A stretch of 64,000 nt of DNA, taken from positions 1,938,501 through 2,002,500 of the forward strand of contig NC_010424.1 of the NCBI RefSeq assembly GCF_000018425.1, in the 5' to 3' direction. The position numbers and the translations under genes are program-made. Shown one piece after another: positions 1 to 64,000 of this stretch (its first letter is position 1; the number at the start of each line of letters is the position of its first letter). The DNA is from Candidatus Desulforudis audaxviator MP104C. GTDB lineage: Bacteria > Bacillota > Desulfotomaculia > Desulfotomaculales > Desulforudaceae. The notes beneath the pieces are model-generated. The model searched no databases. It saw nothing but the letters and a program-made list of their open reading frames with translations, and had not been told where the DNA came from.

Positions 1-606
1 CCGCTTGATCGCGTAGCGCCCGGGCGCGCCGATGAAAACCAGCATGTCGTAAATGTCCTCAGGCGCGGAGAAGATGATTTTCTTATGTGCGATGAGGTCG
101 CGCACCTCGAAGTTGAAGCCGCCGTGCATGTTCGGGTCTATCACCAGGCCAATGGTGTTGAACGGGTCGGCGAAGATCCGGTAGAGCGGCAGGTTCCAGG
201 CGCCGGGCTCGGTCTTGTCGGCCATGAGCACGATGACCGGCTCGCTCTTGCGCTCCACGACCTCAATCTCCGCCACACCGGGTCCAAGCCCCTTGATGTT
301 GCCCGAGAAAGCGTCCCCCAGGAGATCTTGGCCGGCGCCGTACAGCTTGAGCTTCTTGGCGACCTCGGTGCAAGCCACGAAGGTGTCCCATGCTAACTGG
401 TGAATCTCGCCGTTGTTGCGTCCCAACTCGTGTGTGAGAATCAAGTTGATATCGTCACCAACGTGAGTCACGTGGAAGTCTATCAACAGCGGGCTGCCCG
501 AGAGAATGCCCTTGGCCTTTTCCAGCAACTCCGGGTGGACTCCGGAATGCCCCACAAACCCACCAATGTCCGCTTTGATAACGGAGAGTGTGACTGTCTT
601 GTCCAT
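1..606 (-). CDS. fbp: Fructose-1,6-bisphosphate aldolase/phosphatase (class V FBPase), N-terminal part
   Basis: The first 202 codons run in frame off the left edge, so the C-terminal half is missing. The start is the ATG at 606, behind a GGGGGAGGAG ribosome site. The protein begins MDKTVTLSVIKADIGGFVGH, which is the signature of the archaeal/thermophile-type bifunctional FBP aldolase/phosphatase; D13 and H20 fall in the known N-terminal metal-binding segment. Further motifs are HVGDDINL and DPFNTIGLVIDPNMHGG. In this family one enzyme condenses triose phosphates to FBP and dephosphorylates it, driving gluconeogenesis, and it is common in chemolithoautotrophs and thermophiles. It is divergent to nothing nearby; ppa lies upstream in the same direction. 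Family assignment is strong. Confidence 0.9.
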   Translation of the reverse strand, partial: MDKTVTLSVIKADIGGFVGHSGVHPELLEKAKGILSGSPLLIDFHVTHVGDDINLILTHELGRNNGEIHQLAWDTFVACTEVAKKLKLYGAGQDLLGDAFSGNIKGLGPGVAEIEVVERKSEPVIVLMADKTEPGAWNLPLYRIFADPFNTIGLVIDPNMHGGFNFEVRDLIAHKKIIFSAPEDIYDMLVFIGAPGRYAIKR

Positions 607-728
607 GTTCTCCTCCCCCTGCATCTTGTGCTGAAGTCTGCCATACTATTTCTACGTTACGTTGGAATATCCTTTAGAATACCACATGAAAGTCCCTCGT
701 CTTTTCGCCATTTGCCGCCACGGACCGG

Positions 729-1244
729 CTATTTGACCGTAGGCGCCGAATAGGGGCGGAGGGAGCGGAAAACGACCTCGCGGGCGAAATCCAGGTTCCG
801 CCAGCCGCGAACGAGGGTCTGCTTGTGCTCCAGGTCCTTGTAGATGGTGAAGAAGTACTCGATCTCCCGGAGGCGGTGGGCGTCAACGTCCGCCAGGGTG
901 CGGAACCGGTCCATGCGCGGGTCCCGTGCCGCCGCCGCCAGGATCTTGACGTCCCGGCCCTTCTCGTCGGCCATTTCCAGGGCACCCAGCACGCGGGCCT
1001 CGACCAGGCAACCGGGGAAGGTGGCCGTGGAGATCATCACCATCACGTCCAGCTCGTCGCCGTCCTCGGCCAGAGTATTTGGGATGAACCCGTAATCGGT
1101 GGGGTAGTGCACCGGCGAGTACAGCACTCGGTCCAGGCGCATAATCCCCCGCCGCCGGTCATATTCGTACTTGTTGGAACTGCCCCGGGGAATCTCGATG
1201 GTCACTTCGACCTCCAGGGGCGTTTTGGCGTGGGGTATGAACAT
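729..1244 (-). CDS. ppa: Inorganic pyrophosphatase, family I
   Basis: This 171-residue soluble enzyme hydrolyses PPi to phosphate, which pulls ATP sulfurylase and other PPi-releasing reactions forward. That role matters in a sulfate reducer, which makes PPi when it activates sulfate. The family signature DGDELDV is at residues 61-67, preceded by HYPTDYGFIPNT and the N-terminal IEIPRGSSNKYEYD metal/substrate segment. Length is normal for bacterial family I. The start ATG has a good GGAGGTGA ribosome site 7 bases upstream. It is transcribed toward fbp across a 120-bp gap. Confidence 0.93.
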   Translation of the reverse strand: MFIPHAKTPLEVEVTIEIPRGSSNKYEYDRRRGIMRLDRVLYSPVHYPTDYGFIPNTLAEDGDELDVMVMISTATFPGCLVEARVLGALEMADEKGRDVKILAAAARDPRMDRFRTLADVDAHRLREIEYFFTIYKDLEHKQTLVRGWRNLDFAREVVFRSLRPYSAPTVK

Positions 1245-1360
1245 TTTTGAGTCACCTCCACCCTTAGCTTGCCCCGGCCGCGCCGCCCGTACCAGTCGCC
1301 CGCGAAACCGGGTTGCGGGGTACCGCCGCGGTGTTTACAATTGATGCGGGAGGTGGGAGC

Positions 1361-1723
1361 GTGTTCAAGCGGTACGCACTGTACCTGCTGCGCTGGCAGC
1401 TGTCCACGCCGGTTCTGGCCGTGGTGCTGCTCTGGCTGAGCAACTTTCACGTGACCTTCGCCACTGTCGTCGCCAATTTGATCGGCGGCCTGATATTCTT
1501 CTGGGTCGACAAGTTCATCTTCACCTCGCCTGTCCTGGCGCCCCAGTGGGAGATCCGGGAGAAAGTGGCCTGTGCGGACTGCGGCCGGGTGGCCCGGGGC
1601 TTTCGCCTGGTGCGCACGAAGAACTACGACAAGACCCGGGACAAACACCCGGAGTTTCGCTGCACCGACTGTTCCGACCGCAAACTGGACGAACTGCGGC
1701 AGCGGGGCGTCAAACTCGACTAA
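1361..1723 (+). CDS. Small membrane protein with C-terminal zinc ribbon, function unknown
   Basis: About 120 residues. Residues 5-50 hold two hydrophobic segments (LYLLRWQLSTPVLAVVLLWL, then VVANLIGGLIFFWVDKFIF). They are followed by a soluble tail with two CxxC pairs (CADC and CTDC), which suggests a zinc ribbon facing the cytoplasm. I chose the GTG at 1361 because it has a GGGAGGTGG ribosome site; an in-frame ATG at 1313 lacks one. The gene is divergent from ppa, with about 115 bp between them. No specific function is recognised. Confidence 0.75.
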   Translation: MFKRYALYLLRWQLSTPVLAVVLLWLSNFHVTFATVVANLIGGLIFFWVDKFIFTSPVLAPQWEIREKVACADCGRVARGFRLVRTKNYDKTRDKHPEFRCTDCSDRKLDELRQRGVKLD

Positions 1724-1726
1724 CCC

Positions 1727-1768
1727 CCCAAAAAGGGGCCAGGCCCCTTTTTACCTTCTTTGACTTTC
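1727..1768. repeat. Dispersed palindromic repeat, copy 1 (GGGGCCAGGCCCC type)
   Basis: A perfect palindrome with AAAAAGGGGCC and GGCCCCTTTTT arms sits immediately after the zinc-ribbon gene. The same 42 bases, including the tail ACCTTCTTTGACTTTC, recur at about 58569-58610. The palindrome alone recurs at 41340. A degenerate partner (AAATGGGGCCTGACC) follows at 1773-1790. As RNA it would form a GC hairpin followed by a U-run, so it can also act as a terminator in either direction. Confidence 0.8.
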
Positions 1769-1957
1769 TGAAAAAAATGGGGCCTGACCGACCTGACTCC
1801 TTTTTGCCTTCCAAGATAAGGTTTCACAGTGAGAGTCCTTTTCAATCGGATGACACCTTAGCCTAAGGGAAGCATATGCTTTCACTGAGGGGAAGGAAGT
1901 AAAGGAGTTAATGAAGCGGTCTAACCTTTTTGGGGACATACCGAAAATGCGGGAAAG

Positions 1958-2503
1958 GTGTCTGACGTCTTTTTCGGGTGGCTCATGGGGGGGATGGTGG
2001 TGTGGAGGTTGTGGAAACGGCTGACGACCGGGCATGGACCCCGCGGGCTGGTCCTGGTGCTGGCCTCCGGGGGCGTGCTCTGGCTCGGCTCGAGTTTCAG
2101 GGACATACCCCTACCCACCGCCGGTGACGGTGTCACGGAGGGGTTTTTTACTTTTCTATCCGCGCTCGGCGCGGTAGAGGAGAGGGGACTGGCCGATTTC
2201 TTGGCTGCCGCTGCCGGGCTGGTTTTCTCCATAGCCTTGCTGGGGGGCGCGCTCTACCGGGAAGTATTGGCCCTGATCACCGACCGCCCGGCGCTCCCGC
2301 CGGGACGCTGGCTGTTCCGGGCCGCATTCGCCGCCGGGCCGCTCGGGGTGTTCCTCTACGTGGGCGCGCAGTGGCTCACCGTGTTTACCGCCGGCCTGCT
2401 GCTGCTCTTCAGTCTGATTTTGGTCATTTCCGCCCTTCGGTCGGCCCGCGTGCCGCGGCGCCTGGGATGGAGGATGGGAGTGCCTCCTCCCGGCAGACGC
2501 TAG
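1958..2503 (+). CDS. Hypothetical polytopic membrane protein
   Basis: Up to 181 residues with several hydrophobic stretches (around residues 5-18, 30-45, 66-100, 115-135 and 135-160), so probably four to five membrane helices; the arginine-rich tail should be cytoplasmic. The start is uncertain. The GTG at 1958 lies inside a degenerate palindromic repeat (AAAGGTGTCTGACGTCTTTTT), so the ATG at 1985 is a reasonable alternative. No family recognised. It is flanked by non-coding DNA on both sides, with no obvious operon partner. Confidence 0.5.
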   Translation: MSDVFFGWLMGGMVVWRLWKRLTTGHGPRGLVLVLASGGVLWLGSSFRDIPLPTAGDGVTEGFFTFLSALGAVEERGLADFLAAAAGLVFSIALLGGALYREVLALITDRPALPPGRWLFRAAFAAGPLGVFLYVGAQWLTVFTAGLLLLFSLILVISALRSARVPRRLGWRMGVPPPGRR

Positions 2504-2759
2504 ACCGTGCGGACGAAAAACCGGGTGTTGTGTTGGTTAAAACCTTTCGCTACTCGAGCGCGCCCGATGCCTCCAGCCAAGGCGCGCGCCCCGGCGCTCA
2601 TGGTCACCAGTATTAGCCATCTTGTGATTGCTTGCAGGCCGGCTCACGGGCGCACCTGAATCGGGAGTTGACCGGAATCCACCAAATGGCCTAAATTGGG
2701 TATAACAAGCAAATTCAGGGCAAAAGCACCAAAGATTGAAGCAGGGAAGGAGTGCGGTG

Positions 2760-3305
2760 ATGGATTCTGTTACTGTGAAAGACATTATGACTACCAGAGT
2801 GGTCACCGTGGAAATGGACGATTCGATTGGCTTGATTCTGGAGATATTCAAGCATGCCGGGTTCCACCATGTGTTGGTCGTAAGTCCTGAAACCGGGGCA
2901 TTTGTTGGAATCATCTCGGACCGAGACGTGTATCGCAATGTTAGTTGCTTTATTGGGACTCTATCGGAGCAAGCCCGTGACCAGAACACACTGAGAAAAA
3001 AGGCACACCATATCATGACCAGAAACCTGATTACCGCCACCGAAGATATGACTGTCAAGCAAGCTGCCGAGTTAATGCTGGCCAATAAGATTTCCTGCCT
3101 GCCGGTTCTTTGCGCGGATCGGACAATAAGAGGCATTGTCACCTGGAAAGACCTCCTGCGGTACGCTTTTGATTTGCCGAAACATAAACCTACTCCCCAA
3201 GATTTCTCCCGAAAACAAGGTAGTGAGAAAATCAAGGAAGGGAAAAGTCAAGCAATTGTCCCTTCGACAAAAACTAACAGAAACTCTGAAGGAAATAGTT
3301 GCTAG
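2760..3305 (+). CDS. CBS-domain pair protein
   Basis: The 181-residue protein is made of two CBS motifs: VKDIMTTRVVTVEMDDSIG at residues 5-23 begins the first and AHHIMTRNLITATEDMTVK the second, each ending in a GI(I/V)(S/T)xxD/K strand. A basic, polar tail of about 40 residues follows. CBS pairs typically bind adenosyl nucleotides and act as energy or redox sensors; the ligand here is unknown. The ATG at 2760 is preceded by GAAGGAG at 8 bases; upstream TTG at 2736 lacks a site. Stand-alone gene, followed by the c-di-GMP riboswitch of the next transcription unit. Confidence 0.88.
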   Translation: MDSVTVKDIMTTRVVTVEMDDSIGLILEIFKHAGFHHVLVVSPETGAFVGIISDRDVYRNVSCFIGTLSEQARDQNTLRKKAHHIMTRNLITATEDMTVKQAAELMLANKISCLPVLCADRTIRGIVTWKDLLRYAFDLPKHKPTPQDFSRKQGSEKIKEGKSQAIVPSTKTNRNSEGNSC

Positions 3306-3330
3306 GTGTCGAATTCAAAAAAAAATGGTA

Positions 3331-3420
3331 TCTGATTCAGGGCAAAGTCGCCGAAAGGTGACGGCGCAAAACTAGAGGGGCTACAGCGATAATACGCCAA
3401 GCCAGCCAGTTGCCGGATAT
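3331..3420 (+). promoter_or_regulatory. Cyclic-di-GMP-I (GEMM) riboswitch
   Basis: The sequence carries the conserved GEMM-I elements in order: AGGGCAAA; a GNRA-capped helix (GTCGCC-GAAA-GGTGAC, 3347-3362); GGCGCAAA; the second helix with GGGGCTAC; and AGCCAGCCAGTTGCCG. It lies between the CBS gene and the HD-GYP gene and is followed by an intrinsic terminator. The likely role is c-di-GMP control of transcription of the downstream phosphodiesterase gene; whether ligand turns the gene on or off cannot be read directly. Confidence 0.9.
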
Positions 3421-3440
3421 CAAGCACTAAAGAGATTATT

Positions 3441-3465
3441 CCGTACTGGTGGTACGGTTTTTTTT
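3441..3465 (+). terminator. Intrinsic terminator of the c-di-GMP riboswitch
   Basis: CCGTAC and GTACGG arms with a 5-base loop are followed by eight T residues, 44 bases before the HD-GYP start codon. It is placed as the expression platform of the riboswitch. Confidence 0.8.
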
Positions 3466-3508
3466 GTTGGAGCCCTTAAATGGATCGGGAAGAAAGGGAG
3501 GAATACCC

Positions 3509-4090
3509 ATGCAGCCTTTATTGATCGCTGCCCAAGCCGCTGAATTACTGTCCGGCTCACCACAGGGTCTTTTAGTTCATTCTCGACGTGTTGCATCCCT
3601 GGTAGCCTACATTCTTGAGACCGCCCCAAATCTGGCAAATGGCTACAGGCAGGATGAAATCATTCTTGCGGCACTCTTGCACGATCTTGGTAAACTGCAT
3701 TGGCCTGAAGAGTTCTTTTCCAAGCCCCGCTACCTGCTAAGCAATTCCGACTTCTTCTTGATGGAATCACATCCCTTTAGCAGTGCCAATCTGGCCAGGC
3801 AAATAGGGGCACCGGAAAGCGTGGCCACCCTTATAGAGCAACACCACGAAAAAAAAGGGGGTGGGGGCTATCCACGCAAGCTGATAAACCCCGACCCGGT
3901 GGCTCTGTTGATCGGCACTTGCGATGCTTATGCGGCCTGCCTTGAACCCAGACCATACAGGCCGGAAACTCTAACACACGCCCAAGCCTTGAAGGAGGCC
4001 AGAAAAGTGGGATGTCTCACGTCGGCTGCCATACTGGAGGTATTGCCGGACAGAATCTTAACAAATAGTCTCAAGTTGGGACGACTGTAG
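3509..4090 (+). CDS. HD-GYP-like cyclic-di-GMP phosphodiesterase
   Basis: 193 residues, a bare HD domain with no sensor. Visible metal ligands: H24 (HSRRV), H58-D59 (LLHDLGK), H88 (ESHPF), HH112-113 and D139 (CDAYAA). The segment HHEKKGGGGYP (112-122) matches the extended HD-GYP motif HHE..DGxGYP with the usual D-G replaced by G-G. By family the enzyme hydrolyses c-di-GMP to pGpG/GMP. The ATG at 3509 has a GGGAGG site 7 bases upstream; upstream in-frame starts lie in the terminator hairpin. Control by the upstream c-di-GMP riboswitch supports the assignment and implies feedback. Confidence 0.85.
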   Translation: MQPLLIAAQAAELLSGSPQGLLVHSRRVASLVAYILETAPNLANGYRQDEIILAALLHDLGKLHWPEEFFSKPRYLLSNSDFFLMESHPFSSANLARQIGAPESVATLIEQHHEKKGGGGYPRKLINPDPVALLIGTCDAYAACLEPRPYRPETLTHAQALKEARKVGCLTSAAILEVLPDRILTNSLKLGRL

Positions 4091-4108
4091 GGCTGATTCT
4101 TAGCATTT

Positions 4109-4303
4109 ATAGAACTCGGTGGGACCATCGGCTTGGACGAAGAGGCGGTGCTGCTCATCCCGGCCGGGACCCTCAAAGGGGCGGCCGAAGTTGATGTCAG
4201 GTCGCAAAAATCCCCCGAACGCTCCAGCACGGCGTCGTTCTGGGTGGGACCTCCACCCCGTATCAGGACTTTCAGGGGCTTCCTTGGCCTTCCAGGTTTT
4301 TGA
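4109..4303 (+). pseudogene. Possible coding remnant (IPAG-type beta domain fragment)
   Basis: An open stretch without a start codon encodes ELGGTIGLDEEAVLLIPAGT and then LKGAAEVDVRSQ. This resembles the beta-strand pattern around 'IPAGAL' in secreted or S-layer-associated proteins. It has no upstream part and its end overlaps the next minus-strand gene, so I read it as a decayed fragment. An antisense frame (about 4100-4330) is also open, and I cannot exclude that this is chance. Confidence 0.25.
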
Positions 4304-4889
4304 CTGAATCGCAGCCGGCTTCTCGCACAATCATCCCGCCGGCACCGGGTCTAGATGCGGCGTCCTTAAAACCGTCGGTGTTGACCCCGCGCAGCTCGAG
4401 CACCGCCAGTCTAAAGTTGGTGGATAGCAGCGCCGCATTGGCTGCCGCATGTTCGAGGTCGTCGACCGTGGTAATCTGCATGATTTGCTGCCGCAGCCTG
4501 CGAAGGTCGGGAAAGAACCGGTGTATCACGTGCTTTTCCCCGGGCGGTGAGTTGAGAGTCTTCTCCGGGGTCCAATCGTGCCTTTCTACGATTGTGACTT
4601 CTTCTTCCGCGGCCTCGAGCCTGCTCTGGACCTCCGGGTGGGTGATGTCGTCCTCGCGGGCGAACCGGATTGCCTCCTTAAGCGTCCCGGCAATCGTGGA
4701 AAAGTGTGCTCTTGCGCAAGCAATGCACCCGATGCTGACGTTTTCATCTGCCGCGGGTGATTGCGCAGGGGTTGGTTGTTGTGCGGGAAACGAGTCGCAG
4801 TTCGTCAGCCCGTCTATCTGTACAGCCGGCCCGCCGTATTGCGCGGCGGGGTCCAGTACGGCTTCCGGATCTGTAAAACCGCTTTTCAC
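4272..4889 (-). CDS. Hypothetical protein with CxxC motif
   Basis: About 205 residues. A low-complexity N-terminal part rich in Q, P and A leads to IGCIACARAHFSTIAGTLKE, with a CxxC pair at the start of a long helical region (acidic and basic heptads, possible coiled coil: EVQSRLEAAEEEVTIVERHD, then RRLRQQIMQITTVDDLEHAA). No catalytic motif is recognised. I chose the GTG at 4889 (AGGTGAT site) over the first open codon at 4946. It lies between the two c-di-GMP enzymes but on the minus strand with the cyclase; 109 bp separate it from that gene. The CxxC could bind metal or be redox active. Function unknown. Confidence 0.5.
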   Translation of the reverse strand: MKSGFTDPEAVLDPAAQYGGPAVQIDGLTNCDSFPAQQPTPAQSPAADENVSIGCIACARAHFSTIAGTLKEAIRFAREDDITHPEVQSRLEAAEEEVTIVERHDWTPEKTLNSPPGEKHVIHRFFPDLRRLRQQIMQITTVDDLEHAAANAALLSTNFRLAVLELRGVNTDGFKDAASRPGAGGMIVREAGCDSVKNLEGQGSP

Positions 4890-4998
4890 ATTTATCACCT
4901 GCTTTCCAAAAAACCGTCCCAAATATTTTCCCCGTTTGCGGCGCAATCATTCCCGTGAATCTGAATGTCCTTTTCATAAGGTTTCTTTCCAGTTGACG

Positions 4999-5943
4999 CT
5001 AGAGACACTTCCCCAACTGCTCGTCCCAGCATCTGAGCCCGAAACAGCAAACCCTATCCCTACCCTGGGCCTTAGCCGAATAGAGCGCCTGATCGGCCTC
5101 GGCTATAAGCCTGTCGACCGACTGAGGAGCCGCCGGATTAAGAGCCGTGACCCCAAAGCTGGCCGTAACGCGCAGGCTTACGCCGGAATCCAGCTTTACG
5201 GGTGTAGACTTGATGCTTTGCCGGAACCGTTCAGCAATCGCCCCTGCTGTTACAATGTCAACTCCCTCAACAAGGATGAGAAATTCCTCGCCGCCGTACC
5301 GTCCGAGGAAATCATACACCCGTTTTACCGCGCGCAGTTTTTTAGCTACGTCTTGCAGCACCGTGTCACCGGCCAGGTGACTGTACTCATCGTTAATGCG
5401 CTTAAAATGATCCAGGTCCATAAATATTACGCCTACGGGCCTGCCCTCGCGAATACCCCGTGCAACCAGAGCCTCCAGATGCTCCAGTAGGACCCTGCGG
5501 TTGGGCAGTCCCGTCAGGGCATCGGTGGACGCCAGGGCCGCGATTTTCTTGTTCGCCTCCTTGAGTTTCTCTTCCAACTCAATGATCCGTATACCGACCT
5601 GAACGCGGGCCTTCAGTTCCTCATGGTGAAATGGCTTGGTAATATAATCGTCAGCCCCGGCGCCCAGTCCCTCCACGATGTCGTCCTTACTGCCCTTGGA
5701 AGTCAAAAGGATGACGTAAACGTACCCCGCAAGCTGCGAGTGCCTGATGGTCCTGCACAGTTCCAGCCCGTCCATCACAGGCATTATCCAGTCGGCGATC
5801 ACCAGCCTGATTTCTTCCCTTTGCAGAATCTCCCAGGCCTCGGCGCCATCCCGGGCAACAATGATCGAATGACCCCATTCTTCCAGCGCCTTTTGGACCA
5901 CACGCGCCGAAACGAGGCTGTCGTCAGCGACCAATATCCTCAT
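4999..5943 (-). CDS. Response regulator diguanylate cyclase (REC-GGDEF, PleD/WspR-like)
   Basis: 314 residues. The receiver domain (1-120) has acidic residues D7/D8, phospho-acceptor D51 (ADWIMPVMDG) and K103 (ITKPF). A short coiled coil (120-136) joins it to a GGDEF domain (137-300) with active-site GGEEF at 217-221. An inhibitory site RVYD at 208-211 lies exactly five residues before GGEEF, so product inhibition should work. It makes c-di-GMP from two GTP when phosphorylated. The ATG at 5943 is preferred over the ATG at 5952 for ribosome-site spacing. No partner kinase is adjacent. Its product is the ligand of the riboswitch at 3331. Confidence 0.93.
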   Translation of the reverse strand: MRILVADDSLVSARVVQKALEEWGHSIIVARDGAEAWEILQREEIRLVIADWIMPVMDGLELCRTIRHSQLAGYVYVILLTSKGSKDDIVEGLGAGADDYITKPFHHEELKARVQVGIRIIELEEKLKEANKKIAALASTDALTGLPNRRVLLEHLEALVARGIREGRPVGVIFMDLDHFKRINDEYSHLAGDTVLQDVAKKLRAVKRVYDFLGRYGGEEFLILVEGVDIVTAGAIAERFRQSIKSTPVKLDSGVSLRVTASFGVTALNPAAPQSVDRLIAEADQALYSAKAQGRDRVCCFGLRCWDEQLGKCL

Positions 5944-6097
5944 TGTTACCATCCTGCCGCTCTCTGTTATTTTCTGTTATTTATTACCTACTTCGCGGTT
6001 TTTTAATGTATTCCTCTCTTGTATTCCTCTCTGATCTGAATTACCTTAAACCCTGGGACCCGACCGGCATCCGGCCTTTTTGCCTGAAGGTCTCTTT

Positions 6098-7057
6098 TTA
6101 AAACCGGCTGAGGAAAACCAGAACGGCCGCGCCCGCGGCCGCAAACAGCCAGGCGGTTGCCCAGAGCAGGGTTACCGCTTGGCGTATGGCCGGCGGTCCG
6201 GGCGGCGGGTATTCCGCGCCGAGGTACGGTTTTTCCGAAGGTCTCCCGTTGTAAGTCGACGGCCCGCCGAGACAGGCGTTGAGCGCCCCGGCGAACAGCG
6301 CTTCTCCGTGGCCGGCGTTGGGGCTGGGGTGAGCCAGGCGGTCCCGCCAGCCCACCCGCCAGGCGTCCCGCGCGGAAAGGCCGGACAGCAGGGCCGCCGG
6401 GGGCACGAAAAAGAGGGCCAGCCGCGCCGGGACGAAGGCGGCGAAGTCGTCCAGCCGGGCGGCGGCCCGGCCGAAATCGCGGTACGGCCCGTGCCGGTAA
6501 CCGATCATCGAATCCAGTGTGCTGACCGCTTTGTAAACCCAGGCTCCCGCCGCTCCGAAGAGCAGCGCGTAAAAAACCGGGCAGAGGACCGCGTCGACCG
6601 TGTTCTCGCCCACCGTCTCCACCGCCGCCCGGCGGACCTCCCGTTCATCGAGACCGGCGGTGTCACGCCCGACGATCATCGCCAGCCTTTGGCGCGCGCC
6701 CGGCAGGTCGCCACGCTGCAGATATCCGTCCACCGCCAACGCCTCACCGGCTAGCGAATGAGGGGCGACGGCCAGGTAGACGAGCAAGGCTTCCACGGCT
6801 AGGCCCCACCAAAAGCCCGCCGCGTACCCCAGTTTAACAAGCAGCCATGCCGCCGCACCGGTTACCGCGATCACACCCATCGCCAGCAGGGTCCCCGACC
6901 AGCGCACCGGCAGCGGTAGGCGCCGGATGGACTCGCCGGAGGCGATCAAGTACCCGATCAGCCGAACGGGGTGCGGGAGCTGGGGCGGATCGCCCAGCAG
7001 CCGGTCCAGGACCACGGCGGCCAGGATCACTCCGGCCCTATAGGCCAAGAATTCCAT
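6098..7057 (-). CDS. cbiB: Adenosylcobinamide-phosphate synthase CbiB
   Basis: 319 residues, polytopic membrane protein with the CbiB start pattern (VVLDRLLGDPPQLPHPVRLIG) and conserved HGPYRDFGRAAARLDDFAAF and AFPVP-like C-terminal elements (SPNAGHGEALFAGAL). It attaches the aminopropanol (phosphate) arm to adenosylcobyric acid. It is the last gene of the B12 operon and overlaps cbiP by 20 bases, so it is translationally coupled. The aminopropanol phosphate donor is made by the CobD encoded two genes upstream. Confidence 0.95.
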   Translation of the reverse strand: MEFLAYRAGVILAAVVLDRLLGDPPQLPHPVRLIGYLIASGESIRRLPLPVRWSGTLLAMGVIAVTGAAAWLLVKLGYAAGFWWGLAVEALLVYLAVAPHSLAGEALAVDGYLQRGDLPGARQRLAMIVGRDTAGLDEREVRRAAVETVGENTVDAVLCPVFYALLFGAAGAWVYKAVSTLDSMIGYRHGPYRDFGRAAARLDDFAAFVPARLALFFVPPAALLSGLSARDAWRVGWRDRLAHPSPNAGHGEALFAGALNACLGGPSTYNGRPSEKPYLGAEYPPPGPPAIRQAVTLLWATAWLFAAAGAAVLVFLSRF

Positions 7058-8528
7058 CCAGTCGCTCCACCCCGATTCTTTCCGCCAGCAGGTCGGCGAT
7101 GCGGTCCAGGTCCCTCTGTCGGCGGGCGGCGAACCCCGGCTGCTCGGACGGCCGGGCCGGCAGCCCCGCGAGGCGGCGCACGGCGGCTATCCACTGTGTC
7201 CGGTACGTGTCGGAGTCAAAGCAGCCGTGCAGGTAAGTCCCCGCCACATAACCTTCTTCGGCGGCGCAGCCTTCGGGTGCCAGCCCCGTCCCCTGCCCGC
7301 CGAGCAGGAAGCACGGCCTGCCCCCGCAGACCTCGGAGAATCCCCTGTGAATTTCGTACCCCCGTACCGAAAGCCCGCCCGGGATCCCCCAAACCCCCTC
7401 AGCCGTAACGCCGCGCACCTGAACGGTGCGCTTCTCGGACGCAAAGCGGGTGCGCACGGGCAGCAGGCCCAGCCCCGCCACCGTTTGCCCCCCTTCCCGG
7501 ATAGTCCGGCCGAGCATCTGGAAACCGCCGCAAATACCCAAAAGTGGCTTTCCCCGGGCGGCGAAATCACGCAGGGCCCGGTCCAGCCCGCGGCGGCGGA
7601 GCCAAGCCAGGTCGGCCAGCGTCTCTTTGCTGCCCGGCAGGATAACCGCGTGTGCGCCGTCCAGCTCCTGCGGGCGGTCGACGTAACACAACGCCACCCC
7701 GTTCTCGGTCTCGAGGGGCAGGAAATCGGTGTAGTTGGAGATCCGGGGCAGGCGGATCACCGCCACCGCCAGGTCGCCCGGGGCGGGCGCCTTTCCCCGC
7801 CCGGAGAGGCCCACCGAATCCTCCTCATCGAGGTGGAGGTCGTGCAGGTAAGGTAATACGCCCAGCACCGGCCGCCCCGTCCGCGCCCCGATTAAAGCCA
7901 GCCCGGGCCGCAGGAGTTCCTCGTCTCCCCGGAACTTGTTGACCACGAAACCGGCGACAAGTTCCCGTTCCCTCTCCGCCAGCAGTTCCATCGTCCCGAG
8001 CAGGGAGGCGAACACCCCGCCGCGCTCGATGTCCCCGACAAGCAGAACGGAAGCTCCGGCGTAAAGCGCCACCTCCATATTGGCGATGTCGTGCGGCCGG
8101 AGGTTGATTTCAGCCGGGCTTCCCGCCCCTTCGGCAAACACGAGGTCCGCATCCGCCCGGAGCCGGTCGAGGGCGGCGGCGGCCAGCGGCCACAGCTTTT
8201 CCTTTAAGGCGTAATAATTGGCCGGCTTGTAGACGCCCAGGGGACGACCCAGCAGCACCACCTGGCTGCCCGCCTCCCCCGTCGGTTTCAGGAGAATGGG
8301 GTTCATGTCCACGTGGGGCGGAACGCCCGCGGCCTCGGCCTGCAAGGCCTGGGCGCGGCCGATTTCCCTGCCGTCCGGGGTGGCGTAAGAGTTGAGGGCC
8401 ATGTTCTGGCTCTTGAAAGGCGCCACCCGGAAGCCTCTCCGGGCGTAGAGGCGGCAAAGACCGGCGACGATAAGGCTCTTGCCCGCCGAAGAGGACGTCC
8501 CCTGAACCATCAGCACGCGCGCCGTCAT
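7038..8528 (-). CDS. cbiP: Cobyric acid synthase CbiP
   Basis: 496 residues, normal length. The N-terminal ATPase-like domain begins MVQGTSSSAGKSLIVAGLCR (P-loop of the dethiobiotin-synthetase type). The C-terminal class I glutaminase-like domain has GICGGFQMLG, whose Cys is the amidotransferase nucleophile, and YLHGCF near the end. It amidates four peripheral carboxylates of adenosylcobyrinate diamide using glutamine and ATP. Overlaps cobD by 4 bases (ATGA) and cbiB by 20. Confidence 0.96.
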   Translation of the reverse strand: MTARVLMVQGTSSSAGKSLIVAGLCRLYARRGFRVAPFKSQNMALNSYATPDGREIGRAQALQAEAAGVPPHVDMNPILLKPTGEAGSQVVLLGRPLGVYKPANYYALKEKLWPLAAAALDRLRADADLVFAEGAGSPAEINLRPHDIANMEVALYAGASVLLVGDIERGGVFASLLGTMELLAERERELVAGFVVNKFRGDEELLRPGLALIGARTGRPVLGVLPYLHDLHLDEEDSVGLSGRGKAPAPGDLAVAVIRLPRISNYTDFLPLETENGVALCYVDRPQELDGAHAVILPGSKETLADLAWLRRRGLDRALRDFAARGKPLLGICGGFQMLGRTIREGGQTVAGLGLLPVRTRFASEKRTVQVRGVTAEGVWGIPGGLSVRGYEIHRGFSEVCGGRPCFLLGGQGTGLAPEGCAAEEGYVAGTYLHGCFDSDTYRTQWIAAVRRLAGLPARPSEQPGFAARRQRDLDRIADLLAERIGVERLDGILGL

Positions 8529-9565
8529 ACGTTGTCACCCCGCAAAAAACCTGATAAGACTTCAAGCAGCCGGTCGTTCTCGTCAGCCCTGCGCAGCCCC
8601 ATACGGAAGTGACGTGCCGAAAGCCCGGCGAAAGTGGAGGCGTTCCGCACCGCCATGCCATGTCGCAGCAGACAGGCGTTCAGGGCTTGGACTTCGTAAC
8701 CGTCGGGCAGCGCGCAGAGCAAGAAGTTCGCCTCCCCGGAGAAAACGCGGAGCCCCAGCCTCTCCAGTGCGGCCGTTACCCGTGCCCGCTCGGCCGTCAC
8801 AAAGGCCCTGGTCTCTGCAGCGTAAGCCGTTTCGGCGAGCAGCCGGCCGACGAGGTGCTCGCCCAAGCCGTTTACGCTCCAGGGGTCTTTCGCCGCCAGG
8901 AGCCGCCGCACCAGGTCTCCTGTCCCGACGAGGTAACCGAGCCGCAGCCCGGGCACGGCGTAAAACTTGGTCAGCGAACACACCGCCGCCACCCCGGGTA
9001 CGGGCGGCAGGACCGGCGAAGACCCCTTTGCGGGGTCTACAAAAGCCAGAAACGACTCGTCAAATACCCAGTAAACCCCGGGACGGGTCTTACGCAAGCG
9101 CTCCAGCGCCTCCCGCGGCGGAAGCTGACCGGTGGGATTGTTCGGATAGCCGACAAAGACCACGTCGCCCGGCTCGGGCGCAAGCGCCTCCCACAACGGT
9201 TCAAAACGTCCATCCACGACCCGCGAGGGCGCCGCCGCCACCGGAAGGCCGCAGGCCTCGGCGGCGCCGCGGTATTCCGAATAGCACGGTTCTATAACCC
9301 AGACCCGGCCCGGCCGCAAGGCGCGTACCAGGAGACCGATCAGCTCGGTTGCACCGTTTCCCACCAGCACCTCTCCCGGGTCAAGGCCGAGAAATGCCGC
9401 CAGGGAACGGCGCGCGGGAGCCGCATCAAGAGAAGGGTAACGGGTTATCAAGGGAAGGGCGTCCCGCAACAGTTCGGCGACACAATCCGGGGGCCCGAGC
9501 GGGTTGAGGCTTACGCTGAAATCTATAGTGACGCCCGTCATGGCGCCGCCGTGATCCCACTTCAC
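8525..9565 (-). CDS. cobD: L-threonine-O-3-phosphate decarboxylase CobD
   Basis: 346 residues, fold-type I PLP enzyme of the HisC-like group. DFSVSLNPLGPP at residues 15-26 is the characteristic CobD start; the Schiff-base lysine is in SLTKFYAVPGLRLGY; FVGYPNNPTGQL is the cofactor/substrate region. It makes (R)-1-aminopropan-2-ol phosphate for the nucleotide loop. It follows cbiA after a 77-bp gap, the largest break inside the biosynthetic part of the operon, and is coupled to cbiP. HisC itself is the main alternative, made unlikely by context. Confidence 0.92.
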   Translation of the reverse strand: MKWDHGGAMTGVTIDFSVSLNPLGPPDCVAELLRDALPLITRYPSLDAAPARRSLAAFLGLDPGEVLVGNGATELIGLLVRALRPGRVWVIEPCYSEYRGAAEACGLPVAAAPSRVVDGRFEPLWEALAPEPGDVVFVGYPNNPTGQLPPREALERLRKTRPGVYWVFDESFLAFVDPAKGSSPVLPPVPGVAAVCSLTKFYAVPGLRLGYLVGTGDLVRRLLAAKDPWSVNGLGEHLVGRLLAETAYAAETRAFVTAERARVTAALERLGLRVFSGEANFLLCALPDGYEVQALNACLLRHGMAVRNASTFAGLSARHFRMGLRRADENDRLLEVLSGFLRGDNV

Positions 9566-9642
9566 AGTCCCACCCCTAAAACACGCACTAAGCGTTAAGC
9601 ATCAAGCATTAGGAGATTATAGAAAAGCCCACAGCAAACAGC

Positions 9643-11007
9643 TCACTGCTTTTCCAGCAAGCGCTGCAGCACTTGGCGGGCTGAGGCGAAGTGCAGGTGC
9701 AGGTAAGAGCCGAAAACGGACCCGGCCTGCCAGCCCTCCTTGCGGGCTTGCATCCCATAAGCCTGGCGGACAACTAGGCAGGCCCGGCTGCCGGGCACGG
9801 GGTCGGCTTCCGAGTAGTGAAAAACATGGCCCCGGACCTCCTCGCCGGCCCTTAGAATCAAGTTGTCATACAGGGCCCGGGCCACGACGTAACCCAGAGA
9901 AAGCCGCCGGCCGGCCATGCCGGCGCGCACCGGGAGCAGACCGACCATTGGGTGGTAACGGCCCTCCAGGTCGGTCAACCCCTCCCCCAGGTAGATCAAG
10001 CCACCGCACTCGCCGTAGATCCGCCCTCCCGCCGCCGCGTAGGACCTGACGGTGGTTAGCATCGCCCGGTTGGAGGCCAGCGCCCCGGCGTACAGTTCTG
10101 GGTAACCGCCGCCGAAGTAGAGCAGGGCGCAGCCGTGGGGCAGGCGGTCGTCGTGGAGAGGGCTGAAGAAAATCGGTTCGGCGCCGTGGTGACGCAGGAT
10201 GTCCAAGTTGTCAGCGTAAAGAAAACTGAAGGCCTCATCGCGGGCCACCCCCACCCGCACCGTCCCTGCCGAAGCGTCTCCTGCAAAAATCCGGGGGTTC
10301 ACCCGGGGCAGGGCCGGCGCCGTCCCGGCCAGCCGCTGCAAGACGGCAAGATCCACGTGCTGCTCGACGATGTCGGCCAGCCGCTCGTACACCGTTTCCC
10401 AGTCGCTCTCCGCTCCGGTAAAAAGCCCAAGGTGCCGTTCCGGGATCTTCAGCTTCTCTTCCCTTGGGATCACTCCGAGGACGGGCACCCGGCAATAGCG
10501 CGCAACGGCTTCGGTGACCAGGCCGGCGTGCCGTGCCGAGCCGGCGCGGTTGAGGATGACCCCGGCGACATGCACTTCGGGATCAAGGGCCTTAAAGCCC
10601 AGGACGACAGCCGCCGCGCTGGCTCCCTGCCGTGAGATGTCGACGACCAGGATGACGGGCGCCCGCAGCATCTTGGCCAGTTCGGCGCTGGAGGCCCGCG
10701 TGGTGCCGTCCCCCAGCCCGTCGTACAGGCCCATTACCCCTTCCAGGATCGCGATGTCTGTTCCCGCGACAGCCCGCTGGAACAGCTCGCGCGAAGCCTC
10801 GTCACCGATGAGCCAGGTGTCCAGGTTGCGCGACGCCCTGCCGGCGGCGCGCGTGTGGTGGCCCGGATCGATGTAGTCGGGCCCCGCCTTGAAGGGCTGC
10901 ACCGCCAAGCCCCGCCGCCTCAACGCCCGAAGCAGACCCAGGGTCAGGGTCGTCTTCCCCTGCCCGCTCGATGGTGCGGCCACGAGCAGGCGCGGCACGT
11001 TAATCAT
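9643..11007 (-). CDS. cbiA: Cobyrinic acid a,c-diamide synthase CbiA
   Basis: 454 residues. P-loop AAPSSGQGKTTLTLGLLRAL at the N-terminus and the glutaminase-like half with GECGGLIYLGE (nucleophilic Cys) and a C-terminal SYLHLHF. It uses ATP and glutamine to amidate the a and c side chains of cobyrinate. Length and both domains are complete. The start ATG overlaps the end of cbiH by 8 bases. Confidence 0.95.
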   Translation of the reverse strand: MINVPRLLVAAPSSGQGKTTLTLGLLRALRRRGLAVQPFKAGPDYIDPGHHTRAAGRASRNLDTWLIGDEASRELFQRAVAGTDIAILEGVMGLYDGLGDGTTRASSAELAKMLRAPVILVVDISRQGASAAAVVLGFKALDPEVHVAGVILNRAGSARHAGLVTEAVARYCRVPVLGVIPREEKLKIPERHLGLFTGAESDWETVYERLADIVEQHVDLAVLQRLAGTAPALPRVNPRIFAGDASAGTVRVGVARDEAFSFLYADNLDILRHHGAEPIFFSPLHDDRLPHGCALLYFGGGYPELYAGALASNRAMLTTVRSYAAAGGRIYGECGGLIYLGEGLTDLEGRYHPMVGLLPVRAGMAGRRLSLGYVVARALYDNLILRAGEEVRGHVFHYSEADPVPGSRACLVVRQAYGMQARKEGWQAGSVFGSYLHLHFASARQVLQRLLEKQ

Positions 11008-11737
11008 CGTGGGCTCCCCTGTCGAAGTAGCCGCGGGGTGTAATCATGAACCCGCGCCAGGTGAAGGTCCGCGTGTTGCCCACGATGAGCAGCGTCAGCA
11101 TGTCGGCGTCGTCCGGAACCAGTTCGGCCAACGTGACGACGCGCCTCTCCTGCCCCTCCCGGAAAGCGTTGCGGACGATGCCCGCCGGCGTCCCGGGCGG
11201 GCGCGTTTCCCGCAGGATGTCCAGGGTCGCCATAAACGGCTCGACGCGCGTCTGCGAGCGCACGTTGTACAGGGCAAGGACAAAGTCGGCCTCGGCGGCC
11301 GCCCGCACCCTCCTCTTGATAAGGTCGATGGGGGTGAGGAGGTCGGAAAGGGAGATCACCGCGTGGTCGTGGGCCAGCGGCGCCCCCAGGAGCGCCGCCG
11401 CGGCAAGGCCGGCCGTCACGCCCGGGATGACCTTAAAGGGCAGCACCAGGTCGCGGCGGGCTAGTTCCTCGAGGACCAGACCGGCCAGCCCGTAAACCCC
11501 GGCGTCACCGCTTGAAACCAGGCACACCCGGTGGCCGGCAAGGGCCGCGGCGGTGGCCTCCCGGACCCGCTCGACCTCCCGGCGCATTCCGCTCTTGATC
11601 AGTTCTTTCCCCGCCAGGTGTTCCCGGACGAGGTCGAGGTAAAGAGGGTAGCCGGCCACCACCTCGGCTTCCGCTATGGCGGCGCGGGCGGCAGGCGTCA
11701 GGTGCTCGGCGTCCCCCGGCCCGATCCCGGCGACCAC
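11000..11737 (-). CDS. cbiH: Precorrin-3B/cobalt-factor III C17-methyltransferase CbiH
   Basis: About 245 residues from the GTG at 11737, which has a GAGGA site and gives the typical N-terminus VVAGIGPGDAEHLTPAARAA (SAM-binding GxGPGD loop). The reading frame stays open to 11827, but that extension is proline/glycine-rich, overlaps cbiG and is not family-like. Other motifs: VSSGDAGVYGLAG and VIPGVTAGLAAAALLGAPL. The enzyme methylates C17 and contracts the ring together with CbiG. Overlaps cbiG by about 40 bases. Confidence 0.93.
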   Translation of the reverse strand: MVAGIGPGDAEHLTPAARAAIAEAEVVAGYPLYLDLVREHLAGKELIKSGMRREVERVREATAAALAGHRVCLVSSGDAGVYGLAGLVLEELARRDLVLPFKVIPGVTAGLAAAALLGAPLAHDHAVISLSDLLTPIDLIKRRVRAAAEADFVLALYNVRSQTRVEPFMATLDILRETRPPGTPAGIVRNAFREGQERRVVTLAELVPDDADMLTLLIVGNTRTFTWRGFMITPRGYFDRGAHDD

Positions 11738-12537
11738 AAGCGATCCTCGGCCAGGGCCACCGTCACCTGGTCCGCCACCAAGCGCGGCAGGATGATCCGG
11801 CCGTTGCGGGCGGCTAGAAAGGCGCATGGTTCAGCAACTCCTCCCACGTCAAAATACTTGCGGGCGCAGCGCGACTCGCTGAACAACCTGTCAACGCCCC
11901 GGATGGCCTCCCGGCCGAAAACCCGCAGTCCCGCACCCAGGGCGGAGCAAGCCTCAAGGATGCCCGGCTCGCCGGCCTTGAAATCGGCGGTGGCCACAAC
12001 CCGAATATCATTCTTCTTCCGCCCCGCCAGGGCCAGCCCCCGTTCGATGGCCGCCATAATCGCCGGCGCACCGGCGCCCCAGCGGCAGCCTAGCCCGACG
12101 ACAAGCGTCCGGTGGACCTCGCTGCCGGTGGTGACCACCGGTTCGGCCTCCACCGCGGCCGCCACCCGGTAAGCCAGCCCGTTGGCGCCGCCTTCATGTC
12201 CGGCGAGCAGGCTGATCGCGTAGCGGGCAGCGGTATCCAGGACCACCACCGGGGGGTCGCGTCGCTTGTCTTCCGGCAGGCCCGACAAAAGGCGCACGGC
12301 GATGCCTGCGGCCATGACCAGCACCAGCCCGCGGCCTTCCCCGAACAATTGCCTAACCACGTTACCCGCCGAACCCTCGTATCCCACGACGGCTCCGGGA
12401 CGCGGCGGTGCCGGTTGAACAACTGACAATCGAACCGGAACGTACAGGAAGGCCCCGAGGGCTTCGGCCACCGCCGCGCCAGGGGCGAAGCCCGCCTCGT
12501 TGACAACCACTACCGCCAGCGGCCGGTTATCCTTCAC
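11698..12537 (-). CDS. cbiG: Cobalt-precorrin-5A hydrolase CbiG
   Basis: 279 residues. The N-terminal part carries LVLVMAAGIAVRLLSG and VVVLDTAARYAISLLAGHEG, the CbiG N domain; residues 145-275 (VGLGCRWGAGAPAIMAAIER, then ATADFKAGEPGILEACSALG) are the C domain. It opens the delta-lactone and releases acetaldehyde after ring contraction. Slightly short for the family (often 320-360), with both domains recognisable. Overlaps cbiF by 11 bases. Confidence 0.93.
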   Translation of the reverse strand: MKDNRPLAVVVVNEAGFAPGAAVAEALGAFLYVPVRLSVVQPAPPRPGAVVGYEGSAGNVVRQLFGEGRGLVLVMAAGIAVRLLSGLPEDKRRDPPVVVLDTAARYAISLLAGHEGGANGLAYRVAAAVEAEPVVTTGSEVHRTLVVGLGCRWGAGAPAIMAAIERGLALAGRKKNDIRVVATADFKAGEPGILEACSALGAGLRVFGREAIRGVDRLFSESRCARKYFDVGGVAEPCAFLAARNGRIILPRLVADQVTVALAEDRLWSPGSGRGTPST

Positions 12538-13270
12538 CCCGCAAACGCTCCTTCGAATAAAGATAGCTGGCCCCGCCGTCCTGCTCCAGGAAGGACCCGA
12601 CCAGGATCAGGGCATGCCGCTCAACCCCCGACTCCCGGACGGCTGCGGCCAGATCCGCGAGGCGGCAGCGGATAATCCGCTGGTCGGGCCAGGTCGCCCG
12701 GTAAACCACGGCCGCCGGGCATTCGGCGCCGTAGGCGGGGAGTAAATCGTCCTGTACTCCCGCCGCGTCGGCGGCGCTCAAGTACAGCGCCAGGCTGGCC
12801 CGGGCCGCGGCCAGCCGCGCCAGGCTTTCGCTTTCGGGCACCGGCGTGCGCCCCGCCCGGCGCGTCAGGATCAGGGTCTGCGAGCCCCCGGGAAGGGTGT
12901 ATTCCTTACCCAGCAAGGCTGCCGCCGCGAAGCAGGCGCTGACCCCCGGCACCACCTCGTAAGGAATGCCCAGGCGCTCCAGGGCGCGGACCTGTTCGGC
13001 GAGGGCCCCGTAAAGCGAGGGATCTCCGGTGTGCAGCCGGGCGACATCGCGTCCCGCAGCCGCGGCTTCGGTGATCACGGCCAATTGCGCCTCCAGGTCC
13101 AGCCGGCTGGCGTCGTGCTTCTCTGCGTCGGCCCGCGCCCAGCGCAGGATTTCCGGGTTGACCAGGCTGCCCGCGTAAATGACCACTGGGCAGCGCTCCA
13201 GAAGGCGCTTCCCCCGCACCGTGATCAGTTCGGGGTCCCCCGGCCCGGCGCCGATGAAATAAACGGTCAA
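12527..13270 (-). CDS. cbiF: Precorrin-4/cobalt-precorrin-4 C11-methyltransferase CbiF
   Basis: 247 residues. MTVYFIGAGPGDPELITVRG is the canonical CbiF/CobM N-terminus; LHTGDPSLYGALAEQVRALE and VVPGVSACFAAAALLGKEYT continue the uroporphyrin-III methylase fold, and the C-terminus has ALILVGSFL. Uses SAM to methylate C11. Overlaps cbiL by 4 bases, so translation is coupled. Confidence 0.96.
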   Translation of the reverse strand: MTVYFIGAGPGDPELITVRGKRLLERCPVVIYAGSLVNPEILRWARADAEKHDASRLDLEAQLAVITEAAAAGRDVARLHTGDPSLYGALAEQVRALERLGIPYEVVPGVSACFAAAALLGKEYTLPGGSQTLILTRRAGRTPVPESESLARLAAARASLALYLSAADAAGVQDDLLPAYGAECPAAVVYRATWPDQRIIRCRLADLAAAVRESGVERHALILVGSFLEQDGGASYLYSKERLRGEG

Positions 13271-13998
13271 GACACACGCCCCCCTTTTTTGCGCACCAGG
13301 ATCACCGACAGGTAACCGTGTTCGCCCTCCGGCAGGGATTGCAGGTCCGACGTAAGGTACTCCTCCGGCTGGGAAACGTGGCTGGCGAAGACGGCGTGTC
13401 CGTCCAAGCCCATTTCGCGCAGCAGGTTGATCACGGCGGGCAGCTGCTTGGCAACCTTCATCAGTACCACCGTCTCGAACTCTTCCAGGACTTGCCGCAC
13501 GGGTGCCAGGTCACCGCGAGGCACCGGCACCACCGCAATTCGCTCGTCCTTCTCGCCCAAGGGGAAGTTGGCGGCGGACGCCGCCGCGGCATAACTGGTG
13601 ATACCCGGGACCGAGTGGATCAGTCCCGGCGCAAGCCTCTGGCGCAGCTCCCGCAGGACGTAGCAGTAGGTGCTGTAGGTAAGGCAGTCCCCCAGCGTCA
13701 GGAAGACCACCTTCTCCCCCCGCCGGACCCTTTCGGCGATTTTCTCGGCGGCCGCCGCCCAGTAAGGTGCCAGTTCCCGCTCGTCACGGCGCATGGGGAA
13801 CTCGCATTCCAGTACGGGTTTTTCACCTATGAACGGGCGGGCGATTTCCAGGGCCAGGCTCTCCCCGGCCAGGCTGGACTTCGGCACGACCACGCAGTCC
13901 GCTTCCTCGATAAGGCGTTTCGCTTTCAGCGACATCAGCTCCGGGTCCCCGGGGCCAAGCCCGACGCCCCAGAATGATCCCTGCGTTTCACCTCTCAC
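13267..13998 (-). CDS. cbiL: Precorrin-2/cobalt-factor II C20-methyltransferase CbiL
   Basis: 243 residues. FWGVGLGPGDPELMSLKAKR and VFLTLGDCLTYSTYCYVLRE identify CbiL/CobI rather than other corrin methylases. It adds the C20 methyl group from SAM, the first methylation after cobalt insertion. Start ATG (MRGETQ) overlaps the cbiE stop by 4 bases. Confidence 0.94.
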   Translation of the reverse strand: MRGETQGSFWGVGLGPGDPELMSLKAKRLIEEADCVVVPKSSLAGESLALEIARPFIGEKPVLECEFPMRRDERELAPYWAAAAEKIAERVRRGEKVVFLTLGDCLTYSTYCYVLRELRQRLAPGLIHSVPGITSYAAAASAANFPLGEKDERIAVVPVPRGDLAPVRQVLEEFETVVLMKVAKQLPAVINLLREMGLDGHAVFASHVSQPEEYLTSDLQSLPEGEHGYLSVILVRKKGGRVS

Positions 13999-14645
13999 TC
14001 TTCCGCCTCCGTCAAAATCAATACACTTCGACCGGGACCTTCAAAACGTCCGGCCAGTTCAGTGACCGTCCCGGCCATCCGCCCTTCCGTAGGTCGCCCC
14101 AGGTCCCAGAAAACGTGAGCCCGGCGGTGCCCCGCCGTATTCCGAAGTACACCAAAGATTTTCCCGGGTGTCCAGGCCGGTGAACAAAGTACGGCGGCGG
14201 TAGACACAGTAGCCAGAGCGCCTAGGACAAGCTCTGCCTCTTCCTCGGAAACGCCGTGCAAACTGAAAACCCGAGCGTTTTCCCAAGGAAGGCCCAGACG
14301 TGCAAAGGCAAGTTGCACTGAACTCACCCCAGGAACAACCTGTACCCTTTCCCGGCCGAGAAGGCGCGCCACCGGGCCGGCCAGGCTGTGCAGCCCGGGA
14401 TCGCCCGTCACCAGGAGCGCCACGCGGCATTCGTCCATGCGGGAAAGGATCAGGGCCGCCACCTGCCGGGCGTCGGGGCCTGTCACCACCCGCTCGCCCT
14501 GGGCCTCCGGGAAGAGGTCGAGCAGAAACCGGGGGCCGCAGAGCAAGTCCGCCTCGGCTACCGCCGTAAGGGCCTGCTGCGTCAAATACTCCGCCCCGCC
14601 CGGCCCGCAACCCACGATGGTCAGTTTCCCCCGTTCCGGTTTCAT
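13995..14645 (-). CDS. cbiE: Cobalt-precorrin-7 C5-methyltransferase CbiE
   Basis: 216 residues. KLTIVGCGPGGAEYLTQQAL and ALLVTGDPGLHSLAGPVARL define the methylase fold; the middle (VVPGVSSVQLAFARLGLPWE) and FSLHG are CbiE-like. It is a stand-alone CbiE: the C15-methylating decarboxylase CbiT, which is often fused or next door, is not found in this window. Coupled by 4-base overlaps to cbiD upstream and cbiL downstream. Confidence 0.92.
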   Translation of the reverse strand: MKPERGKLTIVGCGPGGAEYLTQQALTAVAEADLLCGPRFLLDLFPEAQGERVVTGPDARQVAALILSRMDECRVALLVTGDPGLHSLAGPVARLLGRERVQVVPGVSSVQLAFARLGLPWENARVFSLHGVSEEEAELVLGALATVSTAAVLCSPAWTPGKIFGVLRNTAGHRRAHVFWDLGRPTEGRMAGTVTELAGRFEGPGRSVLILTEAEE

Positions 14646-15751
14646 GGCGCCTCCCCCACGATGTTCCCCTGCAGGTCGCAGAGATGCACCGCCACGTAAG
14701 GTCCCGGGCCCAGCCTTTCTTGCACGAGAACCCTGATCCTGGACGCCAGCATCCCGAGTAAACGGCCGTACCCTTCATTAATCAGCGCCTGCTGGATCGC
14801 TTCCACCGTCGACAGTTCCCCCAAACGCCGGATGAGGTCTTCCGGCAGGCCGGCAGCAGCACAGAAGTCGATGATGGCGCCGTTGGCCGGCCCGGCAAAT
14901 CTGGAGTGCGTCTGCCAGTCCCCGTTCAGGATCTTGGCCAGCTTACCCGGGTGCCCGACGAGGACGATCCGGGCAAAACCCCGCTGGGATGCCTCGTCGA
15001 GCATGAAACCCAGGAAGTCGCTGACCTCAACGATCTGCTCCTCCGCGGGCGGCGGCTGCAAGCGCCGCGCCGCCCGGCGGCCGATGTTGCCCGGGACCAG
15101 GCAGACCTCCCCGCAGCCGGAGGCGCGCAGGACGTCCAGGAGCGGCGGGAGCGAGCGCCGCAGGGCGTCGAGGCTGCGCGGCTCGACATAGCCGGTGGTG
15201 CCGAGAATCGAGATGCCCCCGGCAATGCCCAGCCGCGGATTAAAGGTGCGCCAGGCGACATTATCCCCTCCCGGAACGGAAACGGTAACCTTCCAGCCCC
15301 CGCCGGTGGGAACAAGGCCGGCCAGCGCGCCGGCGATCATCGCCCGCGGCACGGGATTGATCGCGGCCTCGCCCACCGGGACGGGAAGGCCCGGTTTGGT
15401 GACGCGCCCCACGCCCTCCCCCCCGTCGATGACAACGCCCGGGGCGGCGGCAAATTCGACGTGGGCGTGGATGGCCATCCCGTCGGTTACGTCGGGGTCA
15501 TCACCCGCATCCTTAATCACGCAACACTGGGCGGCGGACGTGCCGCGGAAGACCGCATGCACCGGGAGGGTTACCTGTTCACCGCCGGGCAAAAGAATCG
15601 CGACCCTTTCGGGAAAGCGCCCCTCGAGCAGCCAGAGGGCGGCGCCCCGCGCCGCCGCCGCCGCGCACGTTCCGGTCGTGTAACCTCGCCGCAGGCCGCT
15701 GTTGCGGCAAAATCGTTTTTGTCCCCTCCCCCGGCCGCCACCGCCGTTCAT
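14642..15751 (-). CDS. cbiD: Cobalt-precorrin-5B C1-methyltransferase CbiD
   Basis: 369 residues from the ATG at 15751, which overlaps the cbiX stop (ATGA). The family marker LRRGYTTGTCAAAAARGA lies near residue 20, followed by DAGDDPDVTDG, GVGRVTKPGLPVPVGEAAIN and GYVEPRSLDALRRSL. An upstream in-frame extension to 16114 is antisense-like proline/arginine-rich noise and is excluded. It methylates C1 in the anaerobic pathway, so its presence marks the pathway as cobalt-early. Confidence 0.95.
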   Translation of the reverse strand: MNGGGGRGRGQKRFCRNSGLRRGYTTGTCAAAAARGAALWLLEGRFPERVAILLPGGEQVTLPVHAVFRGTSAAQCCVIKDAGDDPDVTDGMAIHAHVEFAAAPGVVIDGGEGVGRVTKPGLPVPVGEAAINPVPRAMIAGALAGLVPTGGGWKVTVSVPGGDNVAWRTFNPRLGIAGGISILGTTGYVEPRSLDALRRSLPPLLDVLRASGCGEVCLVPGNIGRRAARRLQPPPAEEQIVEVSDFLGFMLDEASQRGFARIVLVGHPGKLAKILNGDWQTHSRFAGPANGAIIDFCAAAGLPEDLIRRLGELSTVEAIQQALINEGYGRLLGMLASRIRVLVQERLGPGPYVAVHLCDLQGNIVGEAP

Positions 15752-16227
15752 TCCCCTCGCCCGCCGGCGCAAAAATCGGGGAGCACTTCCACGAACTCGC
15801 CCTGCCCGGGCGGTACCGGGTACCGGGCACGGTCGGGCACCTTGATCTCGCGCACGTCGGGCAGGCTTAGTGACTCCTGCACGCGGCGCGCCAGGATGTC
15901 CGCGAAGACCGGGTCGCAACCCAGATGCCGCCCGTAGACGATCCTTATGCCGGGGTAATCCGCCGCCAGCTTCTGCAGTTCGCCGGGGATGTCGACGAGG
16001 ATGTGCAGCCCGGCGTGCAGGAAGTAGGGGATAACAATGATCTCCACGGCGCCGTCGGCGACACAGGCCGCCAGGGTTTCGGGCAGGTGTGGTCCCAGGC
16101 GGGAGAGAAAACAAACCCGCACCAGCGGGATTCCGGTGATCTCCCGCAGCATCCCCGCCAGGATTTCCATTTCCCGGGCTGCTTCGGGCACGCGGCTCCC
16201 GTGTCCTAACAGAATTATTGCGCGCAT
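15748..16227 (-). CDS. cbiX: Sirohydrochlorin cobaltochelatase CbiX (long form)
   Basis: 159 residues. Metal-site histidines are in ILLGHGSRVPEA and FLHAGLHILVDIP. It inserts Co2+ into sirohydrochlorin at the start of the anaerobic route. The ATG at 16227 is preceded by GAGGTG at 6 bases; a GTG nine bases further up overlaps that site and is less likely. The stop overlaps the start of cbiD. The protein is a single-repeat form extended C-terminally by about 35 residues relative to small archaeal CbiX(S). Confidence 0.92.
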   Translation of the reverse strand: MRAIILLGHGSRVPEAAREMEILAGMLREITGIPLVRVCFLSRLGPHLPETLAACVADGAVEIIVIPYFLHAGLHILVDIPGELQKLAADYPGIRIVYGRHLGCDPVFADILARRVQESLSLPDVREIKVPDRARYPVPPGQGEFVEVLPDFCAGGRGE

Positions 16228-16258
16228 CAACAGCACCTCGTTTTCAAATCGTCAGTCG

Positions 16259-17884
16259 TTAGACATCGGTAGTCGGCCCTTGATCGCCGGCGGTCAGCAC
16301 GGCCAGGGCGTGCAGCGCCGCCACCGCCAGGGTGCTTCCTCCCCGCCGCCCGGCCAGGCAGATATAAGGCACGTCCAGCTCCATCAGTTCCCGCTTGCTT
16401 TCCTCCACGTGGATGAAGCCTACCGGCATGGCCACCACCAGGGCCGGCCTGACCTCCCCTTCCCGGATCATCCTGTTCAGTTCCAGGAGGGCCACCGGCG
16501 AATTGCCTACCAGCGCGATACCCCCTTCAAGGATAGGGCGGGCCATGCGCACCGCGAAGAGCGAGCGCGGCAGGCCGGCGGCCCGGGCCTCGTCCATCAC
16601 GGCCGGATGGGCGATCAGGCAGTGAACGTGTTCCGCCGTGTAGGCATGACATGCCCGCCGGAGCCGGCCGAGGGAAATCCCCGCCCTGATCATATCGGCG
16701 TCGGCGAAGATACAGGCGCCCCGCTTCAGCGCCCTTATCCCGGCCTCGACGGCTCCCGCTGAGAAGTGCACCGTTCCCACCAGGCCGAAGTCCGCCGTGG
16801 TATGGACGAGCCGCCGCACCACGCTCCATTCTTCGGGGCTGTAACTGTGAAGCGGCGCTTCCGCCTCGATCCGGCGGAAGGACTCGGCCTCGATCTCATC
16901 CCCCGACACCGGTCGCTCGTAGAGGGCGTATACCCGGCTCTTCTGCGGCAAGCCCCCCGGCGTCGTCGGTGTGTCCTTCGCCCCGCTGACCCCGGCGACT
17001 CCCGGCGCCGCGCCCACGCTTCCTTCCGGCGGCATCCTGCCGGCGCCGAGGCCGTCCTCCAAGGCCCTCAGAAGGGCTTCCCGGTGCAACGGGGGCTTCT
17101 CGCCGTCAGCCACCCAGCCCCTGCGGCGGACCTCTTCAAAAAGGTCCAGCAGCCACGGCCTGACCAGTCCGGCGGCGGCCAGAAGGACCTGGTTCCTGAA
17201 AACCTCCGCCGGCGGCCCTTGTCCGACGACCCGTCCTCCGGCAAGCACCAGGCACCAGTCGGCAGCGGTATAAGCCAGGTCAACGTCGTGAGTGGAGAAG
17301 AGCACGGTCTTCCCTCCGGCCTGCAGGCGCCGCAGGAGTTCAACCATTTCCGAGGCCCCCTGCGGGTCGAGCCCGGCCGTGGGCTCGTCAAAGATCAGGA
17401 CCTCCGGTTCCATGGCCAGCACGCCCGCCAGTGCCGCCCGCTTCTTTTCACCGTGCGACAGCGCATGCGTCGGGCGTTCCACCAGATCGGCGATGCCCGC
17501 CGCGGCAAGCGCTTGTTCCACACGCCGGCGCGCCTCGGTCTCGGAAAGACCAAGGTTAAGGGGGCCGAAGGAAACGTCCTGGTAGACGCTGGCCGAAAAA
17601 AGCTGGGCGTCGGGGTCCTGGAAAACCATCCCGACCCGGCGGCGCAAAAATTGCAGGGCACGACGGTCGTAGGACAGGGGCCGGCCGTCAAAATACACGC
17701 TTCCCTCGTTCGGTCTGTGGACGCCGACCAAGTGCAGAAAGAGCGTCGTCTTGCCCGCCCCGTTTGCACCCAGGACGGCGATCCTCTCTCCCCGGCGCAA
17801 AACCGCGCTGACGCCCCGCAGCCCGGGCGTGCCGTCCGGATAGCGGTAAGTCACTCCCCGCACTTCAAAAACCGCGTCGTGCAC
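16259..17884 (-). CDS. cbiO-cbiC: Fusion: cobalt ECF transporter ATPase CbiO plus precorrin-8X methylmutase CbiC
   Basis: 541 residues in one frame. Residues 1-275 are an ABC ATPase: Walker A GANGAGKTT (39-47), Q-loop FQDPDAQLFS, signature LSHGEKKRA (142-150), Walker B LIFDEPTAGLDP, switch STHD. A 50-residue Gly/Pro/Ala-rich linker (276-325) leads to a full CbiC domain (326-541) with EIEAESFRRIE, the catalytic His at 361 (RLVHTTADF) and GFIHVEESK. CbiO energises cobalt uptake with CbiMNQ; CbiC moves the methyl group from C11 to C12 to give cobyrinate. The GTG at 17884 shares one base with the cbiQ stop. Normally these are separate proteins. Confidence 0.93.
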   Translation of the reverse strand: MHDAVFEVRGVTYRYPDGTPGLRGVSAVLRRGERIAVLGANGAGKTTLFLHLVGVHRPNEGSVYFDGRPLSYDRRALQFLRRRVGMVFQDPDAQLFSASVYQDVSFGPLNLGLSETEARRRVEQALAAAGIADLVERPTHALSHGEKKRAALAGVLAMEPEVLIFDEPTAGLDPQGASEMVELLRRLQAGGKTVLFSTHDVDLAYTAADWCLVLAGGRVVGQGPPAEVFRNQVLLAAAGLVRPWLLDLFEEVRRRGWVADGEKPPLHREALLRALEDGLGAGRMPPEGSVGAAPGVAGVSGAKDTPTTPGGLPQKSRVYALYERPVSGDEIEAESFRRIEAEAPLHSYSPEEWSVVRRLVHTTADFGLVGTVHFSAGAVEAGIRALKRGACIFADADMIRAGISLGRLRRACHAYTAEHVHCLIAHPAVMDEARAAGLPRSLFAVRMARPILEGGIALVGNSPVALLELNRMIREGEVRPALVVAMPVGFIHVEESKRELMELDVPYICLAGRRGGSTLAVAALHALAVLTAGDQGPTTDV

Positions 17885-18666
17885 TAGCCAACCCCCGCAG
17901 TCACAACAGCCAGGACAAGCAGCCACCCGCCCATGACCGCCGACAGTACCACATTGCGCGCCGATAAGCGGCACGGCCTCTCCAGCACGTTTAAACGGCC
18001 TTCGTAGCCCCTCGTGGCAAGGGCGACCTCCAGGCTGCGAGCGCGGTCTTGAGTCCGCACAAAGAGATTGGTGAGCAGGCAGCCGGCCGATCGGCAGCCG
18101 GCGCCCGGCGTGCTGTAACCCAGACGCAGCGCCTGAGCCTTCTGCATCGTCAACCCGGTTTCCAGAAGAATGAACACAAAACGATAGATGAGGGCCAGGA
18201 GATCCAAGAACAGCGTCGGTACCCGGCAGCGCCTTAAGAAACCGATTATGTCGGGCATCGGCGTGGACAGAGCAAGGAAGCACATACAGGAGACAGCACC
18301 CAAGGAACGGGCCATAACGTTACGCGCTTGGGCCAGTCCGTCTGACGTAAAACCCACATAAGCACTACCAAGCGTTATCCAGTAACCCTCCCCCGAAGGT
18401 GCAAAGGTCACTGAAAGGGCTATAGCAGGCAGGCTGGCGGCCAGGAACGCGACAGGCACCAGCAGGAGGCGCAGATAAACCCGCCAGGGTACAAGAGCCA
18501 CGGCCAGGATCAGGACGGACATAGACCCGAAAACCAATACCGGTACCCACCAGGACTTCGCCACCAGGCAGGCGGCGAGCGCCGGGAGCACGAGCACGCC
18601 TTTTTCCAGGGGGTGCCTGCGCGCCAGGGGACTGGCGTATGCCCACCGGTCAATCAATTGCCTCAC
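17884..18666 (-). CDS. cbiQ: Cobalt ECF transporter transmembrane T component CbiQ
   Basis: 260 residues with five or six hydrophobic helices and the coupling segments typical of ECF T proteins (QARNVMARSLGAVSCMCFL, then MQKAQALRLGYSTPGAGCRS, an A-R-G-like motif that contacts the ATPase). It joins the substrate-binding CbiMN to the CbiO domain. Overlaps cbiN by 4 bases and touches the cbiO-cbiC start. Confidence 0.93.
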   Translation of the reverse strand: MRQLIDRWAYASPLARRHPLEKGVLVLPALAACLVAKSWWVPVLVFGSMSVLILAVALVPWRVYLRLLLVPVAFLAASLPAIALSVTFAPSGEGYWITLGSAYVGFTSDGLAQARNVMARSLGAVSCMCFLALSTPMPDIIGFLRRCRVPTLFLDLLALIYRFVFILLETGLTMQKAQALRLGYSTPGAGCRSAGCLLTNLFVRTQDRARSLEVALATRGYEGRLNVLERPCRLSARNVVLSAVMGGWLLVLAVVTAGVG

Positions 18667-18953
18667 CCCCCGCTGTGTTTGCGGCCGAAGTAGTAGCCGA
18701 TGAACCCCGCGCCCATGGCGGCCTGCAAAGTGAAAAGCAAGCTTTCGATCTCCCCGGACGGCGGTTCCCAGAAGGGTTTGGCCCAGGGTTCGTAGTCGGG
18801 CCTTATTTCCTTGATTATCTCTTCGGCCTTCCCGTCCGCCCCAACGAACATTTCTTTGTCAGGATCACCGGTTCCGGAAACCAGGAAGAAGGGCAGGACG
18901 GCCAGTAAGAAAATACCAAAGACGAGCAGCACGTTCTTTGTAAATCTGTTCAA
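18663..18953 (-). CDS. cbiN: Cobalt transport protein CbiN
   Basis: 96 residues: an N-terminal membrane helix ([18 protein letters not shown]), an extracytoplasmic loop with [15 protein letters not shown] and [20 protein letters not shown], and a C-terminal helix. This is the standard CbiN layout. It is the small auxiliary subunit needed by CbiM for cobalt uptake. Overlaps cbiM by 4 bases. Confidence 0.94.
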
Positions 18954-19624
18954 CTTCCTGAACCTCCCGGAAGCACCGCCAGATCGCGCAACTGCTTTTC
19001 GCTGTATCTGCGCAGGGCTCCAAACACCAGCACGGTGAGCAGCCCCTCGCTGATAGCCAGTGGTAGCTGGGTGACGGCAAAAACCGTTCCGAATTTGACC
19101 AGGGAGGCCATAAACCCGCCGACAGGATCGGGAAAAGCCAGGGCCAACTGTACGGATGTCGTAACGTAAGTCATCAGGCTACCGCCGGAGGCCGCCATAA
19201 AAACGGCCCAACTGAAGGGCATGTGCAGCAACCGGCAGAGGCGGAACAATCCGTACGCCACAAAAGGTCCTACAACAGCCATTGAAAAGGTATTGGCTCC
19301 CAAAGTGGTGATGCCTCCATGGGCCAGCAGCAACGCCTGCAGCAACAACACGCAGCAGCCGATGACCGACATCACGGTGGGTCCAAAGAGAATTGCGCCC
19401 AACCCGGTACCAGTGGGATGGGAACAGCTCCCCGTAACGGAAGGGAGTTTCAGCGCGGAGAGCGTAAAGGTAAATGCGCCTGAAAGACCCAAGAGCATTT
19501 TTGTTTCGGGCTGAGAACGGACTTTCTTTTTTATGGAGTACAGCCCGTGCGCAACAAAGGGCGCCGAGGCCGCCGCCCAAGCCAGCGCGTGGCCGATGGG
19601 CAGAAAACCTTCCATAATATGCAT
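18950..19624 (-). CDS. cbiM: Cobalt ECF transporter substrate-binding protein CbiM
   Basis: 224 residues. MHIMEGFLP at the N-terminus is diagnostic: the amino group, His2 and a later His form the Co2+ site. Therefore the ATG at 19624, not the one at 19633, is the start, with GAGAGG nine bases upstream. Motifs include [18 protein letters not shown] and [19 protein letters not shown]. First gene of the B12 operon, directly under the cobalamin riboswitch, as is usual for cobalt transporters. Confidence 0.95.
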
Positions 19625-19655
19625 GATGACCATCCTCTCTTTTTGCCAAATAGGG

Positions 19656-19698
19656 CGAAAAACAAATCCCTGATCCGTTAGTGAACGAATCAGGGATT
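19656..19698 (-). terminator. Intrinsic terminator of the cobalamin riboswitch
   Basis: On the minus strand AATCCCTGAT and ATCAGGGATT form a 10-bp stem (19665-19698) followed by TGTTTTTCG, between the riboswitch and cbiM. It fits an OFF switch in which B12 promotes termination. Confidence 0.8.
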
Positions 19699-19749
19699 AC
19701 GTATTCAATCCCGGCATCACCCCCATACCCCCTTAGTCCGCGAGGCGGG

Positions 19750-19923
19750 TATGTTCTCCACCCTGGGCAGGTCTTCTGGCTTCCGGATCGTCCTACGGCC
19801 ACACCTTCCCGGCGGTTTTACCGCCAGTGGGTCTGCTGTGGCTTTCGTACCCGGTTACAGCGGCGGGTCCGCACCGGATTCGCACCGGCTTCCCTATTCT
19901 CCCCGCCGTTAAGCGGGGCACCC
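19750..19923 (-). promoter_or_regulatory. Cobalamin riboswitch
   Basis: On the minus strand the conserved elements appear in order: GGTGCCCCGC; AGGGAAGCCGGTGCGAATCC; GACCCGCCGCTGTAA; GCCACAGCAGACCCACTGG; CCGGGAAGGTGTGGCC; and the B12 box AAGCCAGAAGACCTGCC (near 19768-19784). It precedes cbiM by about 125 bases and should control all fifteen genes down to cbiB. Confidence 0.95.
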
Positions 19924-20088
19924 AGGATTACTACATTTATACATTAATGTTATAGATGGTGTTTGTCCAAAGTATAAGAGTCGTTGAACCGGTTGTCAAG
20001 CGCAATGTGTCGGAATGCGCACTGACAATCAATCAGAGATGTGGCTGGGAATCCGGCTGGTTGTGTTTTTTGATGGGGTTAACGGCGC

Positions 20089-20300
20089 TTGTTCTTCAAG
20101 ACAAGAATTTCACCTGCCAGTGTTTGTCAAGCCTTTCGTCCTGGCGGTCCTAAGGCTTTTCACGATCTGTGGCATACCGCGGCCACGATGATGCTCAAAG
20201 ACGGTGTGAACGTCAAGATCGTGTCAGAGGTCCTGGGACACGCCAGGGGCATGTGCTGCCCGGCATGCAGGAGGAGGTCAGAAACAGGTGTTGATGAAGT
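20089..20300 (+). pseudogene. Decayed tyrosine recombinase (phage-type integrase), C-terminal remnant
   Basis: One frame encodes SPASVCQAF, then FHDLWHTAATMMLKDGVNV and KIVSEVLGHAR, a tyrosine-recombinase C-terminal pattern. The catalytic Arg of HDLRHT is replaced by Trp. A +1 shifted frame then continues GHVLPGMQEEV, the usual tail, so the segment with the tyrosine is deleted. There is no N-terminal part. It lies 120 bp from the 3' end of tRNA-Val, a typical integrase/attachment arrangement. Confidence 0.75.
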
Positions 20301-20418
20301 ATGACGCTCAGGTAATGACGGGGGCAAAAACGAGAGGACCTGCACCGCTCGGTTGCAAAATGGTTGCAGATCCTCGCTCAGCTGGGGTTCGGTAAAACCC
20401 CGGTATCCTTGATTTTAC

Positions 20419-20493
20419 TGGTGGGCGCGGCAGGTGTCGAACCTGCGGCCTCTTGAATGTGAGTCAAGCGCTCTCCCCCTGAGCTACGCGCCC
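20419..20493 (-). tRNA. tRNA-Val (anticodon CAC)
   Basis: A full cloverleaf reads on the minus strand: acceptor GGGCGCG/CGCGCCC, D arm GCTC/GAGC, anticodon stem CTTGA/TCAAG with loop CTCACAT (anticodon CAC), T arm GCAGG-TTCGACA-CCTGC, and an encoded CCA. It decodes GTG. The integrase remnant is downstream of its 3' end. Confidence 0.95.
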
Positions 20494-20532
20494 GTACAAT
20501 TTGCATTATAGCACGATTCAACCCGCCGCGCA

Positions 20533-20550
20533 AGTCCCGACGGCTCTTCG
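20533..20550. repeat. Left 18-bp direct repeat flanking the insertion sequence
   Basis: AGTCCCGACGGCTCTTCG is repeated exactly at 22186-22203 on the other side of the element. Long target duplications (over 20 bp) are known for IS1202-type elements, so this is read as the target-site duplication. Confidence 0.75.
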
Positions 20551-20622
20551 TGCTATTGGCCTGTGATATTGTCACCTCATAAGCGGTCTGAGAAAATGTC
20601 ACCCATGAAGGGAGACGTTTTC

Positions 20623-21951
20623 TTGAAACCCAAGGAAGCCAGGAGACTAGGTATTATGGAACGGGTCCTTGCAGGCAAGGTATCCATTCGGCAGGCTGCC
20701 GTCCTCCTTGGTCTCAGCGAACGTCAGGTTATGCGCCTCAAGAAAGGAATGAAACAGGAGGGTGAGGCTTTCCTCGTCCACAAAAACCGAGGCCGTAAAC
20801 CAAAACACGCTATAACCCACGACGTCCGGGACCGGATCATCAGCCTCGCCTCAGAAGAACTCAAGGACGCAAGTTGCGAGCATATGGCTGAGCTGCTTGA
20901 GGAACTATATGAAATTTCGATCTCGGGCCGCAGCTTGCGTCGCATATTCAAGCAGGCCGGTATCAAGAATCGGCACAGCCGCCGAGCCAAGCGGCGGAAA
21001 CGGCGCTCCCGCGAGCGCATGCCTCAAGAAGGGCTTTTGGTCCAAAGCGACGCCAGCCCGTACGCCTGGTTTGAAGATCGTGGCCCCAAGGCCTGCCTCC
21101 ACGGTAATATTGATGACGCCACCGGTAAGATCCTGGCACTTTGGTTCCGGCCCGAAGAGGATCTGTACGGTTACTTGATGGTCTTAAACCTAACGGTCAT
21201 AAATCACGGAATCCCGGTGAGCCTCTATACGGACGGCCACTCCATCTTCTTCTCACCGAAGAAGGACAAGTTGTCCATTGATGAGGAGCTGGCCGGCAAA
21301 ACCGTTGCCCTGACCCAGTTCGGTAAGGCCCTGGAGGAATTGGGAATCAATCATATTCAGGCACGCTCTCCCCAAGCCAAAGGGCGTATAGAACGTTTGT
21401 GGGAAACCCTGCAGAGCCGTCTGGTGATAGAGATGCGCCTGCGAGGGATCTCCAACATTGAAGACGCGAACGCCTTTCTCCCGGTCTTTATTGAGCGCTT
21501 CAACGCCCGCTTCGCCGTTTGGGCCGCCGATCCGGAACCGGCCTTTAAACCCGCACCCACCAGTGAACGGCTCAACGAGATTATTGCCTTTCGGGAAGAG
21601 CGTACGGCTTCCAATGGTTCCACGATCTCGTTTCACTGTAAGACTTACCAGCTTATCGATGTCAAAGATCAAGCAGTTAGCCTGGCGCCCAGGGCGAAGG
21701 TTACGGTCCTTACTCATCTGGACGGGACGATAAGCGCCAAGTATGGCGATAAGGTGTTTTCGCTAAGGGAGTTCGTTCCCCAGCCGGCACCTAAGGCGGA
21801 GATCCGTCAAGCCAAGCCCCGCCGGGAACCTGCTCCGGTGACTGCGGATCATCCCTGGCGCCAGATTTCTCCCATAGCGCCCAAGCCTTCAACACCAGTG
21901 GAAGCGTACCTGGAAGCCAAGAGAAAGCGCTTCCGCAAGTACGCCTTTTAA
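20623..21951 (+). CDS. ISNCY/IS1202-family DDE transposase
   Basis: About 442 residues. An N-terminal helix-turn-helix (KVSIRQAAVLLGLSERQVMR) is followed by a basic region (HSRRAKRRKRRSRER) and an integrase-like core with acidic residues in VQSDASPYAW, SLYTDGHSIF and QAKGRIERLWE, a plausible D-D-E triad. The C-terminal part (ISFHCKTYQLIDV) is a small beta barrel typical of the group. I chose the TTG at 20623 because GGGAG lies nine bases upstream and the family starts near LKPKEARRLG; ATG codons at 20596 and 20605 are alternatives within the inverted-repeat zone. The gene is intact, so the element may be active. Confidence 0.9.
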   Translation: MKPKEARRLGIMERVLAGKVSIRQAAVLLGLSERQVMRLKKGMKQEGEAFLVHKNRGRKPKHAITHDVRDRIISLASEELKDASCEHMAELLEELYEISISGRSLRRIFKQAGIKNRHSRRAKRRKRRSRERMPQEGLLVQSDASPYAWFEDRGPKACLHGNIDDATGKILALWFRPEEDLYGYLMVLNLTVINHGIPVSLYTDGHSIFFSPKKDKLSIDEELAGKTVALTQFGKALEELGINHIQARSPQAKGRIERLWETLQSRLVIEMRLRGISNIEDANAFLPVFIERFNARFAVWAADPEPAFKPAPTSERLNEIIAFREERTASNGSTISFHCKTYQLIDVKDQAVSLAPRAKVTVLTHLDGTISAKYGDKVFSLREFVPQPAPKAEIRQAKPRREPAPVTADHPWRQISPIAPKPSTPVEAYLEAKRKRFRKYAF

Positions 21952-21985
21952 ATGAGCAACCTTGAAACCCTTGAGTCACCCGTCA

Positions 21986-22063
21986 CCTCTCGCCTGGCCG
22001 GCCGTCAAGGGGCCGCGTCCGCGGCGGCGTAGCCCTTGCCCTTGACGGCCAACAGGCGAGAGG
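21986..22063. repeat. Large stem-loop inside the insertion sequence
   Basis: CCTCTCGCCTG (21986-21996) pairs with CAGGCGAGAGG (22053-22063), and GGCCGTCAAGGG (22000-22011) pairs with CCCTTGACGGCC (22039-22050). The loop contains a further CCGCG/CGCGG hairpin. It lies just after the transposase stop codon. It could terminate or shield transposase transcription; no T-run follows, so a simple terminator is not certain. Confidence 0.7.
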
Positions 22064-22185
22064 AATAATCTTGGACGGCGGTTTCAAAGGTGACATTTCC
22101 TCAGACCATTTTAACGATTACAAAGGTGACATTTTCTCAGTCCAAGTTAGTGTGTTTTAGGGTGACATTTTCACTGGCCATTGAC

Positions 22186-22203
22186 AGTCCCGACGGCTCT
22201 TCG
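22186..22203. repeat. Right 18-bp direct repeat flanking the insertion sequence
   Basis: Exact copy of the sequence at 20533-20550, adjoining the right inverted repeat of the element. Confidence 0.75.
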
Positions 22204-22257
22204 CCCATCTGCTGTTGGCACCGCCGCCCGTATGTCCGCAGTTGCGGCGTGCCTCCC

Positions 22258-24939
22258 TTATTTGTTTAACGGAACGGATTGGGGGCGGTCCGGGACGGGA
22301 AAGGACGGTCGGGCTCTCCGTTTGAATACCTTTTCTACCTCGATGGCAAAGAACACCACGACCGACAGAGCGAGCGTGAGCGCCAGTTCGTGGAACGTAA
22401 GCGGCGTTGTGTCAAATATACCGTTTAAAAACGGCAGATACACGACCGCCATCTGAAGTAGAACGACAAGAAGAATCGCACCCAGGAGCGATCTGTTGCT
22501 GAAGGCGCCCATAGTGAAGAGCGATTCATTCTCCGAGCGCATGGCCAGGATAGCCGCCATTCTTCCTAGCACCAGGGCGGTGAACACCATGGTCTGCCAC
22601 GCCAGCCCCGCGCTCATACTGTAGGCCTGAAAAAGCAGCACCGATACGCCGATTACCAGCCCGAAGAGGATAATGAAAAGACCGCGGTTTTGAGCGAAGA
22701 CTCCCTCGTCCGGCCTTCGGGGGGGACGGCGCATCACATTGCTCTCGGCGGGTTCCCCGGTCAAGGCGAGTCCGGGAAGGCTGTCGCACAAGAGGTTCAT
22801 CCACAATATCTGTAGTGGTAAAAGGGGAAGGGGCAGTCCAAAAAATGGAGCAAGGAACACGGCCCAAACGGTCCCCGCATTGCAGGTCAGAGAGTATTTC
22901 ATAAATTTAAGAATGTTGTCGTAAATGCGCCGTCCTTCCTTCACCGCTTTTACGATCGTCGCGAAGTTGTCATCAAGGAGAATCATGCTCGACGCCTCCT
23001 TGGACACGTCCGTTCCGGTGATTCCCATGGCGACTCCGATATTGGCCCGCTTGAGCGCCGGTGCATCGTTCACACCGTCACCCGTCATGGCGACGAACTG
23101 GCCCCGGTCCTGCAGAGCCCTGACGATCTTGAGTTTTTGCTCCGGTGCCACGCGCGCATAAACCCGGATGTGTTCCACCCGCTCCTCGAACGCCTCCTGC
23201 GGCAGTTTTTCGAGGTCCCTGCCCGTCATAACCGTCTCCGCGCCGTCCGTCACGATGCCGACGCGCTTCGCAATGGTAAGAGCCGTGGCCGGGTGGTCAC
23301 CCGTGATCATCACGGGCGTGATACCAGCCGACCGGCAGATGGCAACGGCCTCCTGCGCCTCCTGCCGGGGCGGATCCATTAAGCCCACAAGACCGATCAA
23401 GGTGAGTCCGGTCTCCACGCCGGCGGGTGAAAGGTCGTCGGGCAGACTGTCCCAGATCCGCATCCCAAAGCCCAGGACCCGCAGCCCGTCCGCGGCCATC
23501 TGTTCACTCACGCAAAGAAGTTCGGACGGAATGGAGGGGGTCTCGCCCTGCGGCGTGAGTATCCGCTCGGTTTGCTCTAACACCACCTCGACTGCGCCTT
23601 TCGTGAATGAGACGACCTTCCCATCGTTCCAGGCATGAAAGGTGGTCATGAGCTTTCGATCCGAATCAAAGGGCAACTCCGCGAGGCGCGGATACTTTTT
23701 CTCCATCTCGGCCTTGGCGAACCCGCTCTCCTCCGCCAGAGTAAAGAGCGCAACCTCGGTGGGATCGCCGATTACGGAGCCACCGGCGTCGGCCTTTACA
23801 TCGTTCGACAGACTCATCGCCGTGAGCAACGTGGCAAAGGAGACACCAACGGCGGATGAAGGAGCACCGCGCAGTTCTTCGGCCGCCGCCAAGCGTCCGT
23901 CGACGTACACCTCTTCCACCGTCATCTTGTTAAGCGTGAGGGTGCCGGTCTTGTCCGAACAGATATAGGTTACAGAGCCGAGAGTTTCGACAGCCGGCAG
24001 TCTTCGAATAAGGGCATTTTGTTTTACCAGCTTCTTTGCGCCGATGGCCAGAGTGATGGTAATAACGGCGGGCAGGGCCTCGGGTATGGCCGCTACGGCA
24101 AGGCTGATGGCTGTGAGCAGCATAAGAAAGACAGGTTCTCCGCGCATCAGGCCCGCAATGAATATTATAGCGCAGATCACGAAAATGGCTGCCGCAAGCC
24201 GCTTGCCGAAAACTGCAAACCGCTGCTGAAGCGGGGTTTTCGCCGCTTCCTCCTCCTGAAGCAGGGTCGCGATTGTCCCCATTTCCGTGTCCATGCCCGT
24301 GGATACGACGACCCCTGAGCCGCGGCCATAGGTGACCACGGTCCCCAGATAGGCCATGTTCTTTCTGTCGCCCAGGGGAAGATGGGCGTCGTGGAGTTTC
24401 TTTGTGTGCTTTTCCACGGGAACGGATTCGCCGGTCAATGCCGCCTCGTCCATCTGGATATTCGCCGTTTCCACCAAGCGCAGGTCCGCGGGTACGACCT
24501 GGCCTGCCTCCAGCAACACCAGGTCCCCGGGGACAAGTTCGGCCGCCTTGACCTGCACGGGCACGTTGTCTCGCACAACAGTGGCGAGGGGCGCCGCCAT
24601 TCGTTTCAGCGCCGCCATGGCCTCTTCGGCCCGGTACTCCTGAATGAAGCCGATGATTGCGTTTAAAATCACGATGGCGAGAATCGCCAGGGAGGCGGTG
24701 GGCTTACCGACGACGCCGGCAATGACCGCGGCAATGATCAGCACGATGACCAGGAAGTCCTTGAACTGGTCCAAGGCCATCATGAGCGGCGTCCTTTTTT
24801 TCTTTTCTTCCAGCTCATTGCGGCCGTAGACGGCAAGGCGCTTCCGGGCCTCGTCCGAGGTCAGCCCCTTCTGCGATGTCTTGAGCTCCCTAAGCGTTTC
24901 TTCACTGCTCAGGCAGTGCCACTGTGTAGATGCCGGCAA
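22258..24939 (-). CDS. P-type cation ATPase (Ca2+/Mn2+ type, PacL/PMR1-like)
   Basis: About 893 residues, full length: N-terminal cation-ATPase domain, actuator TGESVPV, transmembrane helix 4 with PEALPA, phosphorylation site CSDKTGTLTLNKMTVE, nucleotide domain with KGAVE, hinge MTGDGVNDAPALKRA, and a C-terminal block of helices. This is the P2-type ion pump layout. The TTG at 24939 has AAAGGAGAG seven bases upstream; the ATG at 25002 has no site. The yybP-ykoY Mn2+ riboswitch and terminator directly upstream suggest manganese (perhaps with calcium) as the exported ion. It is alone in its transcription unit and ends 72 bp from the insertion sequence. Confidence 0.92.
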   Translation of the reverse strand: MPASTQWHCLSSEETLRELKTSQKGLTSDEARKRLAVYGRNELEEKKKRTPLMMALDQFKDFLVIVLIIAAVIAGVVGKPTASLAILAIVILNAIIGFIQEYRAEEAMAALKRMAAPLATVVRDNVPVQVKAAELVPGDLVLLEAGQVVPADLRLVETANIQMDEAALTGESVPVEKHTKKLHDAHLPLGDRKNMAYLGTVVTYGRGSGVVVSTGMDTEMGTIATLLQEEEAAKTPLQQRFAVFGKRLAAAIFVICAIIFIAGLMRGEPVFLMLLTAISLAVAAIPEALPAVITITLAIGAKKLVKQNALIRRLPAVETLGSVTYICSDKTGTLTLNKMTVEEVYVDGRLAAAEELRGAPSSAVGVSFATLLTAMSLSNDVKADAGGSVIGDPTEVALFTLAEESGFAKAEMEKKYPRLAELPFDSDRKLMTTFHAWNDGKVVSFTKGAVEVVLEQTERILTPQGETPSIPSELLCVSEQMAADGLRVLGFGMRIWDSLPDDLSPAGVETGLTLIGLVGLMDPPRQEAQEAVAICRSAGITPVMITGDHPATALTIAKRVGIVTDGAETVMTGRDLEKLPQEAFEERVEHIRVYARVAPEQKLKIVRALQDRGQFVAMTGDGVNDAPALKRANIGVAMGITGTDVSKEASSMILLDDNFATIVKAVKEGRRIYDNILKFMKYSLTCNAGTVWAVFLAPFFGLPLPLLPLQILWMNLLCDSLPGLALTGEPAESNVMRRPPRRPDEGVFAQNRGLFIILFGLVIGVSVLLFQAYSMSAGLAWQTMVFTALVLGRMAAILAMRSENESLFTMGAFSNRSLLGAILLVVLLQMAVVYLPFLNGIFDTTPLTFHELALTLALSVVVFFAIEVEKVFKRRARPSFPVPDRPQSVPLNK

Positions 24940-25008
24940 GGACGATCTCTCCTTTTCGTCTGGGACAAACCCTCTTAAATATACCTGCCGTGGTGCTGTC
25001 ATTTCAGC

Positions 25009-25065
25009 AAAAAAACAACCCTTACCCAGCGAACACTTACACGAAAGCGTCTCGCCAGGTAAAGG
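25009..25065 (-). terminator. Intrinsic terminator of the yybP-ykoY riboswitch
   Basis: Minus-strand CCTTTACCTGGCGA pairs over 14 positions (with G-U pairs) with TCGCTGGGTAAGGG, followed by TTGTTTTTTT. The 5' arm overlaps the conserved 3' strand of the riboswitch (AAGACCTTTACC), so aptamer folding and termination are mutually exclusive; this fits a metal-activated ON switch. Confidence 0.85.
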
Positions 25066-25177
25066 TCTTGCTCATCAGACATAGTAAGATGTATATGCCC
25101 TGACCTGCGGCACCGGTCCACGCTAAGTGAAACGTGCTGACGATGACCGCTGCTGGGAGCTACTCCCCTCTACCTAA
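25056..25177 (-). promoter_or_regulatory. yybP-ykoY (Mn2+) riboswitch
   Basis: Read on the minus strand it begins AGGTAGAGGGGAGTAGCTCC and ends GAGCAAGACCTTTACCT; these are the two conserved ends of the yybP-ykoY family (GGGGAGUAGC and GCAAGACCUUU) and pair to form P1. The middle has the three-way junction helices GTCAGCACG/CGTG and GACCGGTGCCGCAGGTC. The family is known to sense Mn2+ and to precede TerC, MntP and P-type ATPase genes. Confidence 0.9.
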
Positions 25178-25207
25178 CTTACTTAATATAATAATTCTGT
25201 GAGCCTG

Positions 25208-25618
25208 TCAAGATGTTTTCGGGTGGGGCTGTCCGCGCTCCAGGGCTTGGAGCGCATCCTTCCCACGACCGGTCAATTCCCAGGTGACCCCGTCGCCGAC
25301 GACCAGCCCCAGGCGGGCCAAGGCTTCCAGCTCCCGGCGGGCCACGTACTCACCGGGGCTGTCCAGAAAGGCGGCCGGTACCCGGGCCAACTCCTCCGGT
25401 GCCAGCCGGAGACTGTAAGCGATGTCGCCCTCGTCGGCCTCGCCGACGAGGTTCAGGAACACCAAAATGTCCATCTGCCGGGGCGTGGGCTCGCCTGCAA
25501 ACCCGGCCTCAGGTTCCGGGGCACGGCCACCCGAGGCCAGCGGCTCAGGGCTATCCACCGGCTTTGCGATACCCGGGGCTTCGCTGTCCCGGTGCCGCGC
25601 GTTGTTTTCTTCCGTCAT
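25208..25618 (-). CDS. Hypothetical protein, winged-helix-like C-terminus
   Basis: 136 residues. The first 45 are polar and proline-rich (probably disordered); residues 46-130 (TPRQMDILVFLNLVGEADEG, then DIAYSLRLAPEEL, and ALARLGLVVGDGVTWELTG) look like a winged helix of the kind found in small regulators. No close family named. It lies downstream of leuS across about 177 bp holding a compound palindromic repeat, and is convergent to nothing. Confidence 0.6.
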   Translation of the reverse strand: MTEENNARHRDSEAPGIAKPVDSPEPLASGGRAPEPEAGFAGEPTPRQMDILVFLNLVGEADEGDIAYSLRLAPEELARVPAAFLDSPGEYVARRELEALARLGLVVGDGVTWELTGRGKDALQALERGQPHPKTS

Positions 25619-25643
25619 TTCAGCGGCCTCCTACCGGCTTCAC

Positions 25644-25714
25644 GTGAAAAAGGGGTCAGACCCCAGGGGGAGAGGGGGCCAGACCCCTCTCCCCCCGCGC
25701 AGACCCTTTTTCAC
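25644..25714. repeat. Compound palindromic repeat (GGGGTCAGACCCC type)
   Basis: Outer arms GTGAAAAAGGGGTC and GACCCTTTTTCAC enclose two inner palindromes, GGGGTCAGACCCC and GGGGCCAGACCCC. It lies between leuS and the winged-helix gene and can form a long hairpin ending in T-runs on both strands, so it probably terminates leuS transcription. Related units occur at 1727, 41340, 42747 and 58572. Confidence 0.75.
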
Positions 25715-25795
25715 AGGTCCCCGGTTCTCCTGCAAGTTAGGGGTCAAAGGGACGTCGCTTCTCAAGCTCGCATTCAGTCCCATATGTTCACCGTA

Positions 25796-28276
25796 TTAAC
25801 GGACGACAATGTTGACGAGTTTGCCGGGCACCGGCACGACCTTGACGATCTCTTTCCCCGCTACCAGCGCCTGAACCCGGGGCTGTTCCAGCACAGTGTC
25901 CCGCATCGCTTCCGGGGCGATGTCGGCCGCGACCATCAGGCGGTCGCGCACCCGCCCGTTGATCTGAACCACGATCTCCACCTGGTCCTCGACCAGAAGC
26001 TCAGGGTCGTATTCCGGCCAGGGCTCCCGGTGGATGCTCTCCGGATGCCCCGTGCGCGCCCACAGCTCGTCGGCCAGGAACGGGGCAAACGGCGCCAGCA
26101 GGAGCAACAGTCGCTCCACCGCCTCCCGCATGACGGCCGGGTCCCGGTTTACCGGCGCCACCCGGTCGCGGAAGTGGTACATCCCGTTGACCAACTCCAT
26201 CGCCGCGCTGATAGCCGTGTTGAAGTTGAAGCGGGTTTCGATGTCCTCGGTCACTTTCTTGATGGTCTGGTGGGTCAGCCGGCGCATGCTCCGGTTCACC
26301 CCGACCAGGTTGGCCGACGGCACGGGCGCCGCCCCCCGGATTTCGTCCGCCACAGAGTTCACCAGCCGCCAGACCCGCTGCAGGAAGCGGTAGCAACCCT
26401 CCACGCCCTGGTCGGACCACTCCAGGTCGCGCTCGGGCGGGGCGGCGAAAAGAACGAACAGCCTGGTGGTGTCGGCCCCGTACCGGTTGAGGATGTCTTC
26501 CGGGCTGACCACGTTCCCCTTGGACTTGGACATCTTGGCCCCGTCCTTCAAGACCATGCCCTGAGTAAGCAAGTTGGTAAATGGTTCCTGGACCTTCACC
26601 AGGCCCATATCGTACAGTACCTTGGTGAAAAAGCGCGAGTACATCAGGTGCAGGATGGCGTGCTCCACCCCGCCGATGTACTGGTCCACCGGCAGCCAGC
26701 GGTCGACCCGCTCCAACCCCCACGGCCCGTTTTCCTCCCGGGGACTGGTGAACCGGAAGTAGTACCAGGACGAACACATAAAGGTGTCCATGGTGTCGGT
26801 TTCCCGCCGGGCCGGCCCGCCGCACGTAGGGCAGGTGGTGTTCACGAAGTCCGGTGACTCAGTCAGGGGGGACCGCCCGGTCGGCTTGAAAGCCACGTCC
26901 TCGGGCAGGAGCACCGGGAGCCCTTCCTCGGGCACCGGCACCACGCCGCACCCCTCACAGTACACGATCGGGATCGGCGCCCCCCAGTACCGCTGGCGGG
27001 AAATCAGCCAGTCGCGCAGGCGGTACTGCACCTGAAACCGGGCCGCGCCGCGGGCCTCCAGGTACCGGGTGATAGCCGGAATCGCCTCCGCGTTCGCCAT
27101 CCGGTCAAAGCCCGGAGTGTTCACCAGACGCCCCGGCCCGGTGTAGGCCTGGGACATGGTGTCCCCGTCCAGAAGATCCCCCTCCGGCTGGATGACCACC
27201 CGGACCGGGAGTCCGTACTTGCGCGCGAATTCAAAGTCCCGCTGGTCGTGGGCCGGGACACCCATCACGCAGCCGGTCCCGTATTCCATCAGCACGTAGT
27301 TGGCCACGAACACCGGCACCTGCTCCCCGGTGAGAGGGTTCACACAGTATGCGCCGGTGAAAAGGCCCTCCTTTTCATGTTCTCCCGCCGTGCGATCCAG
27401 CTCGCTTAAGCTCCGCGCCCGCTCGGTGAAGGCTTCCACCGCGGCCCGGTGCTCGGGGGTGGTCACCCTAGACACCAGCGGGTGCTCGGGAGCGATGGTC
27501 ATATAGGTCACCCCGCCCAGCGTGTCCGGGCGGGTGGTGAAGACCCGGATCGCCTCGTCCGTCCCCGCCAGCGGGAAGGCGATCTCGGCGCCGGTGCTGC
27601 GGCCGATCCAGTTCTCCTGCATGACTTTCACCTTCTCCGGCCAACCCGGGAGCTTCGCCAGGTCTTTCAGGAGGCGGTCGGCGTAGGCGGTGATCCGGAA
27701 GAACCACTGTTCCAGTTCGCGCCGTTCAACGGCAGTCTTGCACCGCTCGCAGCCCCCGGCCACCACTTGCTCGTTGGCCAGCACTGTGGCGCAGGAAGGG
27801 CACCAGTTGACCGGCGCCTTGGCCTTGTAAGCCAGGCCCCGGTGGTAGAACTGCAGGAAGAGCCACTGCGTCCACCGGTAATACCCCGGGTGACAGGTTG
27901 CGAGCTCCCGGCGCCAGTCGTAACTCACACCCAGGAGCTTGAGCTGGGTGCGCATGACGTTGATGTTGTCCCAGGTCCACCTGGCCGGGGGGACGCCGTG
28001 TTGAATGGCCGCGTTCTCCGCCGGCAGCCCGAAGGCGTCCCAGCCCATGGGGTGCAGAACGTCGTAGCCGCGCATCGTCTTGAAACGGGCCACCACGTCG
28101 CCGATGGCGTAGTTGCGCACGTGTCCCATATGCAAGTTTCCCGAAGGGTAGGGGAACATCTCCAGGCAGTAGTACTTGGGACGGTTCGAAAAGTCCGGCA
28201 CATGATAGATGCCCTCGGTTTCCCACCTGCGGCGCAGTTTCTCTTCAATCTCGGCGAAAACGTACTTCTCTTCCAC
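25796..28276 (-). CDS. leuS: Leucyl-tRNA synthetase
   Basis: 826 residues, full-length class I synthetase. HIGH motif is HMGH ([16 protein letters not shown]), KMSKS motif is KMSKSKGN, with the CP1 editing domain between ([20 protein letters not shown], then [19 protein letters not shown]) and zinc-finger cysteines CPSC/CERC. It charges tRNA-Leu. The start is the GTG at 28276, with GGAGG eight bases upstream. It is preceded by a long low-complexity leader and tRNA-Ala; no T-box was recognised. Confidence 0.97.
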
Positions 28277-28796
28277 CCGGCGAACCTCCGTTGGGGATAG
28301 AATATAGAATATAGAATTCAGAATCCAGAATTCAGGAGTTAGGAGCCAGGAATCGATTCAGAGTAGAGCCAACAGCATGGCACTTGGTCCGTTTTCCACC
28401 ACCGTATACGTGTAAAGTACAGTGGAAACAGAGGTGCACAAGTACGTCCGGTTCTGCGGCAGTTGCGCAGTCCGTCGGCCGTATACCCTGGTTGTGTATG
28501 ATATCTGAATTCGGTACCCAGGCCTTGGCGTGGAAGTCCGCCCACCGCTGCCGCTCTTATACCGGATTCTCTCTGTATTCTACCTTTCGTATTCCGACTC
28601 CTGTATCTCATACTCTATTATTCCGACTACTGTAAGAAGGGTGGAATTAAAAAAGCGCTCCCATACGGAACGCGCCGTCCCCTCCTACTCCCGTATTCTC
28701 TCCCGCATTCTCCGGTTCTTCGGTTACCCTTATTCCGGATTCTGAATTCTATATTCTTGGTTCCCCTATTTTTATTTTGATTCTGAATTCTCAATC
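28277..28796. repeat. AT-rich GAATTC-repeat leader upstream of leuS
   Basis: About 520 bp without a gene. It is filled with short degenerate repeats built on GAATTCAGAATC and ATAGAAT: strongest at 28300-28345 and 28735-28790, with relaxed copies (AGAATAC, GGAATA) in between. The same units reappear at 36063-36095. A possible terminator-like hairpin with a T6 run lies at about 28650-28680 on the minus strand. The base composition differs clearly from the GC-rich surroundings. Confidence 0.6.
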
Positions 28797-28828
28797 AAAA
28801 AGCCCTCACCCCGGCCAAGATGAGAGGC
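28797..28828 (-). terminator. Terminator after tRNA-Ala
   Basis: Minus-strand GCC-T-CTCA and TGAGGGC arms (one bulged T) followed by TTTTT, 19 bases downstream of the tRNA 3' end. Confidence 0.65.
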
Positions 28829-28846
28829 TTCAAGTCTTTTTTGTAA

Positions 28847-28921
28847 TGGTGGAGCTGGCGGGGATTGAACCCGCGGCCTCTACCATGCCAAGGTAGCGCG
28901 CTCCCACTGCGCCACAGCCCC
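28847..28921 (-). tRNA. tRNA-Ala (anticodon GGC)
   Basis: Complete cloverleaf on the minus strand: acceptor GGGGCTG/CAGCTCC (one G-U), D arm GCGC/GCGC, anticodon stem CTACC/GGTAG with loop TTGGCAT (anticodon GGC), T arm GCGGG-TTCAATC-CCCGC, encoded CCA. It decodes GCC, the main Ala codon of a GC-rich genome. Lies between rsfS and leuS. Confidence 0.95.
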
Positions 28922-28967
28922 ATCACAAAAATCAGTATAAGACAAAGCAATACAAAAGTCAATCGCA

Positions 28968-29342
28968 CTAGAGGGTAACCGGCAAACGGACCACCGGCGC
29001 GTCTCCCCAGAGGCGTTCCAAATTATAAAAGTCCCGTTCGCTCTGCGTGAAAACGTGCACCACGACATCCCTGTAGTCCAGCAGGATCCAGAGACCCTCC
29101 CGGTATCCTTCCAACCGGGGCGCCTTTGCGCCCAGCTCGCCAAGTTTCTCCCGGATGTGATCGGCGATGGCCTTGACATGGGTGGTGGAACGGCCACTGA
29201 CCAGCACGAAGTAGTCGCTTAATACCGTGAGACCACTGATATCAAGAACCAGTATGTCGTCGCCTCTTTTTTCCCCCGCCGCCCGCACCGCCGCTTCAAC
29301 CAGGGTCCGGGGACTCAACGACATGCCATTCCTCCTCGGCAC
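28968..29342 (-). CDS. rsfS: Ribosomal silencing factor RsfS (Iojap/YbeB)
   Basis: The conserved core is LVLDISGLTVLSDYFVLVSG, then RSTTHVKAIADHIREKL and GLWILLDYRDVVVHVFT. RsfS binds ribosomal protein L14 and blocks subunit joining in starvation. The open frame gives 124 residues from 29342; MSLSPRTL (29324) is a likely alternative start giving 118. Its position between nadD/RRM and leuS is the usual Firmicute neighbourhood. Confidence 0.92.
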   Translation of the reverse strand: MPRRNGMSLSPRTLVEAAVRAAGEKRGDDILVLDISGLTVLSDYFVLVSGRSTTHVKAIADHIREKLGELGAKAPRLEGYREGLWILLDYRDVVVHVFTQSERDFYNLERLWGDAPVVRLPVTL

Positions 29343-29374
29343 TTGGTCTGCAATGCCGCAGCGGGTTCTACGCC

Positions 29375-29641
29375 CTAGAAGCGTCTTTCATTATTGTCGT
29401 CTCTGGCACGGGCTTCGTTCACCGTGATGATTCGACCGCCGAACTCGGTTCCGTTCAGGGCGTTGATCATCGTCTCGGCATCTTCGTCCTTAACCTCCAC
29501 AAAGCCGAAGCCACGGGAGCGGCCCGTCTGCCGGTCGGTGATGATGCGACTGGAAACCACTTCGCCGTAAGCTCCGAAAGCCTCATCCAAATCTTCGGCC
29601 TTCGTGCCCCAGGGCAGATTACCTACGTACAGGGTTCGCAC
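29375..29641 (-). CDS. RNA-binding protein, single RRM domain
   Basis: 88 residues, nearly all RRM: RNP2 LYVGNL (residues 4-9) and RNP1 RSRGFGFVEV (about 43-52), followed by a short charged tail (RARDDNNERRF). Such stand-alone RRM proteins are glycine-poor bacterial relatives of cyanobacterial Rbp. The GTG at 29641 has GAGGTGAG seven bases upstream; the longer frame to 29668 lacks a site. It lies where yqeK often sits between nadD and rsfS. Confidence 0.92.
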   Translation of the reverse strand: MRTLYVGNLPWGTKAEDLDEAFGAYGEVVSSRIITDRQTGRSRGFGFVEVKDEDAETMINALNGTEFGGRIITVNEARARDDNNERRF

Positions 29642-29669
29642 CAATACTCTCACCTCACTTTGTTCCATA

Positions 29670-30302
29670 TTATTTGCAAAAGGATGTCTCCTGATGCAAT
29701 CCTTGTCGATAAAGACCGGTGCTCAAAACGTACTCTTCCACCCCCTCCGGAAGCAAGTATTTGATCGGTCTGCCCTCGCTCACCCGCCGCCGGATATCAG
29801 AAGAGGAAATCGCCAGCGCCGGCACCTCGACCGGCACGATCCGCTCCACCAGGGAGGCGGGCAACAGCTTGAGTTTCACGGTCAGGTTTTCAAGGTTGTA
29901 CCCTGGCCGCGTGGCGGCGATGAAACGGCACATCGCCAACAATTCCCGGATCCGGTGCCACGACAGGAGTTCCAGAACTGCGTCGGCACCGGTGATGAAA
30001 TAAACGACCTCCGGGCGGTACAGGCTTTGCAATTCCCGGATGGTGTCGTACGTATACGAAAGACCCGGCCGCTTTATTTCAAGATCCGATACTTCGAAAT
30101 AGGGGTTTGAAGCTATGGCTAGGGCCGTAATGGTCAGGCGATGTTCGGGACCGGACATCGGGCGGTCCGCTTTGTGCGGGGGCCGCCCGGCAGGAACAAA
30201 GATCACTTTGTCCAACCGGTATTCGTAACGGACACCCTCGGCCACCACCAGGTGACCGTAATGAACGGGATCAAAAGTCCCGCCCATTACTCCCAGCTTC
30301 AT
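29670..30302 (-). CDS. nadD: Nicotinate-nucleotide adenylyltransferase
   Basis: 210 residues. GVMGGTFDPVHYGHLVVAEG holds the nucleotidyltransferase (T/H)xGH motif, FVPAGRPPHK the NaMN-binding loop, and ISSSDIRRRV the C-terminal ISxTxxR-type motif. It makes deamido-NAD from NaMN and ATP. It lies 93 bp after the amidase and just before the RRM gene. Confidence 0.95.
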   Translation of the reverse strand: MKLGVMGGTFDPVHYGHLVVAEGVRYEYRLDKVIFVPAGRPPHKADRPMSGPEHRLTITALAIASNPYFEVSDLEIKRPGLSYTYDTIRELQSLYRPEVVYFITGADAVLELLSWHRIRELLAMCRFIAATRPGYNLENLTVKLKLLPASLVERIVPVEVPALAISSSDIRRRVSEGRPIKYLLPEGVEEYVLSTGLYRQGLHQETSFCK

Positions 30303-30395
30303 ACTCGATACCTCGACCCGTATTGGGTTGGGACAATTATAATGGTTAATCCCGGAAAATGCAAGCGATTTCGATGTTTAGGCATCTAGAGGTTA

Positions 30396-31072
30396 CTAAA
30401 GCACCTCCAGGGCGGTGTTGTGAATCCGCCTCAAAGCACCCCGCAACCGGTCCACCTCGCCCTGCAGCCTTTGGACCTCGGTCTCCAGTACCAGAATCAG
30501 GGCATCCTTCTCCGCGTCCCGGAATGGATCCCGGGCCGGCAGCTGCAAGGCCTTGCCCACACCCCGGGCCACCGCGTGGGCGTACCGGGCAATGAAAACC
30601 CGGTCGCGGAGGCGTTGCGCGTCCACAGGGTGGTCGATAAACAAGGTCTCCAGCAAAACCGCGGGCATACTTGTCGCGCGTAATACGTAGAAGCCGGCCG
30701 TCTTCATCCCCCGGTCAGTGACACTGTGGATGCGGAGAAAACTCATCGCCTCCGTGTGGATTGCCCGCCGTATGCCGCGGGTTTTCTCCGGCGCCTGGGG
30801 GTGAATGAAACTCTCGAAACCGGTTCCTCCCCCGGCGTTCACGTGTACCGACACAAAAAGATCGGCGCAGGCGGCGTTCGCCCGGCGAACCCGGTCGTAG
30901 AGAGACACCGTGGTGTCCACGGTACGGGTCAGGACCGTGTCCACCAGGTAGTTGCACCGCAAGGCGGTGTTCAGTTCAAGAGTGATCTGCAGGTTCAGGT
31001 GTTTTTCCAGGAGATCCCCGGAAACGGCATCCGGCTCCTCGCCCCCGTGCCCGGATCGATAAATACCAGCAT
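30396..31072 (-). pseudogene. N-acetylmuramoyl-L-alanine amidase (Amidase_3) with an N-terminal frameshift
   Basis: The frame ending at 30396 contains the Amidase_3 core: HGGEEPDAVSGDLLEKHLNL, LTRTVDTTVSLYDRVRRANA, DLFVSVHVNAGGGTGFESFI and the catalytic Glu in VLLETLFIDH, then a C-terminal coiled coil. The natural start MLVFIDPG (ATG at 31072, AGGGGGG site) is in another frame; the two join at the DPG-HGG metal motif if one base is restored near 31050. An alternative is a start at TTG 31136, one base after the proA stop, which keeps HGG but replaces the preceding beta strand. It may be a real mutation or a sequence error. Confidence 0.75.
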
Positions 31073-31136
31073 TATGGAATCCCCCCTGGCGACAGTATAT
31101 GGAACATCTATCCATAACGTCACTCAGGGGGTCCAA

Positions 31137-32396
31137 CTACCGGGTCTGGCCGTCACCAAAGATGATGTACTTGGTGGAGGTCAGGTCTTTCAAACCCATC
31201 GGTCCCCGGGCGTGGAGCTTCTGGGTGGAGATGCCAAGTTCGGCGCCGAAGCCGAATACGCCGCCATCGGTGAACCGGGTCGAAGCGTTCACGTACACCG
31301 CGGCCGCGTCCACCTCCCTCAGGAAACGGCGCGCCCGGGTGTAGTTCTCGGTCACGATCGCCTCCGAGTGCTTAGTGCCCCACCGGAAGATGTGGTCCAC
31401 GGCCTCCTCGAGCCCGTCCACCACCCGCACGGCCAGAATCAGGTCCAGGTACTCGGTGTCCCAGTCCTCGTCGGTCGCCGGGACCACCCAGGGTGCCAGC
31501 TCCCGCGTCCGGGGGCAGCCCCGGATCTCCACGCCCCGCTCCTTCAACTGCTCCAGGATTCCCGGCAGAAACGCGGCCGCGACCGGCGCGTCCACCAGCA
31601 GGGTCTCGGCGGCATTGCACACGCCGGGGCGTTGGCACTTGGCGTTGATCACGATCCGGGCCGCCATCTCCAGGTCGGCCTCCCGGTCGACGAAAACATG
31701 GCAGTTGCCCATTCCGGTCTCGATCACCGGCACGGTGGCGTTGGCGATCACGGCCTGCTTCAGGGCCTTGCCGCCCCGGGGAATGACCACGTCCAGGTAG
31801 TCGTTCAGTTTCAGCATGGTGTTCACCGCCGCCCGGTCGGTTAGCTCGATGAATTCGATCGCCCCTTCGGGAATGCCGGCGGCGGCCGCCGCCGCGGCGA
31901 TGATCCGGGCGATGGTGGTGTTGGAGTGGATCGCCTCGGTCCCGCCCCGGAGCAGGACGGCGTTGCCCGCCTTCAGGCAGAGCCCGGCGGCGTCGACGGT
32001 GACGTTGGGGCGGGCCTCGTAGATCATGCCGATCACCCCGAGCGGCACCCGCATCTTTCCGACCTGCAGACCGTTGGGGCGGGTGACCATGTCAAACACC
32101 TCACCCACCGGGTCGGGCAGGTTGATGATCACGTCTAGCCCGCCGGCCATGTCCCGGATGCGGGCCTCGTTCAAGAGCAACCGGTCCAGCAGGGCCTTGG
32201 AAAGACCCCGTGCTTCACCGGCTGCAATGTCTTTCGCGTTCGCCTCCAGAATGACCGGCGCCTCGTCGATCAGGGCTTGGGCCATTGCGGCCAGCGCCTC
32301 GTTTTTCACGCTGGTGGACAGGTAGGCCAGCTTCCGGGAAGCATCCCGGGCCCGAACCGCCTTGTCGACCACCGCCTGGGTAATGGAATCGCTCAT
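31137..32396 (-). CDS. proA: Gamma-glutamyl phosphate reductase
   Basis: 419 residues. It reduces gamma-glutamyl phosphate with NADPH in proline synthesis. Motifs: GVIGMIYEARPNVTVDAAGL, LRGGTEAIHSN, VIPRGG and the catalytic Cys in RPGVCNAAETLLV. The ATG at 32396 overlaps the HIT stop codon (ATGA); further upstream the open frame is a shadow of the HIT gene. Belongs to a proB-HIT-proA unit. Confidence 0.96.
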   Translation of the reverse strand: MSDSITQAVVDKAVRARDASRKLAYLSTSVKNEALAAMAQALIDEAPVILEANAKDIAAGEARGLSKALLDRLLLNEARIRDMAGGLDVIINLPDPVGEVFDMVTRPNGLQVGKMRVPLGVIGMIYEARPNVTVDAAGLCLKAGNAVLLRGGTEAIHSNTTIARIIAAAAAAAGIPEGAIEFIELTDRAAVNTMLKLNDYLDVVIPRGGKALKQAVIANATVPVIETGMGNCHVFVDREADLEMAARIVINAKCQRPGVCNAAETLLVDAPVAAAFLPGILEQLKERGVEIRGCPRTRELAPWVVPATDEDWDTEYLDLILAVRVVDGLEEAVDHIFRWGTKHSEAIVTENYTRARRFLREVDAAAVYVNASTRFTDGGVFGFGAELGISTQKLHARGPMGLKDLTSTKYIIFGDGQTR

Positions 32397-32911
32397 TGGT
32401 CTTCCTCCCTCGCTCTTGTTTCCTCCAAGCCGGCGCGCAGTTTCCGGTAGGAGTCGTCCAGCGCCTCGGAGATCACTTTGACGTCCCCGAGCACCGGCAT
32501 GAAGTTCGTGTCCCCGTTCCACCGCGGCACGATGTGGATATGGAAGTGCCCCGGGATGCCGGCGCCGGCCACGCGGCCCACATTGATCCCGATGTTGAAC
32601 CCGTCCGGCTGGAAGGCCCGGCGCAGTACCTCCACCATCCAGCGCGTCACTTCGAACAGTTCGAGCATCTCTTCTGCGGCCAGTTCCTCAATGTCCCCAA
32701 CGTGCCGTTTGGGAGCGACGAGCAAATGGCCGTTGTTGTAGGGGAAAAGGTTCAGAATGACGAAGCAGTTCTCGGTCCGGGTGAGAAGATAATTCGGAGC
32801 GTCCCGTTTCGGATCGTCATGCAGTTTCTGGCAGAAGATGCACTCCGGGTTCGGATCTTTCGCCGCCCCGGTAACGTACCGGCTCCGCCACGGCGCCCAC
32901 AGTTTATCCAA
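32393..32911 (-). CDS. HIT-family nucleotide hydrolase/phosphorylase
   Basis: 172 residues. The histidine triad is GHFHIHIVPRW near residue 118-128; N-terminal MDKLWAPWRSRYVTG and the CIFC zinc-type pair (ECIFCQ) match the Ap4A-phosphorylase-like HIT branch. These enzymes act on dinucleoside polyphosphates or AMP conjugates; the exact substrate is not predictable. Sits between proB and proA, overlapping proA by 4 bases. Confidence 0.92.
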   Translation of the reverse strand: MDKLWAPWRSRYVTGAAKDPNPECIFCQKLHDDPKRDAPNYLLTRTENCFVILNLFPYNNGHLLVAPKRHVGDIEELAAEEMLELFEVTRWMVEVLRRAFQPDGFNIGINVGRVAGAGIPGHFHIHIVPRWNGDTNFMPVLGDVKVISEALDDSYRKLRAGLEETRAREEDQ

Positions 32912-32928
32912 TAAGCCACACCTCCGTC

Positions 32929-34068
32929 TTAGAGCTTGAGTACCATGTTATTCCGGTGCACGATCTCGTCAAAGTGCCGGTAACCGAGGATCTCGGGTAC
33001 GGCGGCGGTCTTGCAGCCTTTGATGCGCTCGATTTCCGCGGCCGAGTAGTTGGTCAGCCCGCGGGCGATCTCCGTCCCGGCCGGATCGACGATGCTGACC
33101 ATCTGGCCCATTCCGAACCGGCCCTCCACCGCCACAACCCCCGAGGGCAAGAGACTTTTGCCCTTTTCGCGCAGGGCCTGGGCCGCGCCGGCGTCCACCG
33201 TGATCTTCCCGGCAACCGAAGCGCCGTAAGCGATCCACTGCTTGCGCATCTCCATGCGGCGTGGCACCGCCTGGAAGACGGTGCCGACTTCCTCCCCGTC
33301 CAGGACGCGGCGCATCACGTTCTCCACCGAAGACCGGGCAATAACGGTGACCACTCCGGAATGGGTGGCAATTCGGGCCGCCTGCAACTTGGTGACCATC
33401 CCACCGGTGCCGTGCCGACTGCCGGCGGTTCCCGCCAGCTTCTCGACGTCCGGGGTGATCTCGTCCACCCAGTGAATCAGGCGGGCTTCCGGATCGTTGC
33501 GGGGATCGGCGGTATACAGGCCATCGGTGTCGGTGAGCATCAGCAAGAGGTCGGCGTCCATCAGCCCGGCCACCAGGGCGGCCAGGTGGTCGTTGTCGCC
33601 GAGCTTGATCTCGTCCACCGCCACCGTGTCGTTTTCGTTGATGATCGGCACCACCCCGAACTGCAGCAGGCTCGTGAGAGTGTTCCGGGCGTTTAAAAAC
33701 CGCCGGCGGACCGAAAAGTCCTCCCTGGTGAGCAGGACCTGGCCGGCGGTGATGCCGTACTCGGCCAGGAACTTCTCGTACATGTGCAGCAATACTCCCT
33801 GTCCCACGGCGGCACAAGCCTGTTTTTCGGGAATGGTGCGGGGCGGCCGCCGGAGTCCGAGTTTCCCGGACCCGGCCCCGATAGCGCCCGAGGTGACCAG
33901 GATCACTTCCCGGCCCTGGTTGTGCAGGTCGGCCAGCTGCCGCACCAGAATCTCCATGGCGGCGAGGTTCAGCTTGCCGGTCTCGTAAGTCAGCGAACTG
34001 GTGCCGACCTTGACCACCAGCCGCTTGAATTCTTTGAAGTCCGCCCTCTCCACGCTCTTTTTGCTCAC
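32929..34068 (-). CDS. proB: Glutamate 5-kinase with PUA domain
   Basis: 379 residues. The amino-acid kinase domain has LVVKVGTSSLT, LVTSGAIGAGSGKLGL, NENDTVAVDEIKLGDND and GTGGMVTKLQAA; residues 280-370 are the PUA domain (GKITVDAGAAQALREKGKSL). It phosphorylates glutamate for proline synthesis. It is 17 bp upstream of the HIT gene and follows obg after 47 bp. Confidence 0.96.
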   Translation of the reverse strand: MSKKSVERADFKEFKRLVVKVGTSSLTYETGKLNLAAMEILVRQLADLHNQGREVILVTSGAIGAGSGKLGLRRPPRTIPEKQACAAVGQGVLLHMYEKFLAEYGITAGQVLLTREDFSVRRRFLNARNTLTSLLQFGVVPIINENDTVAVDEIKLGDNDHLAALVAGLMDADLLLMLTDTDGLYTADPRNDPEARLIHWVDEITPDVEKLAGTAGSRHGTGGMVTKLQAARIATHSGVVTVIARSSVENVMRRVLDGEEVGTVFQAVPRRMEMRKQWIAYGASVAGKITVDAGAAQALREKGKSLLPSGVVAVEGRFGMGQMVSIVDPAGTEIARGLTNYSAAEIERIKGCKTAAVPEILGYRHFDEIVHRNNMVLKL

Positions 34069-34115
34069 TTCTCTCTTTACTTAGGATTATTCTAAAAGAA
34101 TAGCATATTCCGACG

Positions 34116-35393
34116 TTAACCGGTAGGGTTCTCGCTGTACTCGAATTCAAACCGGCCGATGCGGACGTTGTCGCCCGGCCTGATTCCTTCCGCCCGCAGG
34201 GCGTCCTCCACTCCAATTCGGACGAGCAGTTCCTGCAGGTGCTGCACGGCCTCCGGGTTATCCAGGTCGGTCATCGCCACCCGGCGCTCAATCCCTTCTC
34301 CTTCCACCACGTAGGTGTTCCCCTCCCTGGCGACCAGGAACAGAGTCACATCCGTCTCCCGCTCGTCCGGAACAATGGGGGCAGGCGCCGGTTCCACCGG
34401 GATGGTCTCCAGCAAACGGTAAGTCCGGTAGATCAGCCGGTCCAGGCCCTCACCGGTGAGCGCCGAGATCTCGAACACCTCGTAACGCCCGCCGGCGGCC
34501 TCCGCCAGGCGCCGGGCGTTATCACGCGCCCCGGGCAGGTCGGTTTTGTTGGCCGCCACCAGCTGCGGACGGGCGGCCAGGCGGGGGTCGTAGGCGGCCA
34601 GTTCCCGGTTGATGGCCTCAAAATCGGCCACCGGGTCCCGGCCCTCGCGGCCGGAAACATCAACCACGTGGATCAGGACCCGGGTGCGTTCCACGTGCCG
34701 CAAAAACCGGTGACCCAGGCCGGCACCCCGGTGGGCGCCCTCGATCAGCCCGGGGATGTCGGCCAGTACAAAGCTCTCGCCCTCGCCCACGCGCACCACG
34801 CCCAGGTGCGGTTCCAGGGTGGTGAAGGGGTAGTCCGCGATCTTGGGCCGGGCCGCGGACACCTTCGAAATGATGGTCGACTTGCCGGCGTTCGGGAACC
34901 CGACCAGCCCGACGTCGGCCAAAAGTTTAAGTTCCAGTTCCAGCCAGAGTTCCTCGCCGGGCTCACCCTTCTCGGCAAAACTGGGTGCCCGGCGGTTGGC
35001 GGCGGCAAAGCGGGCGTTTCCCCGGCCGCCCCGGCCGCCGCGGGCCACCCGGTACTCCTGCCCGTCGACCGTGAGGTCGGCCATCAGGGTTGCGTCTCCG
35101 GCCCGGCGAACCTCCGTGCCCACCGGCACCCGCAAGACTAGGTCCTCGCCCTTACGCCCGTGCATGTTCTTGCCCTGGCCGTGGGTCCCCCGGCCGGCCT
35201 TGTAGTGGGTGCGGTACCGGAAATCGACCAGCGTGCGCAGGCCGCCGTCGGCCCGGAGGATAACGTGCCCGCCCCGGCCGCCGTCCCCTCCCGAAGGGCC
35301 GCCGTAGGGGACGTACTTTTCACGCCGGAAGGCGACACAGCCGTTTCCGCCGTCCCCAGCCTTGACATGTATTTTGGCGTAGTCCTTGAACAA
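34116..35393 (-). CDS. obg: Obg/CgtA ribosome-assembly GTPase
   Basis: 425 residues: glycine-rich Obg fold (KIHVKAGDGGNGCVAFRREK, then PYGGPSGGDGGRGG), G domain with GFPNAGKSTI, ADIPGLIEGAHRGAGLG and ANKTDLP, and a C-terminal OCT domain (EGIERRVAMTDLDNPEAVQ). It acts in 50S maturation and stress/sporulation signalling. The start is the TTG at 35393, giving LFKDYAKI as in the family, with GGGAGGGAT upstream; upstream open codons are in the spo0B-like gene. The stop of that gene is 4 bases away. Confidence 0.96.
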   Translation of the reverse strand: MFKDYAKIHVKAGDGGNGCVAFRREKYVPYGGPSGGDGGRGGHVILRADGGLRTLVDFRYRTHYKAGRGTHGQGKNMHGRKGEDLVLRVPVGTEVRRAGDATLMADLTVDGQEYRVARGGRGGRGNARFAAANRRAPSFAEKGEPGEELWLELELKLLADVGLVGFPNAGKSTIISKVSAARPKIADYPFTTLEPHLGVVRVGEGESFVLADIPGLIEGAHRGAGLGHRFLRHVERTRVLIHVVDVSGREGRDPVADFEAINRELAAYDPRLAARPQLVAANKTDLPGARDNARRLAEAAGGRYEVFEISALTGEGLDRLIYRTYRLLETIPVEPAPAPIVPDERETDVTLFLVAREGNTYVVEGEGIERRVAMTDLDNPEAVQHLQELLVRIGVEDALRAEGIRPGDNVRIGRFEFEYSENPTG

Positions 35394-35397
35394 CCGG

Positions 35398-35961
35398 TTA
35401 TCCCTCCCCCCGGGGAAATTCAAGCCTGATCTGAAGACCAAAGCCGGTTTCGACCACGCCGGCCCGCGCGCCCAGTGGTTCGAGCAGTCCGTTGACCGGC
35501 ACCAGGTTTCTTTCCAGTTCCGCAACGGATATGCCCCCGGCAAGGGGCAGATCAAGGTCACAGATGAGGTACTCCTCGGTTTTTGCCACTTGCAGCGCCA
35601 CCGGCCCGGTACTCCCTTCGAGGAAACCCATCAAGGCCCCAAGTTCCCCGAAAGCCTGCCGCAAGGGCGCCTCGTTCCCTGGCGCCGCCGGCCATTCTGC
35701 GGATGCCACGGCCTGCACTTCGACCAACACGGGAACCCCGTACCTGGTCACCTGCTGCTGGAAGGCAAGCAGGGCGGCTGCCAGTTCCGGGGGGTCGATG
35801 ACCGCGATTTTGGTGATTTCCCTGAGCTGACCCGATATCTGTCCGATGTATTCACGGATGCGCTCGGTTCTATTCAACTGCGCCAGCCCCGAAATGACCT
35901 GCAGGTGGTTTTGAAAGTCGTGGCTGTAGTTCCGGATGAACCGCAGCAACTCTTCCGACAC
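35398..35961 (-). CDS. Spo0B-like sensor/phosphotransferase
   Basis: 187 residues. FIRNYSHDFQNHLQVISGLA carries the phospho-His in a SPOB-type dimerisation helix, followed by LNRTERIREYIGQISGQLRE; the C-terminal part (residues 90-185) resembles a degenerate ATPase fold without N, G1 or G2 boxes. In Bacillus, Spo0B passes phosphate from Spo0F to Spo0A, and spo0B-obg are adjacent; the same adjacency here supports the call. It could instead be a truncated CitA/DcuS-like kinase. Confidence 0.75.
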   Translation of the reverse strand: MSEELLRFIRNYSHDFQNHLQVISGLAQLNRTERIREYIGQISGQLREITKIAVIDPPELAAALLAFQQQVTRYGVPVLVEVQAVASAEWPAAPGNEAPLRQAFGELGALMGFLEGSTGPVALQVAKTEEYLICDLDLPLAGGISVAELERNLVPVNGLLEPLGARAGVVETGFGLQIRLEFPRGEG

Positions 35962-36059
35962 AGCTCATCATTCCCTTCTAAGACTTTTCTCCTGCACATC
36001 CGGTGCAGTCGGGCAAGTATGACCGGGCCGGCTCATAGTGTTTAAGAAGAGTTTCCTGG

Positions 36060-36100
36060 ATAGACCAGAATTCAGAATCCAGAATTCAGAATGAGAAACA
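36060..36100. repeat. GAATTC-type repeat, second location
   Basis: AGACCAGAATTCAGAATCC followed by another AGAATTCAGAATG matches the repeat units of the leuS leader at 28300-28345. It lies in the divergent gap between the spo0B-like gene and the Na/Pi symporter. Confidence 0.65.
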
Positions 36101-36220
36101 AGAACCAGAACCAAAACTGCGGCAAGCCTTACCGGTACCTCAGACCAAGTATTCTCTTCGCAGATGTTTGCAATCTTAAGCCCTAAGAACGGCGGGTGAT
36201 CAGGACTGGCGGGGCTGTTC

Positions 36221-37135
36221 GTGTTCCTGGCCGGGCTTTTCATACTCCTTGCGGGGCTACGTTTGATGCAGGGCGGTCTGGAACACCTGGCCCGGGGAAA
36301 AATGCGGCGGGCCTTGCTGCGCCTGGCCGGAACCCCTTTCACCGCCGCCCTGACCGGTCTTATCATCACCGCGCTGGTCCAGAGCAGTACGGCGGTTTCG
36401 GTGCTGACCATCGGTTTTGTGCATGCCCGCGTCCTGACCCTGCCCCAGGCCATCGGCATCATCCTGGGCGCCAACGTGGGCACCTGCCTCACCGTCCAGC
36501 TGATGTCCCTGGACATCGGATGCGCGGCTCTGCCGGCGGCCGTCGCCGGCAGCATTCTCTGGCTGGCCGGCCGCGGAACCAGGGTGTCGTCCGCGGGCCG
36601 AGCCCTGACCGGCTTCGGCCTCATCTTCCTGGGGCTGGAAGCCCTTCCCTTGGCCTTCGACCCGTGGGCTCACGAGCCGTGGTTTGTGGACCTCTTGTCC
36701 GGGCTGCGCGGCCATTACCTGGGTGCAGCGGCAGCCGGAGCCGTGGTTACGGGAATCCTGCACTCCTCCGCCACCAGTACCGGCCTGATCATCGCCCTGG
36801 CCCGGGAGGAACTGCTCGGCCTCCCCACCGCCGTAGCGTTCATCCTGGGCAACAATGTCGGCACCTGTTTCACGGCCATCCTGGCCAGCCTGGGCAGTTC
36901 CCCGGCCGGCAAAAAGGTCGCTCTGGCACACCTGCTGATAAACCTGGCCGGAGCGGCGGCCGTCCTGCCGTTCACGGTCCAGTTCGCCGGGCTGATCACG
37001 GCCACCAGCCCCGAGCTGCCGGGCCAGGTAGCGATGGCCCACACCATCTTCAACGCCGCCTCGTCACTGGCTTTTCTCCCGTTCGTCCACCCCTTCGCCG
37101 CTTTCCTGGACCGGCTGGTACCCTGCCAAAGCTAG
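36221..37135 (+). CDS. Na+/phosphate symporter (NptA/PF02690 family)
   Basis: 304 residues, about eight helices. It shows the internal duplication typical of the family: LVQSSTAVSVLTIGFV with GIILGANVGTCLTV in the first half and ILHSSATSTGLIIALA with AFILGNNVGTCFTA in the second (QSS and GxNxGT motifs). It lacks the C-terminal PhoU-like domain found in longer members. The GTG at 36221 is used; the ribosome site is weak. It imports phosphate with sodium, or related anions. Convergent with dacF (4-bp overlap of the ends). Confidence 0.88.
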   Translation: MFLAGLFILLAGLRLMQGGLEHLARGKMRRALLRLAGTPFTAALTGLIITALVQSSTAVSVLTIGFVHARVLTLPQAIGIILGANVGTCLTVQLMSLDIGCAALPAAVAGSILWLAGRGTRVSSAGRALTGFGLIFLGLEALPLAFDPWAHEPWFVDLLSGLRGHYLGAAAAGAVVTGILHSSATSTGLIIALAREELLGLPTAVAFILGNNVGTCFTAILASLGSSPAGKKVALAHLLINLAGAAAVLPFTVQFAGLITATSPELPGQVAMAHTIFNAASSLAFLPFVHPFAAFLDRLVPCQS

Positions 37136-38334
37136 CGGCGGCGGTAGAACCGGGCGCGGCTCCGCCGGATGCTAAACCGCAAGCCCCCCACCAGCAGGAA
37201 CAAGCCCCCAAGCACCAGCCCCCCGCGATACCACCAGGTGGTATGGAAAAGGCGGGGGACGTCGGCGGCAACCAGGACCGGCACCTGTCCGATTTCTTCG
37301 CCCCCGCAGTGCACCACGAGGCTTCCCACTTGTTCGCCACCGCGCAGCGGCGCCACCAACTCCCGGTTCAGGCGCAGTTCCCAGCGCACCGGTGCGGGCT
37401 CGTCCACCGGCACCACGTGGGTCAGGCCGGAACCGGCGCGCAAGACGGCCTCGCCGTCCCCGAACACCACCGGCACCGAGCAGATTGCGTCCCCCTCGGT
37501 CACGGGGACCAAAGCCCGGAAGCGGTTAAACCCATAGTTCAAAAGGGCGATCGAATCGGTCCAGATATTGTTGCCTTCGCTTTTCAGCACCACGGCCAGC
37601 ACCGTCCGCCCGTTGCGCTCCGCGGCCGCCACCAGGCATTGCCCGGCCTGAGAGGTGTACCCGGTCTTGAGCCCGATGGCCCCCTCGTAACGCCAGAGGA
37701 GCTTATTAGTGTTCACCAGAAGACTCAACGCGTCCGGGTCGGCGCGGGAAAGCTGATATGTTTTCGTGCCGGCCATCTCCCGGATCAGGGGCTCGTTGAG
37801 GGCGGCGCGGGCGATCAAGGCCAGATCCCGGGCGGTCGTGTAGTGCCGTTCGTCGTGCAGGCCGTGCGGATTGACAAAGTGAGTGTTCCAGGCCCCCAGC
37901 CGGCGGGCTTCCGCATTCATCGCGGCTGAGAACTCCTCGACCGAACCGCACAGGTGTTCGGCCACCGCCGTGGCGGCGTCGTTGGCCGAGCCGAGCAAGG
38001 CGGACCAGAGCAACTCCTCCAGGCTGAACTCTTCACCCGGGGCGGACCAGATCGCCGACCCGCCGGCGTAAACCGCATTTTCGCTCATCGTGACCCGGTC
38101 GTCCATACGATCATAACCATTCCGCACGGCGACTAAGGCGGTGAGGATCTTAGTGGTGCTTGCCGGGTACATCACCCGGTCCGCGTTCTTTTCGTACAGG
38201 AACCGGCCGGTGTCCAGGTCCATCAATACCGCCGCTTCGCCCGTGATCTCGGGTTCCCCGGCCTGCGCGCCACCGGCCGCCGGCAGAAAGCAAAGTGGAA
38301 TTAGGATTAAGAAATAAAAGATCCTGCTGTTCAT
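37132..38334 (-). CDS. dacF: D-alanyl-D-alanine carboxypeptidase (DacF-like, peptidase S11)
   Basis: 400 residues. Signal peptide 1-26, SxxK at 59-62 (STTK), SxN at 116-118 (SAN) and KTG at 223-225, all intact. A C-terminal beta-rich domain and a terminal membrane segment (YRGGLVLGGLFLLVGGL) anchor it to the membrane outside the cell. It trims the fifth D-Ala of peptidoglycan; DacF-type enzymes are often linked to sporulation cortex. The ATG at 38334 has GGGAGAAG upstream; the open extension to 38586 has no signal-peptide start. Confidence 0.93.
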   Translation of the reverse strand: MNSRIFYFLILIPLCFLPAAGGAQAGEPEITGEAAVLMDLDTGRFLYEKNADRVMYPASTTKILTALVAVRNGYDRMDDRVTMSENAVYAGGSAIWSAPGEEFSLEELLWSALLGSANDAATAVAEHLCGSVEEFSAAMNAEARRLGAWNTHFVNPHGLHDERHYTTARDLALIARAALNEPLIREMAGTKTYQLSRADPDALSLLVNTNKLLWRYEGAIGLKTGYTSQAGQCLVAAAERNGRTVLAVVLKSEGNNIWTDSIALLNYGFNRFRALVPVTEGDAICSVPVVFGDGEAVLRAGSGLTHVVPVDEPAPVRWELRLNRELVAPLRGGEQVGSLVVHCGGEEIGQVPVLVAADVPRLFHTTWWYRGGLVLGGLFLLVGGLRFSIRRSRARFYRRR

Positions 38335-38509
38335 TCTTCTCCCAGACAGTTTGTTTTTTCCATTATATCGGAGTTGTCCCGCCTTGTGAACAGATATGCG
38401 CAGGCAAGAAGTCACGATGAGTGCGCGCCGCAAGTCAGGGAAACGATAAGGGCAAATTCTTGGACACACCTCCGGATTCTGAAGAAAAAAGGCTGCTGAA
38501 CGGGAGTAG

Positions 38510-38803
38510 GTGCTGATGCTTATCCGGTATGCCGGCTGGTTGGGCCTGGCGGTCGCGGCGGGGCTGGTGCTGGTCACGCTGCTCAAGGGTTCTTTTCGTC
38601 TTTTCGGTTTCCTGATGGACGTACTTTTGATCTTGATTGTGACTGGCGGACTTTCCTACGTCTGGGTTTTACGGAAACGCCCCGGGCGCGGCCCGGCCGC
38701 GGAAAACGAAGGAGACCTCTTGAACGCGGCCCAAGAGGAACTGGAGCGAAGAGAGATTTCTAACGAGGAATTCGCGCGTCTCAAGCGAAACTTAAAGGAC
38801 TAG
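38510..38803 (+). CDS. Small membrane protein with SHOCT-type tail
   Basis: 97 residues. Two hydrophobic helices (residues 5-25 and 33-53) are followed by a short acidic/basic tail, AAQEELERREISNEEFARLK, which fits the SHOCT module found at the ends of many small bacterial proteins. Role unknown. 27 bp before copA and probably co-transcribed with it, so it may affect copper export. Confidence 0.7.
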   Translation: MLMLIRYAGWLGLAVAAGLVLVTLLKGSFRLFGFLMDVLLILIVTGGLSYVWVLRKRPGRGPAAENEGDLLNAAQEELERREISNEEFARLKRNLKD

Positions 38804-38830
38804 AGCCCAAACCGGACTGGAGGCGTAAGT

Positions 38831-41339
<2,509 letters not shown>

Positions 41340-41341
<2 letters not shown>

Positions 41342-41363
41342 AAAAGGGGCCAGGCCCCTTTTT
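41340..41363. repeat. Dispersed palindromic repeat used as terminator between copA and htrA
   Basis: AAAAAGGGGCC and GGCCCCTTTTT arms with a single-base centre begin inside the copA stop codon. Between convergent genes copA and htrA, so it can terminate both strands. Confidence 0.8.
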
Positions 41364-41380
41364 CGGCGCCGGTGGTGTGT

Positions 41381-42541
41381 TTAACGGCGGACCGGTTTCT
41401 CGCCCAGTTTCACTTCCAGCTCGCGGACGCTGCCGTCCCGGAATATCTTCACCTTTAGGGTTTCGCCCGCCTTATGGGTCCTGATCGCCCGGATCACTTT
41501 TTCCGGGTTGTTCACCGGAGCCCCGTTTAACTCCAGGATCACGTCACCCGGCCGGAAACCGGCTCTGGCCGCCGGGCTGTCGGCCACAATCCCGATTACC
41601 AGCGCCCCGGTAGTGCCCCGAAGTTTCAGGTACCGGGCCAGTTCCGGAGAAACAGTGTCCAACTGCACACCCAGCCAAGCGTGACTGATGCCGCCGGTTC
41701 TGATCAACTCATCCAGGACGGGACGGATGGTGCTGGTCGGGATGGCGAAGCCGATCCCCTGGGCCTGGGCGTTGACAGCCGTGTTGATCGCCACGACCTC
41801 GCCCCGGAGATTCAACAGCGGGCCGCCGCTGTTCCCTGGGTTGATGGAGGCGTCAGTCTGCAGGAGATTGTCGTAGTACCGGTCCTCGATGGTCACCGGG
41901 CGGCCCTTGGCGCTGATCACCCCGACGGTGACCGTATGGTCCAGGCCGTAGGGGTTGCCGATAGCGATCACCCACTCACCAACCCGGACATTGTCCGAAT
42001 CACCAAGTTTCAGGTGGGGCAGCTTGCGCGGGGCGTTCACCCGGAGCACCGCCAGGTCGAGGTCGTAGTCCGAACCCACCACCTTTGCGGCCAGCGGTGT
42101 TTCGAACCCGGTCAGGGTCACCCAGATCTCCTCGGCACCGCGGATTACGTGTTCATTAGTCAGGATGTAACCGTCCTCGGAAAACAGAAACCCGGACCCC
42201 ATACCCCGGCGGCTGGGGCTCGACTGCGGGGGTGAAATGTCGGGAAGGCCGAAAAAGTCACGGAAGAAGGGATCGTCAAAGAACGGGCTCCATTCCCTGC
42301 CGGAGGTTGGTACCACTGTGTCGATTTTCACTACCGCCGGCCCGGCCCGGCCAACGATTTCGACGATCGTACCCGGGTTTACGCCGGGCAATTCGGGAGC
42401 GGCCACCGCCGTGCGGTTGTTGGTGTTGACGAGGGGCTCCTGTGGCCAAAAATCCCTGGTCGCCATATTGCCGGCGGCGAACATTATCCCGGCTACCAGA
42501 GCCAAAAGGGTGGTGAACACTAACTTCCGTCTCCAACTCAT
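41381..42541 (-). CDS. HtrA/DegP-type serine protease with PDZ domain
   Basis: 386 residues from the ATG at 42541 (GGGGGG site). The N-terminal hydrophobic segment (residues 7-25) anchors or exports it. Trypsin-like triad: H131 (TNEHVI), D162 (YDLDLAV), S238 (NPGNSGGPL). One PDZ domain (about 285-375; GIVADSPAARAGFRPGDVIL). It degrades misfolded extracytoplasmic proteins. The frame is open to 42679, but that stretch is charged and without a signal pattern. Convergent with copA. Confidence 0.93.
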   Translation of the reverse strand: MSWRRKLVFTTLLALVAGIMFAAGNMATRDFWPQEPLVNTNNRTAVAAPELPGVNPGTIVEIVGRAGPAVVKIDTVVPTSGREWSPFFDDPFFRDFFGLPDISPPQSSPSRRGMGSGFLFSEDGYILTNEHVIRGAEEIWVTLTGFETPLAAKVVGSDYDLDLAVLRVNAPRKLPHLKLGDSDNVRVGEWVIAIGNPYGLDHTVTVGVISAKGRPVTIEDRYYDNLLQTDASINPGNSGGPLLNLRGEVVAINTAVNAQAQGIGFAIPTSTIRPVLDELIRTGGISHAWLGVQLDTVSPELARYLKLRGTTGALVIGIVADSPAARAGFRPGDVILELNGAPVNNPEKVIRAIRTHKAGETLKVKIFRDGSVRELEVKLGEKPVRR

Positions 42542-42707
42542 GAGACCTAACCCCCCGAACGAAATAGTTATGCTTTCATTATCATCATTTGAGCTCACAA
42601 GGTCAAGGTGGCCGTCTTTCCGGGCGGCGGGTATGGCGGGGTCTTGGGGATTGCGCTTGTCCGTATTCTTGTTCCACACCCGGTTCCCTATGCTGCGGAG
42701 TCAGGGG

Positions 42708-42729
42708 AAAAAGGTATCTGACACCTTTT
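42708..42729. repeat. Palindromic repeat of the AAGGTRTCTGACACCTT type
   Basis: AAAAAGGTATCTGACACCTTTT is nearly palindromic; a degenerate copy lies at 1954-1974. It is 17 bp from another palindrome at 42747. Confidence 0.6.
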
Positions 42730-42746
42730 CCAGGGTCAAGGAAAGA

Positions 42747-42771
42747 AAAAAGGGGGACTGTCCCCCTTTTT
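42747..42771. terminator. Palindromic repeat acting as terminator after hdrB
   Basis: AAAAAGGGGGAC and GTCCCCCTTTTT arms. On the minus strand it follows the hdrB stop by 25 bases and ends in six T residues, so it should end the apr-qmo-hdr transcription unit. It belongs to the GGGGACAGTCCCC repeat group also seen at 58622. Confidence 0.8.
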
Positions 42772-42795
42772 CAGTTTTGGTTATGTTTCGGTGCC

Positions 42796-43683
42796 TTACT
42801 TCTTGACCCCGTACTTCTTCAGTTTGCCATAAGGCGAAACGATATTGTACTGGAAGGCCAAGTCCTTCGGCTTCAGGTCGAAAGCCACGCCCATCAACTG
42901 GGTCAGGAACAGGACCGGCATGTTGTATTTCTTCTTGTTAAGCTTGCCGATCTTTTCCTGGAACACGTCGGTGTTCATGGCACACATCGGACAGGTGGTG
43001 ACGATAACGTCCGCCCCGGCGGCCGCCGCCGAATCCAGCACTTTGCCGGTCAGGTCGTAGATCAGTTCCGGGTTGGTGAACTGCTGCGAACCGCCACAGC
43101 ACCGGGCGGCCAAGGGGAAGTCCACCGCCTCCGCGCCCACGGCCTCCACGATCCGGCCCATAACCTGCGGATACTCCACGTCGTCAAAGTCCGGGCGCCG
43201 GAGAGCACGCACCGTCTGGCAGCCGGAGTAGCAGGCCACTTTCAAGCCCTCCAGCGGCTTAATGGTCCGTTCCTTGATTCTTTCCGCGCCGATCTCGTTG
43301 GCGAGTACGTCCACCACGTGCTTGACTTTCAGCTTGCCGCTGTAGGAAAGGTTCGCGGCCCCCAAAGCCTCGTTGAGCTTCGCGGCGAAATCCGGATTAG
43401 TCCTCATCAACTCGTTCGGCCACGCCAGGTTCAGGTAGCAGGAACTGCAGGCGACAATGATGTCGTGCCCCTTCTTCTCAGCCAGGGCCAGGTTGCGGCA
43501 CGCGAGCGCCATCTGGGCGAAGTCGCCGATGGCATTGGCCACCAGGGTCGCGCCACAGCAGTTCCAGTCCGGAATCTCGCCCGCCAGTTCCAGGCCCAGA
43601 GCGTGCGCTACCGCCTCGAACGAAATGTGGTTGGACTTACCGGTCGCCTCCGATGCGCAACCCGGATAGTAAATGTACGCCAT
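42796..43683 (-). CDS. hdrB: HdrB-like CCG-domain subunit of the Qmo/Hdr complex
   Basis: 295 residues with two CCG domains: PGCASEA, WNCCGAT, CSSCYLN; and YSGCQTV, ARCCGGSQ, CPMCAMN. In heterodisulfide reductases these bind noncubane [4Fe-4S] clusters and reduce disulfides. In Gram-positive sulfate reducers HdrCB replaces QmoC next to qmoAB and is thought to link APS reductase to the electron pool. Its ATG directly follows the hdrC stop. Last gene of the unit. Confidence 0.92.
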   Translation of the reverse strand: MAYIYYPGCASEATGKSNHISFEAVAHALGLELAGEIPDWNCCGATLVANAIGDFAQMALACRNLALAEKKGHDIIVACSSCYLNLAWPNELMRTNPDFAAKLNEALGAANLSYSGKLKVKHVVDVLANEIGAERIKERTIKPLEGLKVACYSGCQTVRALRRPDFDDVEYPQVMGRIVEAVGAEAVDFPLAARCCGGSQQFTNPELIYDLTGKVLDSAAAAGADVIVTTCPMCAMNTDVFQEKIGKLNKKKYNMPVLFLTQLMGVAFDLKPKDLAFQYNIVSPYGKLKKYGVKK

Positions 43684-44271
43684 CTAGTGTCCCTCCTTCG
43701 CCAGTTTGGAGGCCTTCTTGTAGATCTTCTTCAGATCCCCTTTGCCCTTGACGGCCTTACCGGGCAAGGGAGGCAAACGCTTTTTCATCACCATCGGTAT
43801 GGCCACATCGGTCATCTTCATCGCTTCGCGTATAGCCTTGGGCCCGGCCTTCATGTAGAACATCCCGGTCAGGAAGGCCTCCCACAGGCGGCCACGGCTG
43901 ATCATGTTGTCGAAGAAGGTCTTGCTAAAGAGCGCTCCCGGCGTAACCTTCACGCCCTTGGTGTCGGCCAGGTACTTCTTCATCCCGTGCATGAAGTCGA
44001 TGATCGGAATGCCGCGCGGGCACCTCACCGTACACAGGTTGCATGACGTGCACAGCCACGGCGTGTTCGCCTTCAAAACCTTTTCCTTGTCGCCGGCCTG
44101 GATCGCCTTGAAGTACTTCCGCGGCTGCAGATCCATCAAGTGCCGGGCCGGACAGGTTACCACACACAAACCACACTGCATGCACTGGCTGATGTACTCC
44201 CCGTTTTCGATCCTGGAGAGTTCTCTCGCAAAGGTGGGGTCGTACCTGAATGCCCCCTTATCGGCGGTCAT
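43684..44271 (-). CDS. hdrC: HdrC-like iron-sulfur subunit
   Basis: 195 residues. Two [4Fe-4S] motifs: CMQCGLCVVTCP and CTSCNLCTVRCP, separated by a helix (YFKAIQAGDKEKVL); the C-terminal part is basic and helical without membrane segments. It relays electrons between QmoAB and HdrB. Unlike QmoC it has no cytochrome b-like membrane domain, so membrane contact must be made otherwise. hdrC and hdrB abut exactly. Confidence 0.92.
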   Translation of the reverse strand: MTADKGAFRYDPTFARELSRIENGEYISQCMQCGLCVVTCPARHLMDLQPRKYFKAIQAGDKEKVLKANTPWLCTSCNLCTVRCPRGIPIIDFMHGMKKYLADTKGVKVTPGALFSKTFFDNMISRGRLWEAFLTGMFYMKAGPKAIREAMKMTDVAIPMVMKKRLPPLPGKAVKGKGDLKKIYKKASKLAKEGH

Positions 44272-44589
44272 ATTGCTCTACCCCCTCCAGACTGGTCCAG
44301 ATTTTATACCGTAGAATCAAAACCAAACCTTTCAGGCCTGAAAGCGCAGCGCTTGACTGTTCCGCCGGGGAATTCAAATCAGCGGGTCATCCCGGTACGG
44401 CACCCCACCCCACACCGGCCCACACCAAAACTTTTTTGGAAGCAGCGGTGAAACCGGGATGGGGAACGCGACGCGCTTGCCCTCTTACCAAAGATCCAAA
44501 AATCCTCATTCCGCCGCCCCCGCGGTTTTGCGGGGGTGGAGCGCCGGGCCGCAGGCGGTGTCGGTGACCCGGGCGCCCCCGCTTCGGAA
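44272..44589. other. Intercistronic gap qmoB-hdrC with hairpin
   Basis: 318 bp without a supported gene. On the minus strand CCCCCGC and GCGGGGG arms form a hairpin at 44517-44536, about 55 bases after the qmoB stop; it lacks a strong T-run, so it may act as an mRNA processing or stabilising element. A separate hdrCB promoter in the rest of the gap is possible but not identified. Confidence 0.45.
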
Positions 44590-46797
44590 CTAGAAGCCCT
44601 TCATCGGGTTCGGACCGAGTTGGTCGATTTTCTCCATGAAGTCCCCGATGAGCTGCGGAATCCGGAAGTAATCCATAATGCTGATCTGGTGCATGCGGCA
44701 GCGTTCGGACTCGAGGCCCAACCGGTCCAAGGTCTCCGAAACTTTGGACAGGCGGATCTCGGCCAGCTCACTGCCCTTGATAAAGTGGCACTGGTAGTCT
44801 TCGCCATGTTTGCACCCCAGAAGCATCACGCCGTCAAAGCCCCCCGACATGGCGTCGGAGATCCAGACCAGGTTCAGCGAGCCAAGACACCGGAGCGGAA
44901 TCACACGTACCCAGGCGGCGAACTTCAGGCGGCTGATGCCCGCCATGTCGAGCGCCGGGATGGCGTCGTTCTCGCAGGCAAAGATAAGGATTCTCGGTTT
45001 TTCCTCGTCTTCCTCTGGAACCTCGATCGCCTTGCCCATTCCACCGATCATGGGTACCGAGTAGTCCTTGAAGGAGATGATCCGCTCGGGGCAAGCACCC
45101 ATACAGGTGCCGCACCGCCGGCAGCGGGTCCGCTCAGGCAGCGGGTTGGCCTTCTCGTCCTCGTTGATCGCCCCGAACGGACACTCCTCAGTACACCGCT
45201 TGCACTGGGTGCAGCGCTGCATGAAGAATTCCGGATAGGACGTATCCCCGGCTCTCGGGTGCACCGCCTCACCACGGATTACGGCCTCGACGCACTGGAT
45301 GGCCTTCAAGGCCGCGCCGGTGCCGTCTTCGATGGCGGTCGGGATCTGCATGGTCGCCCGGACGGTGCCGGCGGCGTAGATCCCGGTCCGGCGGGTCTCG
45401 TACGGGAAGCAGATGAAGTGCGAGTCCGGAAAACCGTACTTCAAGGCCGGCATTTCCGGTCCCTGGCGGTACGCCAGGTTCAGGAGGCCCGACTTGATGA
45501 TCTGGTCCGGCTTGACCGCTTCCTCTTCCTTGGCCGCCGCCGCTTCCTGCTCGGCTTCCACGGCGATCTCCTCGCCGAAGGCGGCGTTGCTCTGCATACC
45601 GTTGGCCAGAACCACAAGGTCGAGGTCCCCAATCCTGACGTCCTCACCCAGGATCAGGTCTTTGCCGGTCACCGCTAGCTTGCCGCCGTCCTCGCTTACT
45701 TCCACGCCTGGGATTTCGGTCTTGATGAACACCGCTCCCGTCTGCTGGACGGCTTTGTAGAAGTACTCATACTTGCCCGTTGCCCGGATGTCCTTGTAGA
45801 AAATGTAGGCCTGGGCTTCCGGGTTGAATTCTTTGAGGTAGACGGCCTGCTTCAGGGTTTCCACACAGCAGGCGGCCGAACAGTACGGCAGGTGGTTCGC
45901 GTCGCGGGATCCGGCACACTGGATGAAGGCCACGCGCTTCACGTTCTTCAATTCGCCGCTGTTGGCCAGAGCCTCCACGTCGGACTGGGTGACCACGTTG
46001 GGCTTACCGAAGCCCAAGTAGTCGAGCTTCTTCGGGTCATAAGGCCGGGATCCGGCCGCCAGCACGACAGCACCGATTCTCTCGTCCACCACGGTGCCGC
46101 CTTGTTTGATCTTGGCATCGAACACGCCCGGCCCCCCGGAGATCTGCTCCATGGTGGCCTCTTTGTACACCTTGATCTTCGGATGGTCCTCCACCGCCTT
46201 GGCCAGCGCGGGAATGGGGTTTTCCTCAAGGTCGGTGTACGGTTCTTTCGTGGGCGGCAGTTTGTACGCCTGGCCGGCCCAACCGCCAAGTTTGGCGCTC
46301 TTCTCCACCAGCACGACTTCGTAACCGGCGTTGGCTGCCTCCCACGCCGCCGTCAGGCCGGCGAGACCGCTGCCCACCACCAGGATGGTCCTGGACGGGT
46401 TTTCCGCCATAAAGGGCTCTGGGAGTTCGGTGGCCTTGGCCCGGGACAGGCCCATCCGCATGTAGTCTTCGGCCATCATGTTGGTGTCCTCGTCACCGGG
46501 TTCTTGCACCCAGGCGACCCGCTCCCGCAAGGGCACCCGCTCCACGATCACCGCGGGACCGAAGTTGAATACATCGTAGCAGACTCGGTCTGAACAGGCC
46601 GCGATGATGAGGGTGTTGAATCCCGCCTCGATGTCTTGCTTGATCAGGGCGACACCCTCGGGGCTGCACAGGAAGGGGTGCTCCTTCACGTCCTGGATCT
46701 TAAACTCCTTGTTCGCCACCTTGGTCAGGGCCGCCAGATCCAGGGCCTCCCCAATACCGCAACCCGAGCAGAAGTATACGGCTTGTTTCTTAGTCAT
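44590..46797 (-). CDS. qmoB: QmoB, HdrA-like flavin/iron-sulfur subunit with MvhD-type end
   Basis: 735 residues. An N-terminal Cys-rich segment (CSGCGIGEALD), an FAD domain at about 127 (ILVVGSGLAGLTAAWEA), two ferredoxin clusters (CTQCKRCTEECP and CRRCGTCMGACP) and a C-terminal MvhD-like region (ACENDAIPALD, then VMLLGCKHGEDYQCHF). This is the standard QmoB architecture. The ATG at 46797 is one base after the qmoA stop. It is part of the complex that passes electrons to AprBA and may bifurcate. Confidence 0.94.
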   Translation of the reverse strand: MTKKQAVYFCSGCGIGEALDLAALTKVANKEFKIQDVKEHPFLCSPEGVALIKQDIEAGFNTLIIAACSDRVCYDVFNFGPAVIVERVPLRERVAWVQEPGDEDTNMMAEDYMRMGLSRAKATELPEPFMAENPSRTILVVGSGLAGLTAAWEAANAGYEVVLVEKSAKLGGWAGQAYKLPPTKEPYTDLEENPIPALAKAVEDHPKIKVYKEATMEQISGGPGVFDAKIKQGGTVVDERIGAVVLAAGSRPYDPKKLDYLGFGKPNVVTQSDVEALANSGELKNVKRVAFIQCAGSRDANHLPYCSAACCVETLKQAVYLKEFNPEAQAYIFYKDIRATGKYEYFYKAVQQTGAVFIKTEIPGVEVSEDGGKLAVTGKDLILGEDVRIGDLDLVVLANGMQSNAAFGEEIAVEAEQEAAAAKEEEAVKPDQIIKSGLLNLAYRQGPEMPALKYGFPDSHFICFPYETRRTGIYAAGTVRATMQIPTAIEDGTGAALKAIQCVEAVIRGEAVHPRAGDTSYPEFFMQRCTQCKRCTEECPFGAINEDEKANPLPERTRCRRCGTCMGACPERIISFKDYSVPMIGGMGKAIEVPEEDEEKPRILIFACENDAIPALDMAGISRLKFAAWVRVIPLRCLGSLNLVWISDAMSGGFDGVMLLGCKHGEDYQCHFIKGSELAEIRLSKVSETLDRLGLESERCRMHQISIMDYFRIPQLIGDFMEKIDQLGPNPMKGF

Positions 46798-46798
46798 A

Positions 46799-48058
46799 CT
46801 ACTTGCCACCCCCCACCGTAGCCTGAATGGCTTTGAGCGCGGCCGCTGTGGCGTCGCGCACGGACGCCGAAACCTCCATCGGCTTCCGGGCGCACCCGGC
46901 GCCGCCGATGCCCGTCTCGGCTATGTCGGAAACCACGAAACCGCCCGCGTCGGCCGCGGCCAGTTCCGAGGGGACCGGAGCTTCCAAAGTGGACGGCGCC
47001 ATGCCGGTCGCCAGCACCACCAGGTTCACTTTCTGGGTGACGGTCTTGCCCGCCTCCTGATCCTCGGTCTCGAGGGTCAGGTCTCCGGTGGCCGGGTCCG
47101 CGGTGATCTCACCGACCTTGCCCTTGATGAAGACCACGTTTTCGTCCTTGGCCACCTTGGTGTAAAAGTCCTCGTACTTGCCCAGCGCCCGGATGTCGAT
47201 GTAGAAAACGTAGATTTTGGCGTCGGGGTTCTTTTCCCGGATGTAGGTGATCTGCTTCAAGGTAGCCAGACAGCAGATCTGCGAGCAGTAGGCCTGGTGA
47301 TTCTCGTCCCGCGAGCCGGCACATTGCACAAAGGCGATGGTCTCCGGCTGCTTCCCGTCGGACGGGCGGACGATCCGGCCCTCGGTCGGGCCGTTGGGTA
47401 CCGCCAACCGCTCCAGCATGACGTTGGTGATGACGTTCTTCAAGCGCCCGAAACCGTAGTAGCTGATCTTGGCGGCATCGTACGGCTTCCAACCGGTGGC
47501 GTACACCACCGCCCCTACCTTCAGGTTCACCGTCTCCGGGGCCATGGTGAGATCGATCACGTTGTACTTGCACGCCTCGACGCACTTGGCACAGCCATCA
47601 GGACAGGCTTGACGGTCGATCAAGTACTTCAAGGGGAAGGCGAACGGGTGGGGCAGGTAGATCGCTTTGGTGGTGTCCAGGCCGTAGTTGAAATCATTCG
47701 GCCGCTCCGCCGGGCAGACCGCCACGCAGTCGCCACACGCGGTGCACTCCGGCTTGATGTAACGCGGGCTCAGCTTGACGGTGACGTCAAAGTCTCCCTT
47801 TCGGCCGGAGATCTTCTCGACCTCGGCACAGGTGAAAAACTTGATCCTGGGATTTTTGCGCAAGCGCCGGAAGTTGATTTCCAACCCGCAGTTCGGCGGG
47901 CATAGTTTGGGGAAGTACTGGTGCAGTTGAGCGACCCGGCCGCCCAGGTAGGGGTTCTTCTCCACGAGATAGACCTCGTAGCCCACCTCCGCCGCTTCCA
48001 GGGCCGTGGTCAGCCCACTTATCCCTCCCCCGACAACCAGGATGCTTTTGTTTGCCAT
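46799..48058 (-). CDS. qmoA: QmoA, HdrA-like flavoprotein subunit
   Basis: 419 residues. The FAD-binding GxGxxG start is ILVVGGGISGLTTALEAAEV; GGRVAQL and CPPNCGLE follow, and Cys-rich motifs CTACGDCVAVCP and CPDGCAKCVEACK bind clusters. Partner of QmoB; both are related to heterodisulfide reductase HdrA. It starts 214 bp after aprA, separated by a strong hairpin, and is coupled to qmoB. Confidence 0.94.
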   Translation of the reverse strand: MANKSILVVGGGISGLTTALEAAEVGYEVYLVEKNPYLGGRVAQLHQYFPKLCPPNCGLEINFRRLRKNPRIKFFTCAEVEKISGRKGDFDVTVKLSPRYIKPECTACGDCVAVCPAERPNDFNYGLDTTKAIYLPHPFAFPLKYLIDRQACPDGCAKCVEACKYNVIDLTMAPETVNLKVGAVVYATGWKPYDAAKISYYGFGRLKNVITNVMLERLAVPNGPTEGRIVRPSDGKQPETIAFVQCAGSRDENHQAYCSQICCLATLKQITYIREKNPDAKIYVFYIDIRALGKYEDFYTKVAKDENVVFIKGKVGEITADPATGDLTLETEDQEAGKTVTQKVNLVVLATGMAPSTLEAPVPSELAAADAGGFVVSDIAETGIGGAGCARKPMEVSASVRDATAAALKAIQATVGGGK

Positions 48059-48216
48059 ATTGTTATCACCCTACGTAAATATTGGGAACTAAACACATAG
48101 TGGGGAGGCTGGAGGCCTCCCGTCTACGGCTGCTGGTGTATCCGCTGCCCATCTCCACGGTCGTTGCGCTTCGCATTCTGTCTCAGGCAGACCGCAGACT
48201 CTTTCGTCTGTGAAGA

Positions 48217-48257
48217 AAAAAGGGAAGTCGCGGGCGAAATCCAGGATTTCGCCCGCG
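48217..48257 (-). terminator. Hairpin with T-run between aprA and qmoA
   Basis: Minus-strand CGCGGGCGAAAT pairs perfectly with ATTTCGCCCGCG (48229-48257, 5-base loop) and is followed by a T6 run. It lies 15 bases after the aprA stop. It probably ends most aprBA transcripts, giving more AprBA than Qmo, or protects the aprBA mRNA end. Confidence 0.75.
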
Positions 48258-48272
48258 TTTCCCCTCTGGAAG

Positions 48273-50162
48273 CTACAGTCTGATGATGTCTCTCTTGAAG
48301 ACTTCCCACTCGCCCGTGTTCGGGTCCCACTTGCAGTTCACGAAGACTTCCCAGTTGTCGTCCATGTTCGGGAAGTCGGCGCGGAAGTAGTAGCCCGGCC
48401 AACGGGTCTCTTCGCGGAACAGGATGGTGCGGATGTGGGACTCAGCCACCCAGGTACGGTGGATGTTCTCCCAGCAGCGCATCAGCTCGTTCAGGTCGCG
48501 CGCCGCGAGCTTCTCGGAGTCTTCCTTCAACATCTGCAGGTACTCCATGCCCTTCTCCAGCAGCATCTTGCTGGTGGTGAAGTTAGAGCCCCAGCCGCCG
48601 GCATACTCATCCATCAGCTTCTGGATGCGGTGCTTGTACTGCTTCGGCAGGATGTAGTTCGGGTTGACTTCCGGAGCGGTGGTGAAGTCCTTGAACTCCT
48701 GGAACCGGTCAAGCGGGGCCAGGATCTTGGCCTTGAGGGCCTCGACAACCGCCGGGTCCACGTTCGGCAGGTCGGGGTTCTTGTCAACCAGGTACTTGCA
48801 GGCGGCCTTGCCGGCGATGCGGCCTTCCGCGTGCGAACCGGAGGAGAACTTGTGGCTGGACGCGCCGGAGGCGTCACCGGCGGCGAACAGGCCATCGACC
48901 GTGGTCAGGTTGGGGTAGCCCCAGAAGTATTCCGGCGGCGCTACGTCGTCCGGACCGCTGACCCAGGCGCCGGAGGCCCCGGAGTGCGAACCGATGAAGT
49001 ACGGCTCAGCGGCGGCGATTTCGGACTCTTTCTCCTCGGGGTTGATGTTGCAGGCCGCCCACAGGAGGGCCTGAGAGATGGTCATGTCGAGGAAGTCTTC
49101 CCAAGCTTCATCATGGAGGTGCTTCATCTTCTTCTTGAAGGCCTTCTCGTCGCCCTCGTACTTGGCGGCGAGGCGCTTGATGGCGTCGGCCGTCTGCATG
49201 TAGATCGGGCCCTTGCCGGCCGAGACGTCGATCATACCAAGGTAGTTACGCAGGTTGGCCGGGATCGGCTTGACCTTGCCGTACTTGCCCCACTTTTCGA
49301 GTTCGGCGGCGTTGGTCACCATATAGTTTTCGCCGAAGGCGTTGGTCGCGACGGACTTGAAGAGCAGGAACCACGCGCCGACCGGGCCGTAAGCGTCCTT
49401 GAAGCGGACCGGAATGAACCGGACTTCCTGGCAGGTCATCTCGGCGCCGGCCTTGATGGTGAAGTAGGCGCTGGAGCCGGTGGAGAACGGCGGGTACCAG
49501 GACCGGCCGAGACCCTCACCGGAGGACCGCGGACGGAACACGCCCACGCAGCCGCCCATCGCGCACAGGACGGCCTTCGCGCGGAACACGTAGAACTTCT
49601 CCTCGCGGACACTGAAGCCGACCGCACCGGCGATCCGGTTGTTTTCCACAATCGGTTCCACGATGAACACGCGCTCGTAGATGTTATCCTTGCCGAGGGC
49701 GTTCTTGGCGGCTTCCGCCACGATGATCTTGTAGGACTCACCGTTGATCATAACCTGCCAGCGGCCGCCCCGCTGATACGGACCGATCCGGAAGGGGTCG
49801 TCTTCGCCTTTCGGCCAGATCGGCAGACCCCACTTCTCGAACAGGTGCACGGTGGAGTCGACGTGCCGGGCGATGTTGTAAACGAGGTCGTCGCGGGCGA
49901 TACCCATCAGGTCATTCCGCACGTACTCCACGTAGTCCATCACGGTGTTCTCATTGTCGCGCAGGCCGACATACAGGTTGATGGCCGAGAGGCCCTGAGC
50001 AACGGCACCGCTCCGGTCCATGGCGGCTTTGTCAACCAGGGTCACTTTCAGCCCGTGCTTTTTCGCCCAGTGCGCCGCTTCCACCGCCGCACCGCAGGCC
50101 GCCATGCCGCCACCGACGATCAAGAGATCAGTGGTGACTTCTACAGTTTCAAAATTCGGCAT
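48273..50162 (-). CDS. aprA: Adenylylsulfate (APS) reductase alpha subunit
   Basis: 629 residues, flavoprotein of the fumarate-reductase fold: FAD motif LIVGGGMAACGAAVEAA at residues 14-30. Residues matching the APS/FAD site of Archaeoglobus AprA by eye alignment are all present: N62 (SAINLYV), E142 (INGESYK), W222 (RSWYPP), R253 (PVRFKDAYGP) and H393 (GSHSGASG). It reduces APS to sulfite and AMP in the cytoplasm. Between aprB (52 bp upstream) and the qmo genes. A typical sulfate-reducer AprA. Confidence 0.97.
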   Translation of the reverse strand: MPNFETVEVTTDLLIVGGGMAACGAAVEAAHWAKKHGLKVTLVDKAAMDRSGAVAQGLSAINLYVGLRDNENTVMDYVEYVRNDLMGIARDDLVYNIARHVDSTVHLFEKWGLPIWPKGEDDPFRIGPYQRGGRWQVMINGESYKIIVAEAAKNALGKDNIYERVFIVEPIVENNRIAGAVGFSVREEKFYVFRAKAVLCAMGGCVGVFRPRSSGEGLGRSWYPPFSTGSSAYFTIKAGAEMTCQEVRFIPVRFKDAYGPVGAWFLLFKSVATNAFGENYMVTNAAELEKWGKYGKVKPIPANLRNYLGMIDVSAGKGPIYMQTADAIKRLAAKYEGDEKAFKKKMKHLHDEAWEDFLDMTISQALLWAACNINPEEKESEIAAAEPYFIGSHSGASGAWVSGPDDVAPPEYFWGYPNLTTVDGLFAAGDASGASSHKFSSGSHAEGRIAGKAACKYLVDKNPDLPNVDPAVVEALKAKILAPLDRFQEFKDFTTAPEVNPNYILPKQYKHRIQKLMDEYAGGWGSNFTTSKMLLEKGMEYLQMLKEDSEKLAARDLNELMRCWENIHRTWVAESHIRTILFREETRWPGYYFRADFPNMDDNWEVFVNCKWDPNTGEWEVFKRDIIRL

Positions 50163-50214
50163 TCTATGTAACCTCCTCCAAATTACGAATTTATTCCGTT
50201 AATCCGGTGCTTAC

Positions 50215-50652
50215 TTAGGGCTTGGGTACAGCCACGCCCAGCGAAGCCGGCTCGGTGTACAGGTGGACCACATCGTTGATATCGTCCACGCCCGCACCGT
50301 ATCCGCCATCGGGTACCGCGGTGCCCTCGTCGGTGGTCCGGATGGGGAACTTGAAGCGCTTGACTGTGCCGTTCCGGAACTTAACGGTCCACATGATGTC
50401 CTGCGAACCCCTGAGCGGCACGCAAGCCGCGCCCATCGGGACAAAGTCGGCGTAACCCCGCATGTCCATCGCCTGCTGCGGGCAGATCTTGACACAGCAG
50501 AGACACTCCCAGCACTCGTCCGGAGCCCGGTTGTAGGCCTTCATTCTTTCCTTGTCCAGGACCATCAAGTCGTTGGGGCAAATGTACATGCACGCGGTTT
50601 TGTCCTGCCCCTTGCAGCCGTCGCACTTTTCGGTCATTACAAATGTCGGCAT
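50215..50652 (-). CDS. aprB: Adenylylsulfate reductase beta subunit
   Basis: 145 residues. Two [4Fe-4S] sites: CDGCKGQDKTACMYICP and CWECLCCVKICP, followed by the long C-terminal tail (TTDEGTAVPDGGYG and onward) that in known structures wraps round AprA. It hands electrons to the FAD of AprA. First gene of the minus-strand apr-qmo-hdr unit; GGGAGG lies upstream of the ATG. Confidence 0.97.
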   Translation of the reverse strand: MPTFVMTEKCDGCKGQDKTACMYICPNDLMVLDKERMKAYNRAPDECWECLCCVKICPQQAMDMRGYADFVPMGAACVPLRGSQDIMWTVKFRNGTVKRFKFPIRTTDEGTAVPDGGYGAGVDDINDVVHLYTEPASLGVAVPKP

Positions 50653-51317
50653 TAACTCTAACCTCCCAAATTAGGATTGTGGCTGGAACCATTCGAACCA
50701 TAAATGAACTTTTGGGCCGTTTCGTTCTCCGGAGCACCACTCCCTTCTCTGCCCAAGACACGGACTGCCTACTAACGGTTCCCCCACACCCGCTCAAAAG
50801 GAGCCCGGAACAGGCGCGAGTGAAACTATTCGGGGGTTTTCACCCGCATTGAAAGACACGCCGTACCGCACAGCTGACCACAGATTCCGAAAGATCTATA
50901 TTCTACGTGACGACAGATCTATATTCTACGTGACAATCGGTTTTCCTGCCTGAAAAAATTAATTTAAGATTTTGGAATGGTTTTTACGATGTTTGGTAAT
51001 AAACACTCACTGATTAACTCGATAGCGAAGCATTGTGAAATTCGGCACATAGGGTGCCAACAACCAAAGCGCCTCCCACGTACCAGACTGGAATTGTGTT
51101 TAATATAACATGCCCCACCGGTGCTGGCAAGTCCCGTTTGCACAAAAAAAATACCGCTTTTGGCTTTTTCCGTCCGGATACCCGCTCTGTGTTCCAAATT
51201 GGGAAATTCGTAAGAGCATTGCTTACTTATGCTTGAAATGGGTACAAATATTGTCGATAATTGGAGACACGCCCCGGGTGCAGCGGTCGGCAAAAGGTTG
51301 ACCGTACAATCACAGGT
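50653..51317. other. Regulatory gap upstream of aprB with a 20-bp tandem repeat
   Basis: About 660 bp between divergent aprB and ylbF with no supported gene. AGATCTATATTCTACGTGAC is repeated exactly at 50892-50911 and 50915-50934 (period 23 bp, about two helical turns), 240-280 bp upstream of aprB; this looks like paired sites for a regulator. The region from 50934 to 51300 is AT-rich. The 240-base leader of aprB is GC-rich with several possible hairpins that match no riboswitch class I know. Confidence 0.55.
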
Positions 51318-51346
51318 TTGTTGTTCCGGGGATACCGTGATATAAT
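51318..51346 (+). promoter_or_regulatory. Sigma-A-type promoter of ylbF
   Basis: TTGTTG, a 17-base spacer and a perfect TATAAT (51341-51346) lie about 66 bases before the ylbF start. Confidence 0.65.
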
Positions 51347-51412
51347 TCTGGAAACCAGTCAACCAAGCCACCGGCAAGAATTACCGTATTCCCGCACAGG
51401 AGGTTATTGAAA

Positions 51413-51832
51413 GTGTCGCAGGAAGTCCTCGACAAGGCCCAGGAGTTGGGCCAGGTACTCACGAGATGCGCCGAATACCTGGACGTGAAGGCTAAGCAGA
51501 AAGTGATGTTCAACGACAACACCGCGTTGGAAATGCTGAAGGTCTATCACGGCATGCAGGAAATGGCCCAAAGAAAACAGTCCCAAAACATAAGCCTGTC
51601 CCCACAGGAGATCCGGGCCATGGAGCAGATGGAGCTGAAGATGGCCGAACACCCGAGCATCAGGGCGTTTCATGAATCCCAGGGCCGATACCAGGAACTC
51701 ATCAACAAGGTACTCGAAATGATCATCAGGGTACAAAAAGAGGACCAGGAACTGGACATCCTCAAGGAGCAGGTTCCGGACTTCGCGTCCATTCCCAAGA
51801 ACGGCCGGGCAGAGGATGACGAGGACGAATAG
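51413..51832 (+). CDS. YlbF/YmcA-family protein
   Basis: 139 residues, all helical (Com_YlbF fold): VLDKAQELGQVLTRCAEYLD, QEMAQRKQSQN and FHESQGRYQELINKVLEMII, with an acidic C-terminus (EDDEDE). In Bacillus YlbF with YmcA and YaaT promotes Spo0A activation, competence, biofilm and RNase Y-dependent mRNA maturation. The GTG at 51413 follows AGGAGG by nine bases; the TTG at 51407 is less well placed. Convergent with the second apr-like pair. Confidence 0.85.
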   Translation: MSQEVLDKAQELGQVLTRCAEYLDVKAKQKVMFNDNTALEMLKVYHGMQEMAQRKQSQNISLSPQEIRAMEQMELKMAEHPSIRAFHESQGRYQELINKVLEMIIRVQKEDQELDILKEQVPDFASIPKNGRAEDDEDE

Positions 51833-51849
51833 GCCCCGCCAATCAGAGC

Positions 51850-51879
51850 GGCGCCCCGCCGAAACGGCGGGGCGCCTTT
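51850..51879. terminator. Bidirectional terminator between ylbF and the apr-like pair
   Basis: GGCGCCCCGCCG and CGGCGGGGCGCC form a 12-bp GC stem with a 3-base loop and TTT on the plus side. It separates two converging genes. Confidence 0.8.
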
Positions 51880-51893
51880 AGTATCTCTTTCTT

Positions 51894-52238
51894 CTACATT
51901 TCCTCTTCCTCTTCGTCTCCGGCCAGCGTCCGCATAATGAAGCGTTCCACATGACCGTGGCAGTCGATCAGGGTCCAGGTCACACTGTGCGGGCCGACGA
52001 CCGGGACGAGTTTCCCGGGGACAAAGGCCAGCTGATACTGAATCCTGGTCTGGATGGCCTGCCGCGGACAGGACTTGGTACAGGTCATGCAGTCCCAGCA
52101 ATCACCCACATCACGGCAAACCGCCTTGCCGGTGTGTTCTTGAATCACCATCAGGTTGCCCGGGCAGACCAACTCGCATAGCGGTTCCTGCTCGCCCTGA
52201 CACCCGTCGCATTTGTCGGGAATAACGTACGGCGGCAC
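51894..52238 (-). CDS. AprB-like ferredoxin of a divergent second pair
   Basis: 114 residues. The two-cluster core is intact and AprB-like: CDGCQGEQEPLCELVCPG and CWDCMTCTKSCP. It is about 30 residues shorter than AprB at 50215; the long C-terminal tail that embraces AprA is missing and replaced by an acidic end (GDEEEEEM). It most probably carries electrons to the flavoprotein encoded just upstream (66-bp gap). Gene order is flavoprotein first, the reverse of the main aprBA locus. True partner and substrate unknown. Confidence 0.8.
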   Translation of the reverse strand: MPPYVIPDKCDGCQGEQEPLCELVCPGNLMVIQEHTGKAVCRDVGDCWDCMTCTKSCPRQAIQTRIQYQLAFVPGKLVPVVGPHSVTWTLIDCHGHVERFIMRTLAGDEEEEEM

Positions 52239-52304
52239 TGGTTTTTACCCCCTCTCGGTATTCAAAGCTGCCGGCTGGGAGACCGCTGCAAAACGGCCAC
52301 CCAA

Positions 52305-54080
52305 TCATATGGTCTGGGCCTTGCGGTCGCCAGGAATGATCTGTTCGTAGGGCTCCTTGTCAAAGGTCAGTTCGTCGGTCTCCGCATTCCACACCGAGGT
52401 GATGAAGCAGTCGAAATTCGCGTCGTCCACTTCCGGGTAGTCGGTACGGTTGACGTAGCCCGGGTACCGGGTTTCCTTCCGGTAGTCGATATGGTCAATG
52501 ACCAGTTGGCAAACGTCCAGACGGTTGATTACGTCCCAGGCGAGCTGCAGTTGGTGCAGGTCTTTCGCCACCAGGTACTGCAACTGTTCCCGCCGCATCC
52601 GGTTGATGAGCTTGCGGGCGATGCCCAGGTTGGTTTCGTTCACGTAGAACCACCGGGAACGGCCGCCGCAGTATTCCTCCATGATGTGCTGCATCCGCCA
52701 CTCCATCTGGTTCGGGAACACGCCTTCCACCGGGTCCCCGCTGGTGAAGAAACTGCACTTCTCGTACCTTTCCAGGGGTGCGAAGATCTTTTTTTCCAGA
52801 TCCGCGAGCACCGCGGGGTCAAGTTCCAGTAGTTCGGGCCGCTTCTCCTTGATGTAGCCAACCATGCTGCGCCCGGCCAGGCGGCCGCAGGTCCAACTTC
52901 CGGAGATGAAGCGCGACGGCGCGGCGCCCAGCGCGTCTCCAGAAACAAACAGGCGTTCCACCGTGGTCATCCGGGAGGTGCCGATCGTCCAGGCCCCGGC
53001 GGTGGCCGCGTTCGCCCCGACAATGGACGGGTTGTCGGCGTCGATCTCCACCGGCTCCCGGCCGGGGTTGATGTCGTTGCAGCCCCAGTACAGCACCAGG
53101 ATGGGAGACATGTCCAGATACTGGGATTTCAAACCCTCCACACGCTGCGGGTCACCCCTGGTGGTGTCCATGTAGCAGGGGCCGCGGTTTTCCTGCATCT
53201 CCCGGCAGTATGCCAGCACCCGGATCGGGGTAGGCGCCGTGTGCCCGCCGAGCTTGACGTATTCCTCACGCTCGCGCATGAAGGCCTCGCCCTTAGCGTT
53301 GATCATAGGGGCCCACATGCCGATGGACATGGTTCCGGTCGCGGCGTAGGTGTCCTTGGTCCGGACCGGTACGAAACGGCTGTCGAACCCGACCATCTTG
53401 GCCCCGGCCCGTTTGCACATGGCGTAGGACCCGCCGGTGTTAAACGGGTAGTACCAGATCCGGTGGTGGGCGTCCCCCTGGCCCCGGGGACGCCAGATTC
53501 CGGCAGCCCCGCCGGCGCAAACCATGACCACTTTGCCGCGGGCCACGTAGTACTTGCCGTCCCGGACGCCGAAACCGACGCACCCGGCCACCTGGCCGTC
53601 CACCGTAATCAAGTCCGTCACGTAAACCCGGTTGTAAACTTTGGCCCGCGCCTTGATGGCCATGTTGGCGGTGATTGGTTTCAAGAGCGAACCGTTAATT
53701 TCGATGTTCCACTTGCCGCGGTTCAGGTAACTGCCATCAGCCTTTTTCTTGATCGGCAGCCCCTCTTTTTCCATCATGGCCACCGTTTCGTTGACCAGTT
53801 CGGCAACGCTCAACAGGATGTCTTCGCGCACCGGCGCGCCGCACATGTCATAGCGGATGTAGGCCACCAGGTCTTCCGGCTTACCTTGGTTGACGTACAT
53901 GTTCAACGCGTTCATCCCGGCCGAGAGGGCGCCGCTGTTGCGGATGAAGGCCTTTTCCAGAATTACGATCTTCAGGTTGTCACCACCGGCCTGACGCGCT
54001 TCCCAGGCGGCCAAGCAACCAGCCGTGCCGCCGCCGATGATCAGAACGTCGGCATCGATGTATTCTCTCTCTCGTGCCAC
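52305..54080 (-). CDS. AprA-like flavoprotein, divergent paralogue of unknown substrate
   Basis: 591 residues, clearly of the AprA/fumarate-reductase fold (FAD loop DVLIIGGGTAGCLAAWEA at 11-28; SRFVPVRTKDTY; C-terminal AKDLHQLQLAWDVINRL, then KETRYPGYVNRTDYPEVDD). By eye alignment with AprA it keeps N60, W209 and R240, but the active-site Glu (INGE) is Ser131 and the active-site His (GSHSG) is Asn357 (GANAA); the HKFSSGSHAEG stretch is also changed. It should bind FAD and a ferredoxin partner yet may not reduce APS. Alternatives are a different adenylyl- or dicarboxylate-type substrate, or an electron-transfer role. Confidence 0.82.
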   Translation of the reverse strand: MAREREYIDADVLIIGGGTAGCLAAWEARQAGGDNLKIVILEKAFIRNSGALSAGMNALNMYVNQGKPEDLVAYIRYDMCGAPVREDILLSVAELVNETVAMMEKEGLPIKKKADGSYLNRGKWNIEINGSLLKPITANMAIKARAKVYNRVYVTDLITVDGQVAGCVGFGVRDGKYYVARGKVVMVCAGGAAGIWRPRGQGDAHHRIWYYPFNTGGSYAMCKRAGAKMVGFDSRFVPVRTKDTYAATGTMSIGMWAPMINAKGEAFMREREEYVKLGGHTAPTPIRVLAYCREMQENRGPCYMDTTRGDPQRVEGLKSQYLDMSPILVLYWGCNDINPGREPVEIDADNPSIVGANAATAGAWTIGTSRMTTVERLFVSGDALGAAPSRFISGSWTCGRLAGRSMVGYIKEKRPELLELDPAVLADLEKKIFAPLERYEKCSFFTSGDPVEGVFPNQMEWRMQHIMEEYCGGRSRWFYVNETNLGIARKLINRMRREQLQYLVAKDLHQLQLAWDVINRLDVCQLVIDHIDYRKETRYPGYVNRTDYPEVDDANFDCFITSVWNAETDELTFDKEPYEQIIPGDRKAQTI

Positions 54081-54376
54081 CTTGCTTCTCCCTCCCTTAT
54101 AATTAAGGATAAAAAACTGCCCCCGCGCACCCTGACTCTACGAAACGGGAAACCACCTCCCCATGGGTCGGCGAAGACTATTAGGTCGGCTTAGGGGCAC
54201 ATACATTCCTCAATAAGTTAATATTAACAAAAACCCGGTCAAGTCCTGCCTGAAGGCAGGAGAATCTCGATCCCAATTAGTGGCAAGTCAAACGCGCTGT
54301 ACAAACTCTACCGGTTAATCTTAAAACTACCACGAAATGCAACGGTTCACAAGTGTTCCGGCGGGCGACCGGAAAA
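54081..54376. other. AT-rich gap upstream of the AprA-like gene
   Basis: 296 bp without a gene. A CCTGCC-TGAA-GGCAGG hairpin lies at 54245-54260 and may mark the end of lgt transcription on the minus strand. TTAATATTAA palindromic AT-rich sequence near 54218-54230 is a plausible promoter area for the minus-strand pair, though no clear -35/-10 pair was found. Confidence 0.4.
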
Positions 54377-55135
54377 TTACGGCCGGCCGGGCGGGCTGGA
54401 GGCCCGGCGCCGGGCGGCGTACAGGAAGGCGCCGCTCGCGGCGATCACCGCCAGGCTCACCAACTGCCCCACTGTCAGTTCCGTGATGTTGCTGGCCGGT
54501 GAGACCCGCCAGAAATCGATCACAAAGCGGTAGGCGGCGTACAGGATCAGGAAAAAACCCATCACGTACCCGTCAAACGGCTTTTTCAAGCTCAGCCGCC
54601 AGAGCACCAGGAAGATGACCACGCCGAAACCGAAAGAATACAACTGGGTCGGGTGCCGGGCCACTTCGTCAAACGGGAAGACGATTCCGAACGCGTGGTT
54701 CGTGGGCAGCCCGTAACAGCACCCGTTCAAGAAGCAGCCGATCCGCCCGAACGGGTAGCCGGCCGCCACCCCCAGGACCAGAAGGTCTCCCACCCGGGCC
54801 AGCCTCAGCCGCCGGCGCCGGGTGAACCAAATCGCCACCAGCAGGCAAAGCCCCAGGGAGCCGAAGAACGAGAGCCCGCCCCCGTCCCAGAACCGCAGCA
54901 TCTCCAACGGTGCCGTCCGGAAATTCTCCCAATGCAGGAACACGTAGGCAGCCCGGGCCCCGACCACCCCGGCCGCAATCATGTAGAGCGCCAGGTCAAG
55001 CAGGGTGTCGGTGTCGATCCCCTCGCGCCGGCCCACCCGCAGGACAACGAACAGTCCCACCAGGACCCCGACCGCCACCATCACCCCGTAGCTGGTGATG
55101 GTGAACGGCCCCAAATACGCTATAACCGGATGCAA
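54377..55135 (-). CDS. lgt: Prolipoprotein diacylglyceryl transferase
   Basis: 252 residues, about seven membrane helices. The family signature is GRIGCFLNGCCYGLPTN (Arg and surrounding residues) with HWEN, GGLSFFG and RHPTQLY. It transfers diacylglycerol from phosphatidylglycerol to the lipobox Cys of prelipoproteins at the outer face of the membrane. It follows mogA after 32 bp and may be read through from the Mo-cofactor operon. Confidence 0.95.
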   Translation of the reverse strand: MHPVIAYLGPFTITSYGVMVAVGVLVGLFVVLRVGRREGIDTDTLLDLALYMIAAGVVGARAAYVFLHWENFRTAPLEMLRFWDGGGLSFFGSLGLCLLVAIWFTRRRRLRLARVGDLLVLGVAAGYPFGRIGCFLNGCCYGLPTNHAFGIVFPFDEVARHPTQLYSFGFGVVIFLVLWRLSLKKPFDGYVMGFFLILYAAYRFVIDFWRVSPASNITELTVGQLVSLAVIAASGAFLYAARRRASSPPGRP

Positions 55136-55167
55136 AGTTGCCTACCACTCCAGACGACTGATATTCA

Positions 55168-55656
55168 TTAGTTCCGGGCGCAGTCCCGAGCCCGGCCGGT
55201 CAGGATCTCCAGGCCGTGCGGCAGAGCCGGGAGAATGACCTCCAGGCACTCCCGCACCGCCTTCGGGCTTCCGGGCAGGTTCACGATCAGCGTCCGCTTT
55301 CTGATCCCGGCCACCCCCCGACTCAGGATCGCCCGCGGCGTCTTCTTGCTGGTCTCGGCGCGCATCGCCTCGGCCAAACCGGGCACCTGGCGCTCGACCA
55401 CGGCCAGGGTCGCCTCCGGGGTGTTGTCGCGCAGCGCAAACCCGGTGCCGCCGGTGGTGAGCACCAGATCGGCCCGGTCATCACACAACTCGACCAGGGT
55501 TTCGATGATCACTTCGATATCGTCCGGCACGATCCGGGTGTCGACCAGTTCCCAACCCAGGGTGACGATCATATCTTCGATGACGCGCCCGCTCTCGTCT
55601 TCCCGCTCCCCCCGGGAACCCTTGTCGCTCGCCGTGACAACGGCCACCCTAAACAT
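55168..55656 (-). CDS. mog: MogA/MoaB-family molybdopterin adenylyltransferase
   Basis: 162 residues. VVTASDKGSRGEREDESG at the N-terminus, LTTGGTGFALRDNTPEAT as the nucleotide/MPT-binding loop, and NLPGSPKAVRE are typical. It adenylylates molybdopterin before metal insertion by MoeA. Overlaps the MOSC gene by 8 bases. MoaB and MogA are hard to separate by sequence alone; context with two moeA genes fits MogA. Confidence 0.92.
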   Translation of the reverse strand: MFRVAVVTASDKGSRGEREDESGRVIEDMIVTLGWELVDTRIVPDDIEVIIETLVELCDDRADLVLTTGGTGFALRDNTPEATLAVVERQVPGLAEAMRAETSKKTPRAILSRGVAGIRKRTLIVNLPGSPKAVRECLEVILPALPHGLEILTGRARDCARN

Positions 55657-56092
55657 CGGGCAGCACCTCGATCGCGTCCCCCACTTGGACGTAACCGCTT
55701 TTGAGCACCTTCATGAAAATGCCCTCCCGGGGCATGATGCAGTCCCCCACCTGCTTGAAGACGGCACAGCCCACATGACACTTCTTCCCGATCTGGGAGA
55801 CCTCCCCCTGAACTTCCGGCCCGATCCGGAGCCGGGTACCCACAGGCAGACTGTGCAGCTCGATCCCTTCGGTGGTCAGGTTCTCGGCGAAATCACCGGG
55901 GCCGACTTCCAGGCCTTTTTCCCGCATCCGGGTGATGCTTTCAACCGCCAGGAGACTAACCTGGCGGTGCCAGGGACCGGCGTGGGCGTCCCCAACGAGG
56001 CCCGACCCTACTTGAAGGTAGGCGCGCTGCACGTTGTCCTTGCGCACTCCCTTGATTTCGCTGGTGCAGACCGCTACAATCTTTCCGGCCAC
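55649..56092 (-). CDS. Small MOSC-domain protein
   Basis: 147 residues, entirely a MOSC domain: GLVGDAHAGPWHRQVSLLAV, GPGDFAENLTTEGIELHSLP, and the conserved Cys in IGKKCHVGCAVF. MOSC domains handle sulfur carried on Cys for Mo-cofactor sulfuration; stand-alone ones often lie with moaC/mog in anaerobes. Overlaps moaC by 19 bases and mog by 8. Confidence 0.9.
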   Translation of the reverse strand: MAGKIVAVCTSEIKGVRKDNVQRAYLQVGSGLVGDAHAGPWHRQVSLLAVESITRMREKGLEVGPGDFAENLTTEGIELHSLPVGTRLRIGPEVQGEVSQIGKKCHVGCAVFKQVGDCIMPREGIFMKVLKSGYVQVGDAIEVLPDV

Positions 56093-56577
56093 GGCGTTTC
56101 CCCCTCCCTGTCAAACCGGCCGCTCCTGCCCCCGGACTTGGCGATGAGCCTGATCTCCCCGATGACCATCTCCCGGTCGACCGCCTTGCACATGTCGTAC
56201 ACGGTCAGCGCCGCCACCGCAACGGCCGTCATTGCTTCCATCTCCACCCCGGTCTGCCCGGCCGTCTTCACCCGGGACTCGATCTCCAGGCGGGAGTGCT
56301 CTTTATCGGCCCGAAAATCCACTTCCACCACTGTCAGGAGCAGCGGGTGGCAAAGCGGGATAAGCCGCGCCGTCTCCTTGGCGGCCATGATGCCCGCCGT
56401 GCGGGCCACGGCCAGCACCTCGCCCTTGGCGGCGCGGTTATCCAGGATCAGGCTTAGGGTTTCGGGCCGCATGCTGATCGCACCCCGGGCGACCGCCTCC
56501 CGCACGGTGCTGGGCTTGGCGGTCACCTCCACCATTTTCACCTTGCCCCGTTCATCGACGTGGGTAAACCCGGACAT
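56074..56577 (-). CDS. moaC: Cyclic pyranopterin monophosphate synthase MoaC
   Basis: About 167 residues. GFTHVDERGKVKMVEVTAK, IPLCHPLLLTVVEVDF and TGVEMEAMTAVAVAALTVYD (with DMCKAVDR) are the conserved MoaC blocks, including active-site Lys/His. It converts the MoaA product to cPMP. MSGFTH at 56577 is preferred as start (GGTGGT site); MLDMSG at 56586 and the longer frame to 56661 are alternatives. MoaA is not in the window. Confidence 0.93.
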   Translation of the reverse strand: MSGFTHVDERGKVKMVEVTAKPSTVREAVARGAISMRPETLSLILDNRAAKGEVLAVARTAGIMAAKETARLIPLCHPLLLTVVEVDFRADKEHSRLEIESRVKTAGQTGVEMEAMTAVAVAALTVYDMCKAVDREMVIGEIRLIAKSGGRSGRFDREGETPWPERL

Positions 56578-56630
56578 ATCCAACATACCACCCCGGAAAA
56601 CTCTATCGCTGGATTTCGACACCGGGCAGC

Positions 56631-58553
56631 CTATTCCTGCTCCCACATTATCCTGCCGCAATCACGCAGGTCATACCCGCCCAGGGCCTGAACGGCCGCC
56701 TGGAAGCCCGGGTCCCTGATCACTTCCAGCAGGCGCCGCACGAGCGGTTTATCCCAGTACTCCTTTAAAATGCAAAGGTCGTAGCGCTCCTCGGCCACCG
56801 GCACAAAACCCAGTCCCAGGGCGGAGGCCGCGGCGCGGATACCCAGGCCGCAGTCCGCCGTCCCGCTCGCCACGGCGGCGGCCACTGCCATGTGGGTGTA
56901 CTCCTCGCGCCCGTAACCGTCCACCTGTTCGGGCCCGATCCCGGCGAGCCGGAGGTGGTAATCCAGCAGCACCCGGGTGCCGGCCCCGCGCTGCCGGTTC
57001 ACGAACCGGACCCCCCCCCGCGCCAGGTCCTCGAAGCTGCTGATCCGGCTCGGGTTGCCCGGGGCCACGATAAAGCCCTGCTCCCGGTAGGCCAGGTTCA
57101 AAAGGACCACCCCCCGCCCGGGCAGGTGTTTTTGAATGTAGGAAATATTGTACTCCCCGGTGGCTTCGTCGAGCAGGTGGGTGCCCGCCAGGTGGGCCTC
57201 GCCGCGCCGCAGCGCCAGAAGTCCCCCGAGGCTCCCCACGTGCGCCGAGGAAAGCCCGGCCCCCGGGTACTTCACCTTCAGGTGATTCGCCAGCATGTCC
57301 AAGGCGATGTCGTGGCTGCCGATGACCACGGCGGTTTCGTCGATTTCGGACAGCGGCCGCAAAAGCTCGACCTCCACCATTTCGCCGGCCTCAAAACCCT
57401 CGTTGAAGCGGGGCACCACCAACAGGCCGTCCGCGCGGATCAGGGTCAGAATCAGACCGGCCCCGCGCCCCAGGGGCGTGCAGACGATCTTGTCGCCCAC
57501 CCGGCCGAGCTTCACCCGCACAAACTCGTCCACCCCCATGGGGGAGACGACCCGCCGGGAGAGCAGCGCGGAAACGCGGCGGCGCGGGGGCACCACCCGG
57601 CCGAGCCGGGCATAGATCACCGGGCGCAGGAAAAGCTCGGCATTCAACACCGCCGAGACCGGGTACCCCGGGATGCCGAACACCGGTTTGCCTTGGATCA
57701 GGCCCAGGATCACCGGCTTGCCCGGCTTGATCGCCACCCCGTGGGTAACGACCCGCCCGAGCTCGCCGATCAGGGCGGCGCTGAAATCCTCCCGTCCGGC
57801 CGAAGCCCCGGCGTTGATGACCACAACGTCCGCCGTGCCGACCGCTTGCTCCAGCGCCGCCCGCAGGCGGCCGTAGTCGTCCGGCACGATGTCGTGCCGC
57901 ATGAAGTCGGCCCCCCATTCTTGCACCAGCGCCCCCAGGACGCGGCTGTTGTACTCCACGATGTCCCCCGGGCGCAGCGGGCCGCCCGGCTCAACGACCT
58001 CGGTCCCGGTGGGGATGAAGGCGACCCGCGGGCGGGGGTGCACCTGGAGACGCGTGACCCCGCCGGCCAGGAGCCCGCCGATGTCGACCGGCCGCACCAC
58101 GTGGTTCGCCGGGACGATCATTTCGGTCGCCACCAGGTCCTCGCCGATCACCCGCACGTGCTGCCAGGGGAAGGCGGCCGAGGTGATCTCGAAGGCGTCC
58201 TCCGCCGTCCAGTGCACGTCCTCGATCATAATCACGGCGTCCGTGCCTTCCGGCAGCGGGTCCCCGGTATCCACCACCCGGGCCTGGTCCGGGACCCGCA
58301 GCGTAAGGGGGGAGATTTCAGTCGCTCCGAACGTGTCCCGGGCACGCACCGCCAGCCCATCCATCGCCGCGGCATGGTAGTGGGGCGACGAAACGGCGGC
58401 GAACACCGGTGCGGCCGTCACCCGGCCGGCCGCCTCGATGACGGGAATCTCCTCGGGGGGACCAGGCGCAAGCGCCCCCTCGCGGGCCAGAAAGGCGAGG
58501 TACTCTTGCCGCGCCTCTTCCAGGGGTTGCTCGGACAGATAAACGTTCCTCAT
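56631..58553 (-). CDS. MoeA-like molybdotransferase fused to a periplasmic-binding-protein-like domain
   Basis: 640 residues. Residues 1-405 are MoeA: AAMDGLAVRARDTFG, DTGDPLPEGTDAVIMIEDV, GGLLAGGVTRLQVHPRPRVA, VINAGASAGREDF and GIPGYPVSAVLNAELF. Residues 410-640 are a PBP-like domain (VVIGSHDIALDMLANHLKVK, GSLGGLLALRRGEAHLAGTH, NRQRGAGTRVLLDYHLRLAG) related to molybdate/tungstate-sensing domains. Such fusions are thought to bind oxyanion or cofactor while inserting metal. No signal peptide, so it is cytoplasmic. It follows the other moeA after about 100 bp of palindromic repeats. Confidence 0.92.
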   Translation of the reverse strand: MRNVYLSEQPLEEARQEYLAFLAREGALAPGPPEEIPVIEAAGRVTAAPVFAAVSSPHYHAAAMDGLAVRARDTFGATEISPLTLRVPDQARVVDTGDPLPEGTDAVIMIEDVHWTAEDAFEITSAAFPWQHVRVIGEDLVATEMIVPANHVVRPVDIGGLLAGGVTRLQVHPRPRVAFIPTGTEVVEPGGPLRPGDIVEYNSRVLGALVQEWGADFMRHDIVPDDYGRLRAALEQAVGTADVVVINAGASAGREDFSAALIGELGRVVTHGVAIKPGKPVILGLIQGKPVFGIPGYPVSAVLNAELFLRPVIYARLGRVVPPRRRVSALLSRRVVSPMGVDEFVRVKLGRVGDKIVCTPLGRGAGLILTLIRADGLLVVPRFNEGFEAGEMVEVELLRPLSEIDETAVVIGSHDIALDMLANHLKVKYPGAGLSSAHVGSLGGLLALRRGEAHLAGTHLLDEATGEYNISYIQKHLPGRGVVLLNLAYREQGFIVAPGNPSRISSFEDLARGGVRFVNRQRGAGTRVLLDYHLRLAGIGPEQVDGYGREEYTHMAVAAAVASGTADCGLGIRAAASALGLGFVPVAEERYDLCILKEYWDKPLVRRLLEVIRDPGFQAAVQALGGYDLRDCGRIMWEQE

Positions 58554-58571
58554 TCACAACACACCCTTCCC

Positions 58572-58645
58572 AAAAAGGGGCCAGGCCCCTTTTTACCTTC
58601 TTTGACTTTCCCGGCGCTCCGAAAAAGGGGACAGTCCCCCTTTTT
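58572..58645. repeat. Two palindromic repeats between the moeA genes
   Basis: First unit 58572-58594 (AAAAAGGGGCC/GGCCCCTTTTT), which with its flank up to 58610 is identical over 42 bases to copy 1 at 1727. Second unit 58622-58645 (AAAAAGGGGAC/GTCCCCCTTTTT) resembles the one at 42747. They fill the gap between the two moeA genes and could reduce read-through. Confidence 0.8.
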
Positions 58646-58651
58646 GGGGGG

Positions 58652-59866
58652 TTAGAATGGGATTACCTCCACTTCCTCGCCGGCGGCCACGCCCCGGCTC
58701 TCGAGCGGAATGCGCGCCAGGCCGTCGGCGCGGACCATGGTCGCGATCAGGCCCGACTTGCCCGGGATCGGGTCGGCCGTCAGCCGGCCCTCGCCGTCCC
58801 GTTCCAGGCGGACCCGCACGTAGTCCTCCTTGCCGGCCTGGGAGGTCAACGACCGCGTGACCCTGGCCCGGACCGGGAAGGCCCGGTAACCGGGGTCCAG
58901 CAGGGGCCGCACCAGCAGGGCAAAAACCACCATTGCCGAAACCGGGTGGCCCGGAAGCCCCACTACCAGCTTTTCACCGATGGCCGCACCGATAGTGGGC
59001 TTGCCGGGGCGTACGGCCAGGCCGTGGAAAAGCACCCCCGGCGCGCCCAGGCTCGCCACCACGTCCACCGTCACGTCCCGGCGGCCCACCGAACTCCCGC
59101 CCGAAATCAGGACGGCTTGTGTCTCGTCCAGGGCGCGGCGCATCACGCCGGCCAGGGTGTCAAAATCGTCCCGCACAATACCGTACACCACCGGTTCCGC
59201 CCCGCACTCGTGTACCTGGCCGCTTAGAGTGTAGGAGTTCACGTCCCGCACCTGCCCCGGTCCCGGCGTCTGGCCCACCGGCACAACCTCGTCCCCCGTA
59301 GTGACGATCCCCACCCGCAAGCGTTTCCGGGTCCGGACCCGGGTCACCCCGGCCGCCGCCAGCAGCCCCACGTCCTGGGGCCGCAGCCGGTGACCCCGCG
59401 GCAGGAGAAGCACGCCCTGCGTCAGGTCGTCACCCCGCCGGATCAAATTCTCGCCCGGCGCGACCGGGCGGGTGACCCCGATGGTGCGCTCGTCCAGATC
59501 CTCGGTATGCTCGACCATCACCACCGCGTCGGCGCCCTCGGGCAGCATCCCGCCGGTGGCGATCCGGAACGCCTGCCCGGTTTCGAGGCGCCCCGGGGGG
59601 GAGTGTCCCATCAACACTTCCCCGGCAACCTCCAGGTAGGCCGGCAGTCCTTCCGAAGCCCCGAAAGTGTCCCGCGCCAGTACGGCGAAACCGTCCATCG
59701 TGGACCGGTCAAAGGCCGGAACGTCTTCCGGGGCGAAGACGTCTTCGTCCAGGGTGCGGTGCAGGGCCGCCAAAAGCCCCGTGTCTTCCCCCGGCGTCTC
59801 CAGCCGTACGTGGTCCCGCAGAATCGACAGCGCGTCCGCAATGACGTATGCTCTAAAAAGGTCCAA
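58652..59866 (-). CDS. moeA: Molybdopterin molybdotransferase MoeA
   Basis: 404 residues, standard MoeA length: STMDGFAVLARDTFGASEG, ATGGMLPEGADAVVMVEHTE, RPQDVGLLAAAGVTRVRTRK, LISGGSSVGRRDV and GLPGHPVSAMVVFALLVRP, then a C-terminal beta domain. It inserts molybdate into adenylylated molybdopterin. It is the first gene after the Moco-type riboswitch. With the fused MoeA downstream, two MoeA proteins are made; one might serve tungsten. Confidence 0.95.
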   Translation of the reverse strand: MDLFRAYVIADALSILRDHVRLETPGEDTGLLAALHRTLDEDVFAPEDVPAFDRSTMDGFAVLARDTFGASEGLPAYLEVAGEVLMGHSPPGRLETGQAFRIATGGMLPEGADAVVMVEHTEDLDERTIGVTRPVAPGENLIRRGDDLTQGVLLLPRGHRLRPQDVGLLAAAGVTRVRTRKRLRVGIVTTGDEVVPVGQTPGPGQVRDVNSYTLSGQVHECGAEPVVYGIVRDDFDTLAGVMRRALDETQAVLISGGSSVGRRDVTVDVVASLGAPGVLFHGLAVRPGKPTIGAAIGEKLVVGLPGHPVSAMVVFALLVRPLLDPGYRAFPVRARVTRSLTSQAGKEDYVRVRLERDGEGRLTADPIPGKSGLIATMVRADGLARIPLESRGVAAGEEVEVIPF

Positions 59867-59930
59867 TAAACCTTACCTCCGCTCCACGATTCTACCTCAT
59901 CCTACCATTATTCTGTCCGCAGTGCCGCAC

Positions 59931-59967
59931 AAAAACCCGGGCCGCGCGGAAAGCACAAGCCCGGGTT
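59931..59967 (-). terminator. Terminator in the moeA leader
   Basis: Minus-strand AACCCGGGC and GCCCGGGTT arms (59934-59967) followed by TTTTTGTG. It lies between the Moco-type riboswitch and moeA, positioned as its expression platform. Confidence 0.8.
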
Positions 59968-59989
59968 CAACCCGAAAAAACCCCGCACC

Positions 59990-60100
59990 CAGCTGTGTTC
60001 CCCTTTCCGCAATGGGAGGCGTACCCGTTTCCCGGCACACCCTGTCGGTTTACGGCCATGACCTTGAAAGTGTTAGGCCCATAAACTCGGAGAATCTTTG
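59990..60100 (-). promoter_or_regulatory. Molybdenum-cofactor (Moco RNA motif) riboswitch
   Basis: On the minus strand the leader reads AAGGTCATGGCCGTAAACCG, ACAGGGTGTGCCGGGAAACG and GGTACGCCTCCCATTGCGG, then AAAGGGGAACAC. The GGCCGT, CGCCTCCC and GGAAAGG blocks match conserved parts of the Moco RNA motif known from moaA leaders. Together with the terminator and the downstream moeA-moaC-mog genes this supports Moco (or Tuco) control. Exact boundaries are approximate. Confidence 0.8.
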
Positions 60101-60308
60101 AAGTAATGAAATTCTTGAACCGAGACGAAAACCCTGCCGGGTTCGGAAACAACCGAAGACTTTTTGGTTTGCTGGTTTGCTGGTTTGCTTGGGTTTTCGT
60201 AATTTTGTTAACCGGCGTTCACAATTCGGTCAAAATTGCGGGTTATACTTTTCATGGAGCAAGTTTTTGGAACATGTCTTTATCACTCAGCAAAGGAGGT
60301 GATTCACA

Positions 60309-60806
60309 GTGCGTCGCGCCATTATACCCCTGGCCCTCGCCTTGATCTTGGTCTTTGCCGCGGCCCAGATCGCCGCCGCCGGCTGGGGCGCCGGGGCGGG
60401 ACCCGGCGGCCGGGGCATCGGCACCTTTGGCTGGACCAACCTGGCCGATGAGCTCGACTTGACTGCGGAGCAGTCCGCGAAGATCCAGGAGCTTCAGGCC
60501 CGCCATTTCCAAAAGATGAACCCGCTCCAGAACCAACTGCGGGCGCTCCACCAGGAAATGCGTCAACTGCGCTTCCAGCGCGGTGTCGATCAGGCCCAGA
60601 TGCAAGATCGGATCAAAAAAGCCGGTGAACTCCGGGAGCAGATGCGGCAGGAAGCAGCCGCTTTCCGGACCGAACTGCAGGGGATCCTCACCGACGAGCA
60701 GCTGGCCAAATGGTCCGAACTGCGCCGCGGGGGATTATGCCCGAACCCGGACGGCCCGCGTTACTTCTCGAAAATGCCGGGCGGCCGGAGCGGCCCCGCG
60801 CAATAG
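60309..60806 (+). CDS. Spy/CpxP-like extracytoplasmic stress protein
   Basis: 165 residues. Signal peptide 1-23 (IIPLALALILVFAAAQIAAA), a glycine-rich linker, then a long helical part with two LTxxQ motifs (LTAEQSAKIQ and LTDEQLAKW), the mark of the Spy/CpxP/CnrX superfamily, and a proline/glycine tail. These act as chaperones or metal sensors outside the membrane. The GTG start follows AAAGGAGGTGAT, a perfect anti-rRNA match. Directly upstream of a two-component system, as cpxP is of cpxRA. Confidence 0.85.
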   Translation: MRRAIIPLALALILVFAAAQIAAAGWGAGAGPGGRGIGTFGWTNLADELDLTAEQSAKIQELQARHFQKMNPLQNQLRALHQEMRQLRFQRGVDQAQMQDRIKKAGELREQMRQEAAAFRTELQGILTDEQLAKWSELRRGGLCPNPDGPRYFSKMPGGRSGPAQ

Positions 60807-60818
60807 GCACGCCACCAG

Positions 60819-60860
60819 CACAAACGGGATCAGGCCCCACGCGCCTGGTCCCGCTTTGTG
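60819..60860 (+). terminator. Terminator after the Spy/CpxP-like gene
   Basis: CACAAACGGGATCAGGC pairs with GCCTGGTCCCGCTTTGTG (about 16 bp with one bulge), followed by TTTCGGCATTTTTTG. Confidence 0.75.
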
Positions 60861-60872
60861 TTTCGGCATTTT

Positions 60873-60901
60873 TTGTGTTAATGGGCCCGATATTGTACAC
60901 T
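60873..60901 (+). promoter_or_regulatory. Putative promoter of the two-component operon
   Basis: TTGTGT, a 17-base spacer and TACACT lie about 70 bases before the response-regulator start, just after the terminator of the preceding gene. Confidence 0.5.
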
Positions 60902-60971
60902 AAAACTGTAATCAAACGGGGAACGACTTCGCGTAATCGCGAAAGAACGCGCTTTTTTGAGGTGATCTGAC

Positions 60972-61655
60972 TTGCACGCCGGCGTGATTTTAATGGTTGA
61001 GGACGAGGCGGCGGTCCGGGACGTAGCCCGGTTGTACCTGGAAAAGGAGGGTTTTCGGGTGGTGCCGGCCCTCGACGGGGAACAGGCCCTGGAACAACTG
61101 ACCGCGGTGAACCCTGACCTGGTGATCCTGGACATCATGCTGCCCAAGAAGGACGGATGGAGTGTTTGCCGCGAGATCCGGCGGCAAACGGCCGTACCGA
61201 TCATCATGCTTTCGGCCAAGGGCGAGGAGTACGACCGGGTGCTCGGGCTGGAACTCGGTGCCGACGACTACGTCACCAAACCTTTCAGCCCAAGGGAACT
61301 GGTGGCCCGGGTCAAAGCCGTCCTGCGCCGGAGCAATGCCCCGGCGGGCACGGGGGCCGGACCGGCGCTCCGCTACCCGGGACTGACCATCGACACGGAG
61401 GCACGCCGGGTGGAGGTTGAAGGGCAGCCCATCGCGCTCACCCCCAAGGAATTCGAATTGCTGGCCTTTCTGGCTTCCCGGCCCCGGCGGGTTTTCAGCC
61501 GGGAGCAACTTCTGGCCGGTGTCTGGGATTACGAGTACCCCGGGGACACGCGCACCGTGGATACCCACATCAAGCGGCTGCGGGAGAAGCTCCGGGGCAC
61601 AGGGCGGAACTACCTAAAGACAGTTTGGGGACTCGGCTATAAGTTTGAGGTGTAA
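60972..61655 (+). CDS. OmpR/PhoB-type response regulator
   Basis: 227 residues. Receiver domain with D10/D11, phospho-acceptor D54 (LVILDIMLP) and K (VTKPFSP); C-terminal winged helix (about 130-225; LTPKEFELLAFLASRPRRVF and VDTHIKRLREKLRG). The start is a TTG with GAGGTGAT seven bases upstream. It is two bases before the kinase gene, so they are co-translated; likely controls the Spy/CpxP-like gene or the permease. Confidence 0.94.
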   Translation: MHAGVILMVEDEAAVRDVARLYLEKEGFRVVPALDGEQALEQLTAVNPDLVILDIMLPKKDGWSVCREIRRQTAVPIIMLSAKGEEYDRVLGLELGADDYVTKPFSPRELVARVKAVLRRSNAPAGTGAGPALRYPGLTIDTEARRVEVEGQPIALTPKEFELLAFLASRPRRVFSREQLLAGVWDYEYPGDTRTVDTHIKRLREKLRGTGRNYLKTVWGLGYKFEV

Positions 61656-61657
61656 TA

Positions 61658-63373
61658 GTGTCCAGTATTTTTGGCAGGCTCTTCGGCTCGTACCTGGCCG
61701 TAATCGTCGTTACGCTCGCCGTGGTGCACCTGGCGACCGCGTACCTGTTCGCCGACTACTACTTCGCCGCCCGGGAAAAGGAATTGCTCCAGGAGGCGGA
61801 GGCCCGGGCCGGGATCCTGGCCGTGGAGGCCGGCCGGCAGCGGTGGGGTCCGGGCGGAAATATTCTAAGTTTGCTCAACGAGCGGTTGGTCGTGCTCGAC
61901 CGCCGGCAGATCGAAGCTTCGCATTTGGGCCGCGGCCCGGGCCCCCGCTCCTGGCTCGGCCCCGAAGAGTCATCCCGGCTCCTTGCGGGCGAGACAACGG
62001 CCACCCGGAGATATTTGCCCCATATCGAGAAGGAAGTCCTGGCGGTGGCCGCGCCGATCCGCCACGACGGCGAGGTCACCGGCGCGGTGCTGGTGTTCGC
62101 GCCCGTGGCCGACCTGGACGCCACGGTGACGACCGTGCGGCGGATCACCCTTTCGGCGGCCGGGGTAGCGGTGCTCCTGGCGATGGGCCTGAGCTTTTGG
62201 CTCTCCCGTTCCCTCTCGGAACCCCTCCTGGAGATGAGCCGGGTCTCGGTAGACATGGCCCGGGGCCGTTTCGACCGGCGGGTAACGGTGCAAAGAAAAG
62301 ATGAAATCGGGCGGCTGGCGGAGAATCTGAACCTCCTGGCTGGCTCCCTGGACCGCTCGGTGGGCGAACTAGCCCGCGAGAAAGGAAAACTGGAGAGCGT
62401 GGTGGCCAACATGGCCGAGGGCGTGGTAGCCGTTGACAGCAGCGGCGAGGTGATTCTGACCAACGCCCCCGCCCGGAACATCTTGAAAAACGGAACCGTC
62501 CCCGAACTTACGACGCTTTTTCAGGAAGTGCTCGCCAACGGCGAGCGGGGCGCGGTCGAAATAGATCTGAACGGGGCCCACCTGCTGGCCCAGTGCTCTC
62601 CCCTGCGCCACGGGGACGGTGCGGTTTTCGGTGCCGTGGCCGTGCTGCAAGACATCACCGCCCTGCGCCAACTGGAACAGATGCGCCGCGATTTCGTGGC
62701 CAACGTTTCCCACGAACTGCGCACGCCGCTGACTTCCATCCAGGGGATCATCGAAGGGCTGATTGACGGGGTGATACCGGCCGCCGAGGCCGGCCGCTAC
62801 CTGCGGGTGGCGCACGGCGAGAGCCTGCGGATGAACCGGCTGGTGCAGGACCTGCTGGACCTGGCCGCACTGGAGGCCGGCCGTGCCGACTGGGAACTGC
62901 ACGCTGTGGAACTCGGAGAAATCCTGGACCGGGTGGAAATCCGGCTCCAGGCCCCGCGGTCCGAGAAGGGGCTCGCCATCAGGCGGGAGGTGCCGCCAGA
63001 CCTGCCGCCTCTGCTGGCCAATGAAAACCGGCTGGAGCAGGTTTTGACCAACCTGGTGGAAAACGCCGTCCGTTTCTCCCCGCCGGGCGGGGAAATCACG
63101 GTGGCGGCCGAAAAGCGGCCGCACAACAGGATTACGGTCACCGTCCGGGACCAAGGTCCGGGCATCCCGCCGGAGGACCTGCCCCACGTTTGGGATCGTT
63201 TCTACCGCGTCGAGAAATCCCGCGCCCGGGAGACCGGAGGCACCGGTCTCGGGCTCGCAATCGTCAAGCAGATCGTCGAAGCGCAGGGCGGCGAGGTCGC
63301 CGTTGAGAGCAGCCCGGGCGAGGGCGCAAGTTTTTTCTTCACCCTTCCGGCCGCCGACAGCCTGATTGACTAG
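61658..63373 (+). CDS. Membrane sensor histidine kinase
   Basis: 571 residues: membrane helix 8-28, an extracytoplasmic domain of about 130 residues, second helix near 160-182, HAMP (about 183-235), PAS (245-335), HisKA with phospho-His near 351 (VANVSHELRTPLTS), and HATPase from about 455 (N box LTNLVENAVRFSP, G1 DQGPGIP, G2 GGTGLGLAIV). PhoR/ResE-like layout. Start GTG, 2 bp after the regulator stop. Signal unknown; the neighbouring Spy/CpxP-like protein suggests envelope or metal stress. Confidence 0.94.
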   Translation: MSSIFGRLFGSYLAVIVVTLAVVHLATAYLFADYYFAAREKELLQEAEARAGILAVEAGRQRWGPGGNILSLLNERLVVLDRRQIEASHLGRGPGPRSWLGPEESSRLLAGETTATRRYLPHIEKEVLAVAAPIRHDGEVTGAVLVFAPVADLDATVTTVRRITLSAAGVAVLLAMGLSFWLSRSLSEPLLEMSRVSVDMARGRFDRRVTVQRKDEIGRLAENLNLLAGSLDRSVGELAREKGKLESVVANMAEGVVAVDSSGEVILTNAPARNILKNGTVPELTTLFQEVLANGERGAVEIDLNGAHLLAQCSPLRHGDGAVFGAVAVLQDITALRQLEQMRRDFVANVSHELRTPLTSIQGIIEGLIDGVIPAAEAGRYLRVAHGESLRMNRLVQDLLDLAALEAGRADWELHAVELGEILDRVEIRLQAPRSEKGLAIRREVPPDLPPLLANENRLEQVLTNLVENAVRFSPPGGEITVAAEKRPHNRITVTVRDQGPGIPPEDLPHVWDRFYRVEKSRARETGGTGLGLAIVKQIVEAQGGEVAVESSPGEGASFFFTLPAADSLID

Positions 63374-64000
63374 AAGCGGCCGAAGACCATGCCGGTCGTG
63401 GTGGCCGCCACCACCACCAGCCCGATATAGGTCAGCGCCTTTTTGGTGCCCAGGATGTTCCGGATCACCAGCATGTTCGGCAGGCTCAGCGCCGGGCCTG
63501 CCAGCAGCAGGGCCAGCGCCGGCCCCTTTCCCATCCCCATGTCCAGGAGCGCTTTTACAAGCGGCACCTCGGTCAGGGTGGAGAAGTACATCAGCGCCCC
63601 GACCACCGAGGCCAGCAAGTTGGCCTGCAGGCTGTTGCCGCCTACGGCCGCCGCCACCCAGGCGTCCGGAACGACCGCCTTCAGCGCCCCGGCGAGAAAA
63701 ACGCCGACCAGCAGAACCGGCACGATCAGCCGACCCAGGGTGAAGGTTTCCCGCAGCCATTCCACCACTTCCTCCCTGGTGAACCAGACCGCCAGGACCA
63801 GGCCCAGGGCGGCGAGCAGACCCCCCAGCACCGCCAGGTAGGTCAGGTGGGGCAGGCCCCAGCTGCCGGCCAGCAAGACGGCCACGAGGATCAGGAAGAA
63901 AGCCAGGGTTTGGGCCGGGGGCTTCCCGGCGCCGGTCCCCGCCGCGGGATTAAAACCCTGTCCGGCGGCGGCCGCCGCCCCGGCCTTGGCCGCCTCTTCC
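63370..64000 (-). CDS. Permease of the DUF318/ArsP type (PF03773), C-terminal part
   Basis: Open in frame to the right edge; at least 209 codons are visible and the N-terminus is outside. Visible features: an Ala-rich linker near the edge (AKAGAAAAAGQGFNP), then five or six helices ending MYFSTLTEVPLVKALLDMG, LLLAGPALSLPNMLVIRNIL and TTTGMVFGRF. The family includes organoarsenical exporter ArsP and uncharacterised permeases next to redox or metal genes. The stop overlaps the end of the convergent kinase gene by 4 bases. Confidence 0.85.
   Translation of the reverse strand, partial: EEAAKAGAAAAAGQGFNPAAGTGAGKPPAQTLAFFLILVAVLLAGSWGLPHLTYLAVLGGLLAALGLVLAVWFTREEVVEWLRETFTLGRLIVPVLLVGVFLAGALKAVVPDAWVAAAVGGNSLQANLLASVVGALMYFSTLTEVPLVKALLDMGMGKGPALALLLAGPALSLPNMLVIRNILGTKKALTYIGLVVVAATTTGMVFGRF

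Follow-up and report, generated by a model that had tools for sequence, protein, structure and literature searches.

The presence of a second pair of aprA- and aprB-like genes close to the canonical aprBA genes of Candidatus Desulforudis audaxviator MP104C raises the question of whether its products constitute another APS reductase or have turned to a different reaction. The pair (aprA2 and aprB2) is part of the window analysed here, a stretch of 64,000 nucleotides from the complete, single-contig genome (2,349,476 bases). An initial annotation of this DNA favoured an oxidoreductase descended from APS reductase with another substrate or direction. Its description of the locus proved accurate: both open reading frames are located on the minus strand, with aprA2 (52305-54080, GTG start) encoding an FAD subunit of 591 amino acids and aprB2 (51894-52238) a two-[4Fe-4S] ferredoxin subunit of 114 amino acids; the reported distance of 1.2 kb from canonical aprBA corresponds to 1,241 bp between aprB2 and canonical aprB; and the gene order, A2-B2, is indeed reversed relative to the canonical B-A arrangement. 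The number of AprA-like copies had been given as two, but the genome in fact encodes three such proteins.

The two genes are separated by 66 bp on the minus strand (52239-52304, as calculated from the gene coordinates) and are probably co-transcribed. Downstream of aprB2, a perfect hairpin with a 12-bp GC stem and a 3-nt loop (51850-51876, no strand assigned) lies in front of the convergently oriented ylbF gene (51407-51832, plus strand), which encodes a YlbF/YmcA-family protein and is part of the locale, being found also in genomes devoid of aprA2B2. This hairpin is likely a shared terminator dividing aprA2B2 from canonical aprBA. Given the position of ylbF and the hairpin between the two sets of genes, aprA2B2 appears to form its own transcription unit in Desulforudis. 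The canonical genes, all on the minus strand, extend from position 50652 down to 42796 in the order aprB-aprA-qmoA-qmoB-hdrC-hdrB. They comprise aprB (50215-50652), whose product scores over the TIGR02060 cut-off and contains the PF12139 tail, aprA (48273-50162; TIGR02061, 909.8 bits, over the cut-off), the genes for a QmoA-type (46799-48058) and a QmoB-type (44590-46809) HdrA-like protein, and hdrC (43684-44271) and hdrB (42796-43683), which complete a QmoAB-HdrCB module. This apr-QmoAB-HdrCB arrangement has been described previously (PMC4148979), and synteny suggests that the QmoA-type protein acts as an electron partner of canonical AprBA. Upstream of aprA2 lies lgt (54377-55135, minus strand), the first gene of an lgt-mogA-MOSC-moaC-moeA-moeA block. 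A link to the molybdenum cofactor through moeA, moaC, mogA and lgt was considered and rejected, because the same block adjoins the canonical apr genes in two genomes lacking aprA2B2 (G004 and G008) and thus reflects only the locale. In G004, which belongs to the same family as Desulforudis, ylbF and lgt are direct neighbours and form an empty site (L138:11568-12799). No Rfam element was detected between positions 42000 and 60000 of the window.

Sequence and fold both place the two proteins in the APS reductase family, in line with the relationship originally proposed for the flavoprotein and the ferredoxin. AprA2 carries an FAD_binding_2 domain (PF00890, 61.4 bits) and matches NF005331 (PRK06854, adenylyl-sulfate reductase subunit alpha) with an E-value of 9e-156, as well as the PDB entries 8a8o (E 2e-126) and 1jnr (E 3e-120). 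Its NF005331 score of 519.6 bits remains below the curated cut-off of 557 bits; a basal ortholog from a MAG named Ammonifex sp. (G010) reaches 578.7 bits. Both subunits also stay below the cut-offs of the canonical models, with AprA2 scoring 463.4 of the required 641.75 bits for TIGR02061 and AprB2 75.4 of 135.65 bits for TIGR02060. An AlphaFold2 model of AprA2, generated on a 60-sequence alignment (pLDDT 89.9, pTM 0.92), has its nearest solved fold in MtPAPSR (8a8o), a PAPS reductase from Methanothermococcus thermolithotrophicus, with Z 53.8 and rmsd 1.8 over 554, followed by the APS reductases of Archaeoglobus (1jnr/2fja; Z 49.1, rmsd 1.9 over 582) and D. gigas (3gyx; Z 44.6). The superfamily fold is shared with the flavoproteins of fumarate reductase and succinate dehydrogenase (Z ~42 for fumarate reductases; FrdA 1kf6, 42.2), but their identity to AprA2 is only 18%, and AprA2 and its orthologs possess the AprA-type sulfate-binding set. 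AprB2, in turn, retains the full set of eight cluster cysteines as well as Trp48, the residue for electron transfer, so that the pair resembles canonical AprBA (A. fulgidus 1JNR/2FJA) in its fold, its layout of one FAD and two [4Fe-4S] clusters and its Trp48 relay. It differs from the canonical enzyme in that AprA2 is just 32-41% identical to canonical AprA and in the loop that is conserved, charged and exposed in the AprB proteins of sulfate reducers (KGxD/EK/R; PMC2211403), which reads QGExE in AprB2. The PF12139 C-terminal tail with which canonical AprB clasps AprA is missing from AprB2, as first reported, but its absence is not a distinctive trait, since the beta chain of MtPAPSR (104 aa) and that of the third Desulforudis pair (107 aa) are tail-less as well.

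To what extent the pair represents a lineage of its own can be judged from its distribution and phylogeny. A protein search of 113 genomes from the order of the host recovered aprA2 orthologs (65-95% identical) in 22 of them, and 398 further genomes sampled from the whole phylum added no other such ortholog; the next matches showed only 40-48% identity. Orthologs are present in seven of eight genomes of the Desulforudis family (f1, with MAGs named Desulforudis), six of eight from the Ammonifex thiophilus family (f17) and seven of eight from the Desulfocucumis palustris family (f5), with two further families (f4 and f6) also represented. The pair is thus kept across several families, and all 22 genomes additionally encode canonical AprA (in one case only in part, cut off where the contig ends), compared with 49 of the 91 others (Fisher p 1.1e-5, without phylogenetic correction). 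No genome among the 113 contained aprA2B2 without canonical AprA, and by gene content the hosts are sulfate reducers. A maximum-likelihood tree (IQ-TREE, LG+C20 PMSF, SH-aLRT supports) resolved four groups, namely canonical AprA (support 100), the AprA2 orthologs (G3; 100), MtPAPSR-like/assimilatory proteins (94) and a group including the third Desulforudis protein (G2; 100). G3 falls outside the canonical clade as its sister group (95-97), on a long branch, which upholds the descent from the APS reductase family suggested at the outset. However, grouping G3 with the MtPAPSR-like proteins in a single clade was not rejected (AU p 0.166). G3 is a separate lineage, while its deep placement as sister to canonical AprA is tentative.

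The retention of this lineage bears on the idea that aprA2B2 is a redundant or decaying copy without present function, or encodes an inactive enzyme that serves in regulation by binding APS or AMP. Such a fate might be suspected from the canonical enzyme next door and from the replacement of the catalytic His by Asn in Desulforudis and one sister species. Yet the aprA2 frames are intact and an aprB2 ortholog occupies the same position in 22 of 22 loci, and the dN/dS values of aprA2 (0.067-0.10; NG86, four relatives) are lower than those of canonical aprA for the same pairs (0.13-0.22). By this measure, aprA2 is functional, including the Asn-bearing copies, and with values of 0.07-0.10, intact frames and a constant partner gene, decay appears extremely improbable.

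The proposal of a different substrate originally relied on two residues of AprA2, Ser131 and Asn357, which were taken to replace the APS-site Glu and His (E142 and H393 in the canonical copy). We re-examined these positions using an alignment with Archaeoglobus AprA and a 92-sequence MAFFT alignment that included 27 canonical AprAs. All residue numbers given, including those of the conserved N60, W209 and R240, were correct, and the equivalents of the latter three are invariant in all 22 orthologs. However, E142 and S131 align with Glu151 of Archaeoglobus AprA rather than with the APS-site residue Glu141. The Glu141 column contains G132 in the canonical copy and R121 in AprA2, and it varies among the canonical AprAs (E in 14, G in seven and S in six), so that it is not diagnostic. 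Asn357, on the other hand, does align with the catalytic His398, but the exchange is not a family trait: Asn occurs in only two of the 22 orthologs, those of Desulforudis and a sister species (L025; codon AAC), whereas the other 20 have His, among them a congener (L026; CAC) whose protein is 93% identical to AprA2. The loss of His hence represents a recent single substitution, and the argument built on the two residues does not hold. N357 is one of just two private changes of Desulforudis and its sister sequence at otherwise nearly fixed sites, and the gene that carries it is strongly constrained by purifying selection.

In Archaeoglobus AprA, the sulfate moiety is contacted by Asn74, His398, Arg265 and Trp234, with Glu141 and Asp361 acting via water, the phosphate and ribose by Tyr95, Val273, Gly274 and His446, and the adenine is clamped by Arg317 and Leu278 (PMC2211403). 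N74, W234, R265 and R317 are invariant in all G3 orthologs and across all four groups. By contrast, G3 differs from canonical AprA in 22 of 22 sequences by Q145N, L278I, H446S, K447R and D361Q (N125, I253, S389, R390 and Q320 in AprA2); the canonical residues Q145, L278 and H446 are invariant in the 27 canonical AprAs. The MtPAPSR-like and G2 proteins carry, respectively, S or N and D at position 145, Q or L and V at 278, K or Y and N at 446, A or S and D at 361, and K in both cases at 447. Altogether, 29 positions are diagnostic for G3, including the replacement of Archaeoglobus Glu455 by Cys398. Three cysteines of AprA2 (Cys398, Cys471 and Cys524) are fixed or nearly so in G3 and rare elsewhere. 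Judged by these residues, G3 keeps the sulfate-side chemistry of the family and changes the nucleotide end of the pocket, which may alter affinity or specificity. The five fixed nucleotide-side changes and the large set of diagnostic positions, together with the canonical APS reductase already owned by the hosts, could indicate an enzyme that reduces, at its FAD, a sulfo- or adenylyl-compound that is neither APS nor PAPS. We consider this scenario unlikely, given the invariance of the sulfate-side residues and of the adenine-clamp residue Arg317 and the linkage of the genes to sat in two lineages (see below), and because the truly re-shaped pocket in Desulforudis (Y95W, F261W, G274D) belongs to the third pair.

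This third pair (L002/L092; genome positions 818794-825002, L092:5795-12003, outside the window) is preceded by a gene for a transporter of the sodium:sulfate symporter family (Na_sulph_symp) and followed by genes encoding a 706-aa HdrA-FlpD protein and a small Fe-S protein with two clusters. It shares with aprA2B2 a tail-less AprB (55% identical to AprB2) and, with the G3 operons of the Desulfocucumis family, the subsequent HdrA-FlpD gene. However, its flavoprotein is only 39-50% identical to G3, its pocket is profoundly altered (W95, W261, D274, D145 and N446), and, unlike in G3, its flank carries the transporter gene, with no sat gene seen nearby in the Desulforudis genome. The G2 pair scores over the NF005331 cut-off, and G2 is found in genomes across the phylum, some of them without canonical AprA. 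If any Desulforudis pair has abandoned nucleotides, it would be the G2 pair, a better candidate than AprA2B2 for an enzyme with another substrate.

For AprA2B2, the gene neighbourhoods in relatives point to APS, since the pair lies beside sat in two lineages. In the basal Ammonifex sp. MAG, the order is aprA2-aprB2-sat; this sat gene is the sole ATP sulfurylase match in the genome, and canonical aprBA-qmoAB are located on another contig. In seven Desulfocucumis-family genomes, the genes are arranged as aprA2-aprB2-hdrA-sat-aprB-aprA-qmoA-qmoB (with qmo beyond the contig end in one of them), and the hdrA product (~796 aa) combines HdrA with FlpD. Family f6 shows the order aprBA-qmoAB-hdrCB-aprA2B2, whereas the Desulforudis family and most of the Ammonifex family display lgt-aprA2-aprB2, and the pair has no sat or hdrA gene next to it in Desulforudaceae or in the majority of Ammonificaceae. 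Desulforudis itself contains two distinct genes for ATP sulfurylase, separated by 2.6 kb (genome 1132681-1137628; L140:5682-6854 and L140:9409-10629), which are 50% and 38% identical to two sat-type queries; three other genomes (G001, G002 and G007) also have two ATP sulfurylase matches each.

A PAPS reductase of the MtPAPSR type would fit the closest solved relative by both sequence and fold, with which AprA2B2 shares a short, tail-less beta subunit and, at Archaeoglobus positions 141, 143 and 273, the residues R, K and T. However, among the PAPS-pocket residues of MtPAPSR (Lys120, Arg121 and Ser122; PMC10322725), only Lys120 has its match in AprA2 (Lys123), with Trp124 and Asn125 replacing the other two, and AprA2 also has S instead of K at position 446. 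Moreover, G3 is separate from the PAPSR-type clade, although the AU test leaves a sister relationship unrejected, and APS kinase (TIGR00455) is absent from 14 of the 22 aprA2 genomes, including the complete Desulforudis genome, which makes PAPS an unlikely substrate there. In contrast, the MtPAPSR-like gene of another genome (G013) sits between apsK and sat. Overall, we regard a role in PAPS reduction as very unlikely.

The sat linkage would fit either direction of the reaction, and since the APS reductase reaction can also run backwards, a role proposed for Sat-AprAB in disproportionators (PMC10504309), AprA2B2 could chiefly convert sulfite and AMP to APS and further, via Sat, to sulfate and ATP, as in sulfite detoxification or disproportionation. 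This possibility seems quite unlikely, because the hosts are sulfate reducers that invariably possess canonical AprA and because no reverse activity was seen with MtPAPSR, whose fold is the closest (PMC10322725), although direction is not readable from sequence. The literature searched revealed no link to disproportionation through Ammonifex.

The most likely role of AprA2B2 is that of a second APS reductase rather than of an enzyme for another substrate, an assignment that draws on its fold, the conserved catalytic residues, the strict pairing with AprB2, purifying selection, the co-occurrence with canonical AprA, the sat linkage in two lineages and the lack of APS kinase in 14 of the 22 genomes. 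We lean towards the view that it is an anciently diverged isoenzyme in a subset of Desulfotomaculum-type sulfate reducers that receives electrons from HdrA- or Qmo-type proteins. Several observations count against an APS reductase: Asn357 of Desulforudis sits at the proposed proton donor, the nucleotide-end residues differ in all 22 orthologs, such that another adenylyl- or nucleotide-like substrate is possible, sat and hdrA are not neighbours of the pair in Desulforudaceae and most of the Ammonifex family, and the hosts already have canonical AprBA. Following the N5-sulfite adduct mechanism described for related enzymes (PMC2211403; PMC10322725), electrons would enter at cluster II of AprB2 and pass through cluster I and Trp48 to the FAD. 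The reduced FAD would then attack the sulfur atom of Sat-derived APS held by Asn60, Trp209, Arg240, Arg287 and, in most orthologs, the His398 equivalent; AMP would leave, and the N5-sulfite adduct would subsequently release sulfite. Asn125, Ile253, Gln320, Ser389 and Arg390 may tune affinity or off-rate rather than substrate class, and the recent His-to-Asn change in Desulforudis probably weakens protonation of the adduct without abolishing the enzyme. The change of the AprB loop from KGxDK to QGExE, along with the HdrA-FlpD gene in the operon, suggests another electron donor in the seven Desulfocucumis-family genomes, probably a soluble Hdr-type complex; where hdrA is not adjacent, Qmo or Hdr proteins encoded elsewhere could serve as donors. 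It is tempting to speculate that AprA2B2 and the operonic HdrA-FlpD constitute a soluble APS reductase that draws on flavin-based electron bifurcation or confurcation, receiving electrons from H2, formate or ferredoxin by way of Hdr-type proteins and not through the quinone-linked Qmo route, but we assign this idea a low probability.

Collectively, aprA2B2 represents a genuine and conserved lineage of the APS reductase family that is apparently undescribed. In agreement with the initial suggestion that the pair might be undescribed, no account of the G3 clade as a second or paralogous APS reductase was found in the main texts of the open-access papers searched. Sulfate respiration has its gateway step at APS reductase, and aprA serves worldwide as a marker gene. 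A conserved additional AprAB lineage that always accompanies the canonical enzyme in relatives of Desulfotomaculum from the deep subsurface and in thermophilic ones can mislead annotation. AprA2B2 provides a testable case for the divergence of an electron partner and a nucleotide site. If it uses an Hdr-type donor, this would bear on energy conservation at the APS step in Gram-positive sulfate reducers without QmoC, and if the bifurcation or confurcation reading were true, some Gram-positive sulfate reducers would run two APS reductases in parallel, each with its own electron input.
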